Source: Sporichthya brevicatena
GTDB taxonomy: Bacteria > Actinomycetota > Actinomycetes > Sporichthyales > Sporichthyaceae
Length of the DNA: 45,076 bases
Reading direction: 5' to 3'
Assembly: GCF_039525035.1 (NCBI RefSeq)
Contig: NZ_BAAAHE010000004.1
Location: 147,482-192,557, forward strand
A model generated the notes under the pieces. It had not been told where the DNA came from. It saw only the letters and a list, made by a program, of their open reading frames with translations, and made no database searches. A program made the position numbers and the translations under genes. Below are positions 1-45,076 of the stretch, piece by piece (position 1 is the stretch's first letter; each line of letters begins with the position of its first letter).

Positions 1-368
1 AAGCTGATCTTGATCGCGCGCACCCCGGGTTCGCTGCAGAGGGCGAGCGCCGCCGCGGTGCGCTCGACGTCCCGGGCGAGGGGTGAGGCCCACAGCGCCG
101 CCCGGACGCGGTCGTCCTTGGCCGCGGCCTCGAGCACGAGCTCGTTGAACGAGAACGCGACGTCCGGGTCGGGGACGCCGTAGTTCGGGATGACCAGCGC
201 GCGCTCGACACCCTCGGCTTCGAGGTCGGCGAGCAGTTCGCCGACCGTCGCGCGCGCGGTGACGTCGGGGTTCACCGCGGGGCCGCCGTAGAACCCGAAC
301 GGGGGCAGCACCCCGAGGTGGCGGTGCGCGTCGCGCAGTCCCGCGCCCGGGGCCCCGACCGGCGCCAT
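1..368 (-). CDS. amidohydrolase-like metal-dependent hydrolase (3' part outside window)
   Basis: This reading frame opens with ATG at 368 and runs off the left edge without a stop, giving about 122 residues. The N-terminus has an Asp-Ala-His-Arg-His stretch (residues 13-17), which resembles the first metal-ligand strand of amidohydrolase family 2 TIM barrels. It is followed by a region like the first helices of that fold (LLADLEAEGVERALVIPNYG). The ATG overlaps the TGA of the upstream monooxygenase by 4 nt (ATGA), so the two are probably translationally coupled and in one operon. The family call is inferred from a fragment: the remaining metal ligands lie outside the window. Substrate unknown. 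Confidence 0.66.
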   Translation of the reverse strand, partial: MAPVGAPGAGLRDAHRHLGVLPPFGFYGGPAVNPDVTARATVGELLADLEAEGVERALVIPNYGVPDPDVAFSFNELVLEAAAKDDRVRAALWASPLARDVERTAAALALCSEPGVRAIKIS

Positions 369-1636
369 CAGGCCACCGCCTCGAGTCCGGCGTGGCGGAC
401 GGCCTCGATGCGCTCGGCGAGGTGCTCGGCGTCGGCGCCGACCCCGCAGAACCGCCCGGAGCCCCAGGTCCACTGCCAGGGCAGGCCGAGGAAGTACAGC
501 CCGGGGCACGTGGTCTCGCCGCGCGTGTGGACCGGATGCCCGCGCCCGTCGAAGACCGGCGCCTCGATCCAGGTGTAGTCCCGGGTGAAGCCGGTGCTCC
601 ACACGACCGCGCTCACCCCGGCGTCGGCGAGGTCCAGCGTCAGCGCCGCGTCCGCCGGCGGTGTCCACACCGGGACGTACCGCGCCTCGGTCGGGGCGTC
701 CACGCCGGCGGCGTCGATCCAGGCGTCGATCGAGTCCTTGATGGACTCCGACACCGCGTCGGCGGCGTCGAGGTTGGCTGCCAGGTCCGTGCCGAATCGG
801 ACGGTACCGTCGGCGATCTCCAGCAGCCGGCCGTGCAGGGCCATGCCGTCGCGGGCGAAGGCCCGCAGGTCGATGTCGCGCCCGCCGTCCCGGCCGGTGA
901 CGTAGTGGTTGACCCGGAACCGGACCGCGTCCGCGTTGTCGAACTCGTCGATCGTCCTGCGGTAGTAGCCCATGTCCTCCAGCCACGCGACGACGTCGCG
1001 CCCGCGGTAGCGGCGGGCCACGCGCGGCGCGGACCCGGTGGCGAGGTGGACCTGACGGCCGGCCAGGTGCAGGTCCTCCGCGATCTGGCAGCCCGACTGA
1101 CCGGTGCCGACGACGAGCACGGCGCCGGCGGGGAGCGAGTCGGGGTTGCGGTACTCGCTGGAGTGCAGCGACACGACCCCGGCGGGCAGCCGCTCCGCGG
1201 CGCGCGGGACGCGGGGAACCTGGTACGGCCCGGTGGCGACGACGACCTGATCCGCCGTCAGCGTCCCGGCCGAGGTCTGGATCTCGAACCCGCCCTCGGG
1301 CCGGCGACGCAGCCGGGTGGCCGCGACGTCGGTGTGCAGCTCGGGACAGGCGGCCGCGTACTTCTCCAGGTAGGCGACGACCTCGTCGCGGAGCATGAAC
1401 CCGTCGGGGTCGGCGCCGTCGTACGGGTGCCCGGGCAACGTGCACTGCCAGTTCGGCGTGACGAGGCAGAAGGTGTCCCAGCGCCGGGAGCGCCACTCGT
1501 GCCCCGGGCGGTGCTTCTCCAGGACGACGTGGTCGACGTCCCGCGCCCGCAGGCACGCGCTGATCGACAGGCCGGCCTGGCCACCCCCGACCACCACGAC
1601 CGTGCGGTGCAGCCCGTCCAGGCGGCCGGCGGTCAT
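368..1636 (-). CDS. flavin-dependent monooxygenase, MSMEG_0569-like
   Basis: A 422-residue FAD/NADPH-dependent oxidoreductase of the flavin-containing monooxygenase type, expected to be cytoplasmic. The N-terminal FAD Rossmann motif GGGQAG lies at residues 17-22, and a second dinucleotide-binding motif ([10 protein letters not shown]) lies mid-protein. The segment [18 protein letters not shown] and the C-terminal [17 protein letters not shown] resemble the MSMEG_0569 subfamily, a member of the conserved nitrilase (Nit1C) gene cluster of actinobacteria and cyanobacteria. Its start overlaps the stop of the 96-residue gene by 4 nt, and its stop overlaps the amidohydrolase start by 4 nt. Family membership is recalled from known sequences and was not searched. 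The natural substrate is unknown. Confidence 0.85.
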
Positions 1637-1923
1637 CGGTCGAACCCGTCGACGACGACGGCGCCGGACGCGTGCTCAGGGGAGAGCCCGGCCGCCTTGA
1701 TCTCGATCAGCTCGAGCTGCGTCATCGCCTGGCCACAGCCGAAGCCGTACTTGGCACGGACCCGGTCCGAGCCGAGAATCAGCGCCTGGCGGCTGCGCTC
1801 GACGAAGTCGCGGACCGGGTAGGAGGTCCCCGCGGTGAGGTATTCCTCGATCACCAGCGAGGGGGAGTAGCAGCGCATCTGCGAGCCGTCGGGCCAACTC
1901 GTCCGGACGAAGATCTCGGGCAT
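1633..1923 (-). CDS. MSMEG_0570-like small nitrogen-starvation response protein
   Basis: A 96-residue protein of unknown biochemical function. The N-terminus ([14 protein letters not shown]), the following [15 protein letters not shown] and the [10 protein letters not shown] segment match what I remember of the MSMEG_0570 family, reported to respond to nitrogen starvation and always found beside the MSMEG_0569-type monooxygenase. It starts at ATG 1923 and its TGA overlaps the ATG of the monooxygenase by 4 nt, so it leads this minus-strand operon. No signal peptide or membrane segment is visible. The pairing of this small protein with the correct monooxygenase type is the main support for the call. 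Confidence 0.75.
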
Positions 1924-2054
1924 GACGGCGAGTAGATCCGCGGCTCATGTCCCGGTGGTTGCCTCCGGAACGGGAGCAGGTAACCGAGTTCTCACGGCCT
2001 TCGTTTCCGTTCGGTTGCGAGCTCTGCTCGACGTTTCCCCCGGGCCCGGGCCCG

Positions 2055-2615
2055 TCAGCCGACCTCCAGCGCCGTGCACAGCCAGCGGGACCGGCGCGAC
2101 TCGAGCCGGAAGGCGAGGGCCTTCGGCCGGGTGAGGCCATGGACCACCGTCGTCACCTCGGCGATGCCGGCGGCGGGGGAGCAGATACGCACGGCGCGCA
2201 GGGCCGCCCGGCGGCGCGGGCGCGCGGCCGCGAGGGCCGCGTGGCGGGCGAGGACGTCGAACACCTCGGGCAGGGTCCACTGCCGGAACTGCCCTGGGGT
2301 GCGCTCGCCGGTGAGGATCTGGGCGATCGCCATCGCGAGCGTGTCCGCCCAGCACCGTAGCGGCGGGAGCGTGTCGTCGTCCGGGTCTTCGACCGGCGGC
2401 TCCGCGAGCACGCGCAGCACCGGCGTCGGAGCGGCCGGCACCCCGGAGGGGAGCGTGAAGGTGAGGGCGAGCGTGCCCTGGACGGCGGTGACCGGGGCGA
2501 CCGGGGCGACCGGGGCGACCGGGGCGACCGGAAGCACCGGGGACTCGTCGTAGGGCGGCTCGGTGGCGGGCGCGGGCAGGCGGCGCAGGCGGTACGCGGC
2601 GGCGGCCACGGACAT
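2055..2615 (-). CDS. Rv3235-family conserved actinobacterial protein
   Basis: A 186-residue protein. The conserved part is C-terminal (about residues 90-186) and ends in RSRWLCTALEVG, the hallmark end of the Rv3235/DUF6459 family; its function is unknown. The N-terminal third is low complexity, with a Val-Ala-Pro repeat produced by a 9-bp tandem DNA repeat. An in-frame ATG exists at 2651, but the ATG at 2615 is preceded at normal spacing by a GGGGGAG Shine-Dalgarno sequence, so I chose it. It is divergent from the DUF6912-like gene; both families are often found near secA in actinobacteria, which is not in this window. Confidence 0.75.
   Translation of the reverse strand: MSVAAAAYRLRRLPAPATEPPYDESPVLPVAPVAPVAPVAPVTAVQGTLALTFTLPSGVPAAPTPVLRVLAEPPVEDPDDDTLPPLRCWADTLAMAIAQILTGERTPGQFRQWTLPEVFDVLARHAALAAARPRRRAALRAVRICSPAAGIAEVTTVVHGLTRPKALAFRLESRRSRWLCTALEVG
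2490..2531. repeat. 9-bp tandem repeat inside the Rv3235-family gene
   Basis: Four near-perfect copies of a 9-nt unit (GACCGGGGC on the plus strand) encode a Val-Ala-Pro tripeptide run in the minus-strand protein. The unit is a multiple of three, so copy-number change would lengthen the linker without breaking the frame. Confidence 0.85.
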
Positions 2616-2784
2616 ACGAACTCCCCCGGACGGCGCGGGCCGGCTCCCCATGGCGGTGGGGACCGGGCGACGTCCTGTTCGTGATCATGTGGGTGCGGGT
2701 GGGCAAGTTCTACGCGCTAAGTTACTGGCGAGTCAAGGTTCGTCCCGAGCCTTGTGGACAACCGATCGCAGGAGGTCAGGGCCG

Positions 2785-3285
2785 GTGCGGGTCTATCTGC
2801 CGACCACCTTTCCGGCGCTGGCCGCCGCCGCGGCGGCCGGTGGCTTCGGTCCGGCGCCGCTGCTCGCGTTCGCCGTCACCCCGGCCCTGCGCGAGTGGTA
2901 CGCCTCCGGCGACGCGGAGGAGCTGGAGTACGCCGCGACCGTCGACGCCGCCCGCGAGTGCCTGCGCCGCCTGGCCGCCGACCCCACCGCGCCACCGCGC
3001 CGGGTCGTGGTCGCGGCCGACGTCCCGGACGAGTCCGTGCAGCCGGCTCCCGACGTCCATCCGGCGGCCGTGCACCTGACCGCCGAGGTGCCGATGCGCA
3101 AGGTCGCGTCGGTCCACGTCGACGAGCCGGAGGCCGAGAACGACATCCGCGCGGCGGTCGCCGCCGTCCCGGCCGCCGACGCCGGCGACGCGGATGCGGC
3201 TTTTGTGGTCGACGGTGCCGAAGACCACGACTTGCACTGGTACGCCACCCAGGAGATCGAGGCGTTGATCGCCACGGTGTCCTGA
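2785..3285 (+). CDS. DUF6912-like conserved actinobacterial protein
   Basis: A 166-residue cytoplasmic protein. The start is GTG at 2785, preceded nine bases upstream by a clean GGAGG (2771-2775); the product begins MRVYLPTTF. The pattern of an N-terminal strand, an Ala-rich helix with ALREWYASGDAEELEYAA, then a VVVAADVPD strand and a C-terminal HWYATQEIEALI is what I associate with the DUF6912 family of actinobacteria, whose function is unknown. It is transcribed divergently from the Rv3235-family gene across about 170 nt. No catalytic motif is apparent. The family name is from memory. Confidence 0.72.
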   Translation: MRVYLPTTFPALAAAAAAGGFGPAPLLAFAVTPALREWYASGDAEELEYAATVDAARECLRRLAADPTAPPRRVVVAADVPDESVQPAPDVHPAAVHLTAEVPMRKVASVHVDEPEAENDIRAAVAAVPAADAGDADAAFVVDGAEDHDLHWYATQEIEALIATVS

Positions 3286-3324
3286 CCCGGTGGGACTTGC
3301 CGGACAGGTCTCGACGGACATGAC

Positions 3325-3339
3325 CTGACTGATAGTCAG
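3325..3339. promoter_or_regulatory. 15-bp perfect inverted repeat
   Basis: CTGACT-gat-AGTCAG forms six perfect pairs around a 3-nt centre, about 40 nt after the preceding stop and 157 nt before the secreted-protein start. It is too short and lacks a T-run for a convincing terminator; an operator is possible but unproven. Confidence 0.35.
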
Positions 3340-3495
3340 AGTCGTTGTGAATCGGGCACTTCGGGCGATCCGCGCGGGGTTACAGGCCCACGGGCAAGGC
3401 TTCGTCAAGCGATGGTTTGATCGGGATCGGCGAGGGGCATCCGGCGGTCCAAGGCACCAGTACTGCGGGGGGCAGGAACTAACTCAGGGGGAACC

Positions 3496-3957
3496 ATGCC
3501 GAAGATGACCCGTGCCGCGGTGCTGCTCGCCACGGCCACCGCCGTCGCCATTCCGACCGCCGCTCACGCCGGCGAGATCGGGGCGGCGGCCTCGACCAGC
3601 GAGCAGTCCTACGGGACGCTGGCCATCTGCGCGGGCCGTGCCGACGGTCCGAGCTCGAAGATCCAGCTCGTCCGCAAGGGCAAGGTCGTCAAGACCTTCC
3701 GCCTCGCGGGCTGCAAGGTGCTCACCAAGGGCAAGGGGCTGCCGAACGGCAAGTACCAGGTCCGGCACACCGCGCCCAAGGGCTACGTGACCACCGGCTG
3801 GATGGCCGGCGGGGTCTCGGGCAAGGGCGACCAGAGCCTGAGCAGCGTCAGCCGCTCCAGCTTCACCGTCAAGCCGCGCAAGACCATGTCGACCGCCGGC
3901 TTCGTGCACAAGAACAGCGCGAACTGGGTGACCTTCACCCGCACCGCCGCTCGCTGA
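3496..3957 (+). CDS. small secreted protein of unknown function
   Basis: A 153-residue protein with a clear Sec signal peptide: MPKMTR, a hydrophobic Ala/Val stretch, and AHA-GE as the likely signal peptidase I site near residue 25. The mature part is basic and rich in Gly, Ser and Lys. It has two cysteines (AICAG and AGCKV) that could form a disulfide. A GGGGGAA ribosome site lies just before ATG 3496. I recognise no catalytic motif, anchor or cell-wall sorting signal, so it is probably released or associates with the wall by charge. The roughly 210 nt upstream contain a short palindrome but no other gene. Function not assigned. Confidence 0.8.
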   Translation: MPKMTRAAVLLATATAVAIPTAAHAGEIGAAASTSEQSYGTLAICAGRADGPSSKIQLVRKGKVVKTFRLAGCKVLTKGKGLPNGKYQVRHTAPKGYVTTGWMAGGVSGKGDQSLSSVSRSSFTVKPRKTMSTAGFVHKNSANWVTFTRTAAR

Positions 3958-3987
3958 CCCGAACGGCGGGGTCGGCTGCCGGGCCGG

Positions 3988-5415
3988 CTACAGGTTCGGA
4001 CAGATCGGCCGCGGAACGCCGTGGTCGCTGGTGGCCTCAGGGGTGAGGCTGCCGGCGACTGCGGCCGCCGCGCGCGCCCGGATCGCCTCGACGTTCGGGT
4101 GCACGCTGGATCCCACGACGTCGAGGATCGTGACCCGGTCGATCTGCGCGGTCCGCCGGTGCTCGCGGACCAGTTCCGCGAAGTCCGGCAGCACGTCGGC
4201 CGGGATGTTCGTGAGCAGGACCTGCTTCGCCGCGCTGGTGAACTCGCGGATCGAGGTCAGGAGTGAGCCCGGGTCGGCCTGCCGCGCGATCGCGGTGAGC
4301 AGGCACCGCTGCCGGGCCTGGCGCTCCTCGTCGCCGCTGGCGAAGCGGGAGCGGACGTACCAGAGCGCGTGGTAGCCGTCGAGCTTCTGCCGGCCCAGGG
4401 GGATCGCCCCGTGCGGACGCGCCGTCACCGTCCCGTCGCCGGCGTGCGAGCCGCCGATCGGGATCGGGAGACCGTCGCCGGAGCGGACGTTCATCGTCAC
4501 ACCGCCGAGCGCGTTGACGATCTTCCGGAAGCCGGCCATGTCCGTGAGGACGTAGTAGTCGATGTCGATGCCGGTCAGGTAGGCGGCAGTGTCGGTGATC
4601 GCGGCCGCGCCGGCGTTCTCGGGCCGCACGTGCGGCATCAGCGCCGGGTTGTCGGCGGCCACCGTGTAGAGCCCGAACCAGAACTCGGGATACCCGTTCG
4701 GGTAGGCCTTCGCCAGCGGGGTGCCCGGCCGCATGGGGATGTTCTGCAGGTTGCGCGGCAGGCTGATCAGCGACGTCCGGCCCGTACGGGTGTCGACGGT
4801 CGCGAGGATCAGCGCGTCGGTCCGGACCCCCTTGCGGTCGTCCTCGCCGTCGCCGCCGAGCAGGAGCACCGAGACCCGGTCGCGGTCGGCGAACGGCACC
4901 GGGGTGGGGGTCGGGCTCGGCGTCACCGGGACGCCGGCCGCGTCGGTGGCGGTCTGGAGCAGGTCCGAGCGGAACTTGTCGGACAGGACGTCGCGGGCGG
5001 CGTAGACCGTCGACGCGCCGTAGGTCAGTGGCGTCATCACCGCGAGGCAGGTCAGGCCGACGAGCCCGCGGGTGACGGCCGCCTGGGACCCGGACATCCG
5101 CGGCGGGCGGGCGGCCCGGTAGGCGGAGACGATCGTGGCGCACCAGAGCAGGCCGGCGAGGACCAGGCCGCCCGCGATCGCGAGCAGGACGTCGGTCTTC
5201 ACCGCGAGGCGCTCGGTCGCGGACGCGTCGAGCGTCAGCAGGACCGCGCCGAGGCCGACGACCAGGACGATCGTCGCCAGCAGCAGCGTCATCCCGGCGC
5301 GGCGGCGGCCGACGATGAGGTGCCCGACGCCGGGCAGGAGCGAGGCCACGGCGGCAGTCCGGGCCCGACGCACCGCGCGCGCCTGCCGAACCCGATCGCG
5401 TCGCGACGCCTGCAT
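3988..5415 (-). CDS. LytR-CpsA-Psr (LCP) family cell wall polymer ligase
   Basis: A membrane-anchored LCP phosphotransferase, the family that attaches teichoic-acid, arabinogalactan or capsule-like polymers to peptidoglycan outside the membrane. From ATG 5415 (475 residues) there is a basic N-terminus, several hydrophobic segments (roughly residues 17-65, 75-100 and 115-135), a Pro/Thr linker (TPSPTPTPVP) and then the LCP domain. The domain shows VSVLLLGGDGEDDRKGVRTDALILATVD and SLPRNLQ, with the conserved Arg/Asp residues that bind polyprenyl phosphate, and a C-terminal WYVRSRFASGDEERQARQRCLL segment. The upstream start at 5505 was rejected because ATG 5415 is preceded by a G-rich ribosome site. 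It is divergent from pruA. The polymer substrate cannot be told from sequence. Confidence 0.88.
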   Translation of the reverse strand: MQASRRDRVRQARAVRRARTAAVASLLPGVGHLIVGRRRAGMTLLLATIVLVVGLGAVLLTLDASATERLAVKTDVLLAIAGGLVLAGLLWCATIVSAYRAARPPRMSGSQAAVTRGLVGLTCLAVMTPLTYGASTVYAARDVLSDKFRSDLLQTATDAAGVPVTPSPTPTPVPFADRDRVSVLLLGGDGEDDRKGVRTDALILATVDTRTGRTSLISLPRNLQNIPMRPGTPLAKAYPNGYPEFWFGLYTVAADNPALMPHVRPENAGAAAITDTAAYLTGIDIDYYVLTDMAGFRKIVNALGGVTMNVRSGDGLPIPIGGSHAGDGTVTARPHGAIPLGRQKLDGYHALWYVRSRFASGDEERQARQRCLLTAIARQADPGSLLTSIREFTSAAKQVLLTNIPADVLPDFAELVREHRRTAQIDRVTILDVVGSSVHPNVEAIRARAAAAVAGSLTPEATSDHGVPRPICPNL

Positions 5416-5528
5416 GGAACCCCCACCCCCGGACGAACCCCACCCTTTCGGGCAGCCGGTCGTGATTCTTGCTCCCCGGGGCGGGCGATGCAGGGCGTTC
5501 GGCATATGTGGCGTGTCACGATGATCAG

Positions 5529-7154
<1,626 letters not shown>

Positions 7155-7193
7155 CGCGCCCAACTTCTCCTGCTTCCGCAGGCGCCCCAGACT

Positions 7194-7254
7194 CCCGAAA
7201 GCGCAGCACAGCACCTCCGAAGGTCAAATCGGGGTGCCATGCTGCGCTTTCGGG
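7194..7254. terminator. two-tier hairpin between convergent genes
   Basis: A perfect 15-bp stem (CCCGAAAGCGCAGCA at 7194-7208, partner at 7240-7254) encloses, after a 2x2 internal loop, a second 5-bp stem (7211-7215 with 7233-7237). It sits between pruA and the convergent SRPBCC gene and would work as a bidirectional terminator. There is no long T-run. Confidence 0.7.
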
Positions 7255-7300
7255 GGAAGGCGCGACGGGGGAGGCGCGACGCGACGGGGGAGTGGCGGCG

Positions 7301-7768
7301 TCAGCCCTGCTCGGCGGCGGCCTTCACCTTGGCGAGGGTCTCCTCCATCGCGATCTTGTTCGTCACGGAGCGGTCCTTGACGCCGCTGACGAGGCGGCCG
7401 ACGGTGCCCATGCCGGGCATGCGGCGGTCGACCCAGGTCTCGGTGACCTTGCAGCCGGTGGGGGTGGGCTCGAAGTCGTAGACCCAGTCGCACAGGACGA
7501 TCGGGCCGGCGCTGACGCGGAAGGAGAAGACCTTCGCCGAGGTGGCTTCGAGGACGGTGACGTCGGTCGACCACTTGCGCCAGCCGACGGCGTTCTTGCC
7601 CTTGAACTTCACGCCGGGGGCGGGCTCGGTTGCGCCGCCCTTCCACTTGCCGCCGCGGTTCTCGGTCGACCACTCGCCCATGCGGGGGAGGTCGGAGATC
7701 ATCGCGTAGACCTTCTCGGCCGGCGCGGCAATCTCGGTGGACACGGACACTCGGTTCTTCTCGGTCAC
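7301..7768 (-). CDS. SRPBCC (START/polyketide-cyclase fold) family protein
   Basis: A 155-residue single-domain protein of the SRPBCC helix-grip fold, which binds hydrophobic ligands in a deep pocket. The pattern is typical: an N-terminal strand ending in IAAPAEKVYAMISDLPRMGEWS, long beta strands, VTETWVDRR, and a C-terminal amphipathic helix (TNKIAMEETLAKVKAAAEQ). The start is GTG 7768, with GAGGAG eight or so bases upstream; no signal peptide. It lies downstream of and parallel to the giant glutamate dehydrogenase gene, but a small hairpin and its own ribosome site suggest separate expression. The ligand and any catalytic role are unknown. Confidence 0.85.
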   Translation of the reverse strand: MTEKNRVSVSTEIAAPAEKVYAMISDLPRMGEWSTENRGGKWKGGATEPAPGVKFKGKNAVGWRKWSTDVTVLEATSAKVFSFRVSAGPIVLCDWVYDFEPTPTGCKVTETWVDRRMPGMGTVGRLVSGVKDRSVTNKIAMEETLAKVKAAAEQG

Positions 7769-7788
7769 GGCGGAACTCCTCGTGCGGC

Positions 7789-7810
7789 ATTCGGGACGAA
7801 TTGCCCGAAT
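7789..7810. terminator. short hairpin downstream of glutamate dehydrogenase
   Basis: ATTCGGG at 7789-7795 pairs with CCCGAAT at 7804-7810 across an 8-nt loop, between the gdh stop and the SRPBCC start on the minus strand. It is a plausible weak terminator; the evidence is only the stem. Confidence 0.4.
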
Positions 7811-7839
7811 CCTCGCACCCGGGAGTTACCGAGCGGTAG

Positions 7840-10800
7840 TCAGCCACGCGGCGACGCGAGCAGGCTCCGGAACGAGCGCATGGCCACCGACGCCATCGCG
7901 AGGTCGAGGGCCTCCGCCGCGGTGATCTCGGAGAAGACCTTCATCGCCCGGTCGACGACCTCGCCGGCCTCGGCCCGCCAGGCCGCGTAGTGCTGGCGCG
8001 GGGTCGCGGTGGAGCCCCCGGTCGAGAGGACGTCCGCGGTGAGCGCGGCGTGCGCGGCGAACAGGTCCTCGCGGACGCTCGCCCGGGCTGTCGCCTTCCA
8101 CCGGTCGTCGCGGGGGAGGGCGTTGATCGCGGCGAGCAGCTTCGAGATCGCGAGCTCGTCGGCGAGCAGGAAGTACACCTCGGCGACGTCGGCACGGGAG
8201 AACCCGCTGGTGCGCGAGACCTCGACGATGTCGAGCGCCGCGAACGCCAGGTCCATCGCGGCCGAGCGCTCGGCGAGGTCGTGGGGCACGCCGGCGGCGA
8301 CGAGGGAGTCGCGCTCCGCGGCGAGGGCGTCGGCGTCGGTGCCGCGGACCATCTTCGGCACCATCGCGAGGACCTCGGTGACCCCGGCGGAGAAGAACTC
8401 CACCTCGGCGTCGATGTCGAGCGGCGAGCGGCGCTTGGCCAGGAGCCAGCGCGTCGCGCGCTCGGCCAGCCGACGGGCCTGCAGCCGCATCCGGGTCTGG
8501 ACGTCGGCGGGGATCTGGTTGTCCAGTGCGGCGACGTCCTCGCGGAACGGCTCGAGGTCGAACGCGTCCCGCGCGACCAGGTAGGCCCGCGCTATGTCCA
8601 CGGCGGGCGCCGCCGTCTCCTCGCTGAGCCGCTGGAGGAACGTGATGCCGGCGTCGTTGACGAGGTCGTTCACGACGGCGGTCGTGAGGATCTCGCGCCG
8701 CAGCGGGTGGGCCGCGATCTCGGCCGCGAAACGCTGCCGCAGCGGGACCGGGAAGTAGTTCACCGCGACGGGCTGCAGCGCCGCCGACTCCGGCAGGTCG
8801 GAGCTCAGCAGGGCCGAGTTGAGCACGATCTTCGTGTAGGCGAGCAGGACGGCGAGTTCGGGCGCGGTGAGGCCGCGACCCTCGGCCTCGCGGGCCGCGA
8901 TCTCCTTCTCCGTCGGGAGGAACTCCAGCGCGCGGTCGAGCACGCCGGCACCCTCCATCGTCCGGATCAGCCGCGCGTGGGCGTGGAGCAGTTGCGGCGC
9001 CTGGGCGAGCGCATTGGCGAGCGCGATGTTCTGCGCGTAGTTGTCCTGCAGGACCAGCGCGGCGACCTCGTCGGTCATCGACGCCATCAGCGAGTCCCGT
9101 TCGTCGCGGGGGAGACTCCCGCCCGCGACGAGGCTGTCGAGCAGGATCTTGATGTTCACCTCGTGGTCGGAGGTGTCCACGCCCGCGGAGTTGTCGATCG
9201 CGTCCGTGTTGATCCGGCCGCCGGCACCACCGACGCCGTGCAGGGCGTACTCGATGCGCCCCCGCTGCGTGAAGCCGAGGTTCCCGCCCTCGCCGACCGC
9301 GCGGGCGCGCAGGTCGGCGCCGTCGACGCGGATCGCGTCGTTCGCCTTGTCGCCGACCTCGGCGTGCGTCTCCGTCGACGCCTTGACGTAGGTGCCGATG
9401 CCGCCGTTCCAGAGCAGATCGACCTCGGCGAGCAGGATCGCGCGCAGCAGGTCGTTCGGCGTCATGGCGGTGACGTCCTCGCCGAGCCCGAGCAACGTCC
9501 GCACCTGTGGGGTGATCGGGATCGACTTCGCGGTCCGCGGGTGGACGCCGCCGCCCTCGGAGATCAGCGACGCGTCGTAGTCCGCCCACGACGAGCGGGG
9601 GAGCGCGAAGAGCCGTTCCCGTTCCGCGTAGGAGGTCGCGGCGTCCGGGTTCGGGTCGAGGAAGATGTGCCGGTGGTCGAACGCGGCGACCAGACGGATG
9701 TGCCGCGAGAGCAGCATCCCGTTGCCGAAGACGTCGCCCGACATGTCACCGATGCCGACGCAGGTGAAGTCCTCGTTCTGGCAGTCGATCCCGCGCTCGC
9801 GGAAGTGGCGCTTGACCGACTCCCACGCGCCGCGGGCGGTGATGCCCATCGCCTTGTGGTCGTAGCCGACGGACCCGCCGGACGCGAACGCGTCGCCGAG
9901 CCAGAACTCGCGGGCGACGCTGATCTCGTTCGCGATGTCGGAGAACTTCGCCGTGCCCTTGTCCGCGGCCACGACGAGGTACGCGTCGTCGGGGTCGTGC
10001 CGGACGACGCCGGCGGCCGGCACGATCTGACCACTCACCAGGTTGTCGGTGACGTCGAGCATTCCGCCGATGAAGGCGCGGTAGCAGGCGACGCCCTCGG
10101 CCGCGAAGGCGTCGCGGTCGGTGTCGGGGGACCCGGAGGGCGCCGGCGGCCGCTTGACGACGAACCCGCCCTTGGCCCCGACCGGGACGATGACGGTGTT
10201 CTTCACCATCTGCGCCTTGACGAGGCCGAGGATCTCGGTGCGGAAGTCCTCGCGCCGGTCGGACCAGCGCAGACCGCCGCGCGCGACCGGACCGAAGCGC
10301 AGGTGCACGCCCTCGACGAACGGGGCGTAGACCCAGATCTCGAACATCGGCAGCGGGGCCGGCAGGTCCGGGCAGCGGTGCGGGTCGAGCTTGAACGCGA
10401 GGGCCTGGCGGGCCTCGTCGCCGCGCGGGGGCACCCAGTAGTTGGTGCGCAGCGTGGCCTGGATCATCGCGAGGAACGCCCGCAGGATCCGGTCGGCGTC
10501 GAGGCTGGCGACGTGGTCGAGCGCGTCGGTGATGTCGGTGGTGAGGGCCTGGCAGAGCTCGACGCGCTCGGGGGCGTCGGCCGCTCCCAGCTTCGGGTCG
10601 AAGCGAGCCTCGAAGAGCAGGGCGAGGGTGCGCGCGATCGCGCAGTTCGCGGTGACGACCTGCTCGAGATACTCGTATCCGAACGTGGTGTTGGTCTGGC
10701 GTAGGTACTTCGCATAGGCGCGCAGCACGGCAACCTGACGCCAGGTCAGGCCGGCGGTGAGGACCAGCTGCTGGAAGTTGTCCGACTCGGCGCGGCCGTC

Positions 10801-12699
10801 GCGGGCGGCGAGGAACGCCTCCTCGAACAGCTCGCGCACCCCGGCGGTCGGCTTCGCGAGGGCGTTCGTCCGCAGGCCGAAGTCGTAGATCCACGCCTCG
10901 CCGTCGGGGAGCTCGATGCGGTACGGCTGCTCGTCGATCACCTCGACGCCGAGGTGCTGCAGCACCGGCAGCATGTCCGAGAGCGAGAGGGCCGAGCCGC
11001 GGCGGTAGACCGAGAACCGGCGGTGCCCCTCCGGCAGGCCGCGGGGCTCGTACATCCGCACGCTGAGGCCGTCGTCGGGGGTCAGCGCCTCGATCCGGAT
11101 CAGGTCGTCGACCGCCGCGGTGGGGGAGTTCGACTCGCGGTACCCGGCGGGGAACGCGTCGCCGTAACGGGCCGTCAGCAGACCGGCCTTCGTCTCGTCG
11201 TAGCGCTCCTCCAGGGCGAGATGAAGGGCCTCGCGCCAGGTTCGCGTCGCGTCGACGAGCAGAGCCTCGACGCGGGCGGCGTCGATCGGCTTGCGTTCGT
11301 CCTTGGGCAGCGTCGGGTCGACGCGGACGACGAAGTGCAGCCGCGCGAGGACCGACTCCGTGACGCGCGAGGTGTACTCCAGGCTCACGCCGTCGAGCTC
11401 GCGGAGCAGGATCTCCTGGATCTTGAGGCGGTTCTCGGTGTTGTACCGGTCGCGCGGGAGGTAGACCAGCGCGGAGATGAACCGGCCGAACTCGTCGGAG
11501 CGCAGGAACAGCCGCAGCTGCTTGCGTTCCTTGAGGTGCAGGACCGCGAGCAGCACCTTGTACAGCTGCGGGGTCGGGGTCTGGAACAGCTCGTCGCGCG
11601 GGTAGGTCTCGATCGCCTCGAGCAGGTCCCGGCCCGAGTAGCTGTTGGGGATGAAGCCGGTCAGCTCGTAGAGCTCGTCGACCTTGCGGCGCAGGACCGG
11701 GATGCGCGCGACGTTCTCGGTGTACGCGGCGCGGCTGAACAGCCCGAGGAAGCGACGTTCGCCGACGACCTCGCCGTCGACGATCTTCTTCACGCCGATG
11801 TAGTCCAGGTAGCCCGGTCGGTGGACGGTCGAGCGGGTCGTCGACTTGGTGATGATCAACGGCCGTGAGTCACGCGCTCGGGCGCGGATCTCCGGCGGCA
11901 GGGCGTCGAAGGAGCTCGAACGCAGGACGTCCGAGCGCAGGATGCCGAGGCCGGTGCCGGGCACGCCGCGGAGCACGTCCTCCCCGTCCTCGTGCACCAG
12001 GTCGTACTCGCGGTAGCCGAGGAAGGTGAAGTGGTTGTCGGCGAGCCAGCGCATCAGCTCCCAGGCCTCGGCGATCTCCGGGTCGGTGTCGCGACCCGGC
12101 ATCCCCTCCTCGCCGATGAGGTCGTCGGCGGCGCGCAGGGCGGCCTCGCCCATCTTCTGCCAGTCCTCGACGGCGTCGCGGACGTCGCGCAGGACGCGGC
12201 GCAGCTCCGCCTCGATGCGCGCCATCTCCTCGGGCGTCACCTGGTCGATCTCCAGGTGCATCCACGACTCGGGGCAGCCGTCCTCCGGCAATGGTGCGGT
12301 CGAGTCGTGGCCGGGGGAGTCCTCGATGCCGCGCAGCGCGCCGGCGACGTCGCGGCGGACGACGACCTGCGGGTGGACGACGAGGTCGATGTCGCGGTCG
12401 GCCTGGGTCAGCGCGGCGGTCACCGAGTCGACGAGGAACGGCATGTCGTCGGTGACGATCTCGACGACGGTCCGCCCGGCCGCGGACCAGCCGTCGGTCT
12501 CCGGCGTCGGGGTGTAGACCCGCACCTTGACCGTGCCCTGGGGCCGGTTGGCGGCGAGCGCGAGGTGGGCGCGGACGGCCCCGTCGAGGTCGGCCTGGGG
12601 CCGCTCGCTGATCTCCGACGCCATGACGTGGCGGTAGTAGGTCCGCGTCAGGCGGGCGAAGTCCTCGGCGGTGAGGGCCGGCATCGTCGGGGTGCTCAT
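7840..12699 (-). CDS. gdh: NAD-specific glutamate dehydrogenase (large, GDH-180 type)
   Basis: A 1619-residue cytoplasmic enzyme of the large NAD-dependent class, which deaminates glutamate to 2-oxoglutarate and ammonia. The size matches the actinobacterial members (about 1600 residues). The N-terminal half carries the ACT-like regulatory regions. The catalytic core shows GGLRWSDRREDFRTEILGL, the lysine-bearing VIVPVGAKGGFVVKR and the Rossmann segment VGIGDMSGDVFGNGMLLS. The open frame extends upstream to 13107 over the dioxygenase gene, but the true start is ATG 12699 (MSTPTMPAL), just 10 nt after the dioxygenase stop; its ribosome site is weak, which suggests coupling. With pruA and tryptophan dioxygenase nearby, the context is amino-acid catabolism. 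Confidence 0.93.
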   Translation of the reverse strand: MSTPTMPALTAEDFARLTRTYYRHVMASEISERPQADLDGAVRAHLALAANRPQGTVKVRVYTPTPETDGWSAAGRTVVEIVTDDMPFLVDSVTAALTQADRDIDLVVHPQVVVRRDVAGALRGIEDSPGHDSTAPLPEDGCPESWMHLEIDQVTPEEMARIEAELRRVLRDVRDAVEDWQKMGEAALRAADDLIGEEGMPGRDTDPEIAEAWELMRWLADNHFTFLGYREYDLVHEDGEDVLRGVPGTGLGILRSDVLRSSSFDALPPEIRARARDSRPLIITKSTTRSTVHRPGYLDYIGVKKIVDGEVVGERRFLGLFSRAAYTENVARIPVLRRKVDELYELTGFIPNSYSGRDLLEAIETYPRDELFQTPTPQLYKVLLAVLHLKERKQLRLFLRSDEFGRFISALVYLPRDRYNTENRLKIQEILLRELDGVSLEYTSRVTESVLARLHFVVRVDPTLPKDERKPIDAARVEALLVDATRTWREALHLALEERYDETKAGLLTARYGDAFPAGYRESNSPTAAVDDLIRIEALTPDDGLSVRMYEPRGLPEGHRRFSVYRRGSALSLSDMLPVLQHLGVEVIDEQPYRIELPDGEAWIYDFGLRTNALAKPTAGVRELFEEAFLAARDGRAESDNFQQLVLTAGLTWRQVAVLRAYAKYLRQTNTTFGYEYLEQVVTANCAIARTLALLFEARFDPKLGAADAPERVELCQALTTDITDALDHVASLDADRILRAFLAMIQATLRTNYWVPPRGDEARQALAFKLDPHRCPDLPAPLPMFEIWVYAPFVEGVHLRFGPVARGGLRWSDRREDFRTEILGLVKAQMVKNTVIVPVGAKGGFVVKRPPAPSGSPDTDRDAFAAEGVACYRAFIGGMLDVTDNLVSGQIVPAAGVVRHDPDDAYLVVAADKGTAKFSDIANEISVAREFWLGDAFASGGSVGYDHKAMGITARGAWESVKRHFRERGIDCQNEDFTCVGIGDMSGDVFGNGMLLSRHIRLVAAFDHRHIFLDPNPDAATSYAERERLFALPRSSWADYDASLISEGGGVHPRTAKSIPITPQVRTLLGLGEDVTAMTPNDLLRAILLAEVDLLWNGGIGTYVKASTETHAEVGDKANDAIRVDGADLRARAVGEGGNLGFTQRGRIEYALHGVGGAGGRINTDAIDNSAGVDTSDHEVNIKILLDSLVAGGSLPRDERDSLMASMTDEVAALVLQDNYAQNIALANALAQAPQLLHAHARLIRTMEGAGVLDRALEFLPTEKEIAAREAEGRGLTAPELAVLLAYTKIVLNSALLSSDLPESAALQPVAVNYFPVPLRQRFAAEIAAHPLRREILTTAVVNDLVNDAGITFLQRLSEETAAPAVDIARAYLVARDAFDLEPFREDVAALDNQIPADVQTRMRLQARRLAERATRWLLAKRRSPLDIDAEVEFFSAGVTEVLAMVPKMVRGTDADALAAERDSLVAAGVPHDLAERSAAMDLAFAALDIVEVSRTSGFSRADVAEVYFLLADELAISKLLAAINALPRDDRWKATARASVREDLFAAHAALTADVLSTGGSTATPRQHYAAWRAEAGEVVDRAMKVFSEITAAEALDLAMASVAMRSFRSLLASPRG

Positions 12700-12709
12700 C
12701 GGTGCTCGT

Positions 12710-13600
12710 TCATAAGTGATCTCGCAGCTCCCACAGCAAGGGGTAGTACCGCAACGGCAGGCGGCCGCGCAGGTACGGGCCGCCGGACGAGCCGCCGGTC
12801 CCGGACTTCGTGCCGATCTGCCGTTCGACCATGACGACATGGCGCGAGCGCCACAGCCAGGCGTTGGCGTCGTGCTCGACGAGGGCCTCGGCCAGGTCCC
12901 AGGCGTCGCCGTGGGTGTCCCGGTCCCGGGCGACGGTGAGCAGGCTCGCGGTGATCGCCTCGTCGGAGTCGGTCGCGAGGCCGCGGCCACGGAGCAGGTG
13001 CAGGAACGCGTCCCACAGGGTGGGCTCGGTGAGCCGGCGTTCGAGACGCGCCCGCTCGGCGTCAGTGAGCGCGGTGAAGCGCGCGAGGAAGTCGGGGTCC
13101 TTCGCACCGGAGAGGAATTCGACCTCCCGGAACTGGACCGACTGGAACCCGCTCGCCGGAGCGAGCCGCGACCGGAAGGCGAGGAAGTCCTGCGGGGTCA
13201 TCGTCTCGAGGACCTCGACCTGCCCCACCAGCACCCGCTCGATCGAGTGCACGCGGCTGAGCAGGGCCCGGGCCTGCCAGGCCCGCCCGTCGAACATGGC
13301 GGCCCGGACCGCTTCCAATTCGTGGAGCAACTGCTGGAACCACAGCTCGTAGACCTGGTGGATCGTGATGAACAGCAGCTCGTCGTGCGCCGGCGGCTCC
13401 GACGCGGGCCGCTGCTGGTTCAGGAGCTCGGGCAGCCGCAGGTACGACCCGTAGGTGAGCCGGGCCCCCTCCTCGCCGAAGGACCGACCCTCCGACGCGC
13501 GCGACGCTGCGCTGGTCACGAGGCCGACCATAGCGTCGCCGCCCGCCCCCGGGTCGAAAGCGCGGCCAGACGGCCGAACGGGTGAGAACGACTCGGACAT
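12710..13600 (-). CDS. kynA: tryptophan 2,3-dioxygenase
   Basis: A heme enzyme opening the indole ring of L-tryptophan to N-formylkynurenine, the first step of the kynurenine pathway. Signatures are LTYGSYLRLPELLNQQ, the substrate-pocket helix FITIHQVYELWFQQLLHE, the region HVVMVERQIGTKSG and the glycine-rich GTGGSSG loop that closes over tryptophan. The start is uncertain: ATG 13600 is used here (296 residues); GTG 13630 and ATG 13531 are in frame and none has a good ribosome site. The conserved domain begins only at about residue 47. No kynureninase or formamidase gene is adjacent; the partner gene is glutamate dehydrogenase, 10 nt downstream. Confidence 0.92.
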   Translation of the reverse strand: MSESFSPVRPSGRAFDPGAGGDAMVGLVTSAASRASEGRSFGEEGARLTYGSYLRLPELLNQQRPASEPPAHDELLFITIHQVYELWFQQLLHELEAVRAAMFDGRAWQARALLSRVHSIERVLVGQVEVLETMTPQDFLAFRSRLAPASGFQSVQFREVEFLSGAKDPDFLARFTALTDAERARLERRLTEPTLWDAFLHLLRGRGLATDSDEAITASLLTVARDRDTHGDAWDLAEALVEHDANAWLWRSRHVVMVERQIGTKSGTGGSSGGPYLRGRLPLRYYPLLWELRDHL

Positions 13601-13686
13601 TCGGGTTGATCTCGTCGTTCGGGCTTCCACTGAGCGTGATTCAGCTCATGATCAGTCCCACTCACTCACACGTCACGGGGTTCGTC

Positions 13687-14722
13687 ATGACGCATGTCCG
13701 TCGCCGGCTTACCGCCGCCACCGCTCTCACGGTGCTCACCGCCGGGGTGGTCCTGGCTCATTCCGCCGGCGCGGCCGAGACCCTCGACCAACAGCAACTG
13801 CTGACGGACGGGGTCCCCGCCTCAATTGGACTGGTCGGCTCGGGTGCCACGATCATCTCCGCGCAGACCGTGACGCCGGCTGTGAGCGGCGGGCTGGTCC
13901 GGGTCGAGTTGTTCCTCGGAGGCCAGGCCCCCAACAACGACCCGGTCAAGCTGGAGGTCCGGCCCGTCGGCGCGGACGGCAAGCCGGGAGCGGGGGTACT
14001 CGCGACGGCCGTGCTGCCGGCGGACTCGGTACCTGCGACGGGGGACCCGAGCGCGTTCGTCTCGATCTCCTTTCCGGCACCGGCCCTGCTCGTCGCCGAA
14101 ACCCCGTACGCCCTGGTGGCCTCGAGCGAGGGCGGGAGCGCGTACGCAGTGGGTCAATCGCCGAACTCCACGGCCTACGCCCGCGGTCAGGGATGGTGGT
14201 CTGAGCCTTCCGCTCCGACGACCTGGTTTCCGCTGTCCGGGGACTGGGCGTTCAAGACCTACGTCGACCCGTCGGTGCACCCCGACCCCGACCCCGGCCC
14301 CGACGCCGGCCCCGACGCCGGCCCCGACGCCGGCCCCGACGCCGAAGCCGCCGCCGAAGCCGGTGCTCAAGGCGAACTGCGACTTCTCGGGTTCGTCGAA
14401 GAAGTTCAACGTGATCAGGGGCACGAACGGCAACGACCTCCTGGTGGGGACGAAGGGCCGTGACCTGATCTACGGCTACGGCGGGAACGACAAGATCCGG
14501 GGTCGCGGAGGCGACGACATCCTCTGCGGCGGGTCCGGGAACGACGACATCGCCGGCGGCGGGGGCAACGACAAGATCTCCGGCGGTCCGGGGAAGGACA
14601 CGTTGCTCGGCAACAAGGGCGACGACGTCCTCCGGGGGAACGGGGGTCGTGACCACCTCCGCGGCGGTCCGGGCCGGGACACCGTCAACGGCGGTCCGGG
14701 CAAGGACGACGAGCGCTCATGA
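13687..14722 (+). pseudogene. RTX-array protein, copy 1, split by a +1 frameshift
   Basis: The first of four tandem paralogues. From ATG 13687 the frame encodes a signal peptide (cleavage near SAGAAE), the beta-sandwich-like domain shared with the other copies (VRVELFLGG, LEVRPVG, PGAGVLATAVLP) and TYVDPSVHP. It then enters a C-rich linker, where it goes out of phase and stops at 14463. The missing half (linker TPAPTP repeats, NCDFSGSSKKFNVIRGTNGN and about eleven RTX nonapeptides, ending GGPGKDDERS) lies in the next frame and ends at 14722. Removing one C from the run at 14280-14283 restores one 344-residue protein aligned throughout with copy 4. It is a recent pseudogene, a sequencing error or a frameshifting switch. 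Confidence 0.8.
14290..14343 (+). repeat. 12-bp tandem repeat in the linker of RTX copy 1
   Basis: About 4.5 copies of a 12-nt unit (GACGCCGGCCCC, first copy variant) lie just after the frameshift site. In the RTX frame they encode a Thr-Pro-Ala-Pro linker; in the upstream frame, Pro-Asp-Ala-Gly. Confidence 0.9.
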
Positions 14723-14769
14723 GCACCACCGATTTGACCCGGCGGTCCGCCGGCCGTCCTGGGAGACAC

Positions 14770-15720
14770 ATGAACGTTCGCCGTGTCGCCGGCTCCGTGT
14801 GCACCCTCGCCCTGATCTCGACGGCCGGAGTGGTCGTGACCCAGTCCGCCGGGGCGGCCGAGGCCCTCGACCAGCAACAGTCGGTCGCCGGCTCCACCGA
14901 CCTCGTGGACGCGGACAACTCGTTCGCCCAGACCTTCACCGCCGGCCGGACCGGCCCGCTGACCCGGGTGGACCTGCGCCTGTTCCGGGCCGAGGAGACC
15001 TCCGACCCGTTGACGGTCGAGATCCGCAACGCGTCGGCCGCGGGCCCCGGCTCGACCGTGCTCGCGACGGCCGTTGTTCCGGCGGGGTCCGTGTCCGCCG
15101 ACGAGGTCGGCACGGAGACGGTCACGTTCGCGGCGCCGGCCTCCGTCACCGCGGGATCGACGTACGCCCTGGCCGTCCACACCAACGGTTCGGCCCAACA
15201 GTTCTGGGTGGGGACCTCCGCCACCAACACCTACGCGGCTGGGGATGCCTGGTTCGCCCCGACGTCGCCGCCCAGCGGTCCCTGGGCGAGCCAGTCCTAC
15301 GACCTGACCTTCGCGACCTACGTGGACGGGCCGCTCGGGCCCAAGCCCACCCCCGCCCCGAAGCCGAAGCTGAAGGCGGAGTGCTCCTTCACGATCTCGG
15401 CGAAGGAGCGCAAGAAGTACAACGTGATCAAGGGGACGAACGGCGACGACCGCATCGTCGGGACGATCCGCGGCGGCGGGGGCAACGACATCATCTGCGG
15501 CGGCGCGGGTGCCGACCAGATCTACGGCGGCGGCGGGAACGACAAGATCTCCGGCGGCCCCGGCACGGACCTGGTCGTCGGCAACAAGGGCAACGACGTC
15601 CTGCGCGGCGACAAGGCCAACGACGTCCTCAAGGGCGGGGCCGGGAACGACGTCCTGCGGGGCGGTGCCGGCCACGACATCGTCCAGGGCGGCTCGGGCC
15701 GGGACGACGAACGTCAGTGA
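14770..15720 (+). CDS. secreted RTX-array protein, copy 2
   Basis: A 316-residue exported protein. MNVRRVAGS begins a Sec signal with cleavage near SAGAAEA. The domain at about residues 35-195 contains FTAGRTGPLTRVDLRLF, LTVEIRN and STYALAVHTNG, a predicted all-beta sandwich like choice-of-anchor or carbohydrate-binding-type domains. A KPTPAPKPK linker and the C-terminal RTX repeats (GGxGxDxxx) follow and should bind calcium outside the cell. ATG 14719 overlaps the previous stop (ATGA), but ATG 14770 has a GGGAG ribosome site and aligns with copy 3, so I use it. The mature part has exactly two cysteines (ECSF and IICGG). Relative to its paralogues it lacks 14 residues at the start of the repeat array. 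Confidence 0.85.
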   Translation: MNVRRVAGSVCTLALISTAGVVVTQSAGAAEALDQQQSVAGSTDLVDADNSFAQTFTAGRTGPLTRVDLRLFRAEETSDPLTVEIRNASAAGPGSTVLATAVVPAGSVSADEVGTETVTFAAPASVTAGSTYALAVHTNGSAQQFWVGTSATNTYAAGDAWFAPTSPPSGPWASQSYDLTFATYVDGPLGPKPTPAPKPKLKAECSFTISAKERKKYNVIKGTNGDDRIVGTIRGGGGNDIICGGAGADQIYGGGGNDKISGGPGTDLVVGNKGNDVLRGDKANDVLKGGAGNDVLRGGAGHDIVQGGSGRDDERQ

Positions 15721-15777
15721 CCATCACGATTCGCATGCGCCGGAGTCGGTCCGGCGGCAACTCTCTGGGGGAAACCG

Positions 15778-16719
15778 ATGAACGTTCGCCGCACCGTCGG
15801 CGCCGCGTGCGCCGCTGTTGTGCTGGCCGGAGCCGGGGTCTCGATGTCCTCGTCCGCGAACGCGGTCGACACCGTCGACCAGAAGCAGAAGGACGAGGAC
15901 CAGACGTACGCCGTCGACGACGACTCGTCATGGGCGCAGGTCTTCACCGCCGGCAGGAGCGGCCCGCTGCGGCGCGTGGACCTGGCGCTCACTCGTGACA
16001 GCGGGGCGACCAAGCCGCTCCACGTGGAGATCCGCAACACCGTGGGCGGTGTGCCGGGCGCGACGGTCCTGGCCAAGACCACGAAGGCGGCGTCGTCGAT
16101 TCCCCTCAACGACAAGGGCTTCCTGCAGTTCACCTTCGCGACGCCGCCCGCGATCACGGCGGGAACCCAGTACGCGATCGTGGTGCACACGAACGGCGTC
16201 AAGGGGCAGTACGCCCTGACGATGTCCGACTACGACAAGTACCACCGCGGGTCGGCGTGGGCCACGCTGGCCTCACCTCCCGACGACGACTGGACGCAGC
16301 AGGGGATCGACTTCGCGTTCATCACCTACCTGGACATCCCGCCGAAGCCGGTGAACCACAAGCAGGACAAGAAGTGCGACTTCAAGGGCAAGGCGAAGAA
16401 GTACAACGTCATCAAGGGGACCAACGCCGATGACGTGCTGATCGGCACCAAGGGTCCGGACCTGATCTTCGGCTACGGCGGGAACGACGTGATTCGCGGT
16501 CGCGGCGGCAACGACGTGCTCTGCGGCGGCGCCGGGAACGACGAACTCTTCGGTGGGGGCGGGAACGACACGATCTACGGCGGCCCGGGCATGGACCTGC
16601 TCCGCGGGGACAAGGGCAACGACGTCCTCTACGGCAACTCCGGCCCGGACCTCCTGATCGGCGGAGCCGGTAAGGACGTCCTCAAGGGTGGCGCCGGCAA
16701 GGACGACGAGCGCCAGTGA
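15778..16719 (+). CDS. secreted RTX-array protein, copy 3
   Basis: A 313-residue paralogue with the same order: signal peptide (MNVRRTVGAACAAVV, cleavage near SANAVD), beta-rich domain (FTAGRSGPLRRVDLAL, LHVEIRN, AGTQYAIVVHTNG), short linker (IPPKPVNHKQDKK, less Pro-rich than the others) and about eleven RTX nonapeptides from GTNADDVLIGT onward. ATG 15778 follows a GGGGGAAA ribosome site. Two cysteines remain in the mature protein (KCDF and VLCGG). It ends DDERQ like copy 2, whereas copies 1 and 4 end DDERS. Role unknown; calcium-stabilised surface or matrix protein is the inference. There is no type I secretion gene here and the Sec signal makes one unnecessary. Confidence 0.86.
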   Translation: MNVRRTVGAACAAVVLAGAGVSMSSSANAVDTVDQKQKDEDQTYAVDDDSSWAQVFTAGRSGPLRRVDLALTRDSGATKPLHVEIRNTVGGVPGATVLAKTTKAASSIPLNDKGFLQFTFATPPAITAGTQYAIVVHTNGVKGQYALTMSDYDKYHRGSAWATLASPPDDDWTQQGIDFAFITYLDIPPKPVNHKQDKKCDFKGKAKKYNVIKGTNADDVLIGTKGPDLIFGYGGNDVIRGRGGNDVLCGGAGNDELFGGGGNDTIYGGPGMDLLRGDKGNDVLYGNSGPDLLIGGAGKDVLKGGAGKDDERQ

Positions 16720-17729
16720 TCGGGCGAGGATCGGTCGGCCCCCGCCGGACGCTGGGCGCGGCCTGCGCCGTCGGGTTGTTGGCCGCCGGCGGACTGACGC
16801 TGAGTCAGTCCGCCGGCGCCGCCGACGCCGTGGACCAGCAGCAGACGAGCCAGACCTTCGCGCAGGGCGTGCAGGAGAACTACGCCGCCGCCCAGGTCTT
16901 CACGGCCGGGCGCAGCGGACCTCTCGTTCGGGTCGAGCTGAAGCTCGCCCGGACCCCGGAGGACCCCGGGACGCTCACGGTGGAACTCCGGAACGCGCCC
17001 GCCGGCCAGGTGGGCGACTCCGTCCTCGCGAGCACGCAGGTCGCGGCCGCGGACCTGCCGCTGGCCGAGATCTTCAACCCGCCGTCCGTCTTCGTCCCGG
17101 TGAACTTCCCGGTGGCGCCGACCATCTCGGCGGGGACCCAGTACGCCGTCGTCGCCCGCGCCGCGGCGGGCGCCGGGTCGTACTTCGCCGGCCGAACCCT
17201 CGCCGACGCGTACCCCGGGGGCCAGGCGTTCGAAACCGCGGGAGAGGGGACTCCCTGGAGCGCGGTCGGCGACGAAGGCGACTACGCCTTCCGGACCTGG
17301 GTCTTGACCCCCGACCCCACTCCGACCCCGAAGCCGACGCCGAAGCCGACGCCCAAGCCGAAGCTCGAGGCGAAGTGCGACTTCGCGCTGTCGTCGAAGG
17401 CGGCGCGCAAGTACAACGTGCTCAAGGGCACCAACGGCAACGACGTCCTGATCGGGACCAAGGGGCCGGACCTGATCTACGGCTACGGCGGGAACGACAA
17501 GATCCGCGGCCGGGGTGGCAACGACATCCTCTGCGGCGGAGCCGGCAACGACGACCTCGCCGGGGGTGGGGGCGACGACAAGATCTCCGGCGGTCCGGGC
17601 CAGGACAAGCTCGCCGGCAACAAGGGCAACGACGTCCTGCACGGCAACGGTGGTCGCGACCACCTCCGCGGCGGTCCGGGCCGGGACACCGTCAACGGCG
17701 GCCCCGGCAAGGACGACGAGCGGTCCTGA
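16716..17729 (+). CDS. secreted RTX-array protein, copy 4
   Basis: A 337-residue paralogue, starting at GTG 16716 and overlapping the copy 3 stop by 4 nt (GTGA), so translationally coupled. The signal peptide is cleaved near SAGAADA. The beta-rich domain contains FTAGRSGPLVRVELKLA, LTVELRN and AGTQYAVVARAA. The linker is a PKPTPKPTPKPK repeat and the RTX array has about eleven nonapeptides. The two mature cysteines are KCDF and ILCGG. The last 25 residues are identical to copy 1, and the DNA there is nearly identical, suggesting recent duplication or gene conversion between the outer copies. It is the last gene of the array; a very large hairpin follows. Confidence 0.87.
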   Translation: MIGRGSVGPRRTLGAACAVGLLAAGGLTLSQSAGAADAVDQQQTSQTFAQGVQENYAAAQVFTAGRSGPLVRVELKLARTPEDPGTLTVELRNAPAGQVGDSVLASTQVAAADLPLAEIFNPPSVFVPVNFPVAPTISAGTQYAVVARAAAGAGSYFAGRTLADAYPGGQAFETAGEGTPWSAVGDEGDYAFRTWVLTPDPTPTPKPTPKPTPKPKLEAKCDFALSSKAARKYNVLKGTNGNDVLIGTKGPDLIYGYGGNDKIRGRGGNDILCGGAGNDDLAGGGGDDKISGGPGQDKLAGNKGNDVLHGNGGRDHLRGGPGRDTVNGGPGKDDERS

Positions 17730-17730
17730 C

Positions 17731-17816
17731 CCCCACTGAGCGACCGGGTTGAAACTCATGAGGCGTCCCCGCACCGCGGGGACGCCTCAGTTCTTTCAAC
17801 CCGGTCGCTCACTGGG
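17731..17816. terminator. very large nested hairpin terminator after the RTX array
   Basis: The outer stem has 18 perfect pairs (TGAGCGACCGGGTTGAAA at 17737-17754 with 17794-17811), extended past one C-C mismatch by five more (CCCCA/TGGGG). Inside, separated by 5-nt loops on both sides, is a 13-bp perfect stem (GAGGCGTCCCCGC at 17760-17772 with 17776-17788) with a 3-nt loop. That makes about 36 base pairs in 86 nt. Confidence 0.85.
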
Positions 17817-17891
17817 GCCCTCGGGCCCCTGTCGCCGACCCTCCTTGATGCTCCACACTTCGGATCCACCAAGCAGCCCAGCGCCTCCCGC

Positions 17892-19028
17892 GTGGCCGCC
17901 GGCCGCGCTGCCGTGACCGCCGGCACCGCCGTGGCGGCCGTCGTCGCCGCCGGCACGGCCGCGAGCGCGGCCCCGGCCGCCGAGAACGCGGGCGACAGCC
18001 GCGCCGCGGCGATCTCCGGCAACGCCACCTCCTGCGGGAGCGGGAAGTTCGGCGTGGGCCTCGGCGGCGAGCGGTACGGCATCGACGGCAAGGAGTACGC
18101 CGATCCCAACGCGGTCCTGAGCTACCAGGACGGCAAGATCGGCGGGACCTACCCGACGATCACCGCGATCAAGCCCGGCTTCGAGATCCTCGGCGTCATC
18201 GTCAAGGGCGGGAACGCGCACAACGTGTACCGCCCGGGCACGGCGAACAACCCGCCCACGGGCCTCGGCCAGCTCCCCTGGGAGAAGCTCCACTCGCCCC
18301 TGAACCCCAACGGCAAGCCGGCCGGCATCAGCCACTGGTTCGTCTGCGCCACGTCGGTCCCGGTCGAGCAGTCGAACCCGCAGCAGCCGACGACCCCGGA
18401 CCAGCCGGCCACGCCGGTCGAGCCGGCCACGCCGGACGAGCCGACGACGCCGGACGAGCCGACGACGCCGGACGAGCCGGTCGAGCCCTCGGACACGACG
18501 GAGCCGGACGACACGACCGACACCTCGGGTCAGGACGACACGACCGACACCGCGGGTCAGGACGACACGACCGACACCTCGGGTCAGGACGACACGACCG
18601 ACACCGCGGGTCAGGACGACACGACCGACACCGCGGGCCAGGACGACACGACCGGCCCCGACGACTCGACCGGGCCGGTGGAGACGGACGACACCGGCGA
18701 CACAGACGACACAGACGACACGGCCGACACCGACGACACGGCCGACACCACGAGCCCGACCGACCCGGTGGACACGGACGACGCGTCGGGGCCGTCGGAC
18801 ACGACCGACCCGAACGACACCGCCGACCCGAACGACACCGCCGAGCCGACGGAGGCAGCGGGGCCGGAGGCGCAGAGCGGGGTGACGCCGCGGGTCCGGC
18901 CGCTCCCGCAGAGCGGGGCCGAGGGGAGCCTGCTCGCGGTCGGTGGGTTGCTGGTCGCGGCGGGGAGTGCGCTCACCGCGGCGGGTGGCCGGGCGGGGCG
19001 GGCCCGGGGACGCCACCGCAAGGTCTGA
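17892..19028 (+). CDS. putative sortase-anchored surface protein (LPQSG) with D/T-rich repeats
   Basis: A 378-residue exported protein from the only canonical in-frame start, GTG 17892, which has no ribosome site. In-frame codons upstream (KQPSASR) would make a better signal n-region, so the start may be non-canonical or lost. After an Ala-rich signal (cleavage near AASAAPAA), residues about 45-155 form a domain ending in GISHWFVCATS, with two cysteines (TSCGSG and FVCA), like domains seen in other actinobacterial wall proteins. A P/T/E/D stalk with DDTTDTSGQ-type nonapeptides follows. The C-terminus has LPQSG, a hydrophobic segment and a basic tail (RGRHRK), a LPXTG-like sorting signal with Ser for Thr. 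It lies beyond the terminator of the RTX array. Function unknown; adhesin or structural role is inference. Confidence 0.72.
   Translation: MAAGRAAVTAGTAVAAVVAAGTAASAAPAAENAGDSRAAAISGNATSCGSGKFGVGLGGERYGIDGKEYADPNAVLSYQDGKIGGTYPTITAIKPGFEILGVIVKGGNAHNVYRPGTANNPPTGLGQLPWEKLHSPLNPNGKPAGISHWFVCATSVPVEQSNPQQPTTPDQPATPVEPATPDEPTTPDEPTTPDEPVEPSDTTEPDDTTDTSGQDDTTDTAGQDDTTDTSGQDDTTDTAGQDDTTDTAGQDDTTGPDDSTGPVETDDTGDTDDTDDTADTDDTADTTSPTDPVDTDDASGPSDTTDPNDTADPNDTAEPTEAAGPEAQSGVTPRVRPLPQSGAEGSLLAVGGLLVAAGSALTAAGGRAGRARGRHRKV
18507..18653 (+). repeat. 27-bp tandem repeat encoding a D/T-rich stalk
   Basis: Five full 27-nt units (18507, 18534, 18561, 18588, 18615) and a partial sixth encode the nonapeptide DDTTDT(S/A)GQ. 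Units differ mainly at one base (T/G) that swaps Ser and Ala. The length is a multiple of three, so copy number can vary without a frameshift. Confidence 0.9.
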
Positions 19029-19061
19029 TCGACCGGGGCGAACGTCGGCGGTCCGGCCACG

Positions 19062-19067
19062 TAGGCT
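19062..19067 (+). promoter_or_regulatory. -10 box of a probably leaderless prfB transcript
   Basis: TAGGCT (TANNNT consensus) ends 8 nt before the GTG start of prfB, where no Shine-Dalgarno sequence exists. That spacing places the transcription start at or next to the start codon. No clear -35 element. Confidence 0.5.
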
Positions 19068-19075
19068 GAACCCTC

Positions 19076-20185
19076 GTGGCCGGACCCGAATTTGCCGAAG
19101 CGCTGAAGGCACTCGACGCGACGCTGTCGTCCGTCGAGGCGGTCGTCGACCTCGACGCGCTGCGCACCGAGTACGCCGACCTGGAGCAGCAGGCCGCCGC
19201 GCCGGACCTCTGGGACGACCAGGAGCGGGCCCAGAAGGTCACCAGCCGGATGTCGGTCGTGCAGGCCGAGATCAAGCGCATGGAGCAGGTCCGCCGCCGC
19301 GTGGACGACCTGGGCGTCCTGTGGGAGATGGCCGAGGAGGCCGACGACGCGGACACCCGCGCCGAGGCCGAGACCGAGCTCGCGAACCTGCAGCGGGAGA
19401 TCGGCGAGCTGGAGGTCCGGACGCTCCTCAACGGCGAGTACGACGCCCGGGACGCGCTGGTCACGATCCGCTCCGAGGCCGGCGGGGTCGACGCCGCGGA
19501 CTTCGCCGAGATGCTCTTCCGCATGTACCTGCGCTGGGCCGAGCGCCACGGGTACGCGACCGAGGTCTACGACACCTCCTACGCCGAGGAGGCGGGCATC
19601 AAGTCCGCCACCTTCGTCGTGCACGCGCCCTACGCCTACGGCACGCTCAGTGTCGAGCAGGGGACGCACCGCCTCGTCCGGATCTCGCCGTTCGACAACC
19701 AGGGCCGCCGGCAGACCTCGTTCGCCGGGGTCGAGGTGGTCCCGGTCACGGACACGACCGACCACGTCGAGATCCCCGAGGACCAGATCCGCGTCGACGT
19801 CTTCCGCGCCTCCGGCCCCGGTGGTCAGGGCGTCAACACGACCGACTCGGCCGTCCGGCTGACGCACATCCCGACCGGGATCGTCGTCTCCTGCCAGAAC
19901 GAGCGCTCGCAGCTGCAGAACAAGGCCCGGGCGATGGAGGTCCTCCAGGCCAAGCTGCTGGAGGTCCGCCGCCGCGAGGAGCAGGCGAAGATCAATGCCC
20001 TGAAGGACGATTCGTCCGGTTCGTGGGGCAATCAGATGCGTTCGTACGTCGTGCACCCGTACCAGATGGTGAAGGATCTGCGCACCGAGCACGAGGTCGG
20101 CAACCCGCAGGCCGTGTTCAACGGAGAGATCGACGATTTCATCGAGGCCGGCATCCGGTGGCGGCGCTCCGGCGCCACCTCCTAA
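19076..20185 (+). CDS. prfB: peptide chain release factor 2
   Basis: A 369-residue class I release factor reading UAA and UGA. The anticodon-like tripeptide SPF is seen in [11 protein letters not shown] (about residues 204-206). The peptidyl-hydrolysis motif GGQ is in [16 protein letters not shown] (about 250). The C-terminal [16 protein letters not shown] region is typical. The frame is open from the GTG start, so the autoregulatory +1 frameshift found in many other bacteria is absent, as is usual for actinobacteria. The start is GTG 19076, apparently leaderless. It heads the conserved segment prfB-ftsE-ftsX-hydrolase-smpB-ssrA, but ftsE has its own -10-like element. Confidence 0.96.
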
Positions 20186-20211
20186 TCCGCCATTCGGGGC
20201 CGTGCCCCGCC

Positions 20212-20217
20212 TACCAT
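20212..20217 (+). promoter_or_regulatory. -10-like box upstream of ftsE
   Basis: TACCAT lies 10 nt before the ftsE ATG, in the 42-nt gap after prfB, with no ribosome site between. This suggests a separate leaderless or near-leaderless transcript for ftsEX. Confidence 0.42.
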
Positions 20218-20227
20218 CGGTCTCACC

Positions 20228-20917
20228 ATGATCCGTTTGGACAACGTCACCAAGACGTACCCGAGCCAGGACCGGCCGGCGCTGCGCGACATCTCGCTCG
20301 AGATCAACAAGGGCGAGTTCGTCTTCCTCGTCGGGACCTCCGGCTCGGGGAAGTCGACGTTCCTGCGGCTCGTCCTCAAGGAGGAGAAGCCGACGTCGGG
20401 CACCGTCCACGTGCTCGGCAAGGACCTCTCGCGCCTCTCGAACTGGAAGGTGCCGCAGCTGCGCCGCCAGATCGGGACCGTCTTCCAGGACTTCCGCCTG
20501 CTGCCGAACAAGACGGTCTTCGAGAACGTCGCTTTCGCGCTCGAGGTGATCGGCAAGTCCCGCGGGGTCACCCGCCGGGTCGTGCCCGAGGTGCTGGAGC
20601 TCGTCGGTCTCTCCGGCAAGGAGGACCGGATGCCGGACGAGCTCTCCGGTGGTGAGCAGCAGCGGGTCGCGATCGCCCGCGCGTTCGTCAACCGGCCGCT
20701 GATCCTGATCGCGGACGAGCCCACCGGAAACCTCGACCCGAACACCTCGGTCGGGATCATGAAGCTGCTGGACCGCATCAACCGGACCGGCACCACCGTT
20801 CTGATGGCCACTCACGACCAGGCGATCGTCGACCAGATGCGCAAGCGCGTCATCGAGCTCGAGACCGGTCGGATGGTGCGCGACCAGCACCGCGGCGTGT
20901 ACGGCTACAGCGCATGA
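20228..20917 (+). CDS. ftsE: cell division ATP-binding protein FtsE
   Basis: The ATPase subunit of the FtsEX complex, an ABC transporter-like machine that does not transport but activates peptidoglycan hydrolases at the septum. It has 229 residues. The Walker A motif GTSGSGKST is at residues 36-44, the Q-loop is in [16 protein letters not shown], the ABC signature is [14 protein letters not shown], the Walker B is [13 protein letters not shown] and the H-loop is MATHDQ. These are intact, so the protein should be active. Its TGA overlaps the ATG of ftsX by 4 nt, matching the need for stoichiometric FtsE and FtsX. Confidence 0.96.
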
Positions 20918-21825
20918 GGGTCAGCTTCGTCACGCAGGAGATCACGACCGGTCTCAAGCGCAACCTCACGATGACCATCGCGGTGGTCATCACCACCGCC
21001 GTGTCCCTCGCCCTGTTCGGCCTCGCGATGCTCACGGGCAAGCAGGTCGACACGATGAAGGACTACTGGTACGACAAGGTCGAGGTCACCCTCTTCCTCT
21101 GTCTGCCGACCGACACCAACGCCGCGAGCTGCAAGTCCGGCGCCGCGACGGAGGAGCAGAAGCAGGCGATCTCCGCCGACCTCAACAAGCTCAAGCCACT
21201 CGTCGAGGACGTCTACTTCGAGACCAAGCCCGAGGCCTACGAGCGCTTCAAGGAGCGGTTCTCCGGCTCTGCGATCGCCGAGAACATCACCCCGGACGCG
21301 CTGCCGGAGTCCTACCGCGTCAAGCTCTCGGACCCGACGAAGTACGACATCATCTTCAGCGCCTTCAACGGCCGGCCCGGGGTGTACCAGGTCCAGGACC
21401 AGAGGACCGTCCTCGAACCGTTCTTCCGCGTCCTGCGGGCGATCTCGATCGGCGCGCTCCTGCTCGCCGGGATCATCCTCGGCGCCGCGTTGCTGCTGAT
21501 CATCAACACGATCCGGCTCTCCGCCTACAGCCGCCGGCGGGAGACCGGGATCATGCGCCTGGTCGGCGCCTCGAACTTCTACATCCGACTGCCGTTCATC
21601 CTCGAGGGCGCCATCGCCGGCGCAGTGGGGGCGGTGCTCGCGACGATCCTCGTCGTCGCGGCGAAGTGGGCCGGGGTCGACCACTACCTGGAGCCGAACT
21701 TCCAGTTCACGTCGTTCATCGGCTGGGACGCGGTCTTCACGACGATCCCGTGGCTCTTCCTCTTCGGCGTCGGCGGCTCCGCCCTCGTCTCCGCGGTCAC
21801 CCTCCGCCGCTACCTCCGCGTCTGA
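20914..21825 (+). CDS. ftsX: cell division protein FtsX
   Basis: The 303-residue membrane subunit of FtsEX. An N-terminal cytoplasmic segment precedes a first transmembrane helix (about residues 22-45). A large extracellular domain follows (about 46-170), containing two cysteines ([14 protein letters not shown]) likely to pair outside. Three C-terminal helices (about 175-200, 225-255 and 275-298) are separated by the conserved cytoplasmic [22 protein letters not shown] loop that contacts FtsE. It overlaps ftsE by 4 nt. The extracellular loop is the expected docking site for the hydrolase activator encoded 96 nt downstream. Confidence 0.95.
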
Positions 21826-21921
21826 TCGGCGGGGCCCCGCCCCGGCGCGCCCTGCGGGCCGATCACGCTCCGTTGTGATACTCATGGGACGGATGTGATT
21901 GTTGGGGTTTGGGGGAGTGCC

Positions 21922-23175
21922 ATGTCCGTCTGGGTCCGCCGCAAGCGGCTCGCGGTCGTCATCGCCGTGACGGTGGGGGCGCTCCTCGTGCCGTCGGCCG
22001 CCGCGGACACCGACCCCAAGGCGAAGAAGCGGGCGGTGGACCAGCAGGTCCAGCAGCTCGACGACCACCTCCACGAGCAGGAGGAGGAGGTCGTCGAGGC
22101 GACGTCCGCGCTCGAGGCCGCCGAGGCCAAGCTGCCGCCGGCGCAGGCCGCGCTCGCCGCCGCCCGGACGGCCGTCGCCGAGGCCGAGAAGGCCGAGCAC
22201 GACGCCGCGATCGACCTCGCCGCGACCGAGTCCCACGCCGAGCAGGCGCTGATCGAGTACCTCGGCGCCCAGGGCCGGATGCGGGCGCATCGCGAGGCCC
22301 TCGCCGCGCTGGCCCGCGCCGCCTACATGGGCGGGGACTTCCAGCGCCTGTCGGTCGTCATGAACGCGCAGAGCCCCGAGGAACTCACCTCGACGCTGGC
22401 CTACTACGAGACGGTCAACCGCTCCGAGAAGCAGGTGCTGGCCGACCTCGACGCCCTCCGGAAGGAACTGGAGGCCAAGCAGAAGTTCCTCGACGAGTCC
22501 CGCGAGCGGATCGTCGCGCAGAAGCAGGCCGCCGAAGCCGCGGTCGCGCGGACGACCGAGGCCCGGAACACCGCGGCCGCCGCCGAGGCCGAGGTCCAGG
22601 CGCTGATCGTCGCCCGCGGCGTGGCGCTGGAGAAGGCCGAGAAGCTCCGCGACGAGATCGAGAAGCGCCTCGCGGCGATGAAGGCCGAGTCCGACCGACT
22701 CGCCGTCATCATCCGCAAGCGCGCCGAGGCCGCCCGCAAGGCCGCCGAGAAGACCGGCGGCAAGGTCGTCCAGGGCACCGGGTGGCTGAGCCGGCCGGTG
22801 AACGGTCCGATCACCTCGTCCTACGGCATGCGGTACCACCCGATCCTGCACCGCAACAAGCTCCACACCGGGACCGACTTCGGCGTCCCGACCGGGACCT
22901 CGGTCCGGGCGGCCCGCGACGGCCGGGTCATCGACGCCTACTACAACAGCGCCTACGGCTACCGGGTCGTCGTCGACCACGGGTACGTCAACGGCGTCTA
23001 CCTCGTGACGACGTACAACCACCTCTCGCGCTTCGCCGTCCGCCGCGGGGAGAAGGTGTCCCGCGGGGAGGTGCTCGCCTACTCCGGCAGCACCGGCTAC
23101 TCGACCGGCCCGCACCTGCACTTCGAGGTGATGGAGAACGGCCACTTCGTCAACCCGATGAAATGGTTGAACTGA
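21922..23175 (+). CDS. EnvC-like coiled-coil M23 (LytM) peptidase, likely FtsX partner
   Basis: A 417-residue exported protein: signal peptide ([19 protein letters not shown], cleavage near SAAAD), a long Ala/Glu/Lys-rich coiled coil (about residues 35-290) and a C-terminal M23 domain. The zinc-site motifs are intact: HxxxD in HTGTDFG and HxH in HLHFEV. It could therefore be an active endopeptidase rather than only an activator. ATG 21922 follows a GGGGGAG ribosome site; the earlier GTG at 21895 is rejected. Position directly after ftsEX and the coiled-coil plus LytM layout match the EnvC group, whose coiled coil binds the FtsX extracellular loop. The partnership here is inferred. Confidence 0.88.
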
Positions 23176-23192
23176 CCCGACCGGTCGCTGGG

Positions 23193-23198
23193 TACTCT
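23193..23198 (+). promoter_or_regulatory. -10 box of a probably leaderless smpB transcript
   Basis: TACTCT ends 8 nt before the smpB ATG, with no ribosome site between. The spacing predicts transcription starting at the start codon. Confidence 0.5.
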
Positions 23199-23206
23199 TC
23201 GTCCTC

Positions 23207-23683
23207 ATGTCGCGGGAGAAGGGGCGAAAGATCATCGCCCAGAACAAGAAGGCGCGGCACGACTACCACATCGAGGACGTCTACGAGGCCGGGCTCGTCC
23301 TGACCGGCACCGAGGTCAAGTCCCTGCGGGCCGGTCGTGCCTCGCTGGTCGACGGCTTCGTCACGTTCCGGGACGGCGAGGCCTACCTGCACGCCGTCCA
23401 CATCCCCGAGTACACCGCGGGCACCTGGACGAACCACGAGCCGCGGCGGGTCCGCAAGCTGCTGCTGAACCGGGCCGAGATCGACCGGTGGATGCTCAAG
23501 ACCAAGGAGTCGGGGCTGACGATCGTCCCGCTCTCGCTGTACTTCCTCGACGGCCGGGCGAAGGTCGAGATCGCCCTCGCCCGCGGCAAGAAGCTCCACG
23601 ACAAGCGGCAGGCCCTCGCCGAGAAGCAGGCGACACGGGAGATGGCCCGCGAGCTCAGCCGGCGCAACCGCGGCGAGCGCTGA
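23207..23683 (+). CDS. smpB: SsrA-binding protein SmpB
   Basis: A 158-residue RNA-binding protein that delivers tmRNA to stalled ribosomes in trans-translation. Typical features are [22 protein letters not shown] near the N-terminus, [14 protein letters not shown], and [19 protein letters not shown]. The C-terminal basic tail ([21 protein letters not shown]) inserts into the decoding centre. It lies 77 nt upstream of its RNA partner ssrA, the standard actinobacterial arrangement. The start is ATG 23207. Confidence 0.96.
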
Positions 23684-23736
23684 CCCTCGCGCCGCCCCCG
23701 CGCGACATCGGGAATGCCGAGGGCGGTGCCCGACGC

Positions 23737-23742
23737 TATCCT
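23737..23742 (+). promoter_or_regulatory. -10 box candidate for ssrA
   Basis: TATCCT lies 17 nt upstream of the mature tmRNA 5' end. That spacing would give a short 5' leader removed by RNase P, as for tRNAs. Confidence 0.45.
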
Positions 23743-23759
23743 GGGTGCACAACTGCACA

Positions 23760-24141
23760 GGGGGTGATCGGTTTCGACTGCGGATGTCGTTGCAGGAGAA
23801 GCGGGCCGAGGATGCGGGGACGATCTCGTTAACCATGCCTCGCAAAAAAATAAGCGCCAAGGTTAACAACCAGCGCGACCTCGCTCTCGCCGCCTGACGG
23901 TAGAGCACTTCAGAGGTCTGTCAGCCCGGGGATTGTCATCGACCCGGTGTCTGGCATCAGCTAGATGACTTACTCGCCGCCCGGGCCACGGGGGCGTCGA
24001 GGACACCGAACAGTGGCTGGGCCTGTCGGGTTGCTTGTCTGCGTGACGACCCGGGGCCGAGAAAATCAGTAGCAGACTGCGCCCGGAGAAGACCTGGATC
24101 GGTGCCGTAGGACGCGGGTTCAATTCCCGCCACCTCCACCA
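23760..24141 (+). ncRNA. ssrA: transfer-messenger RNA (tmRNA)
   Basis: A 382-nt tmRNA. The 5' end GGGGGTGATCGGTTTCGAC and the 3' end GGTTCAATTCCCGCC...ACCA give a tRNA-like domain. The acceptor stem pairs GGGGGTG (23760-23766) with CACCTCC before ACCA (one G-U). The T-arm is GCGGGTTCAATTCCCGC. A mRNA-like part with a short tag frame ending in ALAA and stop lies near 23856-23897, followed by pseudoknot-rich sequence. CCA is encoded. It works with SmpB to rescue stalled ribosomes and tag incomplete proteins for degradation. Confidence 0.95.
23856..23897 (+). other. tmRNA tag-peptide reading frame
   Basis: The resume codon is inferred to be GCC at 23856, giving a 13-residue tag AKVNNQRDLALAA and a TGA stop. 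The C-terminal LALAA matches the ClpXP-type degron of other bacterial tags. The resume codon is set by similarity to other tmRNAs and could be one codon off. Confidence 0.75.
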
Positions 24142-24155
24142 CCCCTGAGCACTCA

Positions 24156-24229
24156 GCGCTTCACTCGCTGGGGCAAGCCCTTACTCGCCCGACCGGGCGA
24201 GTAAGCGCTGTCCCCGGCGAGTGAAGCGC
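24156..24229. terminator. nested hairpin downstream of ssrA
   Basis: The outer stem of 13 bp (GCGCTTCACTCGC at 24156-24168 with 24217-24229) is continued by GGGG/CCCC (24170-24173 with 24212-24215). It encloses an 11-bp inner stem (CTTACTCGCCC at 24180-24190 with 24195-24205) with a 4-nt loop. Outer and inner arms resemble each other (CTTCACTCGC and CTTACTCGC), so alternative pairings are possible. It is the likely ssrA terminator. Confidence 0.75.
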
Positions 24230-24236
24230 GTTAACG

Positions 24237-24276
24237 GCGAAGCGCCGGCCCGCTAGGAGTCGGGCCGGCGCTTCGC
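24237..24276. terminator. 16-bp hairpin between ssrA and the convergent FilP-like gene
   Basis: GCGAAGCGCCGGCCCG at 24237-24252 pairs perfectly with 24261-24276 around an 8-nt loop. It lies 9 nt beyond the stop of the minus-strand coiled-coil gene and is the likely terminator for that gene. Confidence 0.8.
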
Positions 24277-24284
24277 TGGTCGTG

Positions 24285-25148
24285 CTACTTGGCGAGCGCG
24301 CCACCCGAGAGGGAGGAGAGCGTCTCGCGGACGGTGGACAGCTGCGCGTTGATGCTGTCGCGACGGTGCGTCAGGGCGGCGAGCTCGCGCTCGGCGTCCT
24401 GCTGCAGGCGCTCGGCGCGCGAGGTGGTCTCGGCGATGAGCTCCGACGCGGCGGTGCGGGCGGCCTCGATGAGGGCCTTGGCCGCACGCTGGGAGTCCTC
24501 GGTCATCCGAGCCGCTTCGGCCTTCATCTGCTCGGCCATCTGGGCGGTCTCGGCGAGACGACGCTCCGCGGTCTCCTGGCGGGAGACGGTGTCGCGCTCG
24601 AACTGCTCGCGCTGGGCGGTCAGCTTGGTCTCGACCTCGGTCGCGATCTGGGCGCCCTTGATGCGCGCCTTCTCGACGACGTCGCTCGTGCTCGCGACCA
24701 GCTGGGCGGCCTTGTCGGTCGCCTCCTGGCGGACGCGGTCCGCCTCGGACCGGGCGGCGTTGATCATGCCCTCGATCTGGGCACGGACCTCGGCCTCGCG
24801 GCGGTCGTTCTCGTCCTTGGTGCGGCCCATGAGCTCCTCGGCCACGGACATGGCCCGCTCGCGCTCACGCTGGCTGGCCATCTCGGCGTCGGCCTTGACG
24901 CGGTCGGCGTCCTCGTGGGCCTCACGGAGGATGCCCTCCATCTTGCGGGAGAGCGTGATGTAGTACGGCGCGCTCTCGCCGTTCTCCAGGGACTGGCGCA
25001 TCCGCGCCATCTCCCGCTCGAGCTCAGCTGCACGGCGCTCGAAAGAGACGCGCTCGTCGGTCAGCTGGGCCACCTTGGCGTCCACAGCCGCCCGGTCGTA
25101 ACCGCGCATGGCGGTGTCAAAGTTCGAGGTGCTCTGGTTCATGGTCAT
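24285..25148 (-). CDS. FilP-like DivIVA-related coiled-coil cytoskeletal protein
   Basis: A 287-residue, almost entirely coiled-coil cytoplasmic protein. The N-terminal FDTAMRGYDRAAVDAKVAQL is the short DivIVA-type motif, and the rest is Ala/Glu/Arg/Gln heptads. The C-terminal ELAALTHRRDSINAQLSTVRE closely resembles the end of Streptomyces FilP-type proteins, which form intermediate-filament-like networks behind the growing tip. The start is ATG 25148; a second ATG is two codons later. It is monocistronic, ends at a strong hairpin and is convergent with ssrA. If the organism is filamentous, a role in polar growth or cell stiffness is likely. The assignment rests on remembered FilP sequence, not a search. 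Confidence 0.82.
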   Translation of the reverse strand: MTMNQSTSNFDTAMRGYDRAAVDAKVAQLTDERVSFERRAAELEREMARMRQSLENGESAPYYITLSRKMEGILREAHEDADRVKADAEMASQRERERAMSVAEELMGRTKDENDRREAEVRAQIEGMINAARSEADRVRQEATDKAAQLVASTSDVVEKARIKGAQIATEVETKLTAQREQFERDTVSRQETAERRLAETAQMAEQMKAEAARMTEDSQRAAKALIEAARTAASELIAETTSRAERLQQDAERELAALTHRRDSINAQLSTVRETLSSLSGGALAK

Positions 25149-25558
25149 CGCGGGTCACTGATCCCCTGTCAGTACGGGCCTTGGACGGTGGCTTGCCGTT
25201 ACCACGATGATCGCAGTGCGAATGCCCGGCGCGCGACGGACTGCAGTTTTTGCCCCTGCTGTTATGGCAAATTCTTCCAGCGGATTGCGGTCCTTCGGCA
25301 GGCATTGGACCGCACTGCGCTAATGCGTGCGGTGAGTAACTGCTTGTCCGAATTCACCCGCTTTGGGACCACCCGAACGGCCTAACTGAACACTTGCTGC
25401 CAGGAAAGGTTTGGGTTGCCCGGCCCGTTGGGTAAGGCAACTCGCTTGGGCGCGGGTGGTACCCGAAAGGGCGAACCGTCCGGCCGGCGGTTCCGAATAC
25501 CGGACGGACCGCCGGACATGACAGGCTTTCGGATACATCCCACCCAGGGGGACACGAC
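25149..25558. other. 410-nt intergenic region between divergent genes, with several inverted repeats
   Basis: No convincing gene is seen. The stretch is less GC-rich than its surroundings around 25240-25340. Inverted repeats are GCGGTCC/GGACCGC (around 25287-25313), GTTGCC/GGCAAC (around 25414-25440) and, just before the hydrolase gene, CCGTCCGG/CCGGACGG overlapping CCGGCGGT/ACCGCCGG, which are mutually exclusive pairings. It probably holds both divergent promoters and a structured 5' leader for the plus-strand operon. Confidence 0.5.
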
Positions 25559-26200
25559 GTGACTGCCGAACCGACCGTGCGCATCACGCGTGCGCGCGGC
25601 GAGACCATCGGAGTGGTGCTCCTGCTCCACGGCGGCAAGGCCGAGAGCCGGGAGCCGTCGTCGCCGTGGCACACCTCGGTGCTCCGGCTGCGGCCGTTCG
25701 CCCGCGCGATCGCGCGCAAGGTCCGCCGGGACGGGGTGGCCGTCTGGTCCCTCCGCTACCGGGTCCGGGGCTGGAACGGGGCCGAGGCCAGTCCGGTCGC
25801 GGACGCCCGCTGGGCGCTGGACCGGATCCGGGAGGAGCACGGGGACGTCCCCGTCGTCCTCGTCGGGCACTCGATGGGCGGTCGGACCGCCCTGCAGGTG
25901 GCCGACGACCCGGCCGTGGTCGGCGTCGTCGGGCTCGCGCCGTGGCTGCCCGCCGGCGAACGGCGGCCCGCGCTCGGCTCGACGCGCCTGCTGATCGTCC
26001 ACGGCACCGCGGACAAGTGGACCGACCCGCGCGCCTCGGAGGCCTACGTCGAGGCCGTCCGGGCCGAGGGGGTCCCCGCCACCTACGTCCCGATGAGGGG
26101 GCACGGGCACTTCATGCTCCGCCGGGCGGGGGAGTGGAAGCGCCTGACCAGCGAGTTCGTCTGCCTCTGCTTCAACGAACGCGTCAAACCAAACCGCTAG
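25559..26200 (+). CDS. alpha/beta hydrolase
   Basis: A 213-residue cytoplasmic alpha/beta-hydrolase. The nucleophile elbow is GHSMGG (about residues 104-109), the acid is probably in IVHGTADKWTDP and the catalytic histidine is in MRGHGHFML. Start is GTG 25559 with GGGGG seven or so bases upstream. It resembles small dienelactone hydrolase or S33-type esterases. It is followed after 27 nt by the FAD oxidoreductase of the lipid-modification operon, so its substrate may be a lipid or lipid-derived ester, but that is inferred from position only. Confidence 0.85.
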   Translation: MTAEPTVRITRARGETIGVVLLLHGGKAESREPSSPWHTSVLRLRPFARAIARKVRRDGVAVWSLRYRVRGWNGAEASPVADARWALDRIREEHGDVPVVLVGHSMGGRTALQVADDPAVVGVVGLAPWLPAGERRPALGSTRLLIVHGTADKWTDPRASEAYVEAVRAEGVPATYVPMRGHGHFMLRRAGEWKRLTSEFVCLCFNERVKPNR

Positions 26201-26227
26201 GGGCCGCGGCTCCGAAGTCTCGGCACC

Positions 26228-27529
26228 ATGCCGAACACTTCGCGCCGCCACATCGCCGTCGTCGGGGGCGGGGTCTCCGGGCTGACCGCCGCCTGGGTCC
26301 TCTCCCGCACCGCAGACGTCACCCTCTACGAGTCCGACGACCGGCTCGGTGGGCACGCCCACACCCATGACGTCGTCCGCGCCTCCGGCGGGACCGCCGC
26401 CGTCGACACCGGGTTCCTCGTCCACAACGAGCGGACCTACCCGACGCTGCTGCGCCTGTTCGCCGAACTCGGCGTCGCGACGCAGCCGTCGGACATGTCG
26501 ATGTCGGTCCGCTGCGACGGCTGCGGGCTCGAGTACGCCGGCGCCCGGGGACTGCGGGGACTGTTCCCGGGCGCCGGTAACGCCTGCCCGGCCTACCTGC
26601 GGATGCTGACGGAGGTCCCGCGCTTCCACCGGGCCGCCCGTGCTGTGCTCGCGTCGGCGGAGTTCGCGGCGGGTTCGGCCGGAGCGGGGGAGACCACCCG
26701 CGAGGAGACGCTCGGCGAGTTCGTCGCCCGCGGCCGGTACTCGGACTACTTCGTCCGCCATTTCCTCACCCCGGTCGTGGCGTGCGTCTGGTCCTGCTCC
26801 CCAGCGACGGCGCTGCAGTACCCGGCGCGGTACCTGTTCGCGTTCCTCGCCAACCACGGAATGCTCAGCGTCACCGGCTCGCCGCAGTGGCGGACCGTGA
26901 CCGGCGGGTCCCGCACCTACGTCGAGCGCGTCGCGAAGACGCTGCACGCGGTTCACACCGCGACCCCGGTCCGCGCGGTGCGGCGCGTCGCCGACGGGGT
27001 CGAGGTCCGCGACGACGGCGACGGGCTCGCGACCTTCGACGCCGCGGTCGTCGCCACCCACCCGCACCAGGCCCTGTCGTTGCTCGCGGAACCGACCGTC
27101 GCCGAGCACGACGTCCTCGGTGCGATCCCGTACTCGGTCAACGAGACCGTCCTGCACACCGACCCCACCCCGCTGCCGCGACGGTCCGGCGCCCAGGCGT
27201 CCTGGAACTACCGGCTCGCCTCGTGCGCGGCGTCGGCGGAGTCGGTCGCCGTCTCCTACGACCTGAACCGCCTCATGGCGCTGCCCGGGCCCGAGCGGTA
27301 CGTCGTCAGCCTGAACTCGCCGGCGCTGGTCGACCCGGCCACCGTGCTCGCGCGGATGGTCTACGAGCACCCGGTCTACACGCCGGACTCGGTCGCGGCG
27401 CAGCGGCGGCTGCCGGCGTTGAACGACGACCGCATCGCCTTCGCCGGCGCGTACCACGGCTGGGGCTTCCACGAGGACGGCGCGGCTTCCGGCGTCGCGG
27501 CCGCCGAACGTCTCGGGGGTACGTGGTGA
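26228..27529 (+). CDS. FAD-dependent oxidoreductase (amine-oxidase-like, Rv0449c type)
   Basis: A 433-residue flavoprotein. The N-terminal FAD motif is GGGVSGLTAAW, followed by the second segment DRLGGHAHTHDV and DTGFLVHNERTYP, typical of the NAD(P)-binding oxidoreductases found beside DUF1365 and cyclopropane synthase genes. The C-terminal FAD contact is DDRIAFAGAYHGWGFHEDG. Its TGA overlaps the GTG of the DUF1365 gene by 4 nt. The combination Rv0449c-Rv0448c-Rv0447c in mycobacteria has the same order. It probably oxidises or desaturates a fatty acyl chain in membrane phospholipid in concert with the methyltransferases downstream; that reaction is inferred. Confidence 0.85.
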   Translation: MPNTSRRHIAVVGGGVSGLTAAWVLSRTADVTLYESDDRLGGHAHTHDVVRASGGTAAVDTGFLVHNERTYPTLLRLFAELGVATQPSDMSMSVRCDGCGLEYAGARGLRGLFPGAGNACPAYLRMLTEVPRFHRAARAVLASAEFAAGSAGAGETTREETLGEFVARGRYSDYFVRHFLTPVVACVWSCSPATALQYPARYLFAFLANHGMLSVTGSPQWRTVTGGSRTYVERVAKTLHAVHTATPVRAVRRVADGVEVRDDGDGLATFDAAVVATHPHQALSLLAEPTVAEHDVLGAIPYSVNETVLHTDPTPLPRRSGAQASWNYRLASCAASAESVAVSYDLNRLMALPGPERYVVSLNSPALVDPATVLARMVYEHPVYTPDSVAAQRRLPALNDDRIAFAGAYHGWGFHEDGAASGVAAAERLGGTW

Positions 27530-28251
27530 GCGCACCGGCGCTGTACGACACGACGATCGCGCACGTCCGGCACACGCCGGTGCGCAACGCGTTCCGGTAC
27601 CGCAGCTACTCCTGGCTGGTCGACGTGGACGACCTGCCCCGGCCGGCCTGGCCCCTACGGGCGCTCGCTGAGTTCCGTGCGCAGGACCACCTGGGCGAAC
27701 CCGATCAGACACTCCGTCAGAATCTCGACGACTTCCTGGCGCTCCACGGCATCGACGTCCGCGGCGGGCGGGTCCTCATGCTCGCCAACGCGCGGGTGCT
27801 CGGGTACGTGTTCAACCCGCTGTCGGTGTTCTGGTGCCACGACCCCGCCGGCGAACTCGTCGCCGTCGTTGCGGAGGTCCACAACACCTACGGCGAGCGG
27901 CACGCCTACCTGCTCCGCCCCGGGCCCGACGGCCGGGCGGAGTTCGCCAAGGAGTTCTACGTCTCGCCGTTCCACCCCGTCGACGGGCGCTACGTGATGT
28001 CGCTGCCCGCCCCGGACGAGCGCGTCGCGATCACCGTCGAGCTGCACCGCGGCGAGGGGCGACCGTTCGTCGCGACCGTCCGCGGGGTGCGCCGGGGCGC
28101 GGGCACCGCCGCGTTGCTGCGGGCCGCGGCCCGCGTCCCCTGGGTCACCCTCACCGTCGCCGCGCAGATCCGGTACCAGGGCATCCGCCTCTGGCTCCGT
28201 CGCATCCCCGTCGTCCCCCGTCCGCCCCACCCTCGTCAGCCAGGAGTCTGA
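27526..28251 (+). CDS. DUF1365 protein
   Basis: A 241-residue protein of unknown function, always genomically tied to FAD oxidoreductases and cyclopropane-type synthases. Hallmarks are the N-terminal LYDTTIAHVRHTPVRNAFRYRSY, then VFNPLSVFWCHD, VAEVHNTYGERHAYLL and KEFYVSPFHPVDGRY. The start is GTG 27526, overlapping the oxidoreductase stop (GTGA), and its TGA directly abuts the GTG of the next gene. Upstream in-frame codons exist but are not used. It likely supports the lipid-modification reaction. Confidence 0.88.
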   Translation: MSAPALYDTTIAHVRHTPVRNAFRYRSYSWLVDVDDLPRPAWPLRALAEFRAQDHLGEPDQTLRQNLDDFLALHGIDVRGGRVLMLANARVLGYVFNPLSVFWCHDPAGELVAVVAEVHNTYGERHAYLLRPGPDGRAEFAKEFYVSPFHPVDGRYVMSLPAPDERVAITVELHRGEGRPFVATVRGVRRGAGTAALLRAAARVPWVTLTVAAQIRYQGIRLWLRRIPVVPRPPHPRQPGV

Positions 28252-29538
28252 GTGAGCCTCACCCTGCCCCGCCGGAACAGCTACGACCCCGGCGTCGACG
28301 CCGTCCGCTGGCCGGACGTCGCCTCCCTGCCCCCCGGCGGCTACCGCGCCAAGGCCGCGCGGGCGCTCTTCGCCCACGTCGCCCGGCGGATGGAGCTGCA
28401 GATCCTGCTGCCCGACGGGACGAACATCGGCGCCGGCGGTCCCGACACCCCGGTGCTGCGACTGGTCCGGCCGGCGGCCCTGCACCGCCGCCTCGGCAAC
28501 GGTGGCCTGATCGGCTTCGGCGAGGCCTACCTCGCGGGCGACTGGACCGCCGACGACCTGACCACCGTCCTCACCGTGTTCTGCCGGCGCATGGCGACGC
28601 TGGTGCCGCCGTCGCTGCAGCGTCTGCGTGACGTCGCCGTGCACCGGCACCCGCACACCGAGCGCGGGACCGCGGAGAACGCCCGGCGCAACATCTCGCG
28701 GCACTACGACCTGTCCAACGACCTGTTCGCGCTGTTCCTCGACGAGACCCTGACCTACTCGGCGGCGCTGTTCGGCCCGGGCGACGGCTCGGACGCCGCG
28801 GCGGCGACCACGACGTGGGACGACCTCGCCGACGCCCAGCGCCGCAAGATCGACCGGCTGCTCGACGCGGCCGGGGTGCGCGCCGGCTCGAGCGTCCTGG
28901 AGATCGGGACCGGGTGGGGCGAACTCGCGCTGCGGGCGGCCGCGCGCGGAGCGACCGTCCGCTCGATCACGTTGTCGGAGGAGCAGCGGACCCTGGCGCT
29001 GCAGCGGGTGGCGGCGGCCGGGCTGGGCGACCGCGTCTCGATCGAGCTGTGCGACTACCGCGCGGCGCAGGGGCAGTACGACGCCGTCGTCTCCGTCGAG
29101 ATGATCGAGGCCGTCGGGTACGACTTCTGGCCGGAGTACTTCGCGACGCTGCACCGCCTGGTGACCCCCGGCGGCCGCATCGGACTGCAGGCGATCACCA
29201 TGCCCCACGACCGGATGCTCGCCTCCCGCTACACCTACACCTGGATCCACAAGTACGTGTTCCCCGGCGGGCTGATCCCGTCGGTGGAGTCGGTCGAGTC
29301 CTCGGCCGCGCAGGCCGGGCTGACCGTCACCGCCCGCCACGGGTTCGGCCGGCACTACGCCGAGACGCTGCGGTTGTGGCGCGACCGGTTCGCCGCCCGC
29401 GCGACGGAGGTCGAGGCCCTCGGGTTCGACGCGACCTTCCGGCGGATGTGGGAGTTCTACCTCTGCTACTCCGAGGCCGGCTTCCGCGCGGAGTACCTGG
29501 ACGTCAACCAGTTCGTGCTGACCCGGGAGGAGGGGTGA
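28252..29538 (+). CDS. cyclopropane-fatty-acyl-phospholipid synthase family methyltransferase 1
   Basis: A 428-residue SAM-dependent enzyme acting on unsaturated acyl chains of membrane phospholipids. The signature ISRHYDLSNDLFALFLDETLTYSAALF, the SAM motif VLEIGTGWGELALRAA and SVEMIEAVGYDFWPEYF are present. It keeps the canonical active-site stretch WIHKYVFPGGLIPS of true cyclopropane synthases. GTG 28252 follows immediately after the DUF1365 stop. The next gene, 2 nt after its stop, encodes a second and more divergent family member. The product (cyclopropane or methyl-branched chain) cannot be decided here. Confidence 0.9.
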   Translation: MSLTLPRRNSYDPGVDAVRWPDVASLPPGGYRAKAARALFAHVARRMELQILLPDGTNIGAGGPDTPVLRLVRPAALHRRLGNGGLIGFGEAYLAGDWTADDLTTVLTVFCRRMATLVPPSLQRLRDVAVHRHPHTERGTAENARRNISRHYDLSNDLFALFLDETLTYSAALFGPGDGSDAAAATTTWDDLADAQRRKIDRLLDAAGVRAGSSVLEIGTGWGELALRAAARGATVRSITLSEEQRTLALQRVAAAGLGDRVSIELCDYRAAQGQYDAVVSVEMIEAVGYDFWPEYFATLHRLVTPGGRIGLQAITMPHDRMLASRYTYTWIHKYVFPGGLIPSVESVESSAAQAGLTVTARHGFGRHYAETLRLWRDRFAARATEVEALGFDATFRRMWEFYLCYSEAGFRAEYLDVNQFVLTREEG

Positions 29539-29540
29539 CG

Positions 29541-30842
29541 ATGGCCGCGAAGCGTGGAGCGGCGCACCGACTCGTCGCGCTGCTCGAGCCGCTGTTCGGC
29601 GGGGACCTGCCGATCCGCGTCCGGGCCTGGGACGGCAGCGAGGTGGGCCCGGTGGACGCCCCGGCGGTCGTCGTGCGTTCGCGGCGAGCGCTGCGGCGGC
29701 TGGTCTGGCAGCCGGGCGAGCTCGGGCTCGCGCAGGCCTATGTCACCGGCGAGATCGACGTCGAGGGTGACCTCACCGAGGGCTTCCGACTGATCTGGTC
29801 GACGATCCGGGAGCGGGAGCTCGCGGCACCGAAGCTGACTCCTCGTCAGCTGTTGGGGGCGGCGGGCACCGCGGCCCGGCTCGGCGCGATCGGACTCCGG
29901 CCGGCGGCGCCCGCGTCGCAGGCGAAGCTGACCGGTGCCCTGCACAGCAAGCGGCGCGACCGGGCGGCGATCAGCCACCACTACGACCTCTCCAACGAGT
30001 TCTACGCCCTGCTCCTCGACGACGTGCACCTGGCGTACTCGTGCGCGTACTTCACCTCCGACGCCCCGGACTACTCGCTCGTCGACGCTCAGCGCGACAA
30101 GCTCGACCTGGTCTGCCGCAAACTCGGCCTCGGGCCGGGGTCGCGGCTGCTCGACATCGGTTGCGGCTGGGGTTCGCTCTCGCTGCACGCCGCAGAGCAC
30201 TACGGCGCCGAGGTCCTCGGCGTCACGCTCTCGAGCGAGCAGCGGGACTTCGTCCGGGCCCGGGTCGTTGAGCGCGGCTTCGGCGACCGGGTCGAGATCC
30301 GGCTGCAGGACTACCGTGACGTGCTCGCCGACCCGGCCGCCCGCGGCCGCTTCGACGCGGTGTCGTCGATCGAGATGGGCGAGCACGTCGGTGCCGAGAA
30401 CTACCCGACGTTCGTCGGCGTCGTGCACGACGCCCTGCGCGACGGCGGACGGGCGCTGATTCAGCAGATGTCCCGCCGCGACCGCCCCGGCGGCGGGGAG
30501 TTCATCGAGTGCTACATCGCCCCGGACATGCACATGCGTCCGGTCGGCGGGACCGTCGCGCTGATCGAGGACGGTGGCCTCGAGGTCCGCGACGTCCACG
30601 CCCTGCGCGAGCACTACGTCTGGACGGTCCGTGCCTGGCTCGAGACGCTCGAGAAGAACTGGGACGCCGTCGTCGCGCTCGTCGGCGAGGAGGTCGCCCG
30701 CGTCTGGCGGCTGTACCTCGTCGGCGGCGCCCTCGTGTTCGAGGAGGGCCGCATGGGTGTCGACCAGATCCTCGCCGTCCGCCGCTCACCCGCCGGCGTT
30801 GCCGGGATGCCCCGGACCCGCCAGTCCTTCGAGGCGCCGTGA
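29541..30842 (+). CDS. cyclopropane-fatty-acyl-phospholipid synthase family methyltransferase 2
   Basis: A 433-residue second member of the same family. It has SKRRDRAAISHHYDLSNEFY, the SAM motif LLDIGCGWGSLSLHAA and SSIEMGEHVGAENYP. Unlike its neighbour, the active-site region reads FIECYIAPDMHMRPVGG, so the usual FPGG is replaced. It is therefore likely to act on a different acyl substrate or give a different product, such as a methyl branch. ATG 29541 lies 2 nt after the preceding stop (TGACG-ATG). Its TGA overlaps the GTG of the DUF1295 gene by 4 nt. Confidence 0.88.
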   Translation: MAAKRGAAHRLVALLEPLFGGDLPIRVRAWDGSEVGPVDAPAVVVRSRRALRRLVWQPGELGLAQAYVTGEIDVEGDLTEGFRLIWSTIRERELAAPKLTPRQLLGAAGTAARLGAIGLRPAAPASQAKLTGALHSKRRDRAAISHHYDLSNEFYALLLDDVHLAYSCAYFTSDAPDYSLVDAQRDKLDLVCRKLGLGPGSRLLDIGCGWGSLSLHAAEHYGAEVLGVTLSSEQRDFVRARVVERGFGDRVEIRLQDYRDVLADPAARGRFDAVSSIEMGEHVGAENYPTFVGVVHDALRDGGRALIQQMSRRDRPGGGEFIECYIAPDMHMRPVGGTVALIEDGGLEVRDVHALREHYVWTVRAWLETLEKNWDAVVALVGEEVARVWRLYLVGGALVFEEGRMGVDQILAVRRSPAGVAGMPRTRQSFEAP

Positions 30843-31621
30843 CGGGCTTCGGAATCGGGTTCGCGGCGTCCGCCGGAGCGGTGCTCCTGCTGATGGCGGG
30901 GACATTCGCGGTGGCCCGGAAGCTCGGGAAGCACAGCGTCGTCGACGTGGCCTGGGGGCTCGGGTTCGCGGTCGTGGCGCTGGTGAGCCTCGCCCTCGCC
31001 TCCGGGAACGGGACGCGGTCGGTCCTGCTGGCCGCGATGGTCGTCCTGTGGGGCGGTCGGCTCGCCTGGCACATCGGGCGCCGGAACGCCGGGCACGGGG
31101 AGGACCCGCGCTACTCCGAGCTGCTGTCCAAGGCGCCGCCGGAGCGTCGCACGGCCTACGCGCTGCGGATGATCTACGGCCTGCAGGGCGCGCTCATCCT
31201 GTTCATCTCCCTGCCGGTGCAGGCCGGCACGCACGCCGACGCCGCGATCGGTCCGCTCGCCGTCCTCGGCGTCGCGGTCTGGGGGATCGGTCTGTTCTTC
31301 GAGGCGGTCGGCGACCACCAGCTGCACGCGTTCAAGGCGAATCCGGCCAACCGCGGCCAGGTCATGGACCGCGGCCTGTGGCGGTACACCCGGCACCCGA
31401 ACTACTTCGGCGACGCCTGCGTGTGGTGGGGCGTCTGGCTGGTCGCGGCCGAGACCGGGGTCGGGGCCCTCACCGTGCTCTCGCCGGTCGTGCTGACGTT
31501 CTTCCTGACCAAGGGCACCGGCGCCGCGTTGACCGAGAAGCGCATGGCCGGGCGCCCCGGGTTCGCCGAGTACGTCGAGCGCACCTCGGGCTTCGTGCCC
31601 CTGCCGCCGAAGCAGCGATGA
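30839..31621 (+). CDS. DUF1295 integral membrane protein (steroid 5-alpha-reductase-like)
   Basis: A 260-residue protein with about six hydrophobic helices. The C-terminal region RGLWRYTRHPNYFGDACVWW is the signature of the DUF1295/isoprenylcysteine methyltransferase-like and steroid-reductase fold; KGTGAALTEKRMAGRPGFAEYVERTSGFVP completes it. The start is GTG 30839, overlapping the second methyltransferase stop. In many genomes this family closes the oxidoreductase-DUF1365-cyclopropane synthase operon, consistent with a membrane step in acyl-chain modification, perhaps a reduction. The exact reaction is unknown. Confidence 0.87.
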   Translation: MTGFGIGFAASAGAVLLLMAGTFAVARKLGKHSVVDVAWGLGFAVVALVSLALASGNGTRSVLLAAMVVLWGGRLAWHIGRRNAGHGEDPRYSELLSKAPPERRTAYALRMIYGLQGALILFISLPVQAGTHADAAIGPLAVLGVAVWGIGLFFEAVGDHQLHAFKANPANRGQVMDRGLWRYTRHPNYFGDACVWWGVWLVAAETGVGALTVLSPVVLTFFLTKGTGAALTEKRMAGRPGFAEYVERTSGFVPLPPKQR

Positions 31622-31632
31622 CCCCGCCGGGC

Positions 31633-31638
31633 TAAGTT
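31633..31638 (+). promoter_or_regulatory. -10 box of a probably leaderless nitronate monooxygenase transcript
   Basis: TAAGTT ends 7 nt before ATG 31646, with no ribosome site between, directly after the end of the lipid operon. Confidence 0.48.
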
Positions 31639-31645
31639 GCTGCCG

Positions 31646-32761
31646 ATGTGGCAGAACACCCGGCTGACGCGGCTGCTCGACATCGAGCTGCCGATCGTCG
31701 GCGCGCCGATGGCCGGCGGTCCCAGCACGCCCGCGCTGGCCGCCGCGGTCAGTGACGCCGGCGGGCTCGGCTCGATCGGCCTCGGCTACTCGACCCCGGA
31801 CGACATCCGCGCCACCATCCGCGCGACGCGCGAGCTGACCGACGCCGCCTTCCTGATCAACCTCTTCGTCCCGCCGCCGGAGCTGCCGGTCCTCGACGCG
31901 GCCGCGGTCGGCCAGGTCGAGGGGATGGTCGCCGAACTGCGCGCCGACCTCGGGCTGCCGACCCGCCTGCCGGTGCCCGAGCGGCTGATGGTCCCGTTCG
32001 CCGACCAGGCCGCCGTGCTGGTGGAGGAACGTGTCCCGGTCGCCGGGTTCGCCTTCGGGGTCCCGCCCGCCGAGACCGTGACCGCCCTGCGCGAGAACGG
32101 CACCGTCGTGTTCGCGACCGCCACCTCGGTCGCCGAGGCCCGCGCGCTCGTGGCCGGGGGCGTGCAGGTCGTTCTCGCCCAGGGCGCGGAGGCCGGTGGG
32201 CACCGCGGGCAGTTCGTCGGTGGTGACGGCTCCGGTCCCCGCGAGGAGGGCGCGCCGGTCGGCGACCCGATCGGGACGATGGCCCTGGTGCCCGCGGTCG
32301 TCGACGCGGTCGGCGCCGACGTCCCCGTCGTCGCCGCGGGTGGTCTGCGCGACGGCCGCTCGGTGCTCGCCGCTCTCGCGCTCGGCGCCGACGCCGCGCA
32401 ACTCGGCACGGCGTTCCTCCGTACTCCCGAGGCCGGCACCAACGAGCCGTACCGGGCCGCACTCGCCGCGGCCGACGGCAGCGAGACGGTCCTGACGACC
32501 TCGTTCTCCGGCAAGCCCGCCCGCGGTCTGCGCAACACCTACGTCGACACGGTCGGCGTCCGCCCGGACGTGCCGCCGTACCCCGTCACCCACGTCCTGA
32601 CGACGGAGCTGCGCGCCGCCGCCCGGGCGGCCGGACGCTCGGACCTGCAGTCGTTGTGGGCCGGGCAGGGCGTCGCCGGCGCCCGCGACCTCCCGGCCGG
32701 GCGGCTGCTCGGTCTGTGGGTCGACGAGATCGAAGCGATCCTGGAGGGCTGGCGTTCGTGA
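31646..32761 (+). CDS. nitronate monooxygenase family FMN enzyme
   Basis: A 371-residue TIM-barrel flavoprotein oxidising alkyl nitronates or related carbanions. It shows IVGAPMAGGPSTPALAAAVSDAGGLGSIG at the N-terminus, the conserved histidine loop AEAGGHRG and the FMN phosphate-binding AAGGLRDGRSV/LGADAAQLGTAFL segments. The start is ATG 31646 (MWQNTRL); a TTG at 31637 is in frame. Its stop overlaps the GTG of the SCO6745-family gene by 4 nt. The substrate in this organism is unknown; members also include non-nitronate oxidases. Confidence 0.88.
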   Translation: MWQNTRLTRLLDIELPIVGAPMAGGPSTPALAAAVSDAGGLGSIGLGYSTPDDIRATIRATRELTDAAFLINLFVPPPELPVLDAAAVGQVEGMVAELRADLGLPTRLPVPERLMVPFADQAAVLVEERVPVAGFAFGVPPAETVTALRENGTVVFATATSVAEARALVAGGVQVVLAQGAEAGGHRGQFVGGDGSGPREEGAPVGDPIGTMALVPAVVDAVGADVPVVAAGGLRDGRSVLAALALGADAAQLGTAFLRTPEAGTNEPYRAALAAADGSETVLTTSFSGKPARGLRNTYVDTVGVRPDVPPYPVTHVLTTELRAAARAAGRSDLQSLWAGQGVAGARDLPAGRLLGLWVDEIEAILEGWRS

Positions 32762-33645
32762 CCGCCTTGTTGCCGCAGAACCCCGCTCGCCGCATGTGGC
32801 AGCTGTTCGAGACCTTCCACGCCGTCACCTACTTCGATGCCGACGCCCGCGCGGCCGCCGAGTCCCTCGGTGTCAGCGGCTTCTGGGACAACTACGTTGT
32901 GATGCGCGCGGCGCCGCTCGGTCCCGTCGGGGCCGACCTGGTCACCGCGGTGTTCTACGGCTTCCACCGCGACCGCATCGCGGCGACGCTGCCGGCGGTC
33001 TGGGAGACCACCACCCCCGATGCCGTCCTCGCGGCCCGGTCGGCCGGGGTCGACCGGGCCCTGCGCCGCTTCTGGGGCGAGGGCGCCGCCGACGACCCGG
33101 ACGTCCGCGCCGCCGCCGACCTCGCCTGGGACGCCGCGCAGGCGGCCGACTGCGCGGGCCGGCCGCTGGCCGCCGCCAACCGAGCGCTGCCCCGCCCGGA
33201 CGAGCCACATCTCGCGCTCTGGCAGGCCGCCACCACCCTGCGCGAGCACCGCGGTGACGGCCACATCGCGGCTCTGACGGTCCGTCGGATTCACCCGGTC
33301 ACGGCGATGCTGCTCAAGGTCGGCGCGGGGGAGTCCGAGGCCGAGCCGCTGCGCCTCGGCCGCAAGTGGGCGACGTTCGAGTGGCAGGCCGCGGAGATGC
33401 ACGCCCGCGAGCAGGGCCTGATCGACGACGACGGACGGCTCACCGGCACCGGTACCGCGCTCCACGAGGCGATCGAGGCCGACACCGACAGCGCGGCCGC
33501 CGGCCCTTGGGCGCACCTCGGCCCCGACGCGACGGCCGAGCTCGAACGGCTCCTGGTTCCGCTCGCGGGACGCGTCGTGACGGCGGGCCTGCTGCCCGAG
33601 CCGAACCCGATCGGCCTCCCGCTGCCCGGTGCCGCCACGTCCTGA
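32758..33645 (+). CDS. SCO6745-family protein
   Basis: A 295-residue, mostly helical cytoplasmic protein starting at GTG 32758. The opening NPARRMWQLFETFHAVTYF and the later GFWDNYVVMRAAPLG and FYGFHRDRIAATLPAVWE are typical of the SCO6745 family, in which a winged-helix-like architecture has been suggested; its function is unknown. It overlaps the preceding nitronate monooxygenase by 4 nt and the following exonuclease/phosphatase-family gene by 17 nt, so the three form one coupled unit. Confidence 0.83.
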   Translation: MTALLPQNPARRMWQLFETFHAVTYFDADARAAAESLGVSGFWDNYVVMRAAPLGPVGADLVTAVFYGFHRDRIAATLPAVWETTTPDAVLAARSAGVDRALRRFWGEGAADDPDVRAAADLAWDAAQAADCAGRPLAAANRALPRPDEPHLALWQAATTLREHRGDGHIAALTVRRIHPVTAMLLKVGAGESEAEPLRLGRKWATFEWQAAEMHAREQGLIDDDGRLTGTGTALHEAIEADTDSAAAGPWAHLGPDATAELERLLVPLAGRVVTAGLLPEPNPIGLPLPGAATS

Positions 33646-34645
33646 CGGCGCCGGCGCGACCCGGGACCGGCTCCGCCGCCTGTCCCGCCGCGTCCTGCGC
33701 CGCCGCTCGATCCTGCCCGCGCTCCTCGCGGTCGCCGCTGCCCCGTCCGCCGTGCGCATCACCGGCGACGGCGACCACGCCTGGCCGATCATGATCGTCA
33801 CGTTCGTGCCGGTGGCGGCACTCGCGCTCGTCCCGCTCACCGCGCTGGCGTTCGGGCTGCGGCGATGGCGCACCGGAGCGATCGGTGCCGCCCTGGTGGC
33901 CCTCAACGCGCTCTGGCTGGCCCCGCTCTACGTGGCCGACGACCCGCCCCCGGGTACCGACCTGGTCGCGATGACGATCAACCTGCAGTACGGCCTCGCC
34001 GACGCCGGCGAGGTGGTCACGGCCGTCCGCACCCGCCACGTCGACGTCCTCGGCGTCACCGAGCTCACCCCGGAGGCCGTGGCCGCGCTCGGGGCGGCCG
34101 GGCTCGACGACCTGCTCCCGCACCGCGTGCTCAGCCCGGACGTCCTCGCCCACGGCAGCGGCCTGTGGTCGCGGTGGCCGGTCACCCCGGCCGAGGAGTG
34201 GCGTGGCGTCCACCGCATGCCCGGCGGCACGGTCGCGGTCCCGACCGTCGCCGGGCCGCGGGACGTGGCCGTCCGCGTCGCGCACCCGTTCCGGACCTCG
34301 CGCTTCCACGCGCGCTCCTACGAGCGGGACCACCGGTTGCTCCGGGAGCGGCTGGCCGCCCAGCCGGCCGACGTCCCGGCGATCGTCCTCGGGGACTTCA
34401 ACGCCTCCCGGGACCACACCGCGTTCCGCCGCCTGCTCTCCGACGGCTGGCGCGACGCCCCGGAGTACGCCGGGTCGGGGTTCGTCGGCACGTGGTCCCC
34501 GCGCTACCGGATCCCGCACTTTGTGCAGTTGGACCACATCCTGTTCAACTCCCGGCTCGGGGCCCGCTCGACCGCAAACTTCGAGGTCAGGGGCACCGAC
34601 CACGGGGCCCTGGTGGCCCGACTGGTGTTGGCTGAAGATCGCTGA
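33629..34645 (+). CDS. membrane-anchored endonuclease/exonuclease/phosphatase family protein
   Basis: A 338-residue protein. A basic N-terminus (RLRRLSRRVLRRRS) precedes two or three hydrophobic helices (about residues 30-105), placing the catalytic domain outside the membrane. That domain shows NLQYG, VTELTPEA, the metal/catalytic LGDFNAS and LDHIL, and a final DHGALVA, the usual order in this fold. The start is GTG 33629, 17 nt inside the previous gene. Substrates could be nucleic acids, phosphoinositides or other phosphodiesters; none can be chosen. Confidence 0.82.
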   Translation: MPPRPDGAGATRDRLRRLSRRVLRRRSILPALLAVAAAPSAVRITGDGDHAWPIMIVTFVPVAALALVPLTALAFGLRRWRTGAIGAALVALNALWLAPLYVADDPPPGTDLVAMTINLQYGLADAGEVVTAVRTRHVDVLGVTELTPEAVAALGAAGLDDLLPHRVLSPDVLAHGSGLWSRWPVTPAEEWRGVHRMPGGTVAVPTVAGPRDVAVRVAHPFRTSRFHARSYERDHRLLRERLAAQPADVPAIVLGDFNASRDHTAFRRLLSDGWRDAPEYAGSGFVGTWSPRYRIPHFVQLDHILFNSRLGARSTANFEVRGTDHGALVARLVLAEDR

Positions 34646-34656
34646 GGGCCCCGGTA

Positions 34657-34662
34657 TAGCTT
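34657..34662 (+). promoter_or_regulatory. -10 box of a probably leaderless adk transcript
   Basis: TAGCTT (within GGTATAGCTTTT) ends 7 nt before the adk ATG; there is no ribosome site. An overlapping TATAGC two bases upstream is the alternative. Confidence 0.45.
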
Positions 34663-34669
34663 TTGCCGA

Positions 34670-35257
34670 ATGCGACTGCTGATGATCGGGCCGCCGGGAG
34701 CCGGGAAGGGAACCCAGGCTGTCCGGATTGCCCAGAAGTTCAACCTGGTCCACATCTCGTCGGGCGACCTGCTGCGGGCGCACGTGAAGAACGAGACGGC
34801 GATCGGCCGTCAGGTGCAGTCGTACCTCGCGAGCGGTGACCTGGTGCCCGACGGCATCGTCATGGACATCCTCCGCAAGCCCGTGGTCGAGGCCAGCAAG
34901 CAGGGCGGCTACGTGCTCGACGGCTTCCCCCGGACCGTCGAGCAGGCCGAGATCGCCTACTCCGTCGCGCAGACGCTCGGGGTCGAGGTCCAGATCGTCG
35001 TGCACCTCGAGGTGCCCCGCGACGAGCTCATCCGCCGGCTGCTCGAGCGCGGTGAGGCCAGCGGCCGCGCCGACGACAATCTCGACGTCATCAACCACCG
35101 GCTCGACGTCTACGACGAGAAGACGCTGCCGATGCTCGCGTACTACGCAGAGCGGGAGAAGCTGGTCAACGTCAACGGTGCCCGACCGGTCGACGAGGTC
35201 ACCTGGTCCATCACCGTTCAGCTGCAGCTGCTGGCGAAGCAGCTCGCCGAGGGCTAA
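34670..35257 (+). CDS. adk: adenylate kinase
   Basis: A 195-residue cytoplasmic enzyme interconverting ATP plus AMP with two ADP. The P-loop GPPGAGKGT is at residues 7-15, the AMP-binding segment is HISSGDLLRAHV, VLDGFPRTVEQAE follows, and the lid region RGEASGRADDNLDVINHR is short. Short lids are usual in actinobacteria, so the protein is complete. It stands alone between an exonuclease-family gene and a PAS-GGDEF gene instead of between secY and map, so it may be a second copy or a relocated gene. Confidence 0.93.
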   Translation: MRLLMIGPPGAGKGTQAVRIAQKFNLVHISSGDLLRAHVKNETAIGRQVQSYLASGDLVPDGIVMDILRKPVVEASKQGGYVLDGFPRTVEQAEIAYSVAQTLGVEVQIVVHLEVPRDELIRRLLERGEASGRADDNLDVINHRLDVYDEKTLPMLAYYAEREKLVNVNGARPVDEVTWSITVQLQLLAKQLAEG

Positions 35258-35287
35258 GAGTTCCCCCTGGCAAGTCCACCCTGACAA

Positions 35288-35309
35288 ATTGTGCTCGCGC
35301 GAGCACAAT
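35288..35309. promoter_or_regulatory. perfect 22-bp palindrome upstream of the GGDEF gene
   Basis: The half-site ATTGTGCTCGC (35288-35298) is followed directly by its exact reverse complement (35299-35309), with no spacer. It lies 30 nt after the adk stop and 101 nt before the cyclase start. A loopless palindrome suits a dimeric repressor operator better than a terminator, although it could also end adk transcription. Confidence 0.55.
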
Positions 35310-35410
35310 GAGGGGACAAAACGCACCACACTCCGCACGACGGACTGCGCGGACAAGTGGTACTTCGGGGCCGTCCGCCGGGACGGTGCCGTCGGGGGAG
35401 GGAGGCGAGC

Positions 35411-36289
35411 ATGGGCGCGCACGCACCGGACCCGCTGGTCGCCGCCGCCTTCGACCAGGCGCCCGTCGGTCTGGCGCTGCTCGACCTGACCGGCCGCTGG
35501 TTCCGGATCAACCCCGCGCTGTGCCGGATGCTCGGCTGGACCGCCGACGAGCTGCTCGCCCAGGACCCGCCGCAGATCGTCCACGACGAGGACCGGCCGA
35601 TCGAGGAGGAGGCGGCCGCGCGGCTCGCGTCCGGCGAACCGGCCGTCACCGTCGAGCAGCGCTACCGCCACCGCGAGGGGCACGTGCTCTGGGTCCGGCG
35701 GACCGCGACGCTGGTCCGGGACGACGCCGGGCTCCCCGAGTACGTCGTCGCCGTCTACGAGGACATCGACGCCCGGCGCTCCCAGGACGCCCGGCTGGCC
35801 TACCTCGCCCTGCACGACCCCCTGACCGGCCTCGCCAACCGCGCCCTGCTCGACGACCGGCTCAGCCAGGCCGTCGCCGCGTGCGAGCGGGAGGGCGGGG
35901 TCGTCGCGGTGCTGTTCTGCGACGTCGACGGGCTCAAGGCCGTCAACGATCGCCACGGGCACCCGTTCGGGGACGAGCTGCTCGTCACCGTCGCCCGCCG
36001 GCTGGGTGATCAGGTCCGTGGTGGCGACACCCTCGCCCGCTTCGGCGGCGACGAGTTCGTCGTCGTCTGCAACCTGCGCTCGCCCGACGACGCCGACTCG
36101 ATGTGCCGCCGCCTCTCGGCCGCCGTCGAGGCCGCGCCCGGGCTGCTCGCGCCGGACGGCACCGAGGTCCCGGTGCGCGTGAGCATCGGGTACGCCGTCT
36201 CCCACGACTCGCGGACCGAGCCGCGCAGCCTGCTGGTCCGCGCGGACGAGTCGATGTACGCCGCCAAGCGGCGGCGTGGCGCCTCCTGA
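35411..36289 (+). CDS. PAS-GGDEF diguanylate cyclase
   Basis: A 292-residue cytoplasmic sensor enzyme making cyclic di-GMP. The N-terminal PAS/PAC domain (about residues 10-130) is followed by a GGDEF domain beginning at LALHDPLTGLANRALLDDRL. The active-site loop reads RFGGDEF, intact, and the inhibitory I-site RxxD (RGGD) sits five residues before it, so product inhibition is expected. The DVDGLKAVNDRHGH metal-binding strand is complete. There is no EAL domain and no membrane segment. ATG 35411 follows a GGAGGCGAG ribosome site. The 153-nt upstream region contains a perfect 22-bp palindrome. Confidence 0.92.
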   Translation: MGAHAPDPLVAAAFDQAPVGLALLDLTGRWFRINPALCRMLGWTADELLAQDPPQIVHDEDRPIEEEAAARLASGEPAVTVEQRYRHREGHVLWVRRTATLVRDDAGLPEYVVAVYEDIDARRSQDARLAYLALHDPLTGLANRALLDDRLSQAVAACEREGGVVAVLFCDVDGLKAVNDRHGHPFGDELLVTVARRLGDQVRGGDTLARFGGDEFVVVCNLRSPDDADSMCRRLSAAVEAAPGLLAPDGTEVPVRVSIGYAVSHDSRTEPRSLLVRADESMYAAKRRRGAS

Positions 36290-36310
36290 TCTCGTCGGTC
36301 GGCCCCGGGG

Positions 36311-37426
36311 TCAGCTCAGCCGCAGCCGGATCACGCGGTCGTCGCGGGAGGTCGGCTTGCCGCGGCCGTCGGTGTTCGAGGTGCTCAGCCACAGCGAGCC
36401 GTCGGGCGCGGCGGTCACCGTGCGGAGCCGGCCCCACTTGCCGACGAAGAAGTCCTTCGTCTGCGCGCGCGGCACGCCGTTCGCCCGCGGGTCCCCGATC
36501 TGGATGCGCCAGAGCCGCTTGCCCCGCAGGCCGGCCATGAAGACGGTGCCCTTCACGATCGCGATCCCCGACGGGGAGGCGTTCTCCGGGCGCCACTGCG
36601 CGATCGGGTCGACGTACCGCGGGTCCTTGGCGCGGCCCTCGACGTTCGGCCAGCCGTAGTTGCGCCCCGGCTTGATCAGGTTCAGCTCGTCCCAGGTGTT
36701 CTGCCCGAACTCCGCGGAGAAGAGTCGGCCCGCGCTGTCGAACGCGAGGCCCTGCACGTTGCGGTGGCCCTTGCTGTAGACGTACGAGCCCTTCTTCGGG
36801 TTGTCGGCCGGCACCTTCCCGGTCGGCGTCATCCGCAGGATCTTGCCGCCGAGCGACTTCGAGTTCTGGGACAGCGGCCGGTTCCCGGCCTCGCCGGTGC
36901 CGGCGTAGAGCATGCCGTCGGGGCCGAAGACGATCCGGCCGCCGTTGTGGATGAAGCCCTTCGGGATGCCCTTGAGGACGACGTGCGCCTTGCCGAGCTT
37001 GCCCTTGGCGAACTTCAACCGGACGATCCGGTTGTCGCTCGCCGAGGTGTAGTAGGCGTAGACCCAGCGCGAGGTCCTGAAGTCCTTCGGCACCGCGAGC
37101 CCGAGCAGGCCGCCCTCGCCGGCGGCGACGACGCCCTTCACCCGGCCGATGCTCGTGGCGTGACCCTTGCCGTCGAGGCGCTTGATCCGTCCCGAGTTCC
37201 GCTCGGCGACCAGCGCCCGGGTGGTCGAGATGAACGCCATGCCCCACGGCGCGTTCAGGTTCTTGGCGACGACCTTGTGCACCTTCGGTGTCAGCGCGGG
37301 GCTGTAGGCCGCGGTCCGGACGGGGGCCGTCGGTGCGGCCGCGGCCTCCGGCAGGGCCGTCAGGGTGAGGGCGAGCGCGAGCGGGGCCGCCAGGGCGACG
37401 GACGTGGTGCGCCGGTGCAGGGGCAT
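36311..37426 (-). CDS. secreted PQQ-dependent sugar (aldose) dehydrogenase homologue
   Basis: A 371-residue six-bladed beta-propeller of the soluble glucose/aldose dehydrogenase family. It has a Sec signal (MPLHRRTTSVALAAPLALAL, cleavage near EAAAA), NLNAPWGMAF, EGGLLGLAVP, the repeated HNGGRIVFGPDGMLYAGTGE, the sequence GHRNVQGLAFD and the GQNTWDELNLI turn, as in Asd-type enzymes. ATG 37426 is chosen over the frame's upstream start because a GGAG ribosome site precedes it. PQQ binding and catalysis are expected but several actinobacterial members have unknown substrates. It is convergent with the GGDEF gene, with only about 20 nt between the stops. Confidence 0.86.
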   Translation of the reverse strand: MPLHRRTTSVALAAPLALALTLTALPEAAAAPTAPVRTAAYSPALTPKVHKVVAKNLNAPWGMAFISTTRALVAERNSGRIKRLDGKGHATSIGRVKGVVAAGEGGLLGLAVPKDFRTSRWVYAYYTSASDNRIVRLKFAKGKLGKAHVVLKGIPKGFIHNGGRIVFGPDGMLYAGTGEAGNRPLSQNSKSLGGKILRMTPTGKVPADNPKKGSYVYSKGHRNVQGLAFDSAGRLFSAEFGQNTWDELNLIKPGRNYGWPNVEGRAKDPRYVDPIAQWRPENASPSGIAIVKGTVFMAGLRGKRLWRIQIGDPRANGVPRAQTKDFFVGKWGRLRTVTAAPDGSLWLSTSNTDGRGKPTSRDDRVIRLRLS

Positions 37427-37536
37427 GCGGTCTCCAGCTCTCAGGGTGCGAACACCGTAGTTCCCCGCCCCCAACTTTCCGGCAGGTTCGTGCGCGGCAT
37501 CTTTCCCACCGTGCTCGGCTCTGACACGCTTTTCCC

Positions 37537-38109
37537 ATGGTCCCGAGCGTGTGCGCAGGTCAGCTGCTCATCGCGGCACCGGATCTGGGCGATCCGAACT
37601 TCGAGCGCAGCGTGATCTTCCTGCTCGACCACGACGGCTCGGGCTCGCTCGGCGTGGTGGTCAATCGTCCGACCGAGCTGCCCGTGGCCGAGGTCCTCGT
37701 GCCCTGGTCCGGGTACTCCTCGTCCCCGGACGTCGTGTTCTCCGGCGGTCCGGTCGGCGTCGACGGCGCCCTCGCGCTGGCCGCGTTCGACAGCGTCCCC
37801 GCGGCGCTGGGGTCCCGGCCCCGCGGCTGGCGGCCCGTGATCGGCGGGATCGGTCTGATCGACCTGGACTCCGACCCCGAGGCGGTCCGCCAGGACCTGC
37901 GCGCGCTGCGGATCTTCGCCGGCTACGCCGGGTGGGGCGCGGGCCAGCTCGACTCCGAGCTCTCCCAGGGTGCCTGGGTCGTCGCCGACTCGCTGCCGGG
38001 CGACGCGTTCAGCCCCCGGCCCGAGCGGCTCTGGGGCGACGTCCTGCGTCGGCAGCCCGGTGACCTGCGGCTGCTCGCCACCTGTCCGGCCGATCCGTCG
38101 CTGAACTGA
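37537..38109 (+). CDS. YqgE/AlgH family protein
   Basis: A 190-residue cytoplasmic protein. The sequence begins CAGQLLIAAPDLGDPNFERSVIFLLDHD and GSLGVVVNRPTELPVAEVL, the hallmark of the YqgE/AlgH (DUF179) family, followed by FSGGPVGVD and IFAGYAGWGAGQLDSE. No enzymatic activity is established for the family. ATG 37537 is used, and no strong ribosome site is visible. It is followed after 46 nt by DUF3039. Confidence 0.92.
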   Translation: MVPSVCAGQLLIAAPDLGDPNFERSVIFLLDHDGSGSLGVVVNRPTELPVAEVLVPWSGYSSSPDVVFSGGPVGVDGALALAAFDSVPAALGSRPRGWRPVIGGIGLIDLDSDPEAVRQDLRALRIFAGYAGWGAGQLDSELSQGAWVVADSLPGDAFSPRPERLWGDVLRRQPGDLRLLATCPADPSLN

Positions 38110-38143
38110 GCCGCGACGTCTGGGGAACCGCGGATCCGGGTTC

Positions 38144-38149
38144 TAGACT
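38144..38149 (+). promoter_or_regulatory. -10 box of a probably leaderless DUF3039 transcript
   Basis: TAGACT ends 6 nt before ATG 38156 and there is no ribosome site between. Confidence 0.5.
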
Positions 38150-38155
38150 TCTGGG

Positions 38156-38434
38156 ATGAGCTACCCCGACCAGCCGGAGCCCGCCGGCGCCCTGAGCACG
38201 ATCACCGACGAGCGCGTCGAGACCTCGACCGGCGACGGTGATCACGACCGCTTCGCCCACTACGTGGTCCGCAACAAGCTCACCGAGGCGATGGTCGAAG
38301 GCACCCCGCTGCAGGCGCTGTGCGGCAAGGTGTGGGTCCCCAGCCGCGACCCCAAGAAGTACCCGGTGTGCCCGGAGTGCAAGGAGATCTACGACGGCAT
38401 CCCGCCGGGCGAGGGTGACGACTCGGACGCGTAG
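38156..38434 (+). CDS. DUF3039 small zinc-ribbon-like protein
   Basis: A 92-residue actinobacterial protein of unknown function. The central HYVVRNKLTEAMVEGTPLQALCGKVW and the following YPVCPECKEIYD contain three cysteines (CGK and CPEC) likely to bind zinc together with another ligand such as the upstream His. The N-terminus is acidic and disordered. It starts at ATG 38156, apparently leaderless. It precedes the molybdo-hydroxylase-like gene and the helicase gene. Confidence 0.9.
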   Translation: MSYPDQPEPAGALSTITDERVETSTGDGDHDRFAHYVVRNKLTEAMVEGTPLQALCGKVWVPSRDPKKYPVCPECKEIYDGIPPGEGDDSDA

Positions 38435-38484
38435 GGCGGCGACATCGCTTCATCGCGTACGGATCGGCACGGGGGGAACGGAAA

Positions 38485-40515
38485 CTGGACGGACGTCTGC
38501 ACGCTGCGCTGACTCGCAGCCCGCATGCGCATGCCGCCGTGCTGGGCGTCGACACCGCAGCCGCGCTGCGCTCGACCGGCGTCGTCGACGTGCTCGTCGC
38601 CGCGGACCTGCCCGGCCAGTTCTGGACCGGGCCGGTCCGGGCCGACCGGCCCGTGCTGGCCGCCGGGGTGGTCCGGCACGTCGGTGAGCCGGTCGCCGCG
38701 GTGCTCGCGACCGACCCGGCGAGTGCGACGCGGGCGGCGTACGCCGTGGGCGTGGCGTACCGCCCGCTGCCGGAGGTGTCCTGGTTCCGCGGCGAGGAGG
38801 CCGACCCCCTGCACCCGGACGGCAACGTCGTGCGGACGGTCCACGTCCGCCGCGGGGAGTGGCCGAAGGCGGCCGGGACCGTCGTCGAGGGCAGCTACAA
38901 CACCCACGGCTGGGTCCCGCGTCAGGAACGGTTCGGCACCGACGGCGCTCCCGCCGTGCCGGCGCTGATCGAGGCGGAGCCGACGGACACCGGCGTCCGG
39001 ATCGCCGCGCCGCGGCGCTGGCACCCGGAGGACCGCGACCAGATCGCTCAGTGCCTGAACCTGATCCCGCGTCAGGTCGAACTCCGCTCGACCGGGTCGC
39101 GTGACCACTCCACCGACCTCGGGGGCCCGGTGCTCGCGGCGCTGTTCGCCCGCCGGCACCACCGGCCGGTCTCCCTCGTCGTCGGTCCGCCGACGCACGG
39201 GCAGGGCGGCGGACCCTTCGTCGTCGCCCGGTACCGGCACCACGTCCGGCCCGACGGGACGCTCGCGGCGGTGTCCGGCGAGATCGAGATCGAGATCGGC
39301 CCGTACGCCGGGATCGGGGAGTCTTTGGTCGCGGAGCTCTGCGCCGTCGGCGTCGGGCCGTACCGGGTGCCGGCGGTCGACCTCCGCGTCCGCGCGCTGC
39401 GGAGCACCACCCCGCCGCCGCTGATCGAACCCGGGGCCGCGGCGGCCGCGGTGACCTTCGCGGTCGAGGCGCAGCTGGACCGGTTGGCCGATCTGCTCTC
39501 GTACCCGCAGGGGCGCGAGGCGGCGCGGTTCGTCGCCGACCGGCGCGCGGTCCGCGAGCGCAACCTGCTCGGTCTCGACGAGCCGTTCCCGACCGGGCAG
39601 ATGCCGCTCGAGGCCTCGCCGCTGCCGGCGCTGCTCGAGCTCCTCGACGCCGCGCCCCTGCCGTCGATGCCGGACGGTGGACGCGATCACGCCTGGGGCG
39701 TCGGCACCGGGTTCGGCGTCGTGCCGTTCGGGACGGCCGAGGGATTCGCGCTGCCGGTGACGGCCACGGTGTCCCACCGCGCCGGCACGGTGTCGTGCCC
39801 CGCGGCCGAGGGCGACGAGTCGCTGGAGGCCGCCGCCGTCGCCGTGGCGACGCGGGCCTTCGACGTCCCGATGCGCTTTGCGGCGACGGGGGAGCCGGCG
39901 CCGGGCGGGTCCGCGGCCACGGTCGGCCGCGCCGTCACGGCGGCGGTCGAGGCCCTGACCGCCCCGGCGCGGGAGCGGCTCGGGAGCCAGGTCGGGCTCT
40001 CGCCGGCGCTGCTGCGGGCCGCCGCGGGCCGGCTGCGGTCCTTCGACGGCGTCGTCGACGTCCCGCTGGCCGAGGCCCTCGCGGGCGACCCGGACCCGGC
40101 CGAGGCGACGTACGTCCCGCCGGACACCGAGGTGCTGGACGGTGACGGTCAGGGCGACGCGTTCGCGGGCTTCGCCTACGCGGCCGCGCGCGCGGTGCTG
40201 AGCCTGACGGCCCGCGGTGAGGTCGAGATCGTCCAGCTCGACGTCGCCGCCGACTGCGGGCAGGTGCTCGACGACGTCCGGGCCCGGGCCGCGGTCGACG
40301 CGTCGGTGTCGACCGGCGTCCGCCTCGCGCTGCCGGAGGCGACCGTGCGGCCGGACGCCGTCCGGCTCCACCTGCTCGACGGCCCGGTGCCCAAGGGCGC
40401 CGCCGGGGTCGCGGCCGGCGCGGTCGCCGCCGCGCTGCGGTCCGCCCACGACGCGGGCGCCGGCGGGGACGCCGAGGTGCTGCCGATCCCGGGTGTGTCC
40501 TGGAGCAGCTCATGA
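38485..40515 (+). CDS. degenerate xanthine dehydrogenase-like molybdopterin subunit (probably cofactor-less)
   Basis: A 676-residue protein if it starts at CTG 38485. The first canonical start, GTG 38539, would remove RLHAALTRSPHAHAAVLGVD, a conserved opening of the molybdo-hydroxylase large subunit. A GGGGGG ribosome site (38471-38476) lies 8 nt before the CTG, and no ATG/GTG/TTG is in frame upstream. The hammerhead domain (VVRHVGEPVAAVLA) and GEIEIEIGPYAGIGESLV/VGPYRVPAVDLRV segments are recognisable. The molybdopterin loop (RGFG, after a TTPP segment) reads STTPPPLIEPGAAAAAV, and no catalytic glutamate loop is seen. No iron-sulfur or FAD subunit gene is adjacent. It may be a pseudo-enzyme with a structural role. 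Its TGA overlaps the helicase ATG by 4 nt. Confidence 0.68.
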   Translation: MDGRLHAALTRSPHAHAAVLGVDTAAALRSTGVVDVLVAADLPGQFWTGPVRADRPVLAAGVVRHVGEPVAAVLATDPASATRAAYAVGVAYRPLPEVSWFRGEEADPLHPDGNVVRTVHVRRGEWPKAAGTVVEGSYNTHGWVPRQERFGTDGAPAVPALIEAEPTDTGVRIAAPRRWHPEDRDQIAQCLNLIPRQVELRSTGSRDHSTDLGGPVLAALFARRHHRPVSLVVGPPTHGQGGGPFVVARYRHHVRPDGTLAAVSGEIEIEIGPYAGIGESLVAELCAVGVGPYRVPAVDLRVRALRSTTPPPLIEPGAAAAAVTFAVEAQLDRLADLLSYPQGREAARFVADRRAVRERNLLGLDEPFPTGQMPLEASPLPALLELLDAAPLPSMPDGGRDHAWGVGTGFGVVPFGTAEGFALPVTATVSHRAGTVSCPAAEGDESLEAAAVAVATRAFDVPMRFAATGEPAPGGSAATVGRAVTAAVEALTAPARERLGSQVGLSPALLRAAAGRLRSFDGVVDVPLAEALAGDPDPAEATYVPPDTEVLDGDGQGDAFAGFAYAAARAVLSLTARGEVEIVQLDVAADCGQVLDDVRARAAVDASVSTGVRLALPEATVRPDAVRLHLLDGPVPKGAAGVAAGAVAAALRSAHDAGAGGDAEVLPIPGVSWSSS

Positions 40516-42287
40516 GCCGCGCCGAACACCTGCCCCCCGCGTTCCCGGACCGGGCGCCGTGGGGCACCGCCGGGAAGCTGCGTGCGTGGCAGGAGGCCGC
40601 GCTCGAGTCGTACCACTCCCACCCGCGCAAAGACTTCCTCACGGTCGCGACCCCGGGCGCCGGCAAGACGACCTTCGCGCTCCGGGTCGCCGCCGACCTG
40701 CTCGAGCGCAAGATCGTCCGCGCCGTCACGGTCGTCGCCCCGACCGAGCACCTGAAGACGCAGTGGGCCGAGGCGGCCCAGCGGGCGGGCATTCGCATCG
40801 ACGCCGGGTTCCGCAACGCCGACGGCAAGACGGCCCGCGGTTTCTCCGGCGTCGCCGTCACCTACGCCGGTGTCGCCGCGCACCCGATCCTGCACCGCAA
40901 CCGCACCGAGGCGCGGCCGACGCTGGTGATCCTCGACGAGGTGCACCACGCCGGCGACGCGAAGAGCTGGGGCGAGGCGATCCTCGAGGCCTTCGAACCG
41001 GCGACGCGCCGTCTCGCGCTCACCGGAACGCCCTTTCGGTCCGACACGAACCCGATCCCGTTCGTCACCTACGCCCCGGGGCCGGACGGCATCGACCGCA
41101 GCGTCCCCGACTTCGTCTACGGCTACGGCGAGGCCCTCGCCGACGCGGTCGTCCGGCCGGTCGTGTTTCTCGCCTACGCCGGGCAGATGCGCTGGCGCAC
41201 GCGCGCCGGGGACGAGCTCGCCGCGACCCTGGGCGAGCCGCTGACCAACGACCTGACCAACCAGGCCTGGCGGACCGCGCTCGACCCCGGCGGTCAGTGG
41301 ATGCCGGCGGTCCTGCGCGCCGCGGACCAGCGGTTGAACGAGGTGCGCCGCCACGTACCCGACGCCGGGGCCATGGTCATCGCCACCGACCAGAACAACG
41401 CCCGCGCCTACGCGCGCCTGATCCGGGAGATGACCGGCACCGCGCCGACCGTGGTCCTCTCGGACGACAAGGGTGCGAGCAAGCGGATCGCCGAGTTCTC
41501 CGACAGCGAGGACCGTTGGCTGGTCGCGGTCCGCATGGTGTCCGAGGGCGTCGACATCCCGCGCCTCGCCGTCGGCGTCTACGCGACCAACGCCTCCACG
41601 CCGCTGTTCTTCGCCCAGGCCGTCGGGCGCTTCGTGCGAGCCCGGCGCAAGGGCGAGATCGCGTCGGTGTTCCTCCCGACCGTCGCGCCGTTGCTCAAGC
41701 ACGCCGCCGAACTGGAACTGACGCGGGATCACGTCCTCGGCAAGCCCGCGCCGGCGGACGAGGACCTGTTCGCTCCCGAGGAGGCGCTGCTCGAGGCCGC
41801 GCAGCGGGAGCAGGGCAATGGCGACCTGCTCGGGGAGTGGCAGGCGCTCGAGTCCGAGGCCAACTTCGACCGGGTCATGTTCGGGGGAGCGGAGTTCGGT
41901 CTCCCCGCGTCGCCCGGCAGCGTGGAGGAGCAGGAGTACCTCGGCCTGCCCGGCCTGCTCGACGCCGACCAGGTCGCGACGGTTCTGAAGAAGCGTCAGG
42001 CCGACCAGCTCAAGGCGGCCCAGCGCCGCGCCCGCCGGGAGGGGAGCACCATCGCGCCCCCGGCCGAGGCGCGACCTGTCGTCACCTCCGCGGAGCGCAG
42101 CGCCCTGCGTCGCGAACTCCACGCCCTCGTCGGCGCCTGGCACCACCGCAGCGGCGCCCCGCACGGCGCGATCCACGCCGAGCTCCGTCGCGTCTGTGGC
42201 GGCCCCGCCACCGCCCAGGCGAGCGTCGACGACCTCCGCCGCCGCATCGACACCCTCCGGAAGTGGCAGACCCAGGGCAAACCCTGA
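40512..42287 (+). CDS. superfamily II DEAD/DEAH-box helicase
   Basis: A 591-residue helicase of the DEAD/DEAH (XPB/UvrB-related) superfamily. Motif I is ATPGAGKTT, motif II is DEVHH within ILDEVHHAG, motif III-like is LTGTPFR, and the second RecA domain has VRMVSEGVDIPRLAVG and motif VI QAVGRFVRARR. A roughly 200-residue C-terminal extension, charged and partly coiled, has no motif I recognise. ATG 40512 overlaps the preceding gene (ATGA), so the two proteins are co-made. The target (DNA or RNA) is unknown. Confidence 0.9.
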   Translation: MSRAEHLPPAFPDRAPWGTAGKLRAWQEAALESYHSHPRKDFLTVATPGAGKTTFALRVAADLLERKIVRAVTVVAPTEHLKTQWAEAAQRAGIRIDAGFRNADGKTARGFSGVAVTYAGVAAHPILHRNRTEARPTLVILDEVHHAGDAKSWGEAILEAFEPATRRLALTGTPFRSDTNPIPFVTYAPGPDGIDRSVPDFVYGYGEALADAVVRPVVFLAYAGQMRWRTRAGDELAATLGEPLTNDLTNQAWRTALDPGGQWMPAVLRAADQRLNEVRRHVPDAGAMVIATDQNNARAYARLIREMTGTAPTVVLSDDKGASKRIAEFSDSEDRWLVAVRMVSEGVDIPRLAVGVYATNASTPLFFAQAVGRFVRARRKGEIASVFLPTVAPLLKHAAELELTRDHVLGKPAPADEDLFAPEEALLEAAQREQGNGDLLGEWQALESEANFDRVMFGGAEFGLPASPGSVEEQEYLGLPGLLDADQVATVLKKRQADQLKAAQRRARREGSTIAPPAEARPVVTSAERSALRRELHALVGAWHHRSGAPHGAIHAELRRVCGGPATAQASVDDLRRRIDTLRKWQTQGKP

Positions 42288-42290
42288 GCC

Positions 42291-42773
42291 TCAGTGCGAC
42301 GCCGCCGCGCGGCCGGTCTGGCGGAGCAGGGGGAGGGTCCGGAACGAAATCTGGGTCGCGAGGGCGATCGTCGTCGAGCTGCGGTGAATCGAGCGGTCCG
42401 CGACGACGAGGTCGAGGACGCGCTGCAGGTCCGCGTTGGAGCGGGCGACGACCCGGCACATCAGGTCGCCGGCGCCGGAGATCGTGTGGGCCTCCAGGAC
42501 CTCGGGGATCGTCGCGAGGTGCGCGGCCACCGCCTCGTGCCCGTGGCCCTGGACGATCTCCAGCGTCACGAAGGCGGTGACGGGGTAGCCGAGCGCGGCC
42601 GGATCGAGGTCGGGCCCGAAGCCGGTGACGACGCCCTCGCGCTGGAGGCGTTCGAGCCGGGCCTGGACGGTCCCGCGGGCGACGCCGAGTCGGCGGGATG
42701 CCTCGAGCACGCCGAGGCGCGGCTCGGCGGCAAACAGGTCGATCAGCCGGACGTCGAGATCGTCGACGCTCAT
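42291..42773 (-). CDS. Lrp/AsnC family transcriptional regulator
   Basis: A 160-residue regulator with an N-terminal helix-turn-helix (about residues 5-55: DVRLIDLFAAEPRLGVLEASRRLGVARGTVQARLERL) and a C-terminal ligand-sensing RAM domain (TAFVTLEIVQGHGHEAVAAHLATIPEV, ISGAGDLMCRVVARS). It starts at ATG 42773; a TTG four codons upstream is possible. It is divergent from hppD, with an inverted repeat exactly in between, so it most likely responds to an aromatic amino acid and controls tyrosine catabolism. The ligand is inferred, not shown. Confidence 0.9.
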   Translation of the reverse strand: MSVDDLDVRLIDLFAAEPRLGVLEASRRLGVARGTVQARLERLQREGVVTGFGPDLDPAALGYPVTAFVTLEIVQGHGHEAVAAHLATIPEVLEAHTISGAGDLMCRVVARSNADLQRVLDLVVADRSIHRSSTTIALATQISFRTLPLLRQTGRAAASH

Positions 42774-42783
42774 CGGGGCTCGC

Positions 42784-42830
42784 AATCTGTGCAGTGTGTG
42801 CGACCGGTTCGCTCATTCACTGTACAGATT
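42784..42830. promoter_or_regulatory. probable Lrp-type operator between regulator and hppD
   Basis: AATCTGTGCAGTG (42784-42796) is matched at 12 of 13 positions by the reverse complement of CACTGTACAGATT (42818-42830), with 21 nt between. The centre-to-centre distance of 34 nt is roughly three helical turns. The less GC-rich sequence between the divergent starts also contains GATCAGTC next to the right arm. Confidence 0.62.
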
Positions 42831-42895
42831 GATCAGTCTTTCGGCGATCGATTGCGCAACCTGGCGGGTTGGCTCATCCTGCGGGGACCGGTTGA

Positions 42896-44065
<1,170 letters not shown>

Positions 44066-44081
44066 GCGCGGCGCTGTCAAT

Positions 44082-44125
44082 AAAGGGTGTCACCCCTTAC
44101 TGCGCAGTAAGGGGTGTCACCCTTT
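44082..44125. terminator. 44-nt near-perfect palindrome between hppD and sbcC
   Basis: The left arm AAAGGGTGTCACCCCTTACTGC (44082-44103, 22 nt) pairs with 44104-44125 at 21 of 22 positions with no loop. Each arm itself contains the hairpin GGGTG-t-CACCC, so the site can also fold as two small hairpins. A TTTT run follows on the plus strand, and AAA precedes it for the other direction. Confidence 0.8.
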
Positions 44126-44145
44126 TGTGACAAGGGCTGCGGCGG

Positions 44146-45076
44146 TCAGGCGACGACGGCGACGACGTCGGAGCCGGTCTCCCGCTTCCGGACGTGGAGC
44201 TGGGCGGGGATGCGCTGCTTCAGCTCGCCGACGTGGCTGACGACGCCGACGATGCGGCCGCCCTCGCGGAGGCCGTCGAGGACGTCCATGACCTCGTCGA
44301 GGGTCTCGGAGTCGAGGCTGCCGAAGCCTTCGTCGACGAACAGCGACTCCAGGCGGGCCCCGCCGGCCTCGGCGCAGACGACGTCGGCGAGGCCGAGGGC
44401 GAGGGCGAGGCTCGCGAGGAACGTCTCGCCGCCGGAGAGGGTCGCGGTGTCACGGTCGACGCCGGTCCAGTTGTCGCGGGCGAGCAGACCGAGCCCGGCG
44501 CGGCGGCGGCCGTCGCGGCCGGTGTCGGTGTGCACGAGCGAGTAGCGCCCCTGGGTCATGCGCAGCAGTCGCTCGCTCGCGACCGCGGCGACCTCCTCCA
44601 GCCGAGCGGCGAGGACGAACGCCGACAGCGTCATGCGCCGGGTGTTCGCGCCCTGGCCGGCGACGAGCTCGGCGAGGGACTTGATCCGCTCGGCCTCGGC
44701 CGCGATGCCCGGCAGGGCGGCGAGGTCGTCGGCCAGGGCGGGCACCAGCGTGCCGAGCTGGCTGACCCGGCTGCGGGCGTCGGCCAGGGCGAGCACCGCG
44801 TTCTGATGGTCCGTCGTGGCGCGCTCGACGGCGGCCGCGGCGGCGTCCAGGTCGGCCGGCGGCATCGTCGGCACGTCGAGGTCCGGGTCGGCGAGGACGG
44901 CGGCGACACCGTCGACCGCGGCCCGGTGGGCGCGGACCCGTTCGGCGGCCTGTGCCCGCCACGCCGCGTCGCGGACCGCGCCCGCCGCCGCGTCCAGGTC
45001 GGGGAAGCCCGCCTCGTAGGCGGCGGCGACGGCGGCCGTCATCGCCTCGGCGCGGGCCGCCTCGGCCCGGCCGAGG
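44146..45076 (-). CDS. sbcC: SbcC-type exonuclease subunit (SMC-like), N-terminal part outside window
   Basis: The C-terminal part (about 310 residues) of a large SMC-like ATPase that, with the SbcD nuclease, processes DNA hairpins and double-strand ends. The visible coiled coil (Ala/Glu-rich, from the right edge to about 44700) leads into the second ATPase half. The ABC-type signature is TLSGGETFLASLALALGLADVV, the Walker B segment is LESLFVDEGFGSLD, and the His-loop is VVSHVGELKQRI. The frame continues past 45076 with no stop, so ATG 45042 is not the start. Walker A and sbcD would lie to the right. Confidence 0.92.
   Translation of the reverse strand, partial: LGRAEAARAEAMTAAVAAAYEAGFPDLDAAAGAVRDAAWRAQAAERVRAHRAAVDGVAAVLADPDLDVPTMPPADLDAAAAAVERATTDHQNAVLALADARSRVSQLGTLVPALADDLAALPGIAAEAERIKSLAELVAGQGANTRRMTLSAFVLAARLEEVAAVASERLLRMTQGRYSLVHTDTGRDGRRRAGLGLLARDNWTGVDRDTATLSGGETFLASLALALGLADVVCAEAGGARLESLFVDEGFGSLDSETLDEVMDVLDGLREGGRIVGVVSHVGELKQRIPAQLHVRKRETGSDVVAVVA

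Follow-up and report, generated by a model that had tools for sequence, protein, structure and literature searches.

The window analysed here is a 45,076-nucleotide stretch of the genome of Sporichthya brevicatena (G000), which we compared with two other Sporichthya genomes (G001 and G002) and two genomes of a sister genus, the five together forming the set for its own family (f1). A homologue of the large subunit of xanthine dehydrogenase (XDH)-type molybdo-hydroxylases lies between genes for a DUF3039 protein and a helicase (Table 1). Its product matches the Pfam families Ald_Xan_dh_C (2.5e-21), MoCoBD_1 (7.6e-13) and MoCoBD_2 (5e-8), all above their gathering cut-offs, so that the domain set of xanthine oxidase-family large subunits (hammerhead and two MoCoBD domains) is present, with the hammerhead truncated at its start. 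The top NCBIfam model is pucD (TIGR03196), but the score of 188.5 bits falls far short of the cut-off set for that model (783.65), and the best PDB match by sequence is 1rm6_A (2.9e-18). The gene occupies the same locus in all three Sporichthya genomes; the G002 copy is split across two contigs. As a preliminary description of this DNA had stated, the frame is intact over about 2 kb. On the opposite strand, too, a frame of 686 aa is open. Because open frames are common on either strand here, we gave the length of the frame no weight and turned to codon positions and dN/dS instead.

Table 1. Features of the XDH-like locus, in window coordinates.
Feature	Position	Strand	Basis
DUF3039 gene, upstream neighbour, 5' border of missing cassette	38156..38434	+	Pfam DUF3039 8.1e-31
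GGGGGG, presumed ribosome-binding site	38471..38476	+	sequence; GGGGGGAACGG(A/C)A-CTG kept in 3/3 Sporichthya
CTG, probable start codon	38485..38487	+	same codon in 3/3 Sporichthya genomes
XDH/PucD-like molybdo-hydroxylase large-subunit homologue, 676 aa, cofactor motifs lost	38485..40515	+	Pfam, NCBIfam, PDB by sequence, dN/dS
a/b hammerhead remnant, starts at profile position 14	38491..38772	+	Ald_Xan_dh_C, protein residues 3-96
GSRDHSTD, replaces molybdopterin loop GVGGAFGxRED	39094..39117	+	alignments
TTPPPLIEPGAAAAA, replaces NNPPCGAMRGFGAVQ	39406..39450	+	alignments
KGAAGV, remnant of GAKGVGEPPT; catalytic Glu segment deleted	40393..40410	+	alignments
ATGA, helicase start over XDH-like stop	40512..40515	+	sequence; ATGA in 3/3 Sporichthya genomes
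Helicase, DEAD/DEAH-type (ResIII, DEAD)	40512..42287	+	Pfam ResIII 2.5e-16

We take G.GGAFG.RED, RGFG and GQG to be the molybdopterin loops of this family and the Glu of GVGE to be catalytic. Aligned with relatives, the Sporichthya protein has EPGA in place of RGFG within TTPPPLIEPGAAAAA (AMRGFGAVQ to LIEPGAAAA), while EVGQGFVT has become EGDESLEA with loss of the GQG motif, a gap takes the place of SASRQT, and G000 and G001 lack the GVGE segment; the tail in G002 reads KGAAGLATG. The motifs are lost in all three Sporichthya genomes, in G002 where its two contigs cover the gene. The replacement of the RGFG loop by a Pro/Ala sequence, already noted in the preliminary description, is therefore one loss among several, the FGG loop, GQG and the catalytic-Glu segment having gone as well. 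As a control from the same genome, two paralogues (contigs C42 and C35) keep RGFG or RGAG together with GVGE and have a coxS neighbour. MoaA is present in all five f1 genomes, indicating that the cofactor can probably be made. In mouse AOX1 the Glu is essential, the E1265Q variant being inactive (PMC2671166).

The partner subunits are also missing, as had been claimed: tblastn within the window found no CoxM- or CoxS-like gene near the XDH-like gene, and no Fer2_2 match falls on its contig (C4), all eight matches in G000 lying on other contigs. Both genomes of the sister genus have the order DUF3039, coxM (FAD), coxS (2Fe-2S), full-length large subunit, helicase; there, the partners are present and the motifs of the large subunit have decayed. 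The distance from DUF3039 to the large subunit is 1635 and 1618 in the sister genus versus 329, 333 and 338 in Sporichthya, and the Sporichthya N-terminus is 33–38 residues shorter than in the orthologues L039 and L044 (residues counted by hand). The gene would go back to an XDH-family enzyme of three subunits encoded between DUF3039 and the helicase, in which it specified the molybdenum-cofactor subunit. About 1.3 kb would have been lost in Sporichthya, comprising both partner genes (FAD and 2Fe-2S) together with the original start and first 33–38 codons of the large subunit. Translation would now most likely begin at a CUG after the G-run, the helicase would be translated through the ATGA overlap, and the protein would be unable to hold the cofactor or to hydroxylate in the known way.

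To judge whether such a gene is maintained, we relied on the pair G000 and G001, which differ at 48, 25 and 139 sites at codon positions 1, 2 and 3, with no gap in 676 codons. In 2000 runs of a neutral simulation, the corresponding means were 67, 94 and 51, and the third-position count never exceeded 71. For the same pair, GY94 gave a dN/dS of 0.072 (2dlnL of 273.5 against omega = 1; neighbours 0.012–0.046) and NG86 gave 0.193 (neighbours 0.027–0.152), a discrepancy that probably arises from GC-rich third positions; by region, the NG86 ratio ranged from 0.11 in MoCoBD_1 to 0.29 in residues 341–475. The GY94 estimates with G002 are saturated for this gene (dS 11.6 and far above), and the G000–G001 pair alone is quoted. 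By GY94, dS is 0.63 for the XDH-like gene versus 0.64 for the helicase. The codon-position bias and the dN/dS of 0.07–0.19 show that the XDH-like gene is under purifying selection, weaker than on its neighbours, between G000 and G001; the Sporichthya comparison as a whole spans only three species. The gene is an enzyme homologue that lacks catalytic residues and yet is constrained, which is what defines a pseudoenzyme, and the dN/dS comparison that the preliminary description had proposed bears out its view of a maintained pseudo-enzyme.

A decaying pseudogene, its frame open merely because the DNA is GC-rich, would account for the loss of partners and start, for a dN 4–12 times that of the helicase (HELI), DUF3039, AlgH and Adk, and for a very long stem branch (1.84, see below); moreover, 52.6% of the neutral runs contained no stop, so that an open frame by itself proves little. 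This reading is nevertheless already disfavoured and quite improbable, given a third-position count of which the neutral runs fall far short, the rejection of omega = 1, the gapless alignment of G000 with G001 and a frame that is still open at 71–72% amino-acid identity to G002. A chance open frame is likewise disfavoured, by the codon-position pattern (139 versus the neutral maximum of 71) and by dN/dS.

The history of the locus was traced by a class-wide search of 296 genomes, 82 of which contain relatives at E<=1e-30; 80 stretches and the window, 81 in all, were examined. DUF3039 and/or the helicase lie nearby in 26 of the 27 stretches of genus g19 (family f18), which we take to be Streptomyces, the exception being L073. 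Among the three stretches of family f9, L044 has DUF3039 and the helicase, L080 the helicase, and L047 only Lrp and HPPD, whereas all four genes are absent nearby in the remaining 45 stretches outside family f1. The f9 proteins keep RGFG, the catalytic Glu and all other motifs, and their partner genes are present. Orthologues with intact RGFG and Glu, which the preliminary description had held would speak against its reading, do exist, beside the helicase (L044, L080) or beside Lrp and HPPD (L047). Their occurrence at the same locus identifies the motif-less state as derived; it does not show the Sporichthya copy to be active.

In the 80 aligned rows (L037, the tail of the G002 gene, being excluded), the catalytic-Glu column holds E in 44, A in 26, S in 1, D in 2 and a gap in 7. 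By group, it is A or S in 27/27 g19 rows, E in 3/3 f9 rows and D in both rows of the sister genus; the gaps belong to the three Sporichthya rows, of which L036 stops at a contig end, and to four cut or broken rows that come from elsewhere than this locus (L094, L101, L104 and L112). Of these, L101 belongs to another family; its XDH-type gene encodes only 508 aa and drops from the alignment before GQG, possibly through a frameshift or as a pseudogene.

Named genomes gave a set of 80 loci, taken from at least 537 relatives: 78 from Streptomyces or Kitasatospora, one from an 'Actinobacteria bacterium' and one from Microtetraspora. These loci (L115–L194) share genomes with the 27 g19 loci (L040–L042, L055–L078), and the two counts are not additive. 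None of the 80 relatives in the alignment-based scan was recognisably of family f1, and a single-query scan of named genomes gave no match. The catalytic Glu is replaced by Ala in 80/80 of these loci, drawn from the at least 537 relatives. In Streptomyces and Kitasatospora, FGG and RGFG are altered in the large subunit and GQG is kept in most. Across 112 loci searched, the Fe-S cysteines are intact in all 109 Fe-S partners found, and the FAD-type motif pair, with small variants, is present in 101/101 partners found. The median omega between named pairs is 0.135 (range 0.048–0.758; dS 0.1–0.5; 2379 of 3160 pairs, which are not independent). The Streptomyces/Kitasatospora locus is a candidate pseudo-complex fixed across these genera, and the retention of GQG in most loci beside intact partners suggests that the complex there may still move electrons. 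It is from these relatives, with GQG mostly kept and motif-intact FAD and Fe-S partners, that one could argue for the Sporichthya protein still being an enzyme, with altered cofactor binding or a different chemistry; the FGG loop, RGFG, GQG, SASRQT, the Glu segment and the partners are all gone in Sporichthya, however, and we regard this as very improbable.

A tree of 36 of the 80 alignment rows, which carries a long-branch warning from the program, places f9 as the sister group of g19 and f1 combined (97/98). The stems measure 0.99 (f1) and 1.84 (Sporichthya) changes per column and the branches within Sporichthya 0.07–0.31, a pattern consistent with an episode of rapid change after which constraint returned. 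The losses in Streptomyces and f1 may have been one event: the tree joins the groups (97/98), but with the long-branch warning, and what replaces the Glu is not the same in each (Ala or Ser; Asp; deletion). By these comparisons, the Sporichthya gene stands last in a series at a single locus, running from intact f9 through Streptomyces/Kitasatospora, Glu-less with partners, and the sister genus, motifs decayed with partners, to the loss of the partners. The series is a natural one in four grades (an intact enzyme, a Glu-less subunit with partners, a motif-less subunit with partners and a motif-less subunit alone), along which the loss of cofactor, partners and start codon can be followed.

The start codon is the weaker point of the overall reading. 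The first GTG of the frame (38539) is preceded by no in-frame ATG, GTG or TTG, and the G-run lies 8 nt before the CTG, both as first described. The gap between them is 8, 7 and 7 nt in G000, G001 and G002 (block GGGGGGAACGG(A/C)A-CTG), and a 1-nt indel directly 5' of the CTG separates G000 from G001, suggesting that the sequence upstream is not read in the XDH-like frame. Codons 2–18 differ between G000 and G002 at 1, 1 and 8 sites at positions 1, 2 and 3 (p=0.0034), and between G000 and G001 at just two sites, both third-position. The conserved CTG, the suitably spaced G-rich site, the lack of a usual start upstream and the coding pattern from the CTG onward make it likely that translation is initiated at CUG. 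The CTG start proposed in the preliminary description thus gains comparative support from 3/3 genomes, and what stands against it is efficiency: CTG is a poor initiator in mycobacterial reporters and is not enriched among selected leadered starts (0.03%; PMC4633059), and wild-type and M1 initiator tRNA are both inefficient at starting on CUG in E. coli (PMC11497404). The poor mycobacterial initiation, and an in-frame ATG at codon 4 of G002, three codons past the CTG, leave some room for a maintained protein whose start is GTG 38539 in G000 and some other codon in relatives, an account that otherwise overlaps the one we favour. We consider it possible but doubtful, as this GTG is ATC in G002, codons 2–18 appear coding (8 of 10 changes in third position) and the G-run spacing is correct for the CTG only. 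This CTG is a candidate start, backed by comparison between genomes, in a native bacterial gene.

At its other end, the gene overlaps the helicase by xTGA in all five f1 genomes (ATGA in 3/3 Sporichthya, GTGA and TTGA in the sister genus, by sequence), and the overlap is kept in G002 despite an extra C-terminal tail. Co-translation with the helicase is therefore likely. Of the coupling that had been described, the overlap is real; a functional link does not follow from it, since elsewhere the helicase occurs without the XDH-like gene. The helicase directly follows DUF3039 in 4 of 25 loci outside f1 (flanks of <=1.5 kb examined): in L213, L218, L222 and L224, the two matches begin about 0.24–0.29 kb apart and no XDH cassette lies between them, so that AlgH-DUF3039-helicase may be the older unit. 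An obligate partnership with the helicase is not supported by these four loci, and in Streptomyces the XDH-like gene and the helicase are kilobases apart. The overlap and its persistence in G002 could also mean that the frame is kept only to bring ribosomes to the helicase, the protein itself being idle. Coupling predicts an open frame but no constraint on amino acids, and in view of the dN/dS of 0.07–0.19 it is insufficient alone; we deem this explanation improbable.

We therefore favour, with a probability of about 0.7, a cofactor-free pseudoenzyme that is probably CUG-initiated, co-translated with the helicase and kept by selection. The fold that remains would most likely serve in binding or as a scaffold, its target being either a small ligand or another protein, perhaps the co-translated helicase. 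Retention of a cofactor-free fold for the sake of binding is the mechanism with the best support, and the protein would contain no Mo. A more far-reaching scenario, in which the enzyme locus was converted stepwise, first, in Streptomyces and Kitasatospora, to a dead molybdo-subunit with intact electron-transfer partners and then, in Sporichthya, to a cofactor-free, CUG-initiated ligand sensor or scaffold for the helicase with which it is co-translated, is tentative and rather unlikely. The AlphaFold2 model of the protein is poor (pLDDT 59.8, pTM 0.36), and the top Foldseek matches, although XDH-family chains (1rm6, 1jro) over the full length, reach a TM of only ~0.25; we accordingly make no structural argument.

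Compared with known systems, the protein is homologous to PucD (TIGR03196), XDH (1jro) and the alpha subunit of 4-hydroxybenzoyl-CoA reductase (1rm6) over the hammerhead and both MoCoBD domains, but differs from them in lacking cofactor motifs, catalytic Glu and partner subunits, in its shorter N-terminus and in scoring far below the PucD cut-off. The Streptomyces/Kitasatospora large subunit resembles it in lying between DUF3039 and the helicase, in the replaced Glu and in the altered FGG and RGFG, and is unlike it in its full length, usual start, motif-intact partners and, in most, GQG. Family f9 XDH shares part of the neighbourhood and is the nearest intact group on the tree, but has every motif and its partner genes. 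The Sporichthya gene is a probable pseudoenzyme from the xanthine oxidase family; among titles and abstracts of the open-licence literature, none was found to deal with a comparable pseudo-XDH. In passages of PMC13118837, DUF3039 and xanthine dehydrogenase appear in separate, unlinked gene-cluster lists, and PMC4255298 lists SCO2947 as a DUF3039 gene. The Streptomyces pseudo-XDH is arguably the larger finding; its annotation is probably that of a xanthine dehydrogenase subunit, assigned through homology, and it is directly testable in laboratory strains. The CoxS-like (2Fe-2S) proteins of the Streptomyces/Kitasatospora loci L116 and L186 carry long low-complexity extensions (404 and 479 aa versus ~165 in the sister genus, starts chosen mechanically), and L136, from a record named Microtetraspora glauca, has a Streptomyces-type locus and protein, possibly from a mislabelled strain.
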